Shown here one piece after another: positions 1 to 47,276 of a DNA stretch of 47,276 bases (its first letter is position 1; the number at the start of each line of letters is the position of its first letter). The notes under the pieces were generated by a model. It saw only the letters and a program-made list of their open reading frames with translations, had not been told where the DNA came from and did no database searches. A program made the position numbers and the translations under genes. Source of the DNA: a virus; IMG/VR virus record IMGVR_UViG_3300035182_000409, positions 1-47,276 of that record. One strand, 5' to 3'.

Positions 1-92
1 AAGCAAAAACAGATGTTGAATCGGCTGTTAAACGTTGGTTGAGTCGATTGCCAATAGAACACAAAACAGCTAAATATCAGGAGTCACGAATT

Positions 93-341
93 ATGAAATT
101 TAGAAAGAAGCCTGTCGTAATCGAAGCGGAACGCTACGACGGCACCATTGAAAGCGTTGAGCGAATCATGGACATGGGAGGTACGCGAGAAATTAAAAAC
201 AGCCCCGAAGGACTTTACATCATAACCTTGGAAGGAACGATGAAAGCAAACATCGGGGATTGGGTAATTCGGGGTGTCAAAGGAGAGTTGTATCCCTGCA
301 AGCCCGATATTTTTAATGCGACATATGAGCCTGTACGCTGA
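93..341 (+). CDS. PGDYG-type small phage protein, copy 1
   Basis: An 82-residue protein with the widespread phage pattern FRKKPVVIEA near the N-terminus and GDW-x-I-x-GVKGELYPCKPDIF near the C-terminus, which I recognise as the PGDYG-type family of unknown function. ATG at 93 is chosen because AGGAG lies about 10 bases upstream. The same frame is open all the way to the left edge of the window, so a longer protein cannot be fully excluded. The next gene is a close tandem copy. Family recognition is good; function unknown. Confidence 0.8.
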   Translation: MKFRKKPVVIEAERYDGTIESVERIMDMGGTREIKNSPEGLYIITLEGTMKANIGDWVIRGVKGELYPCKPDIFNATYEPVR

Positions 342-358
342 AGCAAAAGGAGAGTTAA

Positions 359-592
359 ATGGAATGGAAAAAACCAGTTGTAATCGAAGCAGAATGCTAC
401 GATGGGACCAATGAAAGCGCTGAACGAATCATGAACATGGGAGGTACACGAGAAATTAGAAACCGTCCCGAAGGACTTTATATTGAAACCTTCGAAGGGA
501 TAATACGAGCAAACATCGGAGATTGGATAATTTCGGGGCGTCAAAGGAGAGTTGTACCTGCGCAAGCCAGATATTTTCGAAGCGACGTGTGA
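359..592 (+). CDS. PGDYG-type protein, copy 2, frameshifted at its C-terminus
   Basis: A 77-residue reading frame that is a clear tandem paralogue of the preceding gene over its first about 58 residues (KKPVVIEAE, MGGTREI, ANIGDW). After GDWIIS the sequences stop matching. At DNA level the match continues to base 605: one extra T in the TTT at 531-533 shifts the frame. Removing it restores RGVKGELYLRKPDIFEATCE and a stop at 603-605. The gene is therefore either a recent frameshift, a sequencing error, or a shift site. The start has a good ribosome site (AAAGGAGAG) upstream. No function known. Confidence 0.65.
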   Translation: MEWKKPVVIEAECYDGTNESAERIMNMGGTREIRNRPEGLYIETFEGIIRANIGDWIISGRQRRVVPAQARYFRSDV

Positions 593-667
593 GCCTATAC
601 GTTGAAACTTAGAAGTGACGAGTTATTCTCCTGCTCACTTAGGAGACACAATAAAAAGGAAATTACC

Positions 668-949
668 ATGAACTTTGGTGAAGCTATTGAGGCACTCAAG
701 TCCGGCAAGAAAGTGGCCCGCAGTGGGTGGAATGGAAAAGGCATGTGGATTATTCTTGTTCCTGGAACAACGGATGCGAAGTTGAAAGAAGGGACACCGT
801 ACTACAATGCATTGCAAACCGACCATTGTGAAATTCTACCCCATATTGATATGTGGACAATCAATGCACAAGGACGCAGAGCAATGCTCCCAGGTTGGCT
901 TGCCAGTTCGTCAGATATGCTTTCCGACGATTGGGTTGTCGTTTCGTAA
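668..949 (+). CDS. Tad2-like (DUF2829) putative anti-Thoeris protein
   Basis: A 93-residue protein. The N-terminus MNFGEAIEALKSGKKVARSG-WNGKG and the C-terminal block PGWLASSSDMLSDDW are hallmarks of DUF2829, now called Tad2. Characterised Tad2 proteins are phage-encoded sponges that bind the cyclic ADP-ribose-type signal made by Thoeris ThsB and so keep the ThsA effector inactive. Length fits the family (about 90 residues). ATG 668 is preferred over an upstream TTG at 602 because AAGGA lies just before it and the family starts here. That this copy blocks Thoeris in its host is inference from the family. Confidence 0.85.
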   Translation: MNFGEAIEALKSGKKVARSGWNGKGMWIILVPGTTDAKLKEGTPYYNALQTDHCEILPHIDMWTINAQGRRAMLPGWLASSSDMLSDDWVVVS

Positions 950-1224
950 TAGTCATGAAGACCCCTTCTACAGGAGATAATTCACCAATGCACAAATAAC
1001 GCACCTTGTAGCGGATAAGCAAGGCGGCGCGCCTACAGCCGATAGCAGGGGCATAAAGGCCAATCCGGCGTAGGGGCCGGGCGCTTACTTGGGGCGGCGC
1101 ATTACAGCCCCAGCAGAATTATTAGATACTGACTGAAGATAATTTACATCGCATGAACAAAAAAAACGCCGTGAGGCGCCCCATGTAGTATTGACTTACA
1201 ATTTAATTTACAAGGAGAACCACT
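950..1224 (+). other. 275-base non-coding stretch, GC-rich, possibly structured
   Basis: No credible gene. It contains an AGGAG-preceded ATG at 988 that stops after three codons (MHK). A GC-rich part follows (about 1020-1115) in which GGCGGCGC...TACAGCC occurs twice, at about 1022 and 1093. A hairpin TTGGGGC/GCCCCAG (1089-1095 with 1107-1113, loop 11) is visible. It could be the 5' leader of the next gene, a small RNA, or the remains of a gene. I cannot name a promoter with confidence. Confidence 0.5.
1159..1178 (-). terminator. Terminator-like hairpin reading leftwards
   Basis: On the - strand, CGCC-TCAC-GGCG is followed directly by eight T. The stem is only four pairs, extendable slightly through GGCGCC. 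No - strand gene lies upstream of it within the early region, so its purpose is unclear; it might end an antisense transcript. Confidence 0.4.
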
Positions 1225-1584
1225 ATGAAAATCACCATCATCATCGAAAACCCCAGCGCCAATTTCTTTTCCGCACTCGCAGGCATGGGTAAACCTGCAG
1301 CATTGGTCACTAAACCGGACATGCCGGAACAGCCCACGCCAGAACAGTTCGCGCCGGAACAGCCCACACCGGAACAACTCGTGTCATCTGCACGCGATGT
1401 AGAAGTAGGTGATCGCGTCCATTGGCGTGGTGCTAAGTTTGAGTTTGACGGCGTAGTTGAAAGCATTAACAGCGCTGCCGTGGGCGCTGAAAAAGCAATT
1501 TTTGTACGTCGTAGCGACACGAACAAACTTGTGTCGTTGACTACGGATGACCTCGTAGACTACGATCTCACCCTTTTGCCGTAG
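1225..1584 (+). CDS. Small protein with PEQPTPEQ repeats and an SH3-like C-terminus
   Basis: A 119-residue protein of unknown function. Residues about 32-52 are a low-complexity linker built from repeats of PEQPTPEQ type. The C-terminal half begins VEVGDRVHWRGAKFEFDGVVE, the look of a small SH3/KOW-like beta barrel, as in other proteins of this region. AAGGAG precedes the ATG. The gene has a non-coding leader upstream and a strong terminator directly downstream, so it appears to be expressed separately from the following operon. Confidence 0.7.
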   Translation: MKITIIIENPSANFFSALAGMGKPAALVTKPDMPEQPTPEQFAPEQPTPEQLVSSARDVEVGDRVHWRGAKFEFDGVVESINSAAVGAEKAIFVRRSDTNKLVSLTTDDLVDYDLTLLP

Positions 1585-1598
1585 TCTACCTGGGCCTT

Positions 1599-1631
1599 GG
1601 CGGGGTGTTATGAGCACCCCGCCTTTTATTT
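1599..1631 (+). terminator. Strong rho-independent terminator
   Basis: Perfect nine-pair stem GGCGGGGTG / CACCCCGCC with a 7-base loop, followed by TTTTATTT. It lies 15 bases after the stop of the repeat protein gene and ends right at the ribosome site of the next gene. Confidence 0.9.
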
Positions 1632-1641
1632 AGGAGTCAGT

Positions 1642-1905
1642 ATGTCTAAGCTGACAGTAGATGATATCGTCCCTGACGAACTGTACGTATTTACAGACCC
1701 GGATTTCCCTTCCTGGATAGGGCTAGTTACCCGAGCTGTTCGTCGTAGCGGACTTTCAAATAAAGTCTACGAATTCGAAATCATTGAACTAGCCGATGGA
1801 GCTCGTAGTTTAGGGTATGAAGTAGGCGCGCAACTTCCCCTAAAAGTAACCTACTTCGAACGATACCCACTCATTCCTAGTGCGTCAGATCAATTATTTA
1901 GTTAG
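1642..1905 (+). CDS. Small early protein, tandem copy 1, ends in SDQLFS
   Basis: An 87-residue protein starting MSKLTVDDIVP. Not recognised. It is a paralogue of the next gene (roughly two thirds identical): conserved blocks are LTVDDIVP, LYVF-x-DP, ELADG and YFERYP. Start at ATG 1642 has TAGGAG eight bases upstream; an upstream TTG in the same frame lies inside the terminator and is rejected. The C-terminus, SASDQLFS, is shared with the next gene and resembles the ends of five more genes up to 6376. Confidence 0.75.
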   Translation: MSKLTVDDIVPDELYVFTDPDFPSWIGLVTRAVRRSGLSNKVYEFEIIELADGARSLGYEVGAQLPLKVTYFERYPLIPSASDQLFS

Positions 1906-1913
1906 GAGCCGAT

Positions 1914-2186
1914 ATGTCTAAACTAACAGTAGATGATATCGTTCCTGGCGACCTGTACGTATTTGCAGACCCGACTTTCTCTTTCTGGGTAGGGCTAGTT
2001 GCCCGAGCTACTCGTCGTTGCGGACATTCGAATACACACTACATATTCGAATTCATTGAACTCATCGAGCTAGCCGATGGAACCTATAGCTTAGGGTGTG
2101 AGATAGGGGCACAACTCCCTATAAACGTAAAATACTTCGAACGATACCCGCGCATTCCTAGCGCGTCCGATCAATTATTTAGTTAG
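1914..2186 (+). CDS. Small early protein, tandem copy 2, ends in SDQLFS
   Basis: A 90-residue paralogue of the preceding protein with a three-residue insertion in the ELIELADG region. It begins eight bases after its neighbour's stop, with TAGGAG in the gap. The last eight residues (SASDQLFS) and the DNA around the stop are almost the same as in copy 1, while the middle has diverged. Function unknown. Confidence 0.75.
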   Translation: MSKLTVDDIVPGDLYVFADPTFSFWVGLVARATRRCGHSNTHYIFEFIELIELADGTYSLGCEIGAQLPINVKYFERYPRIPSASDQLFS

Positions 2187-2195
2187 GAGCTTAAA

Positions 2196-3773
2196 ATGAG
2201 CAAAAATAAAGTAACAACCCTTGAACAATACACCGAATGGCTGGATTCATTCTGGACATTCCCCACCACCTGCGGTTTCCGGCCCGCGTATGAGAAGGTA
2301 GTCAAATACTACGAACTCGCAGGCAACGCCGGGCCCAATGAAGAAAACTTCTGGATTTGGCGCGAGCTCATTCGTAGTTCGGACAACGCCAAACTGAAGG
2401 CAGTTATACATACGTACACGCCGGTAGTGTTTGCCGCCGAACCGTGGGTAAACCCGCTTCACTTCGTCCACGTGAGCGACGAGGACAACAGTATGATCGC
2501 GTACACGCCGAACCCTGAAAAAGGGCGGCAAGACGTACAAATTCGAATGAAAGTGGGCAAGTATTTGACGAAGCACTATGCCGAACACCTCGACAACGAG
2601 GCAATCAAGAAGTGGGTAGACCGGCACCGCGAGAAGTGCGAAGAGGGCCTGATACTCTGGGCCTCTACCGAAGACGAGATCGAAGAGGTTTACCTCAACG
2701 GACCACAAAGCTGCATGGACGGTAGAGCGGATCAAATGCAGTATTGGAAGGTGAATACCGGAGGCGTCCACCCGGTTCGTGCGTATGCGGGACCGGACAC
2801 TGTCGTGGCGTATACCAGGCGGGATGGGCGAATCAATGCTCGAACTGTCTGCCATATCGGAGTAACACCCCCAAGATTCACTCGCGTGTACGGGGACACG
2901 GTGCTTGCTACCCGGCTCAAGGAAATGGGGTTCGTAGATGAATACAGCGGCGGGAGTAACGCACTAGGACTCGATGGCGCCCGGTTGCTGAAATTGCCGG
3001 CGCCGGGAAAACCAGATTTCTACATCCTGCCATATCTCGATACTCCCGTGCAAACGGTGAGGCTCGACGGAGATTACGTCCGCATAGCACGAGGTGCGGA
3101 TGGCGTTGCGAATACCCGTGAAGGCAGGGTGTATATCGAAAACCCTGCTGGACATGAACTCTGTGTTTGCTGTGGAGATATGTTTAGCCCACGCAAACTC
3201 ACTCCGGTGCATGGAGGATGGAAAGTTTGCGCGAACTGTAGGGATACACACTACGTAGCGACACGTATTAGTGACTCAATAGATATGTATGCTCTGCGAG
3301 AAAACACCATAATCATCGACGGGCGTCGATACCTTAATACCGTAGATAAAGAAGCTCTCGGATTAGTACAGCTCCGCTCCGGGGAGTGGACACATAGAAA
3401 CAACGCACTGTCGCACCACAAGGGAGGGTTTATCCGGAACGCAAACGGGGCGTTCTGCTGTGGAGTCAAAGACGGTGTACGGGTATTCGCAACGCCGGAT
3501 GAAATCCGAACCAATACCTGGCGCGTAGGTGGGGACGCATATTCCAAGGCACTGTACCATCCGCACTGCGTGCCGGACAAGATGGAAACGCAAACGCTGA
3601 GGGCGTTTCTGCAAGACGTGGTGAGCTCCAAGAGCCGGGCGGGCATTATACGTGCCGAAGCGTGGGCCACTGTGTACTACCTGCTCAATTTGCCGAACAA
3701 CCAGCTAGCAGAAGCGCTGCGGTCGAAGTTTGACCCGATCTGGGGTATTCGCAACCAGCTGGATACTGAATAA
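2196..3773 (+). CDS. 525-residue early protein with putative zinc ribbon, function unknown
   Basis: A large soluble protein with no membrane segment. Cysteines C323, C326 and C345, C348 (CVCCG...CANC) form a likely zinc ribbon in the middle. Around residue 170 is a GPQSCMDG stretch after an acidic EDEIEEVY run; such an SCM block looks conserved in phage proteins of this type but I cannot assign a fold. TAGGAG precedes the start. It sits between small early proteins and lacks their LFS tail. Could be a host-takeover factor or a nucleic-acid-binding protein; both are inference. Confidence 0.75.
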   Translation: MSKNKVTTLEQYTEWLDSFWTFPTTCGFRPAYEKVVKYYELAGNAGPNEENFWIWRELIRSSDNAKLKAVIHTYTPVVFAAEPWVNPLHFVHVSDEDNSMIAYTPNPEKGRQDVQIRMKVGKYLTKHYAEHLDNEAIKKWVDRHREKCEEGLILWASTEDEIEEVYLNGPQSCMDGRADQMQYWKVNTGGVHPVRAYAGPDTVVAYTRRDGRINARTVCHIGVTPPRFTRVYGDTVLATRLKEMGFVDEYSGGSNALGLDGARLLKLPAPGKPDFYILPYLDTPVQTVRLDGDYVRIARGADGVANTREGRVYIENPAGHELCVCCGDMFSPRKLTPVHGGWKVCANCRDTHYVATRISDSIDMYALRENTIIIDGRRYLNTVDKEALGLVQLRSGEWTHRNNALSHHKGGFIRNANGAFCCGVKDGVRVFATPDEIRTNTWRVGGDAYSKALYHPHCVPDKMETQTLRAFLQDVVSSKSRAGIIRAEAWATVYYLLNLPNNQLAEALRSKFDPIWGIRNQLDTE

Positions 3774-3784
3774 AGGAGATCGAC

Positions 3785-4027
3785 ATGCCTGAATTTAGAG
3801 TAGGTGACAGGGTGCGCGTCTCCCTGGACGAGCGTAGGTGCGTATACGGTGACTATGTGGACGGGGATGAGGGGGTAGTCGTGCCGCTCCTTTTCAATGA
3901 CGCAGCCGTGTATCCAGGATCAGTACGAATAAATTTCGACACTAGAAACCGTATCAACTACATGGTAGATAAAAACGAATTGAAAAATCTCAGCCACCGC
4001 AATCCTGCAGACGAGTTATTTACTTAA
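3785..4027 (+). CDS. Small SH3/KOW-like protein ending in ADELFT
   Basis: An 80-residue protein. FRVGDRVRVSLD followed by DGDEGVVVPL and PGSVRINFD suggests a small KOW/SH3-like beta barrel. Its C-terminus, NPADELFT, is a variant of the SADQLFS tail found on other small early proteins. AAAGGAG precedes the start. Function unknown. Confidence 0.7.
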   Translation: MPEFRVGDRVRVSLDERRCVYGDYVDGDEGVVVPLLFNDAAVYPGSVRINFDTRNRINYMVDKNELKNLSHRNPADELFT

Positions 4028-4037
4028 AGGAACCATC

Positions 4038-5021
4038 ATGGACAGACTTATTAAAATCCTGAGCCATCGGCGTCCGGCGGGATCAACATCGGAGGCGTTC
4101 GTTATCAAGGAAGTAATCACGGACAAATATCCGCACACCTTGATGAATGGTAACGTAGTAATCAAGGTCGGGGAATCCGCTACATTATTCTCATGCCACA
4201 CCGACACAGTACATTCCAAGCCAGGGGTGCAGCGCCTTGTATACGATGAAAACTTCGAGAGCGTGCACTTGGACAACGCACCGTTGATCAAGCCGCCGAT
4301 TGATTCGTACAGTCAGTTGGCGGTGTTTGGAACCTACGACCGCGACTGCCTGGGGGCTGACGATGGGGCGGGGATGTACTTGCTCCTTGAGATGATCGAC
4401 GCCAACGTGCCGGGGACCTACGTGTTCCATCACAGCGAAGAAATAGGTGGGCTTGGTAGTCGTTCGCTTTCGTTCAACACCGAGTTCCTGGGACGGTTCA
4501 AACGTGCTGTGGCGTTCGACAGAAAGGGTACGGGCGACATCATCGACCACCAACGCGGCGGAAGGTGCTGCTCAGATATCTTTGTCAAGGCCCTGTCAGC
4601 GCAGCTCAAGGAGCAGGGGCTGACGTATGCAGCAGCAACGGGTAGCTTCACCGATACGGCGAACTACCGGGATACTATTCCCGAATGTACAAACCTGAGC
4701 TGCGGATACTACAACGAGCATGGGCCGAGCGAATGGCTGGATGTGGCGCACTTACATGCACTACGTGACGCCGTAGTTAAAATTGACTGGGAGAGTTTAC
4801 CCTCAGTACGTGACCCGAAGGAAATTTATATCCCGCCTGTTTATACAGGATATGACTGGGGTACCAGGCGCACGAGAACCAAACCGCTAACCATAGAGCG
4901 TTTGCGCAACATGAGTTTGTCACAGCTCGAAAGCGCCTGCATGTGGGATGGCGACGAAGTGGCCGCTGTAATACATGCGCACTTCCATCCGAAGAAGGGG
5001 TTAAAAAATGCTAACAAATAA
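4038..5021 (+). CDS. M20/M28-like zinc metallopeptidase
   Basis: A 327-residue protein with the ordered metal-site motifs of co-catalytic zinc exopeptidases: H54-x-D56 in SCHTDTVH, D108/D109 in LGADDGAG, E134/E135 in HHSEEIGGLG, D161 in AFDRKG and H228 in YNEHGPSEW. These match the H-x-D, bridging D, EE, D, H pattern of the M20/M28/M42 clan (tripeptidase or aminopeptidase type). It is shorter than cellular peptidase T because the lid/dimerisation domain is missing or reduced. The reaction would be removal of residues from peptides in the cytoplasm; substrate unknown. AAAGGAA precedes the ATG. The last 14 bases overlap the next gene. Confidence 0.8.
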   Translation: MDRLIKILSHRRPAGSTSEAFVIKEVITDKYPHTLMNGNVVIKVGESATLFSCHTDTVHSKPGVQRLVYDENFESVHLDNAPLIKPPIDSYSQLAVFGTYDRDCLGADDGAGMYLLLEMIDANVPGTYVFHHSEEIGGLGSRSLSFNTEFLGRFKRAVAFDRKGTGDIIDHQRGGRCCSDIFVKALSAQLKEQGLTYAAATGSFTDTANYRDTIPECTNLSCGYYNEHGPSEWLDVAHLHALRDAVVKIDWESLPSVRDPKEIYIPPVYTGYDWGTRRTRTKPLTIERLRNMSLSQLESACMWDGDEVAAVIHAHFHPKKGLKNANK

Positions 5022-5262
5022 AGACATTGACGAAGTACATAGCAGGCTCATTCGCATCGAGTCGAAGTTGTCACGGTTCATGGAAGTATCAGGGTTTGGC
5101 GTTAATGGTGAACGCCTCGATCGTCAATACTGCATCGTAGCGGGTGACACACCTGCTGTAATCTACGGCCCGTTCACCAGTAAGAAAGAAGCAAAAGACT
5201 GGGGTCGTGCAGCGCTCGACGACTCGCTCTGGTATGTAGTTCCGCTTACGCTGGAGGTGTGA
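5008..5262 (+). CDS. Small protein with GPF...W-VVPL domain
   Basis: An 84-residue protein of unknown function starting inside the end of the peptidase gene, so probably translationally coupled. N-terminal half looks helical (RLIRIESKLSRFM). The C-terminal half, AGDTPAVIYGPF...AKDWGRAALDDSLWYVVPL, resembles the whole of the small protein at 13745 (SGTPADGF-x-LIGPF...WWVLPI), so the two share a small domain. Confidence 0.65.
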   Translation: MLTNKDIDEVHSRLIRIESKLSRFMEVSGFGVNGERLDRQYCIVAGDTPAVIYGPFTSKKEAKDWGRAALDDSLWYVVPLTLEV

Positions 5263-5263
5263 C

Positions 5264-5539
5264 ATGATTAGATTTAACGAGATTCAGGAAGGAGACACCC
5301 TCCGGTTCACGAAAAGCAATGAAACCGCTTCTGGATTCCACGGGGTCGTATTCACGGTATTGAAAAAATATATGCGCAAATATACGGGCGGCGTAATACG
5401 TCCCTGTATCGACATGGAGCTAGTGACACCATCAAGATTCAGCACTAATGAAGCAGGCACTCAGCTAATCGGCGTAACTTTCAGTGAAGCTCGCTTCGAA
5501 CGTACAACTGTGAATCCTGCATACTTACTTTTTTCATAG
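5264..5539 (+). CDS. Small early protein ending in AYLLFS
   Basis: A 91-residue protein, possibly beta-rich (IQEGDTLRF, GVVFTVLKKY). It starts one base after the preceding stop. Its C-terminal PAYLLFS is a divergent form of the LFS tail of this region; here the DNA differs from the other copies although the peptide end is kept. Function unknown. Confidence 0.65.
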   Translation: MIRFNEIQEGDTLRFTKSNETASGFHGVVFTVLKKYMRKYTGGVIRPCIDMELVTPSRFSTNEAGTQLIGVTFSEARFERTTVNPAYLLFS

Positions 5540-5548
5540 GAGGACGTA

Positions 5549-5884
5549 ATGGACTATTCACAAGCAAGAAACTTGCTTAACACGGCACGTAATCGCGCTA
5601 ACGGTAAACCGATAGAAAACAATACCCGTATTTTTGACAGAGGTGATTACCTGGCGATCCAGTTGCATCGCACTGACATTATTAGATTCTATCCCGACGG
5701 ACGTATCACTATTCATCCCGGTCGCTGGTACTCACCTACCACGAAGGACAGAATTAACAGGTACACCGACGCCCGCATTTACCAACGGAACTTTACGTGG
5801 TACTTAGGCGACGGTCGCATATTCACCGAAGGGGCTGAGGTAGGCAAACGTCAAGAAGCGCCCGTCGATCCGTTATTTGCATAG
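5549..5884 (+). CDS. Small early protein ending in VDPLFA
   Basis: A 111-residue protein with helical start (YSQARNLLNTARNRANGK) and a central block YLAIQLHRTDIIRFYPDGRITIHPGRWY. That middle part looks like a small phage domain predicted to be beta-rich, but I do not know its function. TAGGAGG lies upstream. The end, APVDPLFA, fits the loose LF-small-residue tail of its neighbours. Confidence 0.65.
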   Translation: MDYSQARNLLNTARNRANGKPIENNTRIFDRGDYLAIQLHRTDIIRFYPDGRITIHPGRWYSPTTKDRINRYTDARIYQRNFTWYLGDGRIFTEGAEVGKRQEAPVDPLFA

Positions 5885-5893
5885 GAGATTACC

Positions 5894-6130
5894 ATGCCGA
5901 TAGATCAAAACGACCCGCACCTTTTCATAGGGGCTAGAGTAATCGCTATAAAGCGTTCCTCAAACCCTAACAATCCTGGTTATGATGTAGGAGACAGAGG
6001 CGTTATTGCCGATATACCTATCCATGGATATGCCGATATAAATTGGGAAAATGGACATATGCGCTGGAATACGTGCCTCGAAAATGTAAACTTCCTCTCG
6101 TCCGACCCTGCAGATCAATTATTTAGCTAG
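5894..6130 (+). CDS. SH3/KOW-like small protein, tandem copy 1, ends in ADQLFS
   Basis: A 78-residue protein. GARVIAIKRS...PGYDVGDRGVI...INWENGHMRWN reads as an SH3/KOW-like barrel: two beta hairpins around a VGDRG turn and a W-x-NG-x-MRW motif. The following gene is a close tandem copy. C-terminus is SSDPADQLFS. TAGGAG precedes the ATG. Role unknown; such domains bind RNA, DNA or protein. Confidence 0.75.
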   Translation: MPIDQNDPHLFIGARVIAIKRSSNPNNPGYDVGDRGVIADIPIHGYADINWENGHMRWNTCLENVNFLSSDPADQLFS

Positions 6131-6139
6131 GAGGCTACT

Positions 6140-6376
6140 ATGCCGATAGATCAAAACGACCCGCGCCTTTTCAAAGGGGCTAAAGTAATCGCTACAAAGC
6201 GTTCCCCAAACCCTAACAATCCTGGTTATGAGGTAGGAGACATGGGAGTTGTTGCAGGTAGACCTTCCTATGGCTGTGTCGATGTAAGTTGGGAAAACGG
6301 ACGTATGCGCTGGAATACGCTCCTTGAAAATATAAAATTCCTTTCATCCGACTCTGCAGATCAATTATTCAGCTAG
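6140..6376 (+). CDS. SH3/KOW-like small protein, tandem copy 2, ends in ADQLFS
   Basis: A 78-residue, same-length paralogue of the previous protein, with about three quarters of residues identical and no gaps. Differences cluster in the middle loop (DRGVIADIPIHGYAD against DMGVVAGRPSYGCVD). The tail SSDSADQLFS is kept. TAGGAGG precedes the ATG. Recent tandem duplication is evident at DNA level too. Confidence 0.75.
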   Translation: MPIDQNDPRLFKGAKVIATKRSPNPNNPGYEVGDMGVVAGRPSYGCVDVSWENGRMRWNTLLENIKFLSSDSADQLFS

Positions 6377-6385
6377 GAGACTACC

Positions 6386-6787
6386 ATGAACCAAATTACA
6401 CAAATCGCGCTCATTCAAAACCGCGTTATCTCAATCCTGGAAACACTCGATACCCCGACTAACGTACTCGATCTGTTCGATGTTCCTGAGATGCAGGAGG
6501 TGTGTCCAGACCGCGGGAAACTTAGCCAGGTACTGTCTGACTTATGGCGAGCTGGGCAGTTGACACGGGTTCCTTGTGTCGTACCAGGATCGCAAGTGAA
6601 GTATGCATACGAGATAGCGAAGGGCGGTAAGATGCCGAAGCCGCGGACAGAATCCACTTCTGTACCACATGTAAAAGTACGACCACAGACGGAATCTCAC
6701 CAAGCCAAGTCTAAGCCGCATATAACTGTTACAGAACACTTAGTGACGATTGAACTAGATTCTATCTGCATCACGGTGGAAGTATGA
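6386..6787 (+). CDS. Putative winged-helix small protein
   Basis: A 133-residue protein. Residues about 10-75 (RVISILETL...KLSQVLSDLWRAGQLTRV) fit a winged helix-turn-helix with a wing near SQVKYAYEI, followed by a charged linker and a short beta tail. It may be a DNA-binding regulator; the assignment rests on pattern only. Its stop overlaps the next start by ATGA. A second HTH-like protein lies at 13915. Confidence 0.55.
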   Translation: MNQITQIALIQNRVISILETLDTPTNVLDLFDVPEMQEVCPDRGKLSQVLSDLWRAGQLTRVPCVVPGSQVKYAYEIAKGGKMPKPRTESTSVPHVKVRPQTESHQAKSKPHITVTEHLVTIELDSICITVEV

Positions 6788-7026
6788 ATATCGCCCATTA
6801 CCTGATTGGAGAAATCATGATGATTCAAGAACTTTGCAACGAACGCGGCACGGTAGTAACTCTGGTGGATGCAATCCAGGATACATCAATTGTTGACTTG
6901 GAGCGCCTGCGGGTTGCCATATGTAAGGAAGACATGCGGGAAGTAGGCCGACTGATGATATTATTTTATGAAGATTACACGTATAAAGTGTTCGGCGATG
7001 ACGTAGTTGAAGCGCTGAAGCGATAA
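6784..7026 (+). CDS. Small acidic protein of unknown function
   Basis: An 80-residue protein whose ATG overlaps the previous stop (ATGA), suggesting coupling. A second ATG at 6817 has a better ribosome site (TTGGAGA), so the true start may be there, giving 69 residues beginning MMIQELCN. No family recognised. Confidence 0.6.
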   Translation: MNIAHYLIGEIMMIQELCNERGTVVTLVDAIQDTSIVDLERLRVAICKEDMREVGRLMILFYEDYTYKVFGDDVVEALKR

Positions 7027-7102
7027 GTCTAACGTAGCTAAACTTCCATATCATTATTGAAACGTAGTACACTCTCGCACCTTCTAAAGAGACTTAGTAA
7101 CT

Positions 7103-8464
7103 ATGAAAATTCAACCTACCATGGCGCATCAAAAAATCAGTCTAAAACGTATGGCAAAGTCCAAGCTGATTTTCGATACCAGTGATCCAGGTACGGGTAA
7201 AACAAGAGTCCAGATTGATGACTTTGCCGCCCGTCGCCGCAAGAAAGGTGGCAAAGCGCTAATCATCGCGCCCAAGTCACTACTCGACAGTGCCTGGCGC
7301 GAAGACTTTCAAAAATTCGCACCCGACATGGCAGTCGTCTGTGCCTATGCAGAAAACCGCGAAAAAGCTTTCAACATGCCAGCCGACGCTTACATAACAA
7401 ATACTGATGCACTGGTGTGGTTAAGCAAACGACCCAATGGATTCTTCAAGGAGTTCGACACTTTGGTCGTAGATGAATCGACATCACTAAAACATAGAAC
7501 TAGCGCACGTAGTAAAGCTGCTGCCAAAATTGCCAAACACTTCACCTATCGTCGCCTGATGACAGGTACACCGACCAGTAACGGTATCGCAGACATCTGG
7601 CACCAAGTCTTTATCCTCGATCAGGGTGAACGCCTAGGCAAAAGTTTCTTCGGCTTCCGTGCGGCGGCCTGCACCCCCAAACAAGTTGGCCCAGCGGCTA
7701 ATATGGTAAAGTGGGTAGACCGACCAGGCATAGAAAGTATCGTCGGCGCCCTACTCAAAGATATCGTAATACGCCATCGCTTTGAAGATTGCGTGGACAT
7801 CCCAGCTAACCATCGTTATTCCGTGCCATACACTCTGACAAAATCTCACAGAAACAATTATGCAGAGATGGAAAAAGAGCAGTTACTCCTGCTTAAGAAT
7901 ACGGTTATCACGGCGATCAACGGGGGCGTGGTGTACACAAAGCTGCTGCAAATTGCATCCGGTGCAGTCTATGACGCCGAGGGTAACTACCAACTTCTCG
8001 ACACCGGACGATACGAGCTTGTTCTTGATCTAGTTGAGGCGCGACAACATTCCGTTGTATTTTTTAATTGGCAACACCAGCGCGATCTTCTTGCTGCTGA
8101 AGCCGACCGACGCGGACTCAACTTTGCCATTTATGACGGCGCCACCAAGAAAAACGAACGTGTCCAAATCGTCAAAGACTTCCAAGCAGGTCTTTACGAC
8201 GTTCTGTTTGCTCATCCGCAAAGCGCCGGCCACGGTCTGACATTAACCAAAGGCACAGCGACGATCTGGGCATCGCCTACGCCAAACCTTGAACACTTTG
8301 CTCAGGGATGGAAACGTGTGCACCGCATCGGTCAGACTGAGAAAACTGAAACGATCGTGGTGGTGGCTAAAGATACCGTAGATGAAAAGGTCTGGATGGT
8401 ACTGAATGAAAAAGACGGCAGAATGAGCGCTTTGCTCGACGAGCTGAGGATATTGACATCATGA
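7103..8464 (+). CDS. SNF2-type DNA helicase/ATPase
   Basis: A 453-residue superfamily 2 protein. Walker A is DPGTGKT (K33-T34); motif II is VVDESTSLKH (D124-E125); motif III is LMTGTPTSNG; motif V is AHPQSAGHGL and motif VI is QGWKRVHRIGQ (HRIGQ at 407-411), the SNF2 signature. Both RecA-like lobes are present and there is no extra domain, typical of compact phage SNF2 proteins. It probably acts in replication or recombination on double-stranded DNA. A gap of 76 bases before it contains no gene. It opens the replication block. Confidence 0.92.
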   Translation: MKIQPTMAHQKISLKRMAKSKLIFDTSDPGTGKTRVQIDDFAARRRKKGGKALIIAPKSLLDSAWREDFQKFAPDMAVVCAYAENREKAFNMPADAYITNTDALVWLSKRPNGFFKEFDTLVVDESTSLKHRTSARSKAAAKIAKHFTYRRLMTGTPTSNGIADIWHQVFILDQGERLGKSFFGFRAAACTPKQVGPAANMVKWVDRPGIESIVGALLKDIVIRHRFEDCVDIPANHRYSVPYTLTKSHRNNYAEMEKEQLLLLKNTVITAINGGVVYTKLLQIASGAVYDAEGNYQLLDTGRYELVLDLVEARQHSVVFFNWQHQRDLLAAEADRRGLNFAIYDGATKKNERVQIVKDFQAGLYDVLFAHPQSAGHGLTLTKGTATIWASPTPNLEHFAQGWKRVHRIGQTEKTETIVVVAKDTVDEKVWMVLNEKDGRMSALLDELRILTS

Positions 8465-8486
8465 AAATAAATACGCGGAGAACATA

Positions 8487-8642
8487 ATGGATAAACTTCT
8501 AGGCTGGGCAATGCTCGCAGCATGGTGCACAGCCGTTATTACTGATCTGATACACTCTCGCGCGCTCATGATTGGAATAGACATATTCATATTTCCGCTT
8601 GGTGTAATTCGCGGCCTGTTAATTTGGTTAGGGGTAATATGA
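8487..8642 (+). CDS. Small hydrophobic protein, likely membrane
   Basis: A 51-residue ORF with two hydrophobic stretches, LLGWAMLAAWCTAVI and FIFPLGVIRGLLIWLGVI, separated by a short polar segment with His and Arg. GCGGAG lies about 10 bases upstream of its ATG, and its stop overlaps the polymerase start (ATGA). That arrangement and the clean fit between two genes make it likely to be real. Probably a two-pass inner membrane protein; role unknown. Confidence 0.6.
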   Translation: MDKLLGWAMLAAWCTAVITDLIHSRALMIGIDIFIFPLGVIRGLLIWLGVI

Positions 8643-10576
8643 AACAGCACATCGTCTTCGACGTTGAAGCCATCGGCAAGAACAAACCAATCTTCCTGGT
8701 CTGCACCAAGATTGTAGAGACAGGTGAAACTGAAGCATTCTGGATGCACAAACGTGGACACATGAAGTCGCTGCATAAGCGTCTACTCAATCCGAATTAC
8801 ACCTGGGTTTCATTTAACGGTATTAACTTCGACGCCCCTCTACTCTGCGCTGCCGTACAAGGGGCCGACGCACTCTGGCTCAAGGAAACAGCCAGCCAAA
8901 TAATTGAGCAGGAAATGCGCGCATGGCAGACTTACAACGACTTCGGCATCGAGTTTATCGACTTCGACCATATTGACCTGATCGAAACTGCACCGGGTGT
9001 GATGATTTCACTTAAAACCTACGCTGGCCGCCTAGGCTACCGCACCATGGTAGATATGCCTTTTCCGCACAACGTAGACCTGAAGCCATCTCAGTACCAA
9101 GAGTGTGAGAACTACTGTATCAACGATTTGGGTGTAACTGAGGCTCTATTTAACGAACTCAAGCAGTCACTTAACCTACGAGTTGAGCTCGGCAAACAGC
9201 ACGGTATCGACTTACGTAGCAGAAGTGACGCTCAAGCAGCCGAACTTATTCTCAAACAAGAACTCGGTATCGGCAAGGTGCAAAAACACATACCTCAACT
9301 GGTAGGCTACCAAGCACCTGATATTATCCGTACCAAGAGCCCCGCGCTGCTGGACCTCATCAATAGGTTCGAGCAGACACACTTCAAGATTAACCCAAAA
9401 AATGGCTCACCCGAGCCAGCCGCATGGATGGAGGAGCCTTTCGTACTTGGCAAGGGCGTTTATCAAATCGGCATGGGTGGCTTGCATAGCACACATGACG
9501 TGCAATTTTACAAAAGAGCTAGTGAAGAACTGCTCATCAGTGACTTTGATGTAGCTTCGTACTATCCGAACATCATGATGAAGTGCAACCTGATTCCCCG
9601 CCTACCAGGTAATCTAGGCCAACGATTCCTTGATGTTTACGCTGACATTTATCATCAACGTATCGCAGCAAAAGCAGCAGGCAACAAAGCCGTCGCAGAC
9701 AGTCTTAAGATCGTTCTGAATGGGACATTCGGTAAGCTGGGCAGCATCTACTCGGTGTTTTATTCACCAGATGTGATGCTGGCCGTAACCATCACCGGGC
9801 AACTTAACCTGCTGTGTCTGATTGACCGCCTCGAACGCATACCTGGTGTAGAAGTTTATTCGGCCAATACAGACGGCATCACAGTAGGCTACACACCAGC
9901 TGCGCGCGACAAAGTGCTAAAGGTATTCAGCCAGAACATAAAATACACCGGCTTTGAATACGAGGAAACACCCTATAGTTGCATCGCCATGAAAGACGTT
10001 AACAACTACATTGCCATTACGACATCTGGCAAGGCGAAGCGCAAGGGGCTGTATGCCTCAAATGACCCGAAAAAGAACTCGCTATTTCTGATGAAAAATC
10101 CTGCTATGGAAGTCTGCGCTAATATGGCAGTCGACTACCTCACTAAAGGTTCATTCAACATCAAAGACTACACTGACATGAAAGATTTCGTGGCAATTCG
10201 TAACGTCAAAGGAGGAGGCATTCAGCACACACACACCGTTATGGTGGATGATTGGCTTGGTAAACCACGCGCCTGGTATCGACCGCAATGGGAGGACGGA
10301 CACGTTGAAAAAAGAGTCTCACGACCAAAGCCCGTGGAAGTCGGCATGGGTGGCACACCGTTTGGCCGCGTGGCGCGTTGGTACATGAGCACCAAGGAGC
10401 AGCCCCCTATCAGCTATGTAGGATCAGGAAATAAAGTACCAAAGACTGATGGCGCGCAGCTCTGCATGACGCTGCCAGATAAACTACCGGACGACTTGGA
10501 CTACGACTGGTACATTAAAGAAACAATTTCAATGCTGCAAGACATGGGAGTAAATTATGAAGAACGTAATGGTTGA
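8639..10576 (+). CDS. Family B-like DNA polymerase with 3'-5' exonuclease
   Basis: The phage replicative polymerase, 645 residues. Exonuclease motifs: FDVE (D8, E10), FNGINFD (N60, D65), and Y159-x3-D163. Polymerase motifs: A is D304-VASYYP, B is K357-IVLNGTFG, C is ANTDG with D412. The first Asp of the usual DTD is Asn410 here, a variant noted as a finding. ATG 8639 is chosen over an upstream TTG because AGGGG precedes it and it overlaps the previous stop. Length fits small phage family B enzymes; whether it is protein-primed is not visible. Confidence 0.9.
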   Translation: MKQHIVFDVEAIGKNKPIFLVCTKIVETGETEAFWMHKRGHMKSLHKRLLNPNYTWVSFNGINFDAPLLCAAVQGADALWLKETASQIIEQEMRAWQTYNDFGIEFIDFDHIDLIETAPGVMISLKTYAGRLGYRTMVDMPFPHNVDLKPSQYQECENYCINDLGVTEALFNELKQSLNLRVELGKQHGIDLRSRSDAQAAELILKQELGIGKVQKHIPQLVGYQAPDIIRTKSPALLDLINRFEQTHFKINPKNGSPEPAAWMEEPFVLGKGVYQIGMGGLHSTHDVQFYKRASEELLISDFDVASYYPNIMMKCNLIPRLPGNLGQRFLDVYADIYHQRIAAKAAGNKAVADSLKIVLNGTFGKLGSIYSVFYSPDVMLAVTITGQLNLLCLIDRLERIPGVEVYSANTDGITVGYTPAARDKVLKVFSQNIKYTGFEYEETPYSCIAMKDVNNYIAITTSGKAKRKGLYASNDPKKNSLFLMKNPAMEVCANMAVDYLTKGSFNIKDYTDMKDFVAIRNVKGGGIQHTHTVMVDDWLGKPRAWYRPQWEDGHVEKRVSRPKPVEVGMGGTPFGRVARWYMSTKEQPPISYVGSGNKVPKTDGAQLCMTLPDKLPDDLDYDWYIKETISMLQDMGVNYEERNG

Positions 10577-11066
10577 TTTAGAAACACTGGGTAATGGTAG
10601 TTTGGCTGCGATCATTTCTATCGGTGCTATTGAATTCGATGCAAAGACAGGCAAACTTGGCCGCGCGTTCTACACGACAGTTGATGCGCAGAGCAGTGTA
10701 GACGCCGGATTGGAAATCGACGCGAGCACTGTAATGTGGTGGATGAAACAATCCGTTGAAGCAAAAGCAGCTTTTAAGGACGGCGGTGAACCTCTCAAAG
10801 CAGCTCTTGAGGCATTTGCTAATTGGTATCCAAAAGACGCTCTATTCTGGGGCAACGGTGCGACCTTTGATAACGTAATTCTGTCCAACGCATACCGCTT
10901 AACAGGGATTAAGCGTCCCTGGAGTTACAAGGCGGATCGCTGCTACCGCACATTACGGAATTTGTACCCGAAAGTCACGCAAGACTCTGTAGGTATCGCC
11001 CACAACGCGCTCGACGACGCAACGTACCAAGCCTTACATGCAATTAAACTGCTTAACTCGCTATAG
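10557..11066 (+). CDS. DEDD-type 3'-5' exonuclease (Rv2179c-like)
   Basis: A 169-residue nuclease. Motif I is VMVDLETLG (D7, E9), motif II lies in NGATFDNVIL and motif III is HNALDDATYQA, the DEDDh pattern. The sequence M-x-DLETLGNG...SIGAIEF matches the Rv2179c-like group common in phages. It overlaps the polymerase end by 20 bases and has GGGAG upstream, so it is co-expressed. Since the polymerase has its own proofreading domain, this one may process other DNA or RNA ends. Confidence 0.88.
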   Translation: MKNVMVDLETLGNGSLAAIISIGAIEFDAKTGKLGRAFYTTVDAQSSVDAGLEIDASTVMWWMKQSVEAKAAFKDGGEPLKAALEAFANWYPKDALFWGNGATFDNVILSNAYRLTGIKRPWSYKADRCYRTLRNLYPKVTQDSVGIAHNALDDATYQALHAIKLLNSL

Positions 11067-11114
11067 TAATCTGTCAAATAACCTGATACAATTTGTCACA
11101 TTCAAGGAAACAAC

Positions 11115-11555
11115 ATGTCTACCTCTATCAAATCTGCCAAAATCAAACTTACGCCTGCCAAAGAGCCAACCCTAGGCAGCATGATCGACAACCTTAACGA
11201 TCTGCGCGAACAAAAGCGTGACCTAGCCGCCAAGATCAAAGTGATCGAAGCCGCCTTTGACACACTTCAAGCCCAGATCATCGAACGTCTGGACAAAGAA
11301 GAAACTCGTAAAGGTGAAGGCAAAAAAGCCAGTGCCAGTATTACCGAAGTCATTGTTGGTCAATTCGACCCAGATGATCCAGCCGCCCGTGACAAACTCC
11401 ACGCCTATATCAAGAAAACTGGATACTGGCAGCTGCTGGAAAATAGAATCTCTGCCACTGCGTTCCGTGAGATTCTGGAACTCAAGGGCAAAGTGCCGGG
11501 CTTGGTGCCGTTCACCAAGCGCAATCTGAACCTGCGGAGTATAGGTTCAGCGTAG
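11115..11555 (+). CDS. Conserved phage protein with coiled-coil N-terminus
   Basis: A 146-residue protein. Residues about 20-70 form a charged coiled coil (DLREQKRDLAAKIKVIEAAFDTL). The second half, DKLHAYIKKTGYWQLLENRI...FREILELKGKVPGL, is a block I associate with phage proteins encoded next to ssDNA-binding or recombination genes. Function not known. A 48-base gap upstream contains CTGATACAATT, which resembles a -10 but has no good partner. Confidence 0.7.
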   Translation: MSTSIKSAKIKLTPAKEPTLGSMIDNLNDLREQKRDLAAKIKVIEAAFDTLQAQIIERLDKEETRKGEGKKASASITEVIVGQFDPDDPAARDKLHAYIKKTGYWQLLENRISATAFREILELKGKVPGLVPFTKRNLNLRSIGSA

Positions 11556-11640
11556 GACGAAACTTACAAAGTTTAGTGGAATCGCCCGACGTACAAGTTC
11601 TCTAAGTTTCTAAGATAATCTAATGCTAGGAGTAATCAAA

Positions 11641-12408
11641 ATGGCAACTGCCAGAAAAAGCAACACCCAAGTCGCAACCGCGAAAGCAAATCTGCCCGCT
11701 GACATTAACGAACAGATGGCCGCTGAACTCGCCACTTTCCAGACACGTCTGCAGACCCATGGTGGCGACATGATCAAGACCAAGGACAAACTGTTCACGC
11801 TCCCTAATGGTGACAGCGCAGATGAGCTCAGTGTCATCATTGTCGACTTTATCAACAGGAACTCGTATTACGACAAGCCTTGGAATCCGAAAGTCCCTGT
11901 ACCGCCTAACTGCTTTGCTATTAGCGTGGAAGCTACCGGCATGATACCGAGTCCCAACAGTCCTGATAAGCAATGTGAAGACTGTGCTTCGTGCTGGGCC
12001 AACGCCTGGAATAGCGCACCTGCCGGCAGTGGCAAAGCCTGCAAGAATGAACGTATCCTCGCAGTCATGGCGCCTGATGGCGAAAGCGATTCACCGCTGA
12101 TGCTTCTGAACGTCACCCCGACGGCCCTGAAACGCTTCGACAACTACGTGGCAAGCGTAGCCCGCAGCTTTCAGCGCCCGCCGCGTGGTGTCATCACAAC
12201 CATCGCCTTCGATCCGAACCAGACCTATAGTTCGTTGGTCTTTGGGAATCCTATCCCCTGCAACCAAGCACAACTGGCTGCAGCATGGGCGCGGAAAGAA
12301 GAGGCTATGCATCGCCTGCAGCAAGAGCCGGACGTGTCCTCATTCGAGGTCGCAGCGCCGGTTAAGGCCAAGGGTAAAGGCCCTGTATCTGCGCGTAAGG
12401 CTGCGTGA
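11641..12408 (+). CDS. Putative ssDNA-binding-type replication protein with Cys cluster
   Basis: A 255-residue protein. The central part has C-E-D-C-A-S-C-W with a further Cys (ACKNE), likely a metal site, followed by a beta-rich part (LMLLNVTPTALKRFDNYV) and a basic Ala/Lys C-terminal tail. This type of protein is found in phages beside DNA polymerase and helicase genes and is often thought to bind ssDNA; that role is inference. ATG 11641 has TAGGAG upstream; an in-frame ATG at 11623 lacks one. Confidence 0.65.
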   Translation: MATARKSNTQVATAKANLPADINEQMAAELATFQTRLQTHGGDMIKTKDKLFTLPNGDSADELSVIIVDFINRNSYYDKPWNPKVPVPPNCFAISVEATGMIPSPNSPDKQCEDCASCWANAWNSAPAGSGKACKNERILAVMAPDGESDSPLMLLNVTPTALKRFDNYVASVARSFQRPPRGVITTIAFDPNQTYSSLVFGNPIPCNQAQLAAAWARKEEAMHRLQQEPDVSSFEVAAPVKAKGKGPVSARKAA

Positions 12409-12596
12409 ACACCTGGCTTATCAATGAAGCTTTATCCTCCGTCCGTCGGGCTCGGGAAGTCATCCCTCGTCTGACGGAAGCGGAGGTTCTTGCCGCCCTG
12501 AAACTTGAACTTGGGAGCCGACGTCGTAAGCACATGGTCTCCCAGTTACAAGCTCAAGCAACAAAACTGTATCAACAAACTTTAACCAAGGAGTAA
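12405..12596 (+). CDS. Small conserved phage protein, GTG start
   Basis: A 63-residue helical protein (RLTEAEVLAALKLELGSRRRKHM). GTG start overlaps the previous stop (GTGA), indicating translational coupling. Function unknown; basic and compact, perhaps nucleic-acid-linked. Confidence 0.65.
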   Translation: MNTWLINEALSSVRRAREVIPRLTEAEVLAALKLELGSRRRKHMVSQLQAQATKLYQQTLTKE

Positions 12597-12602
12597 CTGA
12601 AC

Positions 12603-12842
12603 ATGGCACGCACACAATCCGCAGTTCTGAGTAAAGAAGAAAAGAAAAACATGATCACAGGTCTGAAAGCCACTATCAAGGAGACTAAGGCTGCAGTAAA
12701 AATCAGCACAGCCAACAAGAAGGCTGCTGAAAAAGCTCACGCAGCAGCAATGAAACTGGCCGACAAAGACCTGAGTGCCGCTACCAAAGCTTTGGAAAGC
12801 TATGAGGCACAACTGGCAGCACTGACTGCACCAACAGCATAA
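12603..12842 (+). CDS. Ala/Lys-rich coiled-coil small protein
   Basis: A 79-residue protein made mostly of Ala, Lys, Glu and Thr, predicted to form one long helix (about residues 10-72). AAGGAG is upstream. It may dimerise as a coiled coil. No family recognised. Confidence 0.65.
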   Translation: MARTQSAVLSKEEKKNMITGLKATIKETKAAVKISTANKKAAEKAHAAAMKLADKDLSAATKALESYEAQLAALTAPTA

Positions 12843-12930
12843 AACGTAGAACTGTAACGGACAGATTGACTAATCTTGTCGCCGGAACCGTAACCGGCTC
12901 GCACAACTACAAGAAAGGATTTTCTCTGAA

Positions 12931-13176
12931 ATGACTAAAATCAAGACAGTCAATACCGAAGTTGGACCGGTCGACATGGTCAATAGTCCACCACATTACA
13001 CTACAGGTGACATCGAATGTATTGATGCGATCGCTGCGGCCCTCACCTCTGAAGAGTTTCGTGGCTACTGCAAAGGTAACGTCTTAAAATACACTTGGCG
13101 CGAACAACACAAAGAAGGCATAGAAGATTTACAAAAAGCCATGTGGTATCTCAATCGGCTCACGCATGGCAGCTAA
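12931..13176 (+). CDS. DUF3310 protein
   Basis: An 81-residue protein with the DUF3310 signature: VNSPPHYT near the start, IECIDAI, then F-x-GYCKGNVLKYTWR and a final DLQKAMWYLNRL. This family is very common beside phage replication and nucleotide genes; annotations as nucleotide kinase are not supported by any P-loop here. The preceding 88 bases hold a GCCGG/CCGGC inverted repeat (about 12881-12898). It overlaps the next gene by 11 bases. Confidence 0.88.
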   Translation: MTKIKTVNTEVGPVDMVNSPPHYTTGDIECIDAIAAALTSEEFRGYCKGNVLKYTWREQHKEGIEDLQKAMWYLNRLTHGS

Positions 13177-13555
13177 ACCAGAGACAAGTTTTATAGCAAG
13201 TGTACACAGACACCTTCCGCCATCACTATACCGATGCAAAATGAATAACCCCTTTACCGGAGGGGTTCCTGATGTATGGTACAGTGGTTTCAAAAATGAT
13301 TTATGGGTTGAATATAAGTATGTGCCTAAAAACCCTGTTAGAGGCACCGTAATATTCAATTTATCCGAACTACAAAAACATTGGTTGGAACAACGTCAGG
13401 AAGAAGGCCGTAATGTAGCAATCATTATTGGCTGCCCGGCAGGAGGTGTCTGTGTAACCCCACCCACTTATGAATTACTTGTAAGTGATTTTAACCGTCT
13501 ACTAAAATCTCGTGTCGATCTTGCGGGATGGATCAAAGACCAAGTTGGGGCTTAA
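13166..13555 (+). CDS. PD-(D/E)XK nuclease, VRR-NUC-like
   Basis: A 129-residue protein. GVPDVWYSGFKNDLWVEYKY contains D followed by E-x-K, the catalytic core of PD-(D/E)XK nucleases; the small size and the GVPD entry fit VRR-NUC or phage Holliday-junction-type enzymes. It probably processes branched DNA or debranches replication products before packaging. It overlaps the DUF3310 gene. Confidence 0.8.
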   Translation: MAAKPETSFIASVHRHLPPSLYRCKMNNPFTGGVPDVWYSGFKNDLWVEYKYVPKNPVRGTVIFNLSELQKHWLEQRQEEGRNVAIIIGCPAGGVCVTPPTYELLVSDFNRLLKSRVDLAGWIKDQVGA

Positions 13556-13557
13556 TT

Positions 13558-13683
13558 ATGATGCGCCACCTTATAAAGGCATCAAAAACAGTTAGCGTCA
13601 CATACCGCTTACTCTCAACATCGGTGCTACTCGTCGCACTTATAAAAACCATCGTGAGCAAAAAAGGAAACAAATCGACTTGA
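13558..13683 (+). CDS. Possible small membrane protein
   Basis: A 41-residue ORF two bases after the nuclease stop, with GGGG about 9 bases upstream. YRLLSTSVLLVALIKTIV could be one membrane helix flanked by Lys/Arg on both sides. Short length keeps confidence low. The 61 bases after it up to 13744 hold only a ribosome site (AGAGGAAAAG). Confidence 0.4.
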   Translation: MMRHLIKASKTVSVTYRLLSTSVLLVALIKTIVSKKGNKST

Positions 13684-13744
13684 TTATAGGTTGGAAAACT
13701 TCTTCATCAAATTGACGTAGTGGAACCACTACAGAGGAAAAGAA

Positions 13745-13918
13745 ATGACGCATTTTGCCGTAGTGAGCGGTACTCCTGCAGATGGCTTCAATCTCATTGG
13801 ACCTTTCCCACACGCTGCGCTGGCTACTGAGTGGGCGAATACCTGGGAAGAGGATATTGACTGGTGGGTTTTACCAATCATCGACCCTGCAAAACTTGAA
13901 AAGGAAAGAGCGTTATGA
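13745..13918 (+). CDS. Small protein with GPF...WWVLPI domain
   Basis: A 57-residue ORF with AGAGGAAA upstream and a stop overlapping the next start (ATGA). It consists of one small domain, SGTPADGFNLIGPF followed by W-x6-DIDWWVLPI, similar to the second half of the protein at 5008-5262. The match between two distant genes supports that both are real. Function unknown. Confidence 0.65.
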   Translation: MTHFAVVSGTPADGFNLIGPFPHAALATEWANTWEEDIDWWVLPIIDPAKLEKERAL

Positions 13919-14316
13919 GCCGTAGCATCGAACAACTTGCCCCATATAGGGTATGCGAACTTCTTGATAAATGCCAACCTGCCGCACTCGATATTCCAGA
14001 AATTGCTACCACCTTATGTGTGGCAAAAGCCAGTGTCGAAACCATCATCCGCAAACTCATGCGCGAAAAGACCATCTTTATGGCCGGCCCACGTAAACCT
14101 GATATCGGTAAAGAACGCTTCACCTATTCGAGCAAAGGTGACGCTGTAATGCGATTTATTGCTTACCGTAACCAGGTGGAAAAAGAAAAAGCCGCTGCGC
14201 ACAACGAAGCACAGGCCAGTGTGCCTACCACAGCGTACATTCAAGCAGCACTCAACGCCCACCCGCTGCATATGTGGCGAGGCACCTGCCAAGGGATAGC
14301 CGATGAACATCCTTAA
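13915..14316 (+). CDS. Putative HTH protein
   Basis: A 133-residue protein. Residues about 25-60 (LDIPEIATTLCVAKASVETIIRKLMREKTIF) fit a winged helix-turn-helix, then a wing (RFTYSSKGD). C-terminal part may be helical. Possibly a transcription regulator. It overlaps the dCMP deaminase start by 14 bases. Confidence 0.6.
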   Translation: MSRSIEQLAPYRVCELLDKCQPAALDIPEIATTLCVAKASVETIIRKLMREKTIFMAGPRKPDIGKERFTYSSKGDAVMRFIAYRNQVEKEKAAAHNEAQASVPTTAYIQAALNAHPLHMWRGTCQGIADEHP

Positions 14317-14731
14317 ATTCGTCCCGCTGGTGCAAGAACTGGCACTATTATCCAAAGACCCATCGACTAAGGTGGGCGCCGCTATCTTTGGCCCAGGCAT
14401 GGAGATCAGAGCTACTGGCTGGAACGGCTTCCCGCGCGGAGTGGTTGATACTGAGAAGAGATTGAATGACCGACCAACAAAGTATAAATTCGTCGTCCAC
14501 GCAGAAGCTAACGCAATTGCTAATGCCGCGCGTTCTGGAGTCGCCCTCGAAGGATGCACTCTACTTGTCACCGCGCTGCATCCATGCAACGACTGTGCCA
14601 AGCTGATCATTCAGTCTGGGATCAAAAAGGTGTACGCGCCACTACCGAACGACGATGAGCGCTGGGCTGATAATTTCGAAATAGCCGCCACGATGTTTCG
14701 AGAGAGTGACGTGTCTGTGGAGTTTTACTAA
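14303..14731 (+). CDS. dCMP deaminase
   Basis: A 142-residue zinc-dependent deoxycytidylate deaminase: HAE at 66-68 (zinc ligand and catalytic Glu) and PCNDC at 94-98 (two Cys ligands), with the usual N-terminal SKDPSTKVGA and WNGFPRG. It converts dCMP to dUMP, feeding thymidylate synthesis for phage DNA. No thymidylate synthase is visible in the window. It is the last gene of the + strand unit. Confidence 0.93.
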   Translation: MNILKFVPLVQELALLSKDPSTKVGAAIFGPGMEIRATGWNGFPRGVVDTEKRLNDRPTKYKFVVHAEANAIANAARSGVALEGCTLLVTALHPCNDCAKLIIQSGIKKVYAPLPNDDERWADNFEIAATMFRESDVSVEFY

Positions 14732-14830
14732 TTTCCGGCGTTGATTAACCGCAACTTTACAGGAGCGCAAGATCAGGAGGTTTGGACGCCAAGCCGGTGA
14801 CGGCTCGGAAAGACGAGCAACTAATTTTAG

Positions 14831-14867
14831 AAAAGAGACCCTAGCTACGCTCCGGGCCTCTTTCTTT
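14831..14867. terminator. Bidirectional terminator between converging operons
   Basis: Inverted repeat AAAAGAGACCC ... GGGCCTCTTTCTTTT (one mismatched pair). T-rich on the + side and A-rich on the left, so it can terminate both the + strand early unit (ending 14731) and the - strand late unit (ending 14948). The rest of the 216-base gap holds a smaller hairpin AGCCG-GTGA-CGGCT near 14790-14803 and no gene. Confidence 0.8.
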
Positions 14868-14947
14868 TGCAGCGCACACATACGCCAGCACTATTTAATT
14901 GCTGACATCTGGGGCACCTCCAACATAACACGGCGAATAGCCCCGAA

Positions 14948-17900
14948 CTATTTGAGGTTCGCTTTACGCGCTGCCGCCACCCTGGCGAGCAATGGAATGT
15001 CATCAAGAATCCCGATCATGAAATTCGGCTCCTTAGCGACACCGTGCGGCTGTTCCCCGAGCATTTTCGATGCAAGGTCGATGTCAGGCCCCATGGCGCT
15101 GTGGAAAGGTGAACTACCGCGTTGAACGTCACTCAGCATGTCGAGGCCGAACTGCATTTTACCGTTCAAACCGGAGCGGTTCATTCCCAAGCTCAGCCAG
15201 TCACCAAAGTTCGCATCTTTCATCCACGCCGAGTAGTCCATCTTCAGCAGGTGCTTACCCATATCAGCCGCCAGTATCACGGGGATAGAGGCTGCCAGCA
15301 TAGCCATAGGCACCGTGTTACCCTCACCAAACTCATGAGCTGCTCGGGCCAGCACCACGTCGTTGAAGGCGTAGGTGAAGCGCTTCATGTGAGATAGGAG
15401 CATGAAACGAGGATCGTTCATCCACACGGCATTCGTGGTGGCGTCTGGGCGGACCACAGACTCATCAACGAAGGTGTTCAGCGCATTCTTGATTTTGTCC
15501 GACTGTGCCTCGGTCAGGCCGTCGTGAGTAAAAATCTTGAGGGTGCCGTCAGAGTGCGTCTGAATGTCGCTAGGCTTCAAGCCAAGCTGTTCCAGAAAGC
15601 GCGCGCTGTGCGGCGTTTCATTCCCAGCTTTGTGGGCCAGGATGAACTTTTGCCCAACACTCACGGCTGCTACGCGCATCTGACGTGTCCAGCCGTCTAG
15701 CATGTTCGCCTTGAAGAACCAGTCGTTGGCCTTCTTCGCCCAGCCACCTGTGGTGTCGCCCGTGTAGATGTCACCCATCGGATCAAGGAAGGAGGCATGC
15801 TCAGCTGCACCGATTGCCACAGCCACTTCTTCTGCCGCATCACCCTTGTACTTTCCGCCGAACAACTCACCGATGCTGCGTGGGATAGATGCTATCCCGC
15901 GACCGTAGGCTTCTGCGGCGCCGGCCAGCCCATTGCTACGCGCTGCCAGGTGCATCGGGTCTATCGAGGCGCTGAACAGTGCCAGAGGAAGCGTGACGAT
16001 GTTTCCAATCGTAAGCGCGGCCTGCATAGTGCGCCGCAGAGTAGGATTCATGTTTTGTCCAAGGCGACCTTCCATACCATCCACACTTTGCTTGGCTTTG
16101 AAGTAGGCTTCGTCACCTTTGTCTTGGCGGATGGAATCCAGCATCGCGGTTAATACTTCACCTTTCTTGCCAAATACGCGAGCGTGCTCGGTTGCACGGA
16201 CACTGCGCACGATAAACGAGTGGGTGAATCGCTGGAAGTCATTCATTAGCCACTTCGCTTTCTCGCTCTGGTACTTCGGCTCGAAGTCGACAGTCTCCTT
16301 GCTATTGTAATTCGTGTAACCTAGGTCGTTCAGGATATCGAGGGTAGATTTGCTCACCGTGGTCTTGCCGTCGCTCACACCGAAGTCTTTAAGCGCAGCG
16401 TCGTAAGCGTCGCGGTTTTTCCTAATCTTCTCATAGTCCCAGATCGTTGGGATGTGCTCTGGGTCACGCCCTGCGTAGACGTTGATCTTCTGTAGCAGAT
16501 CGGTGCTGATCTTCTTGGCCAGTTCAGATGTAGGTTCACCAGTAAGCGCCTCGGCCAGCGCCTTATTCAGATCATCTGCGGAATGATTGTTCAGGAAGTG
16601 CTTCTGCACATAGCCGCCGAACTCGTGGGTCTTGTCTGTCGAGCGTTTGACGAAGCCACTATTTTCCCCGCGCTTCTGATAAAGGTCTGCCAGTGCCTTC
16701 GCAGCAGGGTGGTCAATCCGCTGCAAAGCTTGCGTCGAGCTATCGAACAGGCTATGCATGACTTCGCGCATCGGTGAAATAGCTTCGTTAATGCTGTGAG
16801 CGATACGGTCGCCGTGCTTCTCAGCGAAAGCCGCTTCCAACGCGCTGGGTTTGAAATCAGCTTTGGCCAGCTCGCCCGTCACAAATGCTTTGATAAACGC
16901 CTCAGTGTTTTCTACCTTACTGGTCATCTGCAACAGATTTTTGAAGAAGTTTTTCACGCGGTTCATGAAACCCGTACCTTCAGGACCTAGCTTGAGCAAG
17001 CCCATCTGGTGGAGCTGGAACGCATAGGCAGCCGCTTCTTCCGGGTCTTTAGCCATGTCCTCACGAATCATGGCCCGGTCTTTATCTGCCAGTGGCAAAT
17101 CATCAAGGATTTTATCCACACGCGCCTTGACGAGGTCTGATCCAAGCACCTTGCTCACCTTCTCTATGGCCATGCGACCGCTCTCTGTTGTGCGAAGGAC
17201 CGTGAACAGACCGTGCAGACCTTCGTGGAAGGCATTACTGTACGTCATGCCGCCGGCTAGCGCCGCCAAGCGGATCATGAAACCGCGGGCCGTATTCTTG
17301 TCAGGTACAGTCTCCCCACCGTAGTTGTAGTCCTTACCCATGATGTCCACAGGCACCTTGTCCTTACCGAAAGCTGTATCTAGCCATGACCGTATGGCGT
17401 CAACTTCCTTGGGGTCAAGGACAGTGCCGTCTGGTAGTTTCAGGTGAGATTTTTTGGAGTCTCTGCTTAGTGAGGACAGTGCGCGGAAGTCTGCCGGTGC
17501 AGGGCTGACACCTCGCGCAACAGCTGCTACGTTACGCTGCGCGGCCAGCAGTGCATCAGAGCCAAATTCCCTGACAAATTCGGCAGTAGTGTAGTGAGCC
17601 TCTTTACCCCAGTGCACGTTAGTGATCTCGCCGGCCTTGTTAATATCGACTTTCACACCCAGCCCTACGCGGATACCGTTTTTACGAGCGAGTAGTTCGT
17701 CAAGCGTTTTTCCTGGCATTACTTCAGGGAAGCCTTTCGATGTGCCTCTATCCACTTTCCGCCGACCAACCTCTCTCAGCTCCTTCTGCGTGCGTGAAGC
17801 GACAGTCTTAATACCGTCGTACTCAGGCAGCGGCCTGCCGTCGGTGTACTTACCAGTGGCGATGTCAATACCTATCGCCTCAGCGCGAGCCTTGATACGC

Positions 17901-20900
17901 CCTGCGTTGGCGACCGCCTCTGGTGTGGCCACCTTCATTGCTGCATCATAAAACGCCTTCAAGGCATTGTCTGGAACTTTTGTGGCGATAACACCTCGCT
18001 CATTTCGACCCCAGTTCTCTATTGCGCTCTGCAACATGGGGTCAGCAACTTCGGTCTTAGTTGTCAGATCAGCTTTGCGCGTTTCAGTCTTTTCTTTGGT
18101 GAACACCTTCTGCATCTGATCACGTGTGGCGGGGACATCGCCAGCCTTACCTGTTACACTCTCACCTTTAAGACTTCTTTCTATATCGTAATACTCGCGG
18201 TTTGTGGCAGCCTTGTGAGCCTCAAGAAGTTCTCCACGACGTTGGCCGCTTTCATCCGTATCAGCCACGAAGGGCTCGTCGTTCTCACCACGCTTGTCAG
18301 CCAGCACCTTGGACATATTGCGGTGCAACGCTTCAAGCTGCGCGTCAGTCATGTCTTCAAGGCGGCTGCGCACCCCGCGCACGTTGTCATTCTCAAGCAT
18401 GCGCTGCAGACGCGCTATTTCGGCGCCGGTAGGCTTGGCCACACCAGGCTCGTCTCGCTTTTTCTCAGCGGCCTTGGTTACAGCGATACGTTCACTGTGC
18501 ACCTCGGCAAGCTCTGCTCGCAGTTTCTTCTGTGCGTCAATACTATTCTCAGTGGAAATCTTGCGGCCAAGTTCAGCAACCTTCTTGTTCAGCTCTTCGA
18601 TACGCGCGGCCACATCCTTACCAATCTTGTGCTCAGCGTAATGGGCTTCTCGACTGCGCATCTCCCCTTCGATCACCTTGATAAACGACTCAGTCCTCGC
18701 CACAGCCAAGGCTTCAGGGTGCAGTCCTGCCAGAACAGGTGCTTGGTCACGGCTTTTCCCATTCACAGTCCGGTCGCTCTGCCTGAGCTGAATGACAGCC
18801 TTCTGGTCGATCTTCCCATCTTCACCACGCGGCTTCGAACGCACTGGCGCTCCATCATCCACCTCGCTTTCAGTCATGTGCGGGCGGTCTGCAATCACCA
18901 ATTGGTCATACAGTGGGTGTAGTTGCTTGGTCTTTTCGCTAACCAGTTCAGGCAGCGTGTAGCCAGCTTTACGCAACTCGACGATACCTTTGTGGAACAA
19001 GGTGATGGCCGCTTCGCGCGTCAGCTTCTTCATGTCCACACCGACCTTTTTCGCCATGAACGCCACCAACGCCTTCGCGTTAATAGAAACCGGCTGACCT
19101 TCAGGATTATTCACACGGTCATTGATCGAACCTTTGAGCACACCCTTTTCACGGGATTCGATGGTCGCCTTGCTCGGATAAAGTGTGACGAATTTGGACA
19201 CAGCCTCAGCGTCCTTCGGCCCAAGTTCACCTGTATTTTTACGCTCGTTCAGGTCGCCCCAGGTCACCCCCTCAGCGGTCAATTTCAAATTCGACGTTGG
19301 TTTGGCCAGCAGGGCGGCGGACTCGTCAGTTAGCGGATAATCCTTGTTACTCTTCAACGACTCCAGTACGTTACCATACGCCTGTATCAGGTCGTCCTTA
19401 TAGCGCGGATTGCTCTCCAGATTACGGTCGTAGTAATCACCCTCTGTCTCGCCCTCTGTGCGGGAGCGCACCTTTGAGAGCGACAGGTGCATGAGCGTGG
19501 GTAAATCTAGCACATGCATCTCATGTGTTTTTGCATCCGTTACAACCAACCGCCCATTCTCAGGGGACTCCACCTTGAATGGCGTCTTAACCTGAGCTTT
19601 CAGAATGTCACGCGACTCTACTTGCTCATGTCCAGCCGCTTTGCCGCGCGTCATCAGGTAGTGGTGGGGGAACTTCGTAAAGAAAGCCTCGGCGCCATCG
19701 TGGCGTAAAACATCCTGCTGAGCCCTAGCCCAATAAATATCGTTGATCTTGTACGCTTGATCAGCGGACAACTTGTGGTCCTGCTTGAGGTAGTCAATCG
19801 CACCCCGTGACTCTGTGTTGTTTTTGCGTGCTTTGTTATAAGCGTCAAGTGCGTTGATGTAATGGCCGACGTTGATACCTTCTTTATCCAGCTCAGTCGC
19901 GTAGCGATCAGCATCGGTTGTATTACGGTGCACAACTTGACGCGCCTCGTTGTCGAGGTGACCTTCCTCACGATGCTTGGCGCGCTCCAGCACGTTCATC
20001 TGGCTAACATCCACGTAGTGGTTGTGTCTCGTCTCTGCCTCACGTTTGAGATAGCCCAGTTCGCCATGCTGGTACGGGTAGCGCGCGGTAGCGTGCCCCG
20101 TCACCGGCACGTCCTGATCATGGATGTCCCAGTCGCCAGCTGCGTGGATTGTCGCTGCTGTCTGATCTTCTGATCTACCATCATCTTGGTAGCCACTTTC
20201 GGTCAGCACCTGGTCGGCGCCCTCGGCGTTGGCGTCATACTCATCTGAGCCGAGCACAGTGCTGCCTTTAGACTGGTCACCTGCACGGGCGATGTCCTGC
20301 TCCTTCTCCGTGCGTTGCTTTGGATTCGTCGACAAATCATACATCGTCCGCACCGCATGGAGCACCTGGCTGGGGTTCTTGACATGAAGATGCAGCCATT
20401 GCTTCAGCGCCACCTCGTTAGTATCACGAATGTCCTCCCGCGCAGTGTCATCTTGTTCATTGCGCACACCCGAGGCCATGCGAGCAGCAGCTGCATCGTG
20501 CTGTTCAATACGATAAATGATGTCGCGCGGCTCAACAGGCTTAACACCGGACGCTGACGAGCCGATCAAATTCTGCTTAATAAGGGTTTTGACTGTGAGC
20601 ACTGGAGTGTCTGCGTCGTTTGCATTTTTCAGGTATCCGTACAGGCTCCCAGCACCCTCCCCGAAGCGCTCAATGAAGTAGGCTTTGAAAGCCTCTGCTA
20701 AAGCGTTCGGCTTCCCGTCTTTCCTAAGATCGAGCCCCCCAGTGTCACGCGCATACTGGAGCCACTTAGCTACCTTCAGGGCTTTCTCGGTCTCCTGTGG
20801 CTCAAGATCGTACATGTTGGCGAAGCTGTAGATAATCTTCGCTGCCGGGGTGTTATCGAACATATGCTGACTAATGTAGTGTAGCTGTTGTTGCCCATCT

Positions 20901-22435
20901 GCGCCGATGTGCGACTTATTCGTTTCTACAGGTTTAATAATGTGCTTAACAGCGTCGAATAGGGTGTCCAGCTGATCCTGCTTCAAGGCATTTAACAGGG
21001 TGTTGGCAGCACGTCGCTGACTCGCGGCGGCTGCGTCAGGTTCGCCATCGTTCATGATCGTGCGGTAGTTGTTCACTGCGCTCGCAACTGTCTTTGTCTG
21101 CCTGTCATTCAGCTTTACTCCGCTGTCGGGCTCTTGCAGCGTAGCGAGGATTCCGTCCAGTAGGTCATTGCGCAGAGCTTGCTCTTGCGGGTCAGAGGTT
21201 ATACGATCACGAATATCTGTCAGGTGGGCAATCAGGTCTGAACCACTCACACCGAGTTTGTCGCCCACATTGTCGATCTTCGCAGCATTAGCTGCCTTGA
21301 CGTTGTCCAGTGCAGCGTTGAATTTATCCGTCGACTCTTTTGCACCAGCTACCAGTTTTTCAACACCCGCCTGCACCATGTCGGCGCCGGCGCCCAAAAC
21401 GGCTGTGGCGCGCTGGTCAAACGTGCCGGGGGCGTTGTCGTAAATGTCTTTCAGTTCCCCTGCAGCATCGTATGCCTTGCCTACGGCTGGCACGACGGCG
21501 TCCACTCCTGCCCGCGCGGCCTTCTTGGCTACGTACTTCGTGCCATCCCAGACCATCCCAGCGCCCTTCTCAGCTACGTCTGCTACGCCAAGGCCGCCTG
21601 CCTCCGCTGCGTCGAGACCGTGTGCAACCGCGCTGTGCGCTATACCCATCGGAGCCATGCCGGCGGCGTTGCCCACGGCAGCTTCTTCTGTGGCTTCCGG
21701 GTCGTACTGGTAGTTTGGATCGTAGCTTGCGCGGCCAGCCTGGCTGACGAGGTCCATGCCAGCACCAGCAGCGCCCTGCTCAGCCGTCGAGGCCAGCGCG
21801 CCACGGACTACGGCGCCAGGTAGCTCACGTAGGCTTGGGGCTGCTGCGCGGGTCACCAACCGCCCGGCCATCATCGCAGGGACTGCCGCACCTATAGCGG
21901 ACTGGAGCGCACCGGAGCCTTCTGCACGCAGGCGCCGCTCCAGCGGGCTCATGCCTGCGGCTGCCGGGTCGTTGTCCATGCGCTGCATCTCGCCGCCAGC
22001 CATGATGGGCTGGAATGCCGCAGCACCACCCAGCTCTCCCCCGAGCGCCCCGCCTATGACCGCACGGCCCAGCCCGGCGCCTATCCCGCCGACGGCCAGG
22101 TACGGCACTGCTCCACCCACTTTCCCCGCCACGTACCGGGCAGCGTCACTCAGCCCGTGAACCTGCTTATAGCTGCTTATCTCGGGCGCCCAGGCCGCAG
22201 CACTGGCGGCATTCTCAGCAGCATCTCCGTCATCACCCACATAGCGCTGAGCGCCGGCCAGAGCGCTCTGCATAGAGGCGGCTAGGCCACGTCCGAAATC
22301 GCCTGTGTTGGCTATCGCAGCGTTGCTGTAATCAGTGGGGTTTATCTCGCTAGCCGGGCCGTACAAAGTCTCGTTAAGCATTGGAGAAGTGCTCATCGGC
22401 TTAGCTGCGTAGAGGGTCTCGCGGAGTCCTGCCAT
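14948..22435 (-). CDS. Giant internal virion protein with HEGLH metallopeptidase-like motif
   Basis: A 2495-residue protein, the last gene of the late unit. Gly/Ala-rich hydrophobic segments lie near the N-terminus (about 107-200) and C-terminus (about 2130 and 2350), as expected of ejected proteins that form a channel. Long charged helical stretches fill the middle. At 1737-1741 is HEGLH, the HExxH zinc-binding motif, in AFHEGLHGLF, with E1799/E1800 (DPEEAAAYAF) as possible third ligand. It resembles phage polyvalent proteins injected with DNA. ATAGGA precedes the ATG. I searched by eye for T7/N4-type RNA polymerase motifs and saw none. Confidence 0.85.
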   Translation of the reverse strand: MAGLRETLYAAKPMSTSPMLNETLYGPASEINPTDYSNAAIANTGDFGRGLAASMQSALAGAQRYVGDDGDAAENAASAAAWAPEISSYKQVHGLSDAARYVAGKVGGAVPYLAVGGIGAGLGRAVIGGALGGELGGAAAFQPIMAGGEMQRMDNDPAAAGMSPLERRLRAEGSGALQSAIGAAVPAMMAGRLVTRAAAPSLRELPGAVVRGALASTAEQGAAGAGMDLVSQAGRASYDPNYQYDPEATEEAAVGNAAGMAPMGIAHSAVAHGLDAAEAGGLGVADVAEKGAGMVWDGTKYVAKKAARAGVDAVVPAVGKAYDAAGELKDIYDNAPGTFDQRATAVLGAGADMVQAGVEKLVAGAKESTDKFNAALDNVKAANAAKIDNVGDKLGVSGSDLIAHLTDIRDRITSDPQEQALRNDLLDGILATLQEPDSGVKLNDRQTKTVASAVNNYRTIMNDGEPDAAAASQRRAANTLLNALKQDQLDTLFDAVKHIIKPVETNKSHIGADGQQQLHYISQHMFDNTPAAKIIYSFANMYDLEPQETEKALKVAKWLQYARDTGGLDLRKDGKPNALAEAFKAYFIERFGEGAGSLYGYLKNANDADTPVLTVKTLIKQNLIGSSASGVKPVEPRDIIYRIEQHDAAAARMASGVRNEQDDTAREDIRDTNEVALKQWLHLHVKNPSQVLHAVRTMYDLSTNPKQRTEKEQDIARAGDQSKGSTVLGSDEYDANAEGADQVLTESGYQDDGRSEDQTAATIHAAGDWDIHDQDVPVTGHATARYPYQHGELGYLKREAETRHNHYVDVSQMNVLERAKHREEGHLDNEARQVVHRNTTDADRYATELDKEGINVGHYINALDAYNKARKNNTESRGAIDYLKQDHKLSADQAYKINDIYWARAQQDVLRHDGAEAFFTKFPHHYLMTRGKAAGHEQVESRDILKAQVKTPFKVESPENGRLVVTDAKTHEMHVLDLPTLMHLSLSKVRSRTEGETEGDYYDRNLESNPRYKDDLIQAYGNVLESLKSNKDYPLTDESAALLAKPTSNLKLTAEGVTWGDLNERKNTGELGPKDAEAVSKFVTLYPSKATIESREKGVLKGSINDRVNNPEGQPVSINAKALVAFMAKKVGVDMKKLTREAAITLFHKGIVELRKAGYTLPELVSEKTKQLHPLYDQLVIADRPHMTESEVDDGAPVRSKPRGEDGKIDQKAVIQLRQSDRTVNGKSRDQAPVLAGLHPEALAVARTESFIKVIEGEMRSREAHYAEHKIGKDVAARIEELNKKVAELGRKISTENSIDAQKKLRAELAEVHSERIAVTKAAEKKRDEPGVAKPTGAEIARLQRMLENDNVRGVRSRLEDMTDAQLEALHRNMSKVLADKRGENDEPFVADTDESGQRRGELLEAHKAATNREYYDIERSLKGESVTGKAGDVPATRDQMQKVFTKEKTETRKADLTTKTEVADPMLQSAIENWGRNERGVIATKVPDNALKAFYDAAMKVATPEAVANAGRIKARAEAIGIDIATGKYTDGRPLPEYDGIKTVASRTQKELREVGRRKVDRGTSKGFPEVMPGKTLDELLARKNGIRVGLGVKVDINKAGEITNVHWGKEAHYTTAEFVREFGSDALLAAQRNVAAVARGVSPAPADFRALSSLSRDSKKSHLKLPDGTVLDPKEVDAIRSWLDTAFGKDKVPVDIMGKDYNYGGETVPDKNTARGFMIRLAALAGGMTYSNAFHEGLHGLFTVLRTTESGRMAIEKVSKVLGSDLVKARVDKILDDLPLADKDRAMIREDMAKDPEEAAAYAFQLHQMGLLKLGPEGTGFMNRVKNFFKNLLQMTSKVENTEAFIKAFVTGELAKADFKPSALEAAFAEKHGDRIAHSINEAISPMREVMHSLFDSSTQALQRIDHPAAKALADLYQKRGENSGFVKRSTDKTHEFGGYVQKHFLNNHSADDLNKALAEALTGEPTSELAKKISTDLLQKINVYAGRDPEHIPTIWDYEKIRKNRDAYDAALKDFGVSDGKTTVSKSTLDILNDLGYTNYNSKETVDFEPKYQSEKAKWLMNDFQRFTHSFIVRSVRATEHARVFGKKGEVLTAMLDSIRQDKGDEAYFKAKQSVDGMEGRLGQNMNPTLRRTMQAALTIGNIVTLPLALFSASIDPMHLAARSNGLAGAAEAYGRGIASIPRSIGELFGGKYKGDAAEEVAVAIGAAEHASFLDPMGDIYTGDTTGGWAKKANDWFFKANMLDGWTRQMRVAAVSVGQKFILAHKAGNETPHSARFLEQLGLKPSDIQTHSDGTLKIFTHDGLTEAQSDKIKNALNTFVDESVVRPDATTNAVWMNDPRFMLLSHMKRFTYAFNDVVLARAAHEFGEGNTVPMAMLAASIPVILAADMGKHLLKMDYSAWMKDANFGDWLSLGMNRSGLNGKMQFGLDMLSDVQRGSSPFHSAMGPDIDLASKMLGEQPHGVAKEPNFMIGILDDIPLLARVAAARKANLK

Positions 22436-22486
22436 AGCGGTGTCCTATCTGTTAGATACGGTGCTGAAAAATATTGCTAAGGAAAA

Positions 22487-22523
22487 TAATACCGTTTTTA
22501 TAATTCACCTCCGAACGGTATTA
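22487..22523 (-). terminator. Ten-pair inverted repeat with ribosome-site-like loop
   Basis: Perfect arms TAATACCGTT and AACGGTATTA with a 17-base loop that contains GGAGGTGA. On the - strand it starts exactly at the stop codon of the 938-residue gene and is followed by TTTTCC, so it may be a weak terminator or an attenuator before the giant gene. An operator is an alternative. Confidence 0.5.
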
Positions 22524-25337
22524 TGAACCTCCTTGACCATGATCCAAGTCGCGCCGGTTGCGCCGCTCCTGCGACGGGTCAAAAGGTGTTCCAAAACCGC
22601 TGCCTGTAAAGTCGCGCACACGTCGTGTGGCCCCGCTTTTTAGCACAGCCACTCGCCCGAACGGTGAATCTTCATAGTGGTCGATAACTGCGTCCTGGGC
22701 TGTCTTCACAGTAGGGTCGTGCAGGCCAGTGAGGGACTTAAGCCACGACCATGTTTCCGGGGCGCTGGCAATTCGGCTTTTATCAAGCTGAGCATCAAAC
22801 ACCTGATTGTCGGCGTCTTCTAGTCCGTGCCCCGTCTCTGCCAAACCCCTGCGCATAAACTCAACGTCAGCGTTGAAACCCGCGTTGTCCAACTTGCCAT
22901 CAACGGTGTTTTTGTCCTTGAGAGCTTGAATTCGGCGGTCGTATAACGTGTTGCTATGAGTAAAGGCGTCGTTCTGCTGCTCACGAGCAAGCTGATTCTG
23001 AGCCATAGCTATATTCGCCTGTTTGTTCTGCTGATCCAGGTTGCGGTAGTAGTTCTCGTTCTGCATCATGGCTTGGCGTAGCGCACGGTTCCCCTGTTCG
23101 ACGAGCTGCTGCCGCGCCAGGCCAGCAGGGTCACGCCGCCAGGCAGCATTCAGGTGTATGTTCTGCGCGTGTGCAGCATCTACGGCTCTCGTGAGTTCCG
23201 GGTCACCAGCGGCAACTTGTAAGGCTTTGTTGTACTCGTCCTTATCACCAGAGGATGCGCGGGCCACAAGGCTGGCATAGAGACTCTGCTTCGCATCCGC
23301 CGCGCGGTTCAGTGCGGCCTGATACTCTTCTGGGTGAAGACTCGCCCACGTCGTACCATCGCCAATCCCGGTAAAGTTGTTGAGCTTGCCGTCAGCACGA
23401 TCCGACCGACCATACATAGCAGTATTCGGCCCGTACTGCAGCTTGTAGTTCTTCGCAGCTTCGAGACCGTTTGGACCACCGGTCTGGCGCGAGTTCATAT
23501 CAGCCTGCTGGTAGCTCTGCGCCGGTTGCGCCATGTCGTCCTGACTGATGCCCTGCGCACTGAGCCACTTGTTCTGCCCGCGACCTATTGCCGCACGCCC
23601 TCTAGCGCTGTAGACATCACCTGTGCCTTGCGGCCCTGTGCCTAGCAATTTGTAAGCAGCTTGATCATCCTCGGCATCGGCCTTGGCCTGCTGAGCTGCC
23701 TGCTGAGCCTGATTGGCTGCCTGCTGAGCCTTGGCGGGGTCTTGTGCACCTGGGTCCGGGTTGGGTACTCCGCTTATTCTATTTCCGATCTGCTGAACCA
23801 TACTGGGCGAGCTTCCGGGCTTCATCGCCCGCGCTGCCAGCTTGTCGCTGTCTTCCCAATAATTCGGATCACCGCCTAACTTACCATTCACCCAGTTAGC
23901 ACCCTTACGCGCGCTGCCCATCGCTCCTTCAATAGCATTGTCCGCAAGCATGCCACCGCCTACGCCGCCAGCAATACCTCCGGCAATTGTACCGGCCACA
24001 GGAGTTGCAAACGAGCCGATCAAACCGCCTCCCGTGGCGCCAATAGCGCCACCTGCAATATCGAACAGCCCGCGCGTCGTGTCGCGGGCAACTATCTGAG
24101 CTTTTTCACTATTTGTCAGTTGGCTATCATTGCCCAGCGCATCCCAGTGCTGCGCATAGTTCGCAGCTAACGCTGCTGGTCTCAGGGCTCCGCCAACTAA
24201 ACCTCCGCCCTGTAGGGGATTCACACCGTTTTTTGCAAGATTAGCCACATAAGCACCTTTGGCTGCACCCGCCTTTGGAATACCGAACACTGTGTCGCTC
24301 GGCGCTGTAACTCTATTCCACCAGTTTGAAATACGAGAACCCGCGCTTTTCGCCTTATTCAAGCCATCTTGCATTACACTTTTCACACTGTCAACAGGAC
24401 TTGGACCTACCTCTGGATCGGCAGCAGGACTCGGACCTACCTCTGGATCGGCAGCAGGACTCGGACCTACCTCTGGATCGGCAGCAGTGGCTGCCTGTGG
24501 GGGCACCTGTGGTCCCACAAACTTTCTCGACCCTTGGAATGTTGCTGAACCTGAATTACCCACTTGTGCAGCCGCCCCCTGCGCATTTGACCCGTCTGCA
24601 TCAGCCCGCTGCTGTAAAAATGCTTGCTCAAGGGATCGGCGGTTGTTCGTCGTATCTGCGAAATCGCCTGTCGTTCCTGACGCATACCGCCCAGCAGCCT
24701 TCAGTCCTGCCGGCGGCGTACCATTTGTCGCGCGAATGAGCTGGCCAACAGCATCAGGACCACCCATGGCGTCAACTGTCTTCACGGGGAGGATCGCCTC
24801 GCCGCGCGTCACCTTGACAGGCACGTTATCTGAACCTGCGAGGTCGTGGCCGGGGATCAACGCGCCGTGCGCGAAGCCAGGCACAGGCCCAAATTCGTCC
24901 TGATAAGATGTGGCATCGAAACCCGGCTGTTTAGCGAGGTGGGCGAATTCCTGTGGCGAAACCCTACCACCAGTGTACGATTGACCGTTCGGCAGCGTAA
25001 GAGGTGGCGGTGCGGGGCGGCTGCTCAAGCCCTGCTGTGCAGGACGAACTACCTGCGCGGGGGCAATTGCTACGGGGCGCACGGCAACTGCGGGGCCATT
25101 TACAGCAGCCTCGATCTGCGCTGCGCGGTTGTTCGCCATGCGCTGCATGCGCGCGCCCAAGCCGTCGCCCGCTGTGCTCAAACCTTGCCCTGCGCCATAG
25201 CCAACAGGTACTAGGCCACCAGCGTACTTGCCGCCTGGGACCAGGGCGGGCTCGCGCTCGGCGGCTGCTTTGCGGTCCATCGAGCGCCAGCTGGCGTAGA
25301 GACCTTTCTGCTTGAATGCTTTAGCAATATTATCCAT
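22521..25337 (-). CDS. Internal virion/DNA-ejection protein with glycine-zipper segment
   Basis: A 938-residue structural protein. The first third is Pro/Ala/Gly rich and includes DNVPVKVTRGEAILPV, a motif seen in phage tail and ejection proteins. Three copies of a ten-residue repeat (ADPEVGPSPA) lie near 290-320. A hydrophobic glycine-rich block (GGAIGATGGGLIGS, GTIAGGIAGGVGGGM) at about 435-475 could insert in a membrane. The rest is Gln/Ala-rich helix. Position next to the giant protein suggests they act together in genome ejection. Little can be said about a start other than the ATG at 25337. Confidence 0.8.
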   Translation of the reverse strand: MDNIAKAFKQKGLYASWRSMDRKAAAEREPALVPGGKYAGGLVPVGYGAGQGLSTAGDGLGARMQRMANNRAAQIEAAVNGPAVAVRPVAIAPAQVVRPAQQGLSSRPAPPPLTLPNGQSYTGGRVSPQEFAHLAKQPGFDATSYQDEFGPVPGFAHGALIPGHDLAGSDNVPVKVTRGEAILPVKTVDAMGGPDAVGQLIRATNGTPPAGLKAAGRYASGTTGDFADTTNNRRSLEQAFLQQRADADGSNAQGAAAQVGNSGSATFQGSRKFVGPQVPPQAATAADPEVGPSPAADPEVGPSPAADPEVGPSPVDSVKSVMQDGLNKAKSAGSRISNWWNRVTAPSDTVFGIPKAGAAKGAYVANLAKNGVNPLQGGGLVGGALRPAALAANYAQHWDALGNDSQLTNSEKAQIVARDTTRGLFDIAGGAIGATGGGLIGSFATPVAGTIAGGIAGGVGGGMLADNAIEGAMGSARKGANWVNGKLGGDPNYWEDSDKLAARAMKPGSSPSMVQQIGNRISGVPNPDPGAQDPAKAQQAANQAQQAAQQAKADAEDDQAAYKLLGTGPQGTGDVYSARGRAAIGRGQNKWLSAQGISQDDMAQPAQSYQQADMNSRQTGGPNGLEAAKNYKLQYGPNTAMYGRSDRADGKLNNFTGIGDGTTWASLHPEEYQAALNRAADAKQSLYASLVARASSGDKDEYNKALQVAAGDPELTRAVDAAHAQNIHLNAAWRRDPAGLARQQLVEQGNRALRQAMMQNENYYRNLDQQNKQANIAMAQNQLAREQQNDAFTHSNTLYDRRIQALKDKNTVDGKLDNAGFNADVEFMRRGLAETGHGLEDADNQVFDAQLDKSRIASAPETWSWLKSLTGLHDPTVKTAQDAVIDHYEDSPFGRVAVLKSGATRRVRDFTGSGFGTPFDPSQERRNRRDLDHGQGGS
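24391..24487 (-). repeat. Three tandem copies of a 30-base unit
   Basis: Direct repeats with a period of 30 bases inside the 938-residue gene, two of them identical and the third with a few changes, plus a 7-base partial copy. They encode ADPEVGPSPA three times, an in-frame linker repeat that could vary in copy number. Confidence 0.9.
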
Positions 25338-25362
25338 CTGTCAGACCCCATTAGAGTGTTTA

Positions 25363-27264
25363 TTATCCCGTAGTTGTTTCAACTACTGCACCGAGCGCGC
25401 TAATACCCGCCATCGCGGACCCTGCCATGCTTGAATACACGTTCGCAGCGTTAACTGCTACGCTTGCAGAATTTGTCATATAGGTATTATACGCGGAAGA
25501 CGTAGCTAGCAAGGTCTTGTTGTCCGCGTCCCGCACAGCAATAAGTGCTGACTGGTTAGCCGCTGCTGCCTGTATATCAGCCTTCGCCCGCGCCTCTTCT
25601 GCATTCGCCTTTGCCACATATCCCTGTAAAGTAGTAGCAAACGATTCAACCTCAGCCTTGGCAGATGTACTTGCCCCCTGCACCTGGGCTATATATGCTT
25701 GAATCGCCGCTTCATATGTTTTAAGCGCCCCTTCATTTTTGACCGCTACGGCTCTGACCTCTTCCCCCCAGGCAGAAACACTTGTCTTGTACCCCTCTAC
25801 CTCGGCTGCGTAGGCCCTGACTTCCTCGCCATAGGCTTGTTGCTTGGCGGATTCCCCCTGTACCTGCGCAATAAACCCTTGCCACTCTGCTTGTTTAGCC
25901 CCGACTTCAGCGGAATACGCGCGAACTTCCTCGCCGAAAATATCGACCTTCAGTTTCTCTACTTGAGCTTGCGCCACTACCCCATCTATTACGGCTTTGT
26001 ACACATTGGCTAAAGCACCATAGCCGTTCATCTGCGCCGTGAAAGCAGCTACGCGCGCTTGATCGACGTTCACTTGCGCTTCAATCGCTTTAATCTCTGC
26101 CTGGTATACATCGTATACCGCCAGCACAGCTCGCAGACGAATTTCGTATACCTGCGCCTCGGCCTTGTAAATCTCAATGCGCGCAGTAGCGATCTTCACC
26201 ATCGTGTCGTACAGCGCAATCGCGGCAGAGAGTACGTCTCGGGCGTATTCAATGGCTTGTCCGTTGATCTGCACCAGACTTGACAGGAACGACGCCGCCG
26301 CTTGCAGCACTACGCCCCGCAAATTAGCAGATTGAGTCACGGCAAACTGAATATTCTGCTGCTCCATCTCAGCTTGCTTGATGGCAATATCCATCGCAGC
26401 TCGGGCGTTATTGTCTGCTGCTGCTTGCCGCGACTGAGCAAGTGCGCTGTACTGTGCGCCGCCAGGGATGGTAAAGCCCCTGCTGGCGCCTTCCTTCATG
26501 ATCTGGTCACGCGATTTAAGGTACTCAGCGTTGGTCTTATCGCGCGCACGATTGTAGATAGCCTGCTCTACCTCTATCGGTAGCGCGGTACCCCCCGCCA
26601 TATATTTGGAGAGTTTGGCTTCCAGCGCGGCCATCTGCGCGCTGTATTCGGGGTTAATCTTACTCAGGTGCGCATCTACCGCCGCATCCAAACTGTTACG
26701 CATGGAGACAGACATACCCGCATAGTTGGCCGCGAATCTTGCTTCGAAGTCGGTAGGCGCTTCTATGCCTGTATCTGGAGCAACTGCGGCAAATTCAGGC
26801 AAATGAACTGACGGTGCAGGGGGTACAGCGATATCCGCCAGTTTAGGCGGTGCAAAGTTCAGGTTCGACAGCGCAGCAGGCGCAGGAGGAATAGTAAGGC
26901 CGTTCGGTGAAGGGGGTGTATTGGTAAACGGCCTCATTCCGCTCGGGCGGAGCGGTTCGATGAACAACGGTTGTTTCGCGGTTAGACCTGGCTTTTCCCC
27001 GTAATCGCGTTCAGGATTCGGAGCTAACTCAGGACGCTGACCAAAATCTTTGTTCGGCGGGGTGTAGTGTTGGCCGTGGAACTCCGGGACATCACCAAGG
27101 TTGAAGTTCGACCATATCTGCATGTATGGAATGTCGCTGGTACGCGGCGCTTGGTACGACGACAACCGTCCAAGCGCCTCATCTATGGCCATAGCAGCCC
27201 CTAGGCGCATGTCCTGCGCAGCGGCTATGGCATCGGATATAATTGCGGATGCATCATTTGCCAT
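25363..27264 (-). CDS. Coiled-coil virion structural protein
   Basis: A 633-residue protein. Residues about 50-180 are Pro-rich; the remainder is Ala/Glu/Gln-rich helix with repeats of the form GEEVRAY-x-AEV and QAEWQGFIAQVQ, an extended coiled coil. ATG overlaps the stop of the upstream gene (TAATG). By position and form, a likely internal core or tail-tube-associated protein. Confidence 0.75.
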   Translation of the reverse strand: MANDASAIISDAIAAAQDMRLGAAMAIDEALGRLSSYQAPRTSDIPYMQIWSNFNLGDVPEFHGQHYTPPNKDFGQRPELAPNPERDYGEKPGLTAKQPLFIEPLRPSGMRPFTNTPPSPNGLTIPPAPAALSNLNFAPPKLADIAVPPAPSVHLPEFAAVAPDTGIEAPTDFEARFAANYAGMSVSMRNSLDAAVDAHLSKINPEYSAQMAALEAKLSKYMAGGTALPIEVEQAIYNRARDKTNAEYLKSRDQIMKEGASRGFTIPGGAQYSALAQSRQAAADNNARAAMDIAIKQAEMEQQNIQFAVTQSANLRGVVLQAAASFLSSLVQINGQAIEYARDVLSAAIALYDTMVKIATARIEIYKAEAQVYEIRLRAVLAVYDVYQAEIKAIEAQVNVDQARVAAFTAQMNGYGALANVYKAVIDGVVAQAQVEKLKVDIFGEEVRAYSAEVGAKQAEWQGFIAQVQGESAKQQAYGEEVRAYAAEVEGYKTSVSAWGEEVRAVAVKNEGALKTYEAAIQAYIAQVQGASTSAKAEVESFATTLQGYVAKANAEEARAKADIQAAAANQSALIAVRDADNKTLLATSSAYNTYMTNSASVAVNAANVYSSMAGSAMAGISALGAVVETTTG

Positions 27265-29504
27265 TAGACAGCCCTCACTGTAGGTGTAACTTGCACGCTG
27301 ATTTCATCCAGCTCAAACGATCCGCCGTTTATGTTCTTCACATCCAAACTATAGTACACGCCTTTGATTCCTTTCCCTACGGTCGCCCGATGGTTTGTAC
27401 TTCCCGGCACTTCACCCCAGTAGGAGTCGTACTCATAGGTTACACCCTCGTCGGGAGTTACGCCTATTGTAACACCTCCGTCGCTACGGCCTGAAGCATA
27501 TACATAAGGAAGCCGTTTATAGTTCTTGACGCCAAAGTCTGTTTGGAAGGTTTTAATGTGCGCGTCGATGGGCACGGTAAGGTCTAGCGAGCCACCTATC
27601 TCAAACACGCCGTCGGCCTTGACCCCATAATACTTACTTCCGAAGCGCAAGATGTTGTCGAACGGATAGTTGGTGTAGTGGCTAACCGCTCCCGTCGTGA
27701 GGTTGATGGCGTAGGCTTCGTATGTGACGGCAACGACATCGCTACCCAGTGCATGCGCAGTAAGCGCCGGGAGTGTAATCCATGCCTGACCAGACGGCGC
27801 TGCGGTAAGCGCGGGTAATGTAACATCTACGCGGGCGAAGGCTTCTGACACAATTTCTGCGGTAGCCACAAGCGCAGGGAGCAACCCCGAAGCCTCAGCG
27901 ATACCACCTATAGTTCCGACGCCGTAGCCGGTTAACGCCGGCAACGTCCCTGCTGCTTGTCCGCCCCCGTAGGAAGCGCCTGTTACTGCGGGCAACATTC
28001 CAGAGACAAAGGCGATGCCCCCTACTGTGCCGGATGATGCGCCGAGCAACGCGGGCAGAGTAACATCTACGCGCGCGATGGACGGAACCGTGCCGGTTAC
28101 GACCGGGGTAATCATCGGCAGCGTAAGTTCCGACTGGGCACCTGAGTAAGCGGATACACCCAGAGCCGGCAATACAACGGCTGCCCCCTCAGCGGGTTGA
28201 AGCGTACCTGACGCACTACCTGTCAACGCGGGGAGCGTAGCATCGGCTATACTGATGACGACATAACCACCACTGATAGCCTCTGACGGCGCAGATACGG
28301 CATCGCTATAACCCGTTGCGAAATTCGAAGCTCGCGCGTAGTCAGGACGCGACTTAGCTGTAGTTTGCCCTCCGATCTCCCCAGTCAACCCATGACTATA
28401 CGAAACCGATTGAACAGAAATATTAGACGCGGTAGCCCACGAAGGTTGAATCATTCCCGCGGTGGATTCTGATACCGACGGCGCCGAGTGGTTGATGCTG
28501 ATCGCGTACTTCCCAGCATAAGCCTCAGTAGTCGCGGGCAACGCGCTGCATACGCAGTGACCAGACAGTCCCGCAGTAGCATACGCAGGGAGCGAGCTAG
28601 CTGTAGCCTGTGCGTATGTACCTTGGAAACCCTGCCCGGCGGATGGAAGCGAATAATTCACGCTACATCCGCCCGTACCCGCAGAAGCTATTGCTTGAAG
28701 AGACTGAACGTGGGCATAGTTGTAGTACCCAGCATAGCCTTCAGCCACCGACGGCTGAGATGTATTATATGACGACGCTAGGGTAGGCGAAGATAGAGCG
28801 TCGCTCGCTGGCCCCGCATCGACAATGGTGTCACCCGCAAAATACAGCGAGGAGTCCAGAAACATGGACCCTTCTATATTGCGGGGGCTTGTCCAGAGTG
28901 TGACGCCGTTCTTGAAATATTCAACCGTGCTGGCCTGGCGAACGATAGAAAATACGTCAGACGAGATAAACGACCCGGCATTCGCTACGAATACACCTGA
29001 TTCATATACCTGTACGGCACCATGCGAGAAGTACAGCGCATGGGGCATTTCGGCGTAACCATACCCGTGATCGTAGTTGTTTAACCCGACAACAACACCC
29101 ACGGAGCTGGCGTAGACGCTAAAACTAAAACCACCAAGGTCAGCTACCTCGGCAATACTTCTCCCCCCGGAGTTCCAGCCAATGTTGTTGGATACAACCA
29201 GGATTCCCGGCGTAGGCGGCACACCCGGAGTAGGTGGTATAGCTGGGTAATAGGGCGTACACACTTTAGTGTACCTAGGCACTGGCTTGCCATACTTAGC
29301 AATGTAAACGGGAGCATTGGGATCACCGCTACCACCACCGTAGTCACCGTGGTGATCTCCAACGTATTCGTACTCAACCGGGATAGTAACCCCTGTCTGT
29401 TCCATACCGCAGTGCGCGGGTGTAGCTGGCGTTCCAGGACTTGCTGGGACTCCTGGCGACCCAGGTATAAGAGTAGTTAACTTTACTTTTGTAAAAGTTG
29501 TCAT
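27264..29504 (-). CDS. Structural protein with LPALT repeats
   Basis: A 746-residue protein. It starts with a collagen-like Pro/Gly stretch (PGSPGVPASPGTPATPAH), then a beta-rich region that may be a lectin/concanavalin-like domain (about 100-215: IGWNSGGRS...VGLNNYDHGYG). Residues about 400-580 carry imperfect repeats of LPALTG-x-GTIGG-x-A. ATG 29504 overlaps the previous stop (ATGA); a TTG six bases upstream is rejected. Probably exposed on the virion, perhaps a tail appendage that touches the cell surface. Confidence 0.75.
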   Translation of the reverse strand: MTTFTKVKLTTLIPGSPGVPASPGTPATPAHCGMEQTGVTIPVEYEYVGDHHGDYGGGSGDPNAPVYIAKYGKPVPRYTKVCTPYYPAIPPTPGVPPTPGILVVSNNIGWNSGGRSIAEVADLGGFSFSVYASSVGVVVGLNNYDHGYGYAEMPHALYFSHGAVQVYESGVFVANAGSFISSDVFSIVRQASTVEYFKNGVTLWTSPRNIEGSMFLDSSLYFAGDTIVDAGPASDALSSPTLASSYNTSQPSVAEGYAGYYNYAHVQSLQAIASAGTGGCSVNYSLPSAGQGFQGTYAQATASSLPAYATAGLSGHCVCSALPATTEAYAGKYAISINHSAPSVSESTAGMIQPSWATASNISVQSVSYSHGLTGEIGGQTTAKSRPDYARASNFATGYSDAVSAPSEAISGGYVVISIADATLPALTGSASGTLQPAEGAAVVLPALGVSAYSGAQSELTLPMITPVVTGTVPSIARVDVTLPALLGASSGTVGGIAFVSGMLPAVTGASYGGGQAAGTLPALTGYGVGTIGGIAEASGLLPALVATAEIVSEAFARVDVTLPALTAAPSGQAWITLPALTAHALGSDVVAVTYEAYAINLTTGAVSHYTNYPFDNILRFGSKYYGVKADGVFEIGGSLDLTVPIDAHIKTFQTDFGVKNYKRLPYVYASGRSDGGVTIGVTPDEGVTYEYDSYWGEVPGSTNHRATVGKGIKGVYYSLDVKNINGGSFELDEISVQVTPTVRAV
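27765..28250 (-). repeat. Degenerate LPAL repeats in protein
   Basis: Within the 746-residue protein, at least nine units of about 18-25 residues begin with (T)LPAL or LPAV and continue with G/S/A-rich text (SGTVGGIA, GVGTIGGIA, SASGTLQPA). DNA copies share ACATCTACGCG blocks (about 27822 and 28062), showing internal duplication. Confidence 0.75.
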
Positions 29505-32005
29505 ACCCAACCCCCTGAAAAACCTAACGATCCATACTTGAACGTAGCCGTTGCAGAACCATAGTCACTGTGTTGGCGCGACTGGTTAAATGCTTTATTG
29601 AACGCCTCCGCGTGCGTAGTCGTGGAAGTACAAAGCACTCCATCCTTGAGATAGGAATACACAATTTTGTCGTACACCCCATATTCCGCACCACCCTCCG
29701 CGCAGATTGCGTATGATCCATTTGGGTGCGTTGATAGGTGGACGGCGCCCCCCTGTAACCCAGAGGCAAGGCCTGTATGCGCCACAGAGTAGCAGGCTAC
29801 CCCCATTGTTCTAAGGTCTTCTGCTACACGACCCCCTCCGAGTCCATCAACGAAGTAGGGACGGTACTTCACAATATCCGAAGTCGTGGGGTATATCTTG
29901 AGCACGTGAGTATCAAGCCACTCGTCCTGAGCGTACCTTGTGTACGTATCTGCGCCAGGCGTACTGTACTCTACTACACCGTGGTGGTACACAAGTAAAC
30001 CTCGCGTGAGTTTAGTATCATAGCTACTTGTATGAAAGATAAATGACAGTGACCGCAGATCACATGCCGCGAGAACTGTATATAATTGTACAGAAGACGA
30101 AGATGGTTTTGCATATATAGGCACCATGCCTACGTAAGGGTGGCTACACGCATAAGTAAAATGAGCCCCATACTGGTCTGGTTTGAGATGACAGGCTTCC
30201 CACATGCCGGGGGAAACTTCATTATCGCCTCCGTAAACGTACTCCGGCGGATGTGGGTATACACCGTAATCGCCCTCTTTACAGGTGGGCACAGTTACTG
30301 ACGATATAGGAACACCATGTAGTGGCGCCGTATAATCCGTACTCATGGTTGTCGTAGCTATCTCTAATAGAGTGGTAGCGCCGTTACGCACTCGATAAGT
30401 AGTGACTTCCTCGTTGATTAGTGGGCAATAGGTATCAGCCAACATATCGTTAGGTGGCCACTCAAAAGGATATTGTAAGTAGCATCGTATTTCACCAGTA
30501 ATCAAGTCGCCTTCATTCACCCCTAGGGCTTTAAGCTCGGGATGTCTGTATGCGTAGTCCGCGTTGACATACCACGCATCTTTGTCTGAGCTTCGCAGAG
30601 TCACAGAGGCCGTCAACGTTCCTTTTTCGTCTATATCCGCAAAAATATTTACCTCAACCAGCGCGGGGGTGACGAGGTTTTGAGGATACAGACCAAGCTC
30701 AGGCGGAAACTTAGGTTGTAATTCTGCTGGGATACGAATATCAGCAACGCTATCCGAGCAGTACCGAGCGGTTACTACAGGCTCCAACGGCTGAAACCTC
30801 ATACCATATTTCCCCTCCTCGTAACGTTGCGGTTGCCACATCTGAGGCCCCCTGTCGTACCCGACAACAGCAACCGCCTTCGACCCATCTGCGCTGAAAT
30901 TCCACAAGGCTTGATTAACCTGGAATACCGCGCTCTTCGGTGCGGAAGACGACCACCCTTGTTGCGCGAAACGTGGCATCGACACAGTAGGGTCCGGCGG
31001 CGCGACGGGTAAATCATGCAGCGGCCTCATGAACTGAACATTTTCCTCCGTCAGCCAGGTATAGGCAGACAGCCACGCGTTAGGCATAGCCACTAAGCTA
31101 TCATCCGTACACCGAGCCGCCCAGGGAGGCATATAAGCCTCCTGCCCCACAACAACGCACTTGTCCAAAGGTATATACGACAGTTCTCCCATATTCGTAT
31201 CTACCTTAAATGAAGAATTCTGTGAAGCATCGCTAACTTTGAAGAAGTAAAAATTGTTAAACGAGTCCGTAACAACTGCAACTAACCCCCTACTTGTCTT
31301 CAGCGTCGTACCTCTCCGCCACCATTTTGGCGCTGGTAGCATTACGGTAGCAGCCGCCTTTTTTACATGCTTCTGAAAAACGGTTTGCCGTAAATCCCAT
31401 CCAGCGTCTCCAATCGGTCGTGCTATACCCCCCCAAGTCTGCTGGCGCATCAGATAGTACGGGGGGTATATGTCAGGTGTGCAAGTTACAGACAGGGTCA
31501 TCAATTCGGGATCAGGAACCACCGGCAAAGGAACTGGCTCAGCTCCCGTAGTCCAGTTCTGTCTGAACTCTATCTTCTGATCGTTAAACGCATTCTGCAG
31601 CAACGCCCCTTTAGCCCCATCAAGATACGAAGTTATGGGTGCATTATCTAACCCCGTGTATGATACGACTTTGCGAGGCTGAGGCGTCGGTCCTAACCTG
31701 AGCTGCGTAAGATGCCCGCATGTGTATGCATCAGCGAGTACGGTATGAGGAGGTGTGCCCGGAAACGGATAGTATGTAAAGGTGTCGGTTGTAAAGAACT
31801 CATACGCGGGGTACGGGCCACCCACCAAGCGGGCGTACTGTTGCTTCGTAAATGGGTTGTGATGAATGTGTATCTCTACACCATTCACTATGTACGTCTG
31901 CGAAACGGCGTACTTCACATTGGCTTCCATCCACCGTAACTTCGACATAGCGAAAGGCAGGTAGACTGCGGCCTCGGGAGAAGTCACAATCTTATGCACA
32001 ATCAT
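29501..32005 (-). CDS. Large virion structural protein, function unknown
   Basis: An 834-residue protein, Tyr/Pro/Thr rich, with no membrane segment and no coiled coil; a beta-rich composition. ATG shares one base with the stop of the previous gene (TGATG). Not recognised. Its place among tail genes between two small structural proteins suggests a tail or baseplate-like component. Confidence 0.75.
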   Translation of the reverse strand: MIVHKIVTSPEAAVYLPFAMSKLRWMEANVKYAVSQTYIVNGVEIHIHHNPFTKQQYARLVGGPYPAYEFFTTDTFTYYPFPGTPPHTVLADAYTCGHLTQLRLGPTPQPRKVVSYTGLDNAPITSYLDGAKGALLQNAFNDQKIEFRQNWTTGAEPVPLPVVPDPELMTLSVTCTPDIYPPYYLMRQQTWGGIARPIGDAGWDLRQTVFQKHVKKAAATVMLPAPKWWRRGTTLKTSRGLVAVVTDSFNNFYFFKVSDASQNSSFKVDTNMGELSYIPLDKCVVVGQEAYMPPWAARCTDDSLVAMPNAWLSAYTWLTEENVQFMRPLHDLPVAPPDPTVSMPRFAQQGWSSSAPKSAVFQVNQALWNFSADGSKAVAVVGYDRGPQMWQPQRYEEGKYGMRFQPLEPVVTARYCSDSVADIRIPAELQPKFPPELGLYPQNLVTPALVEVNIFADIDEKGTLTASVTLRSSDKDAWYVNADYAYRHPELKALGVNEGDLITGEIRCYLQYPFEWPPNDMLADTYCPLINEEVTTYRVRNGATTLLEIATTTMSTDYTAPLHGVPISSVTVPTCKEGDYGVYPHPPEYVYGGDNEVSPGMWEACHLKPDQYGAHFTYACSHPYVGMVPIYAKPSSSSVQLYTVLAACDLRSLSFIFHTSSYDTKLTRGLLVYHHGVVEYSTPGADTYTRYAQDEWLDTHVLKIYPTTSDIVKYRPYFVDGLGGGRVAEDLRTMGVACYSVAHTGLASGLQGGAVHLSTHPNGSYAICAEGGAEYGVYDKIVYSYLKDGVLCTSTTTHAEAFNKAFNQSRQHSDYGSATATFKYGSLGFSGGWV

Positions 32006-32478
32006 CAGGCGGACTCTTCGCAGCCCAGTATAGCTGTCCAGTAGCTACTGCCTGGAAAACGTATGTAGTTAAGTACACAGGCATGGCTTACACTCGTCAT
32101 ATACTCATCCATCGCATTCATAGATAAGAGCATAATGTCACCGCCCAGTCCGCTAAGATATATGCTCATATCCGCGGATGCACCCGGTGCCAGCACAACG
32201 CTGTCGCCGCCGAGGTAGCCTCCCAGAGCATTAAACACAGAAGCCCATACAGTAATAGGCGACGCATACACCGATGAGAACGATACAATAACCCGATCAT
32301 ATTTGTAGTTTATCGCCCATGCTGGGGGAGGGTCAGATACCTGTACAAATAGGGCACCCGCCCCTGGCCCGCCAAAGGGTTGGTTATTTCCTATATACGT
32401 GGGAGGTTCCGCCCAAGGATTACTCCAAACGAGAGTACCAGGACCCCCGTCGTCCCCCGGTGTTGGCTCAGCAGGCAT
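32005..32478 (-). CDS. Small beta-rich structural protein
   Basis: A 157-residue protein with Gly/Pro-rich N-terminus and beta-rich centre (YDRVIVSFSSVYASPITVWASVF). One-base overlaps at both ends (TAATG at start, TGATG at end) tie it to neighbours. Function unknown. Confidence 0.7.
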   Translation of the reverse strand: MPAEPTPGDDGGPGTLVWSNPWAEPPTYIGNNQPFGGPGAGALFVQVSDPPPAWAINYKYDRVIVSFSSVYASPITVWASVFNALGGYLGGDSVVLAPGASADMSIYLSGLGGDIMLLSMNAMDEYMTSVSHACVLNYIRFPGSSYWTAILGCEESA

Positions 32479-32918
32479 TACAGAGTCGGCCTGGAGTACA
32501 CGAAGTAATCAATTGTCTGCGTAGCACCTGATGTCAACGAAATCGACGACAGATTCAACTCAGCACCAGCCGTTGCAACGTTACCCTGAAGCCGATACTG
32601 CGTAGCGGACAGCGTGCCATCGTCAGTTGCCGTGACAAAGCGGTAGTAACCTGCGATACCCGTTGCAGCATTAACACCCGACCATACCTCACTGAGCGTC
32701 TTGCTGACTGACCCGTTGGCGGCACTCGCTTCGAACGTCAGACCTGCTGCTGTACTGTTGTTCGAAATAGTACACAGCAGCGTGCCTGTGACCGCATCAT
32801 CTGCCGTGGCTGGAGCAGGACCGGAGTAAATCTTGATGAAACCTCCGTCCAGCAAACTCTTGATGGACCCCGTGACAAGATTTGCATTACGTATTCCTGT
32901 AGATTCCTTAAAAGCCAT
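32478..32918 (-). CDS. Beta-rich structural protein, paralogue B
   Basis: A 146-residue protein related to the next gene upstream: both have STGIRNANL / STGMRGKML, I-K/N-I-Y-T/S-GP-x-P, TGTLL, a GLTF segment, and end with NLSSISLTSGATQTIDYF / NLSNISITVGAPNTIDVY. AAGGAG is upstream. Likely virion proteins from a duplication. Confidence 0.75.
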   Translation of the reverse strand: MAFKESTGIRNANLVTGSIKSLLDGGFIKIYSGPAPATADDAVTGTLLCTISNNSTAAGLTFEASAANGSVSKTLSEVWSGVNAATGIAGYYRFVTATDDGTLSATQYRLQGNVATAGAELNLSSISLTSGATQTIDYFVYSRPTL

Positions 32919-32929
32919 GATGTAACTCC

Positions 32930-33379
32930 TTATTGTGCGGGCATGGTTATTTGGTACACGTCGATAGTGTTCGGCGCCCCAACGGTAATACTAATATTGC
33001 TCAGGTTTACATCGCTCCCGCTGGAGGCAATCGCCATATCAATGCGCGCCTCAGTGGTAGACGTATTGGCAGGGTTACCAGACGCGGGCCAGAATCGGCA
33101 CCACCCGGCTGTTCCCGCAGCAAGCCCTGTAAACTTCCAGTTCTCCAAAGCGGCCTTGGATATGACACCCCCAACCGAAGGATCAAACGTAAGCCCCGTG
33201 CCGGAACCATCCACTGACACCGTGCCCAGCAGTGTTCCAGTTGCCCCAGTATCCGCTGAAAGCGGCTGCGGCCCAGTGTATATGTTAATAAACCCAAGAG
33301 CGAGGGAGCCTTTGATCCCGCCGGTAGCCCCCCCGTCGAGCATCTTACCCCGCATTCCAGTTGAAATTCGTACCGTCAT
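32930..33379 (-). CDS. Beta-rich structural protein, paralogue A
   Basis: A 149-residue paralogue of the preceding entry. ATG overlaps the stop of the 431-residue gene (ATGA), with GGAGA upstream. Conserved parts are GFINIYTGPQPLSADTGATG and the C-terminal NISITVGAPNTIDVY. Function unknown; may be a decoration or tail component. Confidence 0.75.
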   Translation of the reverse strand: MTVRISTGMRGKMLDGGATGGIKGSLALGFINIYTGPQPLSADTGATGTLLGTVSVDGSGTGLTFDPSVGGVISKAALENWKFTGLAAGTAGWCRFWPASGNPANTSTTEARIDMAIASSGSDVNLSNISITVGAPNTIDVYQITMPAQ

Positions 33380-34671
33380 GATGTCTGTCTCCTATTGTAG
33401 GCGTCACCGCCCTGATGGATTACTGCGACGTACTTCCTGTAACCGCCGCGTTCTATGATTCCGCCACCTGCCTGTACACCAGGGGCTACGCTAACAGTTG
33501 ACTCTGTCAGGTTCTTGAAAGGCATTGCGCAGCACAGACCGCGCTTAGTCCAGAAGTAGATCAACCCGTCTGGGCCTAGGTCGGCATGCTGCCCGTGAAC
33601 TGCCCCGTACTCTGCGAGCTGAACGAGCTTGTCGTCATTATACGCAAACACACGATTCTGTGTAGTGATAACCAGCCCAATCCCCGCACCATACATCTGT
33701 GTCACTTCCCCAGGGACAACGAAATAGTCACTGTTCAGGTTAAACAGATGGTAGCCAAACTCAGCGCTGAACCAGACTACTGTTTGGTCGAGTTCCGGGA
33801 TGTACTCCGCCATGTAGGCGTTGGCGCCTAAAAAGGCAATGTAGCTACCATTCTCAGGTGGCTCGTCCAAGAACTGCGTAGTAAGCTCAGGACCAAGCGG
33901 CAGACTTGTAACCGTGTAGGAGTCTGTCAATACCCTGTCTACGTGGTAGAACACCGTACCGTCAGCCTCCGTCACGTAAAGTTGCGCAGTATAACCAGCG
34001 AGGAGTGGAATATTACTGAGTGTAAAACCACCGTTCAAGACTTGTACACCTACTGCTGGACTGGCTCCGCCCTCACGCCCTGTCGAATCTGTGTACGTGA
34101 GAACCGCCTGGTAGAATCCGGCAAACAGACTACCGTTAGAATCAGCTATGTCTGGCTGTGAAGGAGAGGGCACACCCCACCGCGTGACGGTGTTATCCGG
34201 CTTAATCAGTAGCTTGTCAGCACCACAGGAAAGATAAACGGTATCGTTCTGCTCGCTCCAATAAGCAGTACCTGTAAGAATACCGTACAGAGTGGTAGTT
34301 GTACCGTCAGCGTTTACCCGTTTAAGCGTCCCAGCGTCGATGATGTAGAGCTTGCTGTAATCGAAGGAGCTGTACGATCCGGTGATGCGCGTCGCAGCAA
34401 CGTGAGACGTGTACCCTTCACGCAACGCCGCTCCGTGCGAGTTTGTAAAATCAACATTGTCCGCGATAGAACACCAGGACCATGTACGCTTCTGATCAGT
34501 TCCTACCCCGGTCCCACGCATAGGGTCTGAAACATTATTCAGCCCATCGAAGGTACGTAGCGTTTTGATAGAGCTAGTCTGCACTACGTTTCCACCACCG
34601 CCCAGGTATTTCGACAGAAGACCCACCCCATGTGTTCGGGACAAGGCCGCATGGCCTTCCATCGGCCCCAT
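33376..34671 (-). CDS. Virion structural protein, possibly gp10-like head completion or tail protein
   Basis: A 431-residue protein with TFDGLNNVSDPMR near the start and NVDFTNSHGAALREGY, a pattern seen in phage head-closure/tail proteins with beta-propeller-like repeats (YSKLYIIDAGTLKRV, GADKLLIKPDNTVTRWG, GLVITTQNRVFAYNDDK). By order and type it may correspond to P22 gp10-like stabilisation proteins, but this is inference. The start is unsure: the ATG at 34671 lacks a good ribosome site, and a strongly initiated 60-residue ORF in another frame overlaps it. A second ATG lies at 34662. Confidence 0.7.
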   Translation of the reverse strand: MGPMEGHAALSRTHGVGLLSKYLGGGGNVVQTSSIKTLRTFDGLNNVSDPMRGTGVGTDQKRTWSWCSIADNVDFTNSHGAALREGYTSHVAATRITGSYSSFDYSKLYIIDAGTLKRVNADGTTTTLYGILTGTAYWSEQNDTVYLSCGADKLLIKPDNTVTRWGVPSPSQPDIADSNGSLFAGFYQAVLTYTDSTGREGGASPAVGVQVLNGGFTLSNIPLLAGYTAQLYVTEADGTVFYHVDRVLTDSYTVTSLPLGPELTTQFLDEPPENGSYIAFLGANAYMAEYIPELDQTVVWFSAEFGYHLFNLNSDYFVVPGEVTQMYGAGIGLVITTQNRVFAYNDDKLVQLAEYGAVHGQHADLGPDGLIYFWTKRGLCCAMPFKNLTESTVSVAPGVQAGGGIIERGGYRKYVAVIHQGGDAYNRRQTS

Positions 34672-34756
34672 CTAGGAACTGGTGAGTAAAACGCACCGCC
34701 TTGTTGGGGAACAACTCCGCAGCGGAGAGCAACGCAGACTTAGTAATCTCATCCAT
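34574..34756 (-). CDS. Short ORF overlapping the start of the 431-residue gene
   Basis: A 60-residue frame beginning MDEITKSALLSAAELFPNKA with an excellent ribosome site (AGGAGGT, 6 bases before ATG). Its last third overlaps the 431-residue gene in the +1 frame and looks like shadow text. It may be a real small protein that couples translation to the next gene, or the true N-terminus of the larger protein joined by a +1 shift or a sequence error near 34650-34672. Confidence 0.5.
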   Translation of the reverse strand: MDEITKSALLSAAELFPNKAVRFTHQFLDGADGRPCGLVPNTWGGSSVEIPGRWWKRSAD

Positions 34757-34782
34757 GTGTGACCTCCTGATAACGTGTGCCT

Positions 34783-34811
34783 ATCATATCATTTTTAGCC
34801 GTAGCTTTCAC
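34783..34811 (-). promoter_or_regulatory. Putative sigma70-type promoter
   Basis: On the - strand, GTGAAA and TATGAT (5 of 6 consensus) are 17 bases apart. It lies between the Rz stop and the strong ribosome site of the following ORF, so it would restart transcription of the distal tail genes. Confidence 0.4.
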
Positions 34812-35348
34812 CTATAACGGGTTTTGCCATTTTGAGTCTCCTTGGTTATGAATATCCCACTCTCTCAGCGCGTCGATCCGCGCCCTGCATTGCTCATAGA
34901 GGTCTGCTGCATCGACGATCCAGGTTGCAACGTCGGTGTCCGTGCTGTCGTTGGTATCGGGGGGAGCGGCGGCAGTGGCTGGAGCAGCGCTGCCGGAGGA
35001 CGCGGGCAACTTGACACCGAAAGCGGGGGATTGCTGGAGCAGGCCGCGAGCGTCAGCAGACAGGCAAGTGCGGCCAGTAGTAGCGGTTTTGATGTCATTT
35101 CGGAGTCTCCGGTTGGTAGTTTCAAGGTCAGTTAGACGAGCATCGCGCTCGGCCAGCGCTTGATCGGCGGCATGACTTGCCGTTTCAATACGGTGTCGAG
35201 TTTCTTCTGCGGCGGCGGCTTCGCGCTTGGAGATATCGGCTTTGATCGCTGACACCTCAGCCACCTTTGCGCGGTGCTCCCATGTGTAACCGGAAGCCAA
35301 GCCCAAAGCAAAGAGCAGCGCAGCGGCGATGATTGGTAATGGGTTCAA
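34812..35348 (-). CDS. Rz: Rz-like inner-membrane spanin (i-spanin)
   Basis: A 178-residue protein: N-terminal signal anchor (LPIIAAALLFALGLASG), then a periplasmic coiled coil (about 25-90) and an Ala/Pro-rich linker. It contains the Rz1-like gene in another frame. This layout is the classic spanin pair that fuses inner and outer membranes in lysis. TTG 35348 is preferred: it overlaps the endolysin stop (TTGA) and has AGGAG 8 bases before; a GTG at 35366 would add six residues. Confidence 0.85.
   Translation of the reverse strand: MNPLPIIAAALLFALGLASGYTWEHRAKVAEVSAIKADISKREAAAAEETRHRIETASHAADQALAERDARLTDLETTNRRLRNDIKTATTGRTCLSADARGLLQQSPAFGVKLPASSGSAAPATAAAPPDTNDSTDTDVATWIVDAADLYEQCRARIDALREWDIHNQGDSKWQNPL
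34865..35098 (-). CDS. Rz1: Rz1-like outer-membrane spanin lipoprotein (o-spanin)
   Basis: A 77-residue protein fully embedded in Rz in a different frame. It has a lipoprotein signal, LLLAALACLLTLAAC with lipobox LAAC, and a Pro-rich mature part (PPAALLQPLPPLPPIP), the hallmark of Rz1. ATG 35098 has GGAGA upstream; an earlier ATG at 35125 would add nine residues. It would sit in the outer membrane and bind Rz. Confidence 0.88.
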   Translation of the reverse strand: MTSKPLLLAALACLLTLAACSSNPPLSVSSCPRPPAALLQPLPPLPPIPTTARTPTLQPGSSMQQTSMSNAGRGSTR

Positions 35349-35842
35349 GGCTGTTCTCCTACACACATTTTATATTCTGCCTGACGGCGCTTGGTAAGCC
35401 CAAACGATTCCATACCACCAGCACGATTCCATTTCAGCAATTCTTTGCACGCCCCGTCATAATCTGGCGGGGACTGCTTGAGCTTCTTCACTAACGTGGA
35501 GTGACAAGCACTACTCACCCCTACATTATAAGTCCATGAAACATAAGCATCCCACTCACCCTTTCTAAGAGGCACATCGCCAATGCACCCAGCCAGACCT
35601 TTAGCGTGTGCGTCTGCATCACGCTGAAGGTTTATCACCGCACGCACAGGATCGGTTTTATCCCCGCGTTTAATAGGGCCGGATGCGGTTTGGGTCGTGC
35701 CAAACCCTATTGTCTGCACGCCCACGCCATCGTCGTAGGCCGCGCCACGGTAGCCCTCATAAGCAGCAAGCGACGCGACGACAGCCGCAGTTGCGCCGAT
35801 GGTCTTCCATGTCGATGCAGGAATGCGTGGTTGGTCAGTCAT
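35345..35842 (-). CDS. Endolysin, GH24 lysozyme with SAR-type N-terminus
   Basis: A 165-residue muramidase. The T4-lysozyme-type triad E29-x8-D38-x5-T44 is in AYEGYRG-AAYDDGVGVQTIGF. Before it, residues about 11-28 (TWKTIGATAAVVASLAAY) are a weak, Ala/Gly/Thr-rich hydrophobic segment, as in signal-anchor-release endolysins. Its ATG overlaps the end of the holin gene and its stop overlaps the Rz start. It cleaves peptidoglycan; the SAR reading is inference. Confidence 0.88.
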   Translation of the reverse strand: MTDQPRIPASTWKTIGATAAVVASLAAYEGYRGAAYDDGVGVQTIGFGTTQTASGPIKRGDKTDPVRAVINLQRDADAHAKGLAGCIGDVPLRKGEWDAYVSWTYNVGVSSACHSTLVKKLKQSPPDYDGACKELLKWNRAGGMESFGLTKRRQAEYKMCVGEQP

Positions 35843-36056
35843 CGTCGTCGCCCAGTGTCTTGGGCTGACGCACCAGGCGAGAAATCACTACCGCAATGGA
35901 AAGTGCCACTGTCAAAGCTGCGAACAAGCGCGGCTCGATTATCCCCATGAATGCTGGAATGGAGATAAACATCCCATTGAGCGCCGCTGTCAACAGGGCG
36001 AAGCGCACGCTCCATGCGTGTATTACAAGATTCTTCCAGTCTGCATAGAGTTTCAT
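35835..36056 (-). CDS. Holin (probably pinholin-like, two TM segments)
   Basis: A 73-residue protein with two hydrophobic helices, about 18-38 (RFALLTAALNGMFISIPAFM) and 44-62 (LFAALTVALSIAVVISRLV), and an acidic end (GDDDD). It sits directly upstream of the endolysin and overlaps it by 8 bases. If the endolysin is of SAR type, the holin need only depolarise the membrane. Confidence 0.8.
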   Translation of the reverse strand: MKLYADWKNLVIHAWSVRFALLTAALNGMFISIPAFMGIIEPRLFAALTVALSIAVVISRLVRQPKTLGDDDD

Positions 36057-36448
36057 CGTACCTTCTCCTTCGCATCGTGCACCTTAACCCACGCGCTTAT
36101 ATCACTGATATCTTTCTTGATGGTGACTATCTCGTTAAACGCGAAACTTATGAGCACAATGGCAATGGCTTGGATACCACCAAGCAATCTCGCCGCCACC
36201 CGCCACATCCCTTTGCCTTGGTTCAGCAGCAATTGCTCTCGTTCTGTGTGGGCCTCATAAGCCGTCAAGTGGTTGTCGAGTTTTTCCGCCACTTCGTTGA
36301 TGATACGGGTGTTGGCGATCAGCGATTCGTTGATCTGCTGGAGGACGATCAGAAACGCGCGGTCTTTTGGATCATTGGCTTGCTCAATAAGAACAAGTAT
36401 CTTATCTTGTGACACGTCAGAGGCCCTTCTATTATGTAATTCTGTCAC
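36053..36448 (-). CDS. Coiled-coil plus one-TM protein of the lysis cassette
   Basis: A 131-residue protein starting with GTG. Residues about 10-75 are a charged coiled coil; about 84-106 (VAARLLGGIQAIAIVLISFAF) is one membrane helix; the rest is polar. Similar proteins lie just before holins in other phages and may be accessory holins or antiholins; not proven. It overlaps the holin start by ATGA. Confidence 0.65.
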   Translation of the reverse strand: MTELHNRRASDVSQDKILVLIEQANDPKDRAFLIVLQQINESLIANTRIINEVAEKLDNHLTAYEAHTEREQLLLNQGKGMWRVAARLLGGIQAIAIVLISFAFNEIVTIKKDISDISAWVKVHDAKEKVR

Positions 36449-36449
36449 G

Positions 36450-36478
36450 TCATAAACTCAACTATCTAAAGACTTCAA
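36450..36478 (-). promoter_or_regulatory. Possible lysis-gene promoter
   Basis: TTGAAG and TTATGA on the - strand, 17 bases apart, just before the 131-residue gene. Weak match; the region is AT-rich. Confidence 0.25.
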
Positions 36479-36583
36479 TTAACTGTAGAAGTTATCCAGG
36501 GGCTTTCGCCACTGGTTAATTAGCATGGCGATCCCTGCAATTGATTGCAAAAGTTGGAATCCTACTCTACCGCCGATACCAAT
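36479..36583 (-). CDS. Possible short ORF with non-standard start
   Basis: In the 151-base gap between the tail gene and lysis genes, one frame reads IGIGGRVGFQLLQSIAGIAM followed by LINQWRKPLDNFYS and a stop. The text looks like a real protein (amphipathic/hydrophobic then charged), and GGGGGA lies just upstream, but the first codon would be ATT. From the internal ATG at 36526 only 15 residues would be made. Could be a small hydrophobic protein or a gene remnant. Confidence 0.35.
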   Translation of the reverse strand: MGIGGRVGFQLLQSIAGIAMLINQWRKPLDNFYS

Positions 36584-36599
36584 TAAAATCCCCCGTGAC

Positions 36600-38081
36600 T
36601 TAGATCATCACCCAGCGCGTCAACTCAGACCGCGTGTTGCCAAGCGTGTACAAGTAATCCACCTCCGAAGCACCATCACGGTATGCTGCCACGAACATCT
36701 TGTCACCCGTCACGGCAGCACCTTGAGGCACCGGGTTGAACACCCAAGGTTCCAGTACATTCTTTGCCACATCAAAGCGGTAGATACGGCCAGTGGAATC
36801 CTTTTGGATGTGGATGTACCCGTACAGGTCAACCGCGCACGAGCCGGCGGTGAAGGTCTCCATCTGTTGGCCGTACAGCACATTGTTGATCCAGGTGTTG
36901 GCGGATATGTCGTACACGTCCAGCGCGTTGCTACCTGCGCCACGTAAGCTGTAGATGTAGCGCCCATTCTGGCTCACCATGCCGGTGTAGTGAGTAGCAT
37001 AGCTCCCATCTTGCCAATCAGCCACCTGCACATCGTCGATCCAGTTCGCAGTCAGGCCACCACCAGGGGCACCAGCACGAGCCGTCGCAGGTGACAGTGT
37101 CGTCCAAGCATTACCACTGATGCTGTAACGATACATGGTCACGACGTTGTTGCCGAGCAGGTACAAATAATCATCGTTACCTTCGATGCGGTACACCGAA
37201 GTGGAATCGGGAACAGTCGCCCAGTTAGCACTGACCGTGATCACTGAGGACGTACCAGACGTGTTGCTGGAGATGGTACGAACCTGACCTGCACCAGTCC
37301 CGGAGATGACCCTAATCTGGTAGTTCGCCCACTGGTTCGACAGCATCGTCTTGGATGCCTCCAGCGTGATGGTGTTGGAGCCACCCGCTGTAGCCGTACC
37401 ATTGACGAAACCGTTACCATTGTTCGAGGTGCGGCTGGGCGTGCCAATCAGTTGACCGTCCGTACCCCAGGCAGTCGGCACGCCTGAAACACTGCGAGCA
37501 GTCCAGGTGCTCGTGGCACGGTCGTACACCGAGAAGCCCACAGCAGTTGTGCCAGCGTTGAAGAACCACAACGAGCCAGAGAAAATCTGGTACTGAGTGG
37601 TGTTGCTGAATGCAGTGTTGGATGCGGTCGCAAGAGTAATCACCGCGTTTGCACCCAACGTATTGCCTAGTATCTTGCCGGTGTAGCCAGCACCTGCGCC
37701 CCCAACAATCCGCACCTCATGGCCTGCGAGGTCTCTGGTGATGGTCAGGTTCGTCGTGAACGAAGTCGTGGTGCCACCAGTGGCCGTGTTCGTGGTGTTA
37801 CCACCTGGGGCTGCTAGAAGGTGGAACTCACCACAGGCACCGGCTGCGAATGCTCCCGCTGCGCCAGAGTTAGGCATCTGCTGCCATGCATCCTGATCAG
37901 CGCTGTAGTTCCAGATGGTCGAAACACCTCCCACGTAGTATGCAGTGTCGTGGTTCGGGATCGCATCGGACTTGTACGACACTATGAAGGAACCGGATAC
38001 GGTGCTACCTGCCGCGTTGGGGGTGCAGTATTCGGCGCTCTTGCGGTGCAGCATCTTGCGGAGATTAACTGTCAGTGCCAT
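36600..38081 (-). CDS. Tail protein with Kelch-like beta repeats
   Basis: A 493-residue protein with repeated units such as GTGAGQVRTISSNTSGTSS-VITV, GAGYTGKILGNTLGANAVIT and YLYLLGNNVVTMYRYSISGN-AWTTLSP, YIYSLRGAGSNALDVYDISANTW, typical of Kelch/propeller repeats. It follows fibre genes and probably forms part of the adsorption apparatus. Confidence 0.7.
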   Translation of the reverse strand: MALTVNLRKMLHRKSAEYCTPNAAGSTVSGSFIVSYKSDAIPNHDTAYYVGGVSTIWNYSADQDAWQQMPNSGAAGAFAAGACGEFHLLAAPGGNTTNTATGGTTTSFTTNLTITRDLAGHEVRIVGGAGAGYTGKILGNTLGANAVITLATASNTAFSNTTQYQIFSGSLWFFNAGTTAVGFSVYDRATSTWTARSVSGVPTAWGTDGQLIGTPSRTSNNGNGFVNGTATAGGSNTITLEASKTMLSNQWANYQIRVISGTGAGQVRTISSNTSGTSSVITVSANWATVPDSTSVYRIEGNDDYLYLLGNNVVTMYRYSISGNAWTTLSPATARAGAPGGGLTANWIDDVQVADWQDGSYATHYTGMVSQNGRYIYSLRGAGSNALDVYDISANTWINNVLYGQQMETFTAGSCAVDLYGYIHIQKDSTGRIYRFDVAKNVLEPWVFNPVPQGAAVTGDKMFVAAYRDGASEVDYLYTLGNTRSELTRWVMI

Positions 38082-38084
38082 GGC

Positions 38085-38414
38085 TTAACTCACTTTGATG
38101 TTGTCGTAGATGTGCATGGCCCCGAAGTTGGAGGTATGCAGTGGGATCGCATCAGCCGGCTTTGATGTCACACCAGCCGTGCCGAAAGCGTTAAGGCGGT
38201 TCAAGTCTGCTGCGGTAGTCAGGTTTGACAGTGTCTGCGCTCCGGCGATATAGACGGTGGGGCTGCTCTCCGCGTGAGACACCATCACCCGATTTGCGGT
38301 ATCAATACGAGGGAGCTTCTCCAGGATGGCTGCGAGGAGTAGAGTCATATGGTCCAGCATCTCTTGCTGGGTCGCCTCCATGCTCATATCCCCAAAGAGA
38401 TTTTGAAGTGGCAT
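38085..38414 (-). CDS. Small tail-region protein
   Basis: A 109-residue protein. N-terminal helix (MEATQQEMLDHMTLLLAAIL) and a polar C-terminal half. Its ATG follows the upstream stop directly. Often such small proteins are assembly partners or linkers of fibres. Function unknown. Confidence 0.65.
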   Translation of the reverse strand: MPLQNLFGDMSMEATQQEMLDHMTLLLAAILEKLPRIDTANRVMVSHAESSPTVYIAGAQTLSNLTTAADLNRLNAFGTAGVTSKPADAIPLHTSNFGAMHIYDNIKVS

Positions 38415-38600
38415 TTAAGTAGTCCCCGTATCGTTGTAATACACAGTCCATCCGCTATCCGGCAAGCCGGTCTGAATCCAGATATAGGGCTTCCCAGTAT
38501 CAGCAGGCTTGGTTGGCTGGATGAACACCTGTTGCGCCTCCGAAGGCTGGAAAGCCCCCACTCCACCCTTTTGGATGTCACTGAGGGCTTCGATCGCCAT
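38415..38600 (-). CDS. Small tail-region protein
   Basis: A 61-residue protein with AAGGAG upstream. The text QVFIQPTKPADTGKPYIWIQT-GLPDSGWTVYYNDTG reads as a small beta domain often seen in phage tail fibre accessory proteins. Function unknown. Confidence 0.65.
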   Translation of the reverse strand: MAIEALSDIQKGGVGAFQPSEAQQVFIQPTKPADTGKPYIWIQTGLPDSGWTVYYNDTGTT

Positions 38601-38610
38601 TTACGTCTCC

Positions 38611-39402
38611 TTACGCACGAACCATCACGCGATAGGCGTTGGCGGCGGGGGCGGTGTCGAACAACAGGGTGATCGAGTTCACGCTGGTGCGCTGTATTTC
38701 TACCAACACGGTATCGTAGTTACCACTGTTGCGGTAGACCTCGACTTCCACGTCACGGGTGTTGAAGTTGTGAGTGATCGCGTAGCTGGTGGAGGAGCCA
38801 TCACCAACAGCGGTGTTGTACTTCAGAGTTGCCCAGGCCGAACCTCTCAAGGTGGCGGGTGTCACCACCTTATTGGTGTCCGTTCCAGTATCCACCTCAC
38901 TCTGAGTGGCAATAGTCACCGCACCAGGGGTACTGGTGGTAGCAGTCGGCACGGAGGAACCAAACGTAGTCCAGGACAGCGGAGTGTTGCCTAGTGTGGC
39001 ATTCACTACCGTCTGGCGGTACGTCACACCAGCACTGGTGCCTTCCTCCACAGTTGTGATGGCCTGCTCCAATTCAGCCGCCGTGTTGGAGTCAAGGGAG
39101 CGGGTCATGGCGACGCTGTCACTGTTCCAGACGTAGATGCCGTTTTCAGAACCATCGGTTTGAGCACGCACCAGCACGCGGTCTCCCGGTGCCATCGTGA
39201 CGCCATCAACCGTAGCGCCGGGGCTGGTCAGGTTGATGTTGGCTTGGGTTGCTACCCGCACGGAGTCCTTCCACGATAGACCTTCCACTGCGCTGTCTAC
39301 ATACGCCTTGGTGGCCGCATCTTGCGCATTGGTAGGGTCGGGCAGGTTGATAGCCTTTCGGGCATTGCCGAAGTCAAGAGTACGTTGAACGTCTATTGCC
39401 AT
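38611..39402 (-). CDS. Tail fibre protein
   Basis: A 263-residue protein. N-terminus DFGNARKAINLPDPTNAQDA followed by ATKAYVDSA is the common phage fibre linker. Middle domain VRVATQANINLTSPGATVDG and GDRVLVRAQTDGSENGIYVW is a known fibre repeat. The C-terminus (SYAITHNFNTRDVEVEVYRN, NSITLLFDTAP) fits a beta-sandwich tip domain seen in fibre and receptor-binding proteins. AAGGAGA precedes the ATG. Confidence 0.85.
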   Translation of the reverse strand: MAIDVQRTLDFGNARKAINLPDPTNAQDAATKAYVDSAVEGLSWKDSVRVATQANINLTSPGATVDGVTMAPGDRVLVRAQTDGSENGIYVWNSDSVAMTRSLDSNTAAELEQAITTVEEGTSAGVTYRQTVVNATLGNTPLSWTTFGSSVPTATTSTPGAVTIATQSEVDTGTDTNKVVTPATLRGSAWATLKYNTAVGDGSSTSYAITHNFNTRDVEVEVYRNSGNYDTVLVEIQRTSVNSITLLFDTAPAANAYRVMVRA

Positions 39403-39414
39403 TGAGTTTCTCCT

Positions 39415-39735
39415 TTAGGAACAAATTGCTAACCCAGATCGAGGCTCATCGAAATAGACGAGCGCCTGAGTCAGACTCGCGTGAATCACCTCGGCCCACA
39501 TTGTCGCACCTCCGAGTGAAAGTGCGCTAATCTGAGGGCGAAAGCCTAGGTTATGGTTCACCACCCAAGTTGCTGCTGCAATCAATTGCTGGTGCTCATA
39601 CTTATCCGCGGTGGTTCCTGGTGGCCCTGGCGGCCCTTGCTCACCTCCGAATATAACCTGCCGGTCAACCAGCTCAACTACCGATACCTGCCTCTCCTCA
39701 ATCACTACAGGGTGTACTTCAATAACCTCGATCAC
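39415..39735 (-). CDS. Collagen-like tail tip protein
   Basis: A 106-residue protein. A short beta N-terminus leads to a GEQGPPGPPG collagen-type triplet run, then a C-terminal domain, VVNHNLGFRPQISALSLG...VIHASLTQALVYFDEPRSGL, typical of trimeric fibre tips. GTG start overlaps the previous stop (GTGA). Confidence 0.75.
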   Translation of the reverse strand: MIEVIEVHPVVIEERQVSVVELVDRQVIFGGEQGPPGPPGTTADKYEHQQLIAAATWVVNHNLGFRPQISALSLGGATMWAEVIHASLTQALVYFDEPRSGLAICS

Positions 39736-40349
39736 GTTGTAATCTCCCCAAGCACTACAACGTCTTCAATCGGGTTTCCGCTATCCGCCATGATCTTGCT
39801 GACATAGCCGGAAGCAGTCGTGACCAACTCTATGTCGCTGACGCCCTTGCGCCATGTAATCGCTGCGGTATCTGCGGCAGAGATCGTCTCGGTGATGGTA
39901 TGGTTCACGTTGTCGATGGTCAGACCGCCGTTCTCTGTAGTCAGACTGAGCAGCACCGTTCCGCCTTCTTTGTCCTTGATGCTGCGACGCGCAGCGCATC
40001 CTGACATGTCAATTGGCGTGAAGTATTGCAGATAGCCGCCGGAGGTGTAGGCGCCGAAGTCCGATGCGTTCACGTTATTGATAGTTATCGTATCCGCGTC
40101 CACTACCGTAACCTTACGGTACGCCGTCAATTTCGGTTCGCCCTTTGAGTCCAGTTCAGCGTTTATCTCTCGCATTCCCTTGACGGAAACGACCGCGACG
40201 AACTGCCCAGTAACAAGCTTATGCCCAGGTGCTGCGATCCTTACTGGCGCGGAATTTGTGATAGATGTGATGGGGATGTAGATATACGGCTTGGCCGTCG
40301 GCCTTAGCACGCGGCTGTATGTTTCTCCCCTGATTATCGTGATGGTCAT
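39732..40349 (-). CDS. FCCH-domain-like virion protein
   Basis: A 205-residue protein. After MTITIIRGETYSRVLRP comes a small beta domain (APGHKLVTGQFVAVVSVKGM, DADTITINNVNASDFGAY) like the FCCH-type inserts annotated in phage structural proteins, then a second beta domain. ATG 40349 is chosen because it overlaps the small upstream ORF (ATGA); a GTG at 40361 is the alternative. Likely a tail/appendage connector. Confidence 0.7.
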   Translation of the reverse strand: MTITIIRGETYSRVLRPTAKPYIYIPITSITNSAPVRIAAPGHKLVTGQFVAVVSVKGMREINAELDSKGEPKLTAYRKVTVVDADTITINNVNASDFGAYTSGGYLQYFTPIDMSGCAARRSIKDKEGGTVLLSLTTENGGLTIDNVNHTITETISAADTAAITWRKGVSDIELVTTASGYVSKIMADSGNPIEDVVVLGEITT

Positions 40350-40408
40350 CGCACCACCCACAGCGCGCGGCTAAATGTACGACCTTGCTTTACAGTGAAA
40401 TCGGTCAT
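40346..40408 (-). CDS. 20-codon ORF resembling the N-terminus of the next gene
   Basis: ATG overlaps the adaptor stop (TAATG), stop overlaps the next start (ATGA), so it fills the gap exactly. MTDFTVKQGRTFSRALWVVR resembles MTITIIRGETYSRVLRP at the start of the next protein. It may be a truncated duplicate kept for translational coupling, or a real peptide. Confidence 0.45.
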   Translation of the reverse strand: MTDFTVKQGRTFSRALWVVR

Positions 40409-41088
40409 TACAACCCCCCATATGCGACACTGCGCGGCTTGTGCTTCTTGCGCTCGAACTCAGCCCTCACCTGTGCGCAATACGCACGGAATAAGCCGTC
40501 GTTCTCAGCAGCCTTCGCACGGTCAAAGGTTTCTGCGTCCTGCTTGCGGTAAGCCAGCGCCTTCATACCCAGCAACAGGCTGTAGTGGTGTTCTTCGCCA
40601 ACGTCAGTGAACGGCTGTGCGGCGCCGGTGATCTTAATGAACGGCAAGCGGTAGATAAGCAGGTTCGCTGTATCGTCTATGATAGGTGTCTGAAACCACT
40701 GACAGGTGTTCGCCTGCATGCCAATCATCATGTAGCGCACAGTGCCAGGAGTTGTATCCATCCATACAGGTCGGCTGCGACCGTAATCGTTGTCGTCATG
40801 CATGGGTAGATCGGTAGAGTTGATTATGTTGATCGCTACGCCGTCTGACGCCCGGTAGGCTTTCATGATCCGCAGGATCGAAGGGTCAAGCGCTGCTATC
40901 GACTGACCTGACACAATAGGTACGGCAGTTGCATCGGACGTAAAGTCCGCAATACCGCCGGTAAGACGAACGAAGGTGAAATAAGCCTCGTTCATGTAAC
41001 GCCACACCTCGTCGTCAGACCAAAGATATGGTCTGGCGAAGTCCACAACATCGGACCTGAATATGTCGTAAAGCTCGTCGGAGAGCAT
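40408..41088 (-). CDS. Head-tail adaptor (DUF6682-like)
   Basis: A 226-residue protein. The start, MLSDELYDIFRSDVVDFARP-YLWSDDEVWRYMNEAYFTFVR, is typical of phage adaptor proteins that bind the portal and join the tail. ATG overlaps the previous stop (TAATG). Mostly helical ends with a beta centre. Confidence 0.75.
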   Translation of the reverse strand: MLSDELYDIFRSDVVDFARPYLWSDDEVWRYMNEAYFTFVRLTGGIADFTSDATAVPIVSGQSIAALDPSILRIMKAYRASDGVAINIINSTDLPMHDDNDYGRSRPVWMDTTPGTVRYMMIGMQANTCQWFQTPIIDDTANLLIYRLPFIKITGAAQPFTDVGEEHHYSLLLGMKALAYRKQDAETFDRAKAAENDGLFRAYCAQVRAEFERKKHKPRSVAYGGL

Positions 41089-41471
41089 TACTCTACTGAG
41101 CTCTTTTCAGCCACATACGCCACCCACAGGGCCTCAATCTCCTTCTTCCCCACTGTGAATTCGACGATCTTCTCAACTGCAGCCTTGGTAGGTATGCCAT
41201 TGCCTGAGAAATCCTGGCTGTCGTTGCGCTCTTCCAGCATACCGAAGGCTGTCACCAGCGCTGCCTGGCGTTCATCAGGACTGAGCGGGATGACCGGCTC
41301 ATTTTCAGGATCAAGGATGTCGATCTCTTCTCCAATAGGCTCCGCGCCAATCAATAGTGCGTCTTTTACGCAGACCGGCGGGACATGCGTGGGTTCGCCT
41401 TTCACGAAACCGATGATGTGTCCGTGAAGCGTGCGCATCGTGTAATTCCGGTTCAGCACAAATGAAGGCAT
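41088..41471 (-). CDS. Conserved small virion-region protein
   Basis: A 127-residue protein. N-terminus MPSFVLNRNYTMRTLHGHII and VKGEPTHVPPVCVKDALLIG is a block I know from phage genomes between capsid and adaptor genes; the C-terminal half is helical. ATG 41471 has AGGAGA 8 bases before it; an upstream frame extension to 41510 runs into a terminator and is rejected. Function unknown. Confidence 0.75.
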   Translation of the reverse strand: MPSFVLNRNYTMRTLHGHIIGFVKGEPTHVPPVCVKDALLIGAEPIGEEIDILDPENEPVIPLSPDERQAALVTAFGMLEERNDSQDFSGNGIPTKAAVEKIVEFTVGKKEIEALWVAYVAEKSSVE

Positions 41472-41493
41472 TGCAAAATCTCCTATTAGTTTC

Positions 41494-41530
41494 AAAAAAG
41501 CGGTACGCACCTTTCAGGGGTGAGTACCGC
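41494..41530 (-). terminator. Strong rho-independent terminator closing the capsid unit
   Basis: On the - strand, GCGGTAC-T-CACC and GGTG-C-GTACCGC form a stem of 11 pairs around one mismatch, with a 7-base loop, followed by TTTTTT. It is 16 bases after the decoration gene stop. Confidence 0.9.
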
Positions 41531-41545
41531 CAAGCCCCGCGAAAA

Positions 41546-41986
41546 TTAAGTCGACTGAACTTCCTGACCACGACCTTCTACGGTGTACATGATCCGCACA
41601 CGGACCTTACCAGCAGTCGCGTTGGCCACGGTCAGTGCCAGGCTGCCGATAACATTCAGGCCGCCGGTGGTGGCTGCAGGGAGGGTCAGGGCTGTGCGGG
41701 CGCCCGTCATGAGGTCAACTGTCGAAGCGTACTTAGTAGCCGAGCCGGAGTCGCCCACGGACAGGGTGGCTGCCGTGGTGCCGGCGTAGGGGGTTTCCAC
41801 AATAATGTCGCCGCCCTGAACAACCGCACCACTGGGCAGGTTGAACATCGGGAACACCGGGTTACCACCGAAAGTTTTGAAATCCTTGGCCGCACCGGCG
41901 ATATCCGTCACAGTGTCGCCGAAGCTGAAGATATACTCTTGCACCAGCGGGTACTGGGCAGAACGAGAGGGTTTGATAAGTGCCAT
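41546..41986 (-). CDS. Putative head decoration protein
   Basis: A 146-residue protein, Ala/Gly/Thr/Val rich and beta-prone (GGDIIVETPYAGTTAATLSV, GSLALTVANATAGKVRVRIM). It follows the capsid gene with its own AGGAG and precedes a strong terminator, the usual place and form of a capsid decoration protein. No family proven. Confidence 0.6.
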   Translation of the reverse strand: MALIKPSRSAQYPLVQEYIFSFGDTVTDIAGAAKDFKTFGGNPVFPMFNLPSGAVVQGGDIIVETPYAGTTAATLSVGDSGSATKYASTVDLMTGARTALTLPAATTGGLNVIGSLALTVANATAGKVRVRIMYTVEGRGQEVQST

Positions 41987-42013
41987 GGTGTGAATCTCCT
42001 GAAATTAGGGGTT

Positions 42014-42033
42014 ACCCGGCCCTGGGGCCGGGT
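42014..42033 (-). other. GC-rich hairpin after the capsid gene
   Basis: Near-perfect palindrome with arms ACCCGGCCC and GGGCCGGGT, six bases after the capsid stop. No T tract follows. It could stabilise the capsid mRNA end or cause partial termination before the decoration gene. Confidence 0.6.
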
Positions 42034-42039
42034 GAGCTG

Positions 42040-43167
42040 TTACTGTGCGGTGTAGATGGACAGGACGCCGAAGTCCTCGGTCGTTCCACCGCTGTACTGG
42101 GAGTAGAACTGGGGCTTTTTGAAGCCGATAATCTTGCCGGTGCTGATACCCTGCTGATTCTCGTAGTCAAAGCCCTTCTCCACCCACTCAGGGTTGCCGA
42201 TGTCGGCCATACCCATGGCTTGTGCGCCGCAGAACAGAATCTGGCAACCGTCGACAGTGCCGGAGGCGCCGTACTTGCTGCCGGAAGGAGCCAAACGGGT
42301 GTTCGGAACATGGCGGAATTCGTGGAGGTACAGACCGTCGACCTTAACGGTTGTGCCGGTGAAGATTTCGTTCTCGCTACCACGGGTCTGCGCGTAGCGC
42401 AGGTTGGCCATGTAGGTCGGATCGAGCTTCAGACGGGCCATCGCTTGTGGCGACAGGAATACGTGGTAGGTTTCTTCTCCGCCCTTACCCTTAATGCCGC
42501 GAATGTAGTTATCCTTGGCGTATGCCTTGGCTTGAACCATCATTTCCCAGCACGGGAAGTCAGCTGTACCGGATGCACCGCCGACGATAGCGCTGGAACC
42601 CGTACCCCAGATGATTGATTTGGTGGCTTGGTCAAACTTGCCGAACCGCTTGGCGGAAGGGGGCGTCACGTCAGCTGCGAATTCCAGACTGGTCAGGTCT
42701 GAACCGATACGAGTGCCACCGGAGTTCTTGTTCGCATAGGAGACGCCAGCCAGGGTCAGGAAAGCCATCTGGTCAATACGATCGGACAGCCAGTAAGCCA
42801 ATTTGTCGCGGGATTCTTCGCGGAAGTTGACGATGGACTTCTGGTCGGCCATGCGACCTTCATGGCGGTTCGCATGACGCAGCTGGTCAATGCGGATCAC
42901 CTGGTCGAAGGACTTCATAGCTTCTTCGTTACCTTCCAGCGTGCGGTCTCCAGCGATACCGTCGCCTTCGAGGTCGGCCAGCAAGGTGATGACGGCGCGG
43001 GCGCCCTTCTCAGATTTCTTCAGCTCAGTAATGTGCTGAACCAGCGAATTGGAATCTTTGCCGAGGAAGGAGTTGATGAAGGACATATTGCGCGCTTGGC
43101 GCCACAGGTCGAGGGACCACGCGGTTTTTTGCTCAGTGGTCAGTTGGGTAAAATTGGTATAGCTCAT
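42040..43167 (-). CDS. Major capsid protein, N4gp56 family
   Basis: A 375-residue coat protein. FDQVIRIDQLRHANRHEGRM-ADQKS and NFREESRDKLAYWLSDRIDQ are typical of the N4gp56 (HK97-fold) family. ATG 43167 is chosen: GGAG lies 7 bases upstream, while a TTG nine codons earlier lacks one. A promoter and a leader of nearly 200 bases precede it and a hairpin and terminator follow, consistent with high expression. Confidence 0.92.
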   Translation of the reverse strand: MSYTNFTQLTTEQKTAWSLDLWRQARNMSFINSFLGKDSNSLVQHITELKKSEKGARAVITLLADLEGDGIAGDRTLEGNEEAMKSFDQVIRIDQLRHANRHEGRMADQKSIVNFREESRDKLAYWLSDRIDQMAFLTLAGVSYANKNSGGTRIGSDLTSLEFAADVTPPSAKRFGKFDQATKSIIWGTGSSAIVGGASGTADFPCWEMMVQAKAYAKDNYIRGIKGKGGEETYHVFLSPQAMARLKLDPTYMANLRYAQTRGSENEIFTGTTVKVDGLYLHEFRHVPNTRLAPSGSKYGASGTVDGCQILFCGAQAMGMADIGNPEWVEKGFDYENQQGISTGKIIGFKKPQFYSQYSGGTTEDFGVLSIYTAQ

Positions 43168-43371
43168 AGTTGTGCTCCGTAAAATAATCGTCAAGGTTCG
43201 CGGTGCTCTGATACGCTCTCGCGGTATCTGCGGCTGCCTGTGTCGCTGGCAACTTGCGAATTAACGACTTTTTACGGTGCCGAACCGGCTAGAATATCGC
43301 ATCCAGCTACGCGGAGTATTGCAGTGACCCGTCTGGGTGAGCATCGTTGAGAGGCTTGACAGGTGTTGTTA
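43168..43371 (-). promoter_or_regulatory. Long 5' leader of the capsid gene
   Basis: About 200 bases between the predicted start of transcription and the capsid ATG. I see no convincing gene: one 27-codon ORF (from an ATG near 43346) has no ribosome site. A hairpin GATACcGC-GAGA-GCGTATC is visible near 43223-43241. Possibly an mRNA-stability leader. Confidence 0.45.
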
Positions 43372-43376
43372 TTCGT

Positions 43377-43407
43377 GACTCTATCAGAGTTCATTAGAGT
43401 GTGCAAC
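43377..43407 (-). promoter_or_regulatory. Late promoter-like element, copy 1 (capsid unit)
   Basis: Element GTTGCACACT-N6-AACTCTGATAGAGTC on the - strand. It reads as -35 TTGCAC, 17-base spacer, -10 TAGAGT. The -10 is the right arm of an inverted repeat ACTCT-GAT-AGAGT. A second copy at 47011-47041 matches at 24 of the 25 positions outside the N6 block. Confidence 0.7.
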
Positions 43408-43437
43408 AGAATGGCACCCGAAGGTGCCATTCTTTTT
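43408..43437. terminator. Strong hairpin next to the capsid promoter
   Basis: Perfect 11-pair stem AGAATGGCACC / GGTGCCATTCT with loop CGAA. The T tract (TTTT) is on the + strand side, so as a classic terminator it would stop + strand transcription. It also lies directly after the 26-residue - strand ORF and may end or slow the upstream unit. Confidence 0.8.
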
Positions 43438-43516
43438 AACAACCTCGCTTTCCACCTCTTGTGGGCTTGGGCACGGGTCTTGCGGGATTCAACGGCTGCG
43501 GTTTGCTTTTAGACAC
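43436..43516 (-). CDS. 26-residue basic Pro-rich peptide
   Basis: GTG-initiated ORF, MSKSKPQPLNPARPVPKPTR-GGKRGC, with a near-perfect ribosome site (AAGGAGGTGATCC) before it. Composition is Lys/Arg/Pro with no acidic residue. It sits between scaffold and capsid genes. Probably real given its ribosome site; perhaps DNA-binding or an assembly peptide. Confidence 0.55.
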   Translation of the reverse strand: MSKSKPQPLNPARPVPKPTRGGKRGC

Positions 43517-43537
43517 GGATCACCTCCTTCGGTTGGA

Positions 43538-43588
43538 CTACGAATCACCTGCCTTTAGGCCAGTGGGGATATCAATCTCGACGATCAT
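43538..43588 (-). CDS. Tiny ORF coupled to the scaffold gene
   Basis: Sixteen codons, MIVEIDIPTGLKAGDS, whose ATG overlaps the scaffold stop (TAATG). It may only keep ribosomes on the message up to the next ribosome site. Weak support. Confidence 0.25.
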   Translation of the reverse strand: MIVEIDIPTGLKAGDS

Positions 43589-44592
43589 TATGCGTAGTCG
43601 CCCCGCATCTTGGCCCGTGTGGCTTCAGGCAGCGCTGCGAATTCCTCGACTGTCATGTCGCCTGCGTCCGGTGTAGCAGCTCTCTGCCCACCCTTGTCGC
43701 TGTCCAGGCCAGCATCCTTCAAGCTACCAGGCTGACGTGCGGCTGCGTCGACAGCTTTCGCCACAGCAGCTGCTTTGCGATCAGTGCCGACCTGCGCGGC
43801 GCCTAGCCCTGGCTTAGCCGTTCCGGCAGTATCCGTTTTGGGCGTGTAACGTTTCATGACGGACTCCGTGGCCTTGGCCAGCGCCTTGCTCGGCGACAGG
43901 CGCTCGCGCTGCATCAAGCCCTGCTGCTTGTCGAGGATGTCATCAACGATATCCTGGTCAAACTCCTCGGATGCAGTATTCAGCACAGGGTACTTCTCTT
44001 CCAGGCGCTCGATCGTCAGCTCCATGCGCATGTCTTCCAGCGCCTGGTCCTTGTCCTGCGAAGATAGGTGCCCGGCCTCTGCGATAGCGATGCGACGGTT
44101 CAACAGGTCTGCCTGAGCGGATAGCTGGGTAGCCTTCTCTTCGTCGCCGTCGAGCAGTGCCTTACGCTCCTGCTTGCGCAGCTCGACTACCTCTGCGGCA
44201 GCCTTATCGAGGTCTACTGTGCGGGTGATCTGCCTCTGCTGTTGCTCGATCTCTGCCAAGCGGCGCTCAGCGGCTTCGGCGCGTGTGCGTTCCTTGCTCA
44301 CCTGCTCATCGAAGCGGGACTTGGGGATGAATTTACCGGTGTCCGGGTCGCGCGCAGCATCGCTTTTGTCGGTCGCTTTCGCACCTCCGGCAGCATCCTC
44401 AGCGAGCTTGAGTGCCGCAGCCGCGGCATCTTCTTCGTCCTTTAACGCTGCGGCAGCTGCTGCTGCGGCTGCGTCTTCCACGGATGTGTCCGGAGGGGCG
44501 AACTTGTCGCCACGGTCCACAACACCGCTACTGCCATTGTCGTCGGCCACGTCCATCAAACGGCGGAACAGGGACTGCATACGTAGATTCAT
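43588..44592 (-). CDS. Scaffolding protein
   Basis: A 334-residue, highly charged, Ala-rich helical protein between portal and capsid genes. Features: a run of Ala/Asp/Glu at about 35-75, coiled coil at about 100-165 (SKERTRAEAAERRLAEIEQQ), and a conserved-looking C-terminal part (MTVEEFAALPEATRAKM). Together with position this is the usual phage scaffold. ATG overlaps the portal stop (ATGA), with AGGAG upstream. Confidence 0.8.
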   Translation of the reverse strand: MNLRMQSLFRRLMDVADDNGSSGVVDRGDKFAPPDTSVEDAAAAAAAAALKDEEDAAAAALKLAEDAAGGAKATDKSDAARDPDTGKFIPKSRFDEQVSKERTRAEAAERRLAEIEQQQRQITRTVDLDKAAAEVVELRKQERKALLDGDEEKATQLSAQADLLNRRIAIAEAGHLSSQDKDQALEDMRMELTIERLEEKYPVLNTASEEFDQDIVDDILDKQQGLMQRERLSPSKALAKATESVMKRYTPKTDTAGTAKPGLGAAQVGTDRKAAAVAKAVDAAARQPGSLKDAGLDSDKGGQRAATPDAGDMTVEEFAALPEATRAKMRGDYA

Positions 44593-46745
44593 TCTAATTC
44601 TCCTGGGGGTTGTTGTGAGGCTTGAGCTTGGGCGAAGGCTGCGGCCCTGCGCTCTTGAGCGGCTTGTTCCGCTTCTTTTTCACGCATGGCCATCTCGTGA
44701 CTATGCGCTTCCTGCTTCAGAGCAAATTCCCGCTCTTTCAGCGATTTTTCATGCTCGTGCTTGTCCCGCTGTAACGCGAACTCTCGCTCCTGCTGCTCTC
44801 GGGCAGCATCCGGGTCTTCTCCACCTGATTGTGCCGACTGCGCTGCGATGCCAACCTTTGCAGCATCGACGTTGATCAGGGCCAACTCGCGCTGTGCCTT
44901 TGCTGTCATGAGCTTTGCATCGGCCTGCTTCTGCTCGCTCTCGGCCTCTTCCCTGCTGACCTGTGCTTCCTGCATGCGGGACTGCAACTGAGCGGCCTTC
45001 TGGGCTTCCGGGCTGTCCGTGGAAGCGGCCATCTGCTTGATAATTTCCGCCTTACGCTGCAGCCGGCTGGCCTCGATGACCACGCTGTCCGGTATCTGGA
45101 TACCGCGCTCGCGCATGGTCATGACCTGGTCGAACTGAGAGTCTTCCAAGCTGGCCCGGTACGGCTGCGAGCTAATAATGATGCTGTACTCACCGAGTGT
45201 GAGGTCGTTGACAATCTGCCCGTCGGCCTCGTTGTACTGATTCACCGTCATACTCTCGGCCTGCTGCGTCACGTCATCATGTGTGATGGTGATGATGCGT
45301 TCCTCGGTATAGAACTCCTGTACCATGTCCAGCACGTTCCGCGCCAAGATGTAATCGGTGCGTTCGAGGTTGTCCATGACCTTCGTGGTGCTCATAGAGC
45401 CGCTGTCACGGTTCGTCTGGATAGCCTTTGCAGCAACGTCTTCTCGGCTGAAGCCCTGCATGGCGTCGTTGACGTTGCTAATACCCTTGATGTGTTCCTC
45501 GGCTTTGTAGCTGAGGCGGTCAAGACCTTGCGGCGTGGCGTTCGGAGTAATTTTTTCGGCGCCGTCGAGCTTGTCCAGCTCCAGCACCAGACCGGTAGCC
45601 GCGCCCTGCTGCTCCAGCTCCTCGATCGACATATTCTTCAGCGACCCCGTAACTACCTTCCAGCCGCTGTTGGCGGTGGTGTTCACTACGTGAAGCTCCT
45701 GACTCGTGGTCTTGTTAAGCAGCTCCTGGGAGCCGAGCAGGTTCTCTACCAGGCCGATGGTGTGACCGTAGCGAAAATAAGGGAAGTACGGGATGACGGT
45801 GAAGTGCTTGTAGGGCGACCAATCGTCGTGCAGCACGACGTTGTCCGCCGTGACCGTCCAACGCACCCGCTTGACTAACTTCTTTGTAGTGGAGAGCTGA
45901 CCTCGCGCCTTTTCCAGCACCGAGGCTATCTTGTTCCTGTCCCAGGTGGCAGGAATTGGGCGCATGTCACCAGTCTTGATGTCTACGAAGTGCAGCTGCT
46001 TATCAAGGCGCCGATACTGACGATCAAGCACGCGCACATTACGACGGACTTGATAAGGTTCCACCACTCCGTAGTATCCTGCGAGAGGTAGTACCCCACC
46101 GAAGCGGTCACGTACACGCTCAATAGAATCATAGCCGTAAGGGAAAGCCGATCCATCCTTATCCTTGAGGTACTCAGCGTCATCTTCGGAGTAAATCGTG
46201 GCTACGTCCTGCGTGGTGAGCCACTTCGTGACAAACACGTCGTTCCAGCTGTCAGGGTCGTATTCCTCAGCATCAGGGTCGATCACCACGTTCTTGCTGT
46301 TAACGTTGATGATGCGTACCTCGCCCTGCATGCTGTCCGTGAAGTCCAGCCGGGCGTCGATGAAACCGCGCGAACGGATGATTCCGTCGGCAAATAGTTC
46401 AGAGCGCGTCCATGGGAGCTGATTGTTCTGTGCGATCTGCATCCACACCTTCGTCAGTGCCTCGGCGGTCTCGCTGGGGCTGCCTGCGGAAGGTCGAAAG
46501 AGAACTTCAGAGCGGTTGTAAATCTGCTCGCCCATCAGAGTGCCGAGCGTGGAGATGATCTTGTTAATCGTGAGAGCTGGCCGGCGTGCGAGTTTCAGTG
46601 CGTTGAGGTCATCTACACTCCACTGCTCACCACGAAAAAAACATTCGCACTTCTCTGCTTTGTCGATGAAATCGAGGTGACCTCGATCACGACAGAATTG
46701 AAAACGAGTCCATTGCTCAGTTGCAAGTTGAGTGTCAATCGGCAT
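44589..46745 (-). CDS. Portal protein, P22-like
   Basis: A 718-residue portal. The start (RDRGHLDFIDKAEKCECFFR, then RRPALTINKIISTLGTLMGE) and NVNSKNVVIDPDAEEYDPDS, then ISNVNDAMQGFSREDVAAKA, are typical of P22-type portals. The C-terminal about 130 residues are Ala/Glu/Gln coiled coil, like the barrel/tail extension of this group. It forms the dodecameric DNA channel at one head vertex. GGTGAT precedes the ATG, which overlaps the previous gene by 11 bases. Confidence 0.92.
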   Translation of the reverse strand: MPIDTQLATEQWTRFQFCRDRGHLDFIDKAEKCECFFRGEQWSVDDLNALKLARRPALTINKIISTLGTLMGEQIYNRSEVLFRPSAGSPSETAEALTKVWMQIAQNNQLPWTRSELFADGIIRSRGFIDARLDFTDSMQGEVRIINVNSKNVVIDPDAEEYDPDSWNDVFVTKWLTTQDVATIYSEDDAEYLKDKDGSAFPYGYDSIERVRDRFGGVLPLAGYYGVVEPYQVRRNVRVLDRQYRRLDKQLHFVDIKTGDMRPIPATWDRNKIASVLEKARGQLSTTKKLVKRVRWTVTADNVVLHDDWSPYKHFTVIPYFPYFRYGHTIGLVENLLGSQELLNKTTSQELHVVNTTANSGWKVVTGSLKNMSIEELEQQGAATGLVLELDKLDGAEKITPNATPQGLDRLSYKAEEHIKGISNVNDAMQGFSREDVAAKAIQTNRDSGSMSTTKVMDNLERTDYILARNVLDMVQEFYTEERIITITHDDVTQQAESMTVNQYNEADGQIVNDLTLGEYSIIISSQPYRASLEDSQFDQVMTMRERGIQIPDSVVIEASRLQRKAEIIKQMAASTDSPEAQKAAQLQSRMQEAQVSREEAESEQKQADAKLMTAKAQRELALINVDAAKVGIAAQSAQSGGEDPDAAREQQEREFALQRDKHEHEKSLKEREFALKQEAHSHEMAMREKEAEQAAQERRAAAFAQAQASQQPPGELE

Positions 46746-46965
46746 GGATAATCACCGTCTCTGCACTGCGGGCTTCGCGCAGACCTTCGTAAAGTTGTTT
46801 GAGGATGTCTTCATCCTCGCTCAAGAGCACGCCACGATTCCACAGGTAGTTGTCGTCGTGGATCGCACCTTTGTAACGAGCCGCACCGGCTTTCACCGCA
46901 TGCTCACCGATTTCGATGGTCGGGAAGCCCACGCCGCATATCGCGTCGACCAGAAGTGTCTTCAT
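46735..46965 (-). CDS. Small protein between terminase and portal, function unknown
   Basis: A 76-residue protein, MKTLLVDAICGVGFPTIEIG then helical C-terminus. ATG 46965 is preferred over a frame extension to 47046, because that extension would cover the promoter-like element at 47011-47041. The ribosome site is weak. Not recognised. Confidence 0.65.
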   Translation of the reverse strand: MKTLLVDAICGVGFPTIEIGEHAVKAGAARYKGAIHDDNYLWNRGVLLSEDEDILKQLYEGLREARSAETVIIHAD

Positions 46966-47010
46966 GCTGATCGTTCTGCCATGGGGTGACCTGCTGTGAT
47001 GAATAGCCGA

Positions 47011-47041
47011 GACTCTAGCAGAGTTTGTCATAGTGTGCAAC
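47011..47041 (-). promoter_or_regulatory. Late promoter-like element, copy 2 (portal unit)
   Basis: GTTGCACACT-N6-AACTCTGCTAGAGTC on the - strand: -35 TTGCAC, 17-base spacer, -10 TAGAGT, inverted repeat ACTCT-GCT-AGAGT. It starts just after the terminase stop codon and would drive the small gene, portal and scaffold. Confidence 0.7.
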
Positions 47042-47042
47042 T

Positions 47043-47276
47043 TCAAGCCGCCATGTGTCCACCGCGCCCGCCGTCGATGTACTGACCGAGCTTATCGCGC
47101 CAGCTCTCCAGTTTCTTAGGCTCGGCGAGTTTTGGTGCACTCTTGCTCAGTGTGAGACGTACCGCCCACGCGAGGCTGTCCACCTGGTCGTCGTTTTTCC
47201 CAGCAGGGAAGCGCAGCATTTCACGCTGCAGCGCAGGGAACCACGAGGCATTCTGCGGGAAGTAGACCTTGCCGTG
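47043..47276 (-). CDS. terL: Terminase large subunit, C-terminal end (partial)
   Basis: The last 77 residues of a gene that runs off the right edge. FPAGKNDDQVDSLAWAVRLT is the conserved end of the RNase H-like nuclease domain of phage large terminases, which cuts DNA during headful or site-specific packaging. The tail is basic (KKLESWRDKL). The ATPase domain lies outside the window. Confidence 0.9.
   Translation of the reverse strand, partial: HGKVYFPQNASWFPALQREMLRFPAGKNDDQVDSLAWAVRLTLSKSAPKLAEPKKLESWRDKLGQYIDGGRGGHMAA

Follow-up and report, generated by a model that had tools for sequence, protein, structure and literature searches.

A short C-terminal tail that ends in Leu-Phe followed by one residue (L-F-x) is shared by seven small early genes of a virus, and from sequence comparison this tail is interpreted, with moderate confidence, as a motif by which these proteins dock on a single shared partner. 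The DNA analysed is IMG/VR virus record IMGVR_UViG_3300035182_000409, and the whole stretch of 47,276 nt is referred to here as the window. It features a P22-like portal and a PolB-type replication module, and a near DNA match to it was not found among the deposited phages searched. The L-F-x C-terminus is present in 7 of 45 plausible window genes, all in one cluster and belonging to five sequence families, and the remaining 38 genes have no such end. Based on how often the LF dipeptide occurs in the window (37 in 13,894 residues), the binomial chance of 7/45 is ~4e-11 and that of 5 independent families among 43 is ~1e-7. A preliminary description of this DNA had reported seven open reading frames with these C-termini, and all of them are present at the positions listed below.

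The early cassette and its tail genes

The cluster is part of a cassette at 1225-7026 on the + strand, which consists of small genes and two larger ones, 2196 and 4038 (genes are named by their first position). The features that are referred to in the text are:

1600..1636, + strand: terminator-like GC-rich inverted repeat with a T-run, containing TTTTATTTAGGAG (read by eye)
1642..1905, + strand: tail gene of family A1, SH3-like body; tail SASDQLFS at 1879-1902
1914..2186, + strand: tail gene, tandem paralogue of 1642 (71% identical); tail SASDQLFS at 2160-2183
2196..3773, + strand: tail-less neighbour, phrog_6980-related; forms an early pair with 4038
3785..4027, + strand: tail gene of family A2, GDRVRV-type body; tail NPADELFT at 4001-4024
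4038..5021, + strand: tail-less neighbour, zinc (M20-type) peptidase, phrog_4191
5008..5262, + strand: tail-less neighbour and candidate partner; 92-99% identity among relatives
5264..5539, + strand: tail gene of family A3; tail NPAYLLFS at 5513-5536
5549..5884, + strand: tail gene of family A4, Kyano_Gp96 / phrog_554 body with a C-terminal extension ending APVDPLFA at 5858-5881
5894..6130, + strand: tail gene of family A5, SH3-like body; tail DPADQLFS at 6104-6127
6140..6376, + strand: tail gene, tandem paralogue of 5894 (73% identical); tail DSADQLFS at 6350-6373
6386..6787, + strand: tail-less neighbour in the cassette, candidate partner
6784..7026, + strand: tail-less neighbour in the cassette, candidate partner

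The ATG at 1642 has a ribosome site of its own and is the natural start of the first tail gene; an upstream TTG at 1597 is also present in this open reading frame. The T-run of the hairpin at 1600-1636 runs into the ribosome site of 1642 and forms a TTTTATTTAGGAG-like stretch, and the hairpin was also seen by eye before the first tail gene of the relatives examined. The terminator-like form of this hairpin therefore points to a possible transcription stop directly before the tail-gene cluster. Upstream of the cassette, a phrog_419-type gene is present in tandem copies (93-341 and 359-607), and the second copy features a frameshift (other frame from ~540) that reflects a pseudogene or a sequencing error. 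The tail-like string SDELFS at ~617-634, which precedes the ribosome site of 668, is not part of any good gene and is probably due to chance.

The cassette or part of it is carried by the relatives 3300035661_000624, 3300035182_000854, 3300035180_000411, 3300035661_000743, 3300035661_000528, and 3300037010_000544, and the cluster is also found in a seventh related contig, which is 12 kb long and near-identical to the window. In the 58-kb relative 3300035180_000411, five genes end in LFx, and all of them are inside the same cluster; its other LF-ending open reading frame is a single one of 49 aa on the strand opposite to the annotated genes, with LF terminal. A search of IMG/VR with the exact DQLFS/DELFT-TAGGAG pattern returned relatives of this phage and two further records, which were taken as chance matches, one being without a matching gene end and the other unrelated with a single DELFT end. 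A spaced DNA pattern, LFx-stop-ATG, missed known cases and was too rigid to use. Homologues of 1914 and 3785 were sought in phage records and gave chance-level matches only, and scans of genome contigs with families A4 and A2 gave no match.

The pair of 2196 (phrog_6980-like) and 4038 is the early pair in several Autographiviridae of Klebsiella, Escherichia, Vibrio, Pectobacterium, and Rhizobium. No LFx end was found in 96 early genes of seven phages that feature this pair or the peptidase. In three of the Autographiviridae, a small FKVGDKV-type protein is encoded right after the peptidase (L076:6712-7173, L079:6843-7301, and L080:6360-6794). These proteins are SH3-like by motif and have in common a different C-terminal domain with DLRRMAM-x-IK.

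Conservation of the tail peptide

The window and the related contigs were pooled to give 31 distinct tails from five families. Leu-Phe is invariant in 31/31 tails, encoded by all six Leu codons and both Phe codons. The position two residues before Leu is also restricted (Asp in 21 tails, Tyr in 9, and Glu in 1), the residue directly before Leu is Gln, Pro, Leu, Ala, or Glu, and the last residue after L-F is Ser, Thr, Asn, Ala, Ile, or Val. The tail had been described as L-F plus a small residue; the L-F part of this description stands for all 31 tails and the small residue does not, as relatives also end in Asn, Val, or Ile. The contigs with the tail all come from a single narrow lineage, and shared ancestry therefore contributes to the conservation of the tail.

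Codon comparison supports selection on the peptide. The last six codons have a pN of 0.069 and a pS of 0.354, and random stretches of the bodies have a pN of 0.138 and a pS of 0.254. A tail pN this low has a chance of 0.028 when six codons are counted and of 0.013 with eight codons (0.01-0.04 depending on tail length), values that are indicative only because the test pools related sequences. This is the synonymous versus non-synonymous comparison that the preliminary description had proposed, and its outcome, with pN halved in the tails and pS not reduced, agrees with the peptide-level selection suggested there, as does the fact that no homologue has lost L-F. Since pN is reduced while pS is not, it is the amino acids and not the DNA that are kept. 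In one relative a two-residue deletion is found just before the tail and the tail itself is intact.

The bodies evolve rapidly. The pN/pS ratio is ~0.5-0.7 in families 1642, 5264, and 5894 and ~0.1-0.2 in neighbours 2196 and 4038, and identity among relatives is 94-96% for 4038 and 92-99% for 5008. For family 5549, conservation is higher in the body than in the tail. Copy number also varies; the 1642-type gene is present twice in the window and in 3300035182_000854 and once in three other relatives, and the 5894-type gene is present twice in the window and once in every relative spanning the site. Fast bodies with a fixed tail would fit effectors with a common handle, and relaxed constraint on the bodies would look similar.

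A DNA or RNA element has to be weighed against selection on the peptide. The stretch TTATTT-x-TAGGAG could aid the translation start of the next gene or represent a recombination join, with the peptide as a by-product. The Leu codon of L-F is TTA in 18/31 tails versus 14/189 (~7%) in the early genes, the untranslated TTTTATTTAGGAG-like stretch lies upstream of the first tail gene of the window and of the relatives examined, and a 23-base match is common to the 1642/1914 and 5894 tails. However, a conserved nucleotide element is difficult to reconcile with a tail pS that is not reduced, and families 3785, 5264, and 5549 use other codons in the tail. Tail DNA identity between families is mostly at the level predicted by the peptides and local codon usage; it is slightly above this level for 1642 or 1914 versus 5894 and for 1642 versus 3785 (P 0.03-0.05), and for the tandem paralogues as well. 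Good ribosome sites are also seen on the tail-less neighbours, as had been noted earlier, and the doubt expressed then about an RNA element as the main cause is borne out by the near-expected DNA identity between families. A nucleotide element is thus very unlikely to be the explanation of the tail. The lean of the Leu codons toward TTA nevertheless indicates some nucleotide-level effect alongside peptide selection, and a minor effect in which an AU-rich stretch just before the ribosome site helps the next gene to start is plausible.

Bodies of the tail proteins

AlphaFold2 models were built on 6-sequence alignments. The 1642 body was modelled with a mean pLDDT of 84 and its last block, which contains the tail, with ~49; the 5894/6140 model has a mean pLDDT of 62 and ~38 in the tail. 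The tails are thus probably disordered in both models. Foldseek matches of the 1642 model are mostly SH3-like barrels (KOW, the RfaH C-terminal domain, HspQ, and PsaE) with weak E-values, and those of the 5894/6140 model are SH3 or Mib-Herc2 domains. The best E-value for SH3-like folds is only 0.004-0.01 and the 5894/6140 model is of low confidence. Profile comparison revealed weak matches between A1 and A3 (1642/5264) and between A2 and A5 (3785/5894) only, with an hhalign probability of 30% or less, and 3785 has a weak profile match to NHase_beta_C. From the two SH3-like models and these profile links, families 1642, 5264, 3785, and 5894 may share a small-barrel fold.

The 5549 body is different. 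It matches Kyano_Gp96 (PF23790) with an E-value of 1.6e-6, above the Pfam cut-off, and phrog_554 with an E-value of 6e-9. In the Kyano_Gp96 homologues of Vibrio, Pseudomonas, and cyanobacterial phages, little sequence follows the domain and the tail extension is lacking, while 5549 continues for ~12 extra residues that end in DPLFA. The tail of 5549 is thus an addition to a body that does without it in these homologues, and this case is the clearest sign that the tail is an add-on. The earlier count of at least four body types is accordingly weakened, as two families model as SH3-like and two more are weakly similar to these; 5549 is a member of another family.

These results bear on a reading in which the tail genes descend by repeated duplication from one SH3-like ancestor, with bodies that have diverged until unrecognisable and a C-terminus that is kept for structure or self-assembly and not for a common partner. 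The two families that model as SH3-like barrels, the A1-A3 and A2-A5 matches, and the tandem duplications with copy-number variation within the cluster are all consistent with such paralogy. The low probability of the cross-family matches speaks against it, as do the position of the low-confidence tails outside the modelled fold and the origin of 5549 in another widespread family, where the tail is an extension. Paralogy is therefore considered an unlikely source of the shared tail.

A tag for degradation, sorting, or stability, in which a host protease, adaptor, or chaperone reads the C-terminus and gives the proteins a common lifetime or destination, is improbable. The tail is C-terminal, flexible, and located on small early proteins, as such a tag would be, and the weak structural matches of the 1642 body include HspQ, which is a Lon specificity factor. 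On the other hand, the last residue varies (Ser, Thr, Asn, Ala, Val, or Ile), and to our knowledge the tail has no likeness to ssrA-type or other known degron sequences.

Candidate partners and known docking tails

In the favoured docking reading, the tail would be a short linear motif, [D/Y/E]-x-L-F-[S/T/N/A]-COOH, that follows a short linker rich in Pro, Ala, and Ser. Its carriers would be several early proteins that are small and evolve rapidly, for the most part SH3-like barrels. Each body would have a job of its own, and the common flexible tail would plug the proteins into one shared partner through Leu-Phe and the acidic or tyrosine side chain. The partner is predicted to be a host protein or a protein of the cassette (2196, 4038, 5008, 6386, or 6784). 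These are the most likely candidates because they are common to all tail-bearing relatives. Besides the cassette, several minus-strand genes are common to the window and 3300035180_000411, some of them 92-95% identical, but the polymerase is PolB in the window and PolA in the relative; the two genomes are related by a clean PolA/PolB module swap. In phages with the PolB of the window (52-74% identity), the cassette, the bodies, and the tail are absent in the stretches compared. The presence of the tail thus follows the cassette rather than the replication module, and this speaks against a partner in the phage replisome.

Two other candidates were set aside. The four-cysteine protein 11641 has a homologue in 3300035180_000411 but also in tail-less relatives, and trimming of the tail by the neighbouring peptidase was dismissed because the peptidase gene is also present in phages without any tail. 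The gene of the former (11641-12405) encodes a four-cysteine motif (CEDCASCWANAW...GKAC), belongs to phrog_27714, has a homologue in both PolA- and PolB-type replication modules, and is possibly a single-strand-binding or replication protein.

A more specific and tentative proposal is that the tail is an address tag that evolved in the phage on small early effectors of different ancestry, recruiting all of them to one non-clamp hub of host or phage while the bodies diversify rapidly. If the tail does serve as a docking tag, at least five protein families of this phage lineage would converge on a single hub, and the identity of this partner could assign functions to a group of early genes that are otherwise without a clue to their role. 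The tail would also provide a simple rule for finding hubs in other phages, namely unrelated small proteins that are alike solely in their last residues.

Several known proteins resemble the tail proteins in part. The 5549 body is a member of Kyano_Gp96 / phrog_554, whereas the members examined elsewhere are without the tail extension. The C-terminal tip of SSB is DDDIPF. Like the tail, it is flexible and places an acidic residue ahead of a hydrophobic pair at the C-terminus; Phe is last in SSB, whereas one residue always follows Phe here (31/31).

The resemblance of Q-L-F to sliding-clamp-binding motifs had led to the suggestion that the tail might dock on a clamp. Such a clamp would be the beta clamp of the host or one encoded by the phage, in the manner of T4 gp43, gp55, and gp33. 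The beta-clamp-binding consensus is QL[S/D]LF (Dalrymple consensus, cited in PMC3716654). The tail has the Leu-Phe pair near the C-terminus in 31/31 cases but lacks the conserved Gln, as the corresponding position, three residues before Leu, is Ala, Ser, Val, or Thr in 31/31 tails. T4 gp43 ends in D-F-L-F-G and so has the same D-x-L-F-small-COOH pattern, which favours a clamp. DNA_pol3_beta and T4 gp45-type (PF02916) domains were not found in the window and three relatives, a search that a very divergent clamp could escape, and the tail is kept although the window and 3300035180_000411 differ in replication module (PolB and PolA). With no clamp gene detected, the Gln absent, and the tail unchanged across the swap, the suggestion is not supported, and docking on a clamp is highly unlikely.

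The T4 proteins are informative in another respect. A description of the present tail was not found in literature searches, and a shared tail on unrelated phage proteins had been thought to be undescribed; this is wrong in principle, as the tails of gp43, gp55, and gp33 are a precedent. Their hydrophobic, acidic C-termini are highly similar to one another and freely interchangeable (PMC2988020), and were read in this analysis as SLDFLFG for gp43, SLDFLYEAND for gp55, and TLDFLL for gp33. As in the window, a short hydrophobic and acidic C-terminal motif is attached through a variable linker to several otherwise unrelated phage proteins. The T4 carriers act in replication and late transcription, whereas the carriers described here are small early SH3-like proteins from one cluster, and gp45 was not detected. 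Because a clamp was not detected, the tail is likened to, and not identified as, a T4-type tail, and by this analogy it may work as the interchangeable docking tails of T4 do.
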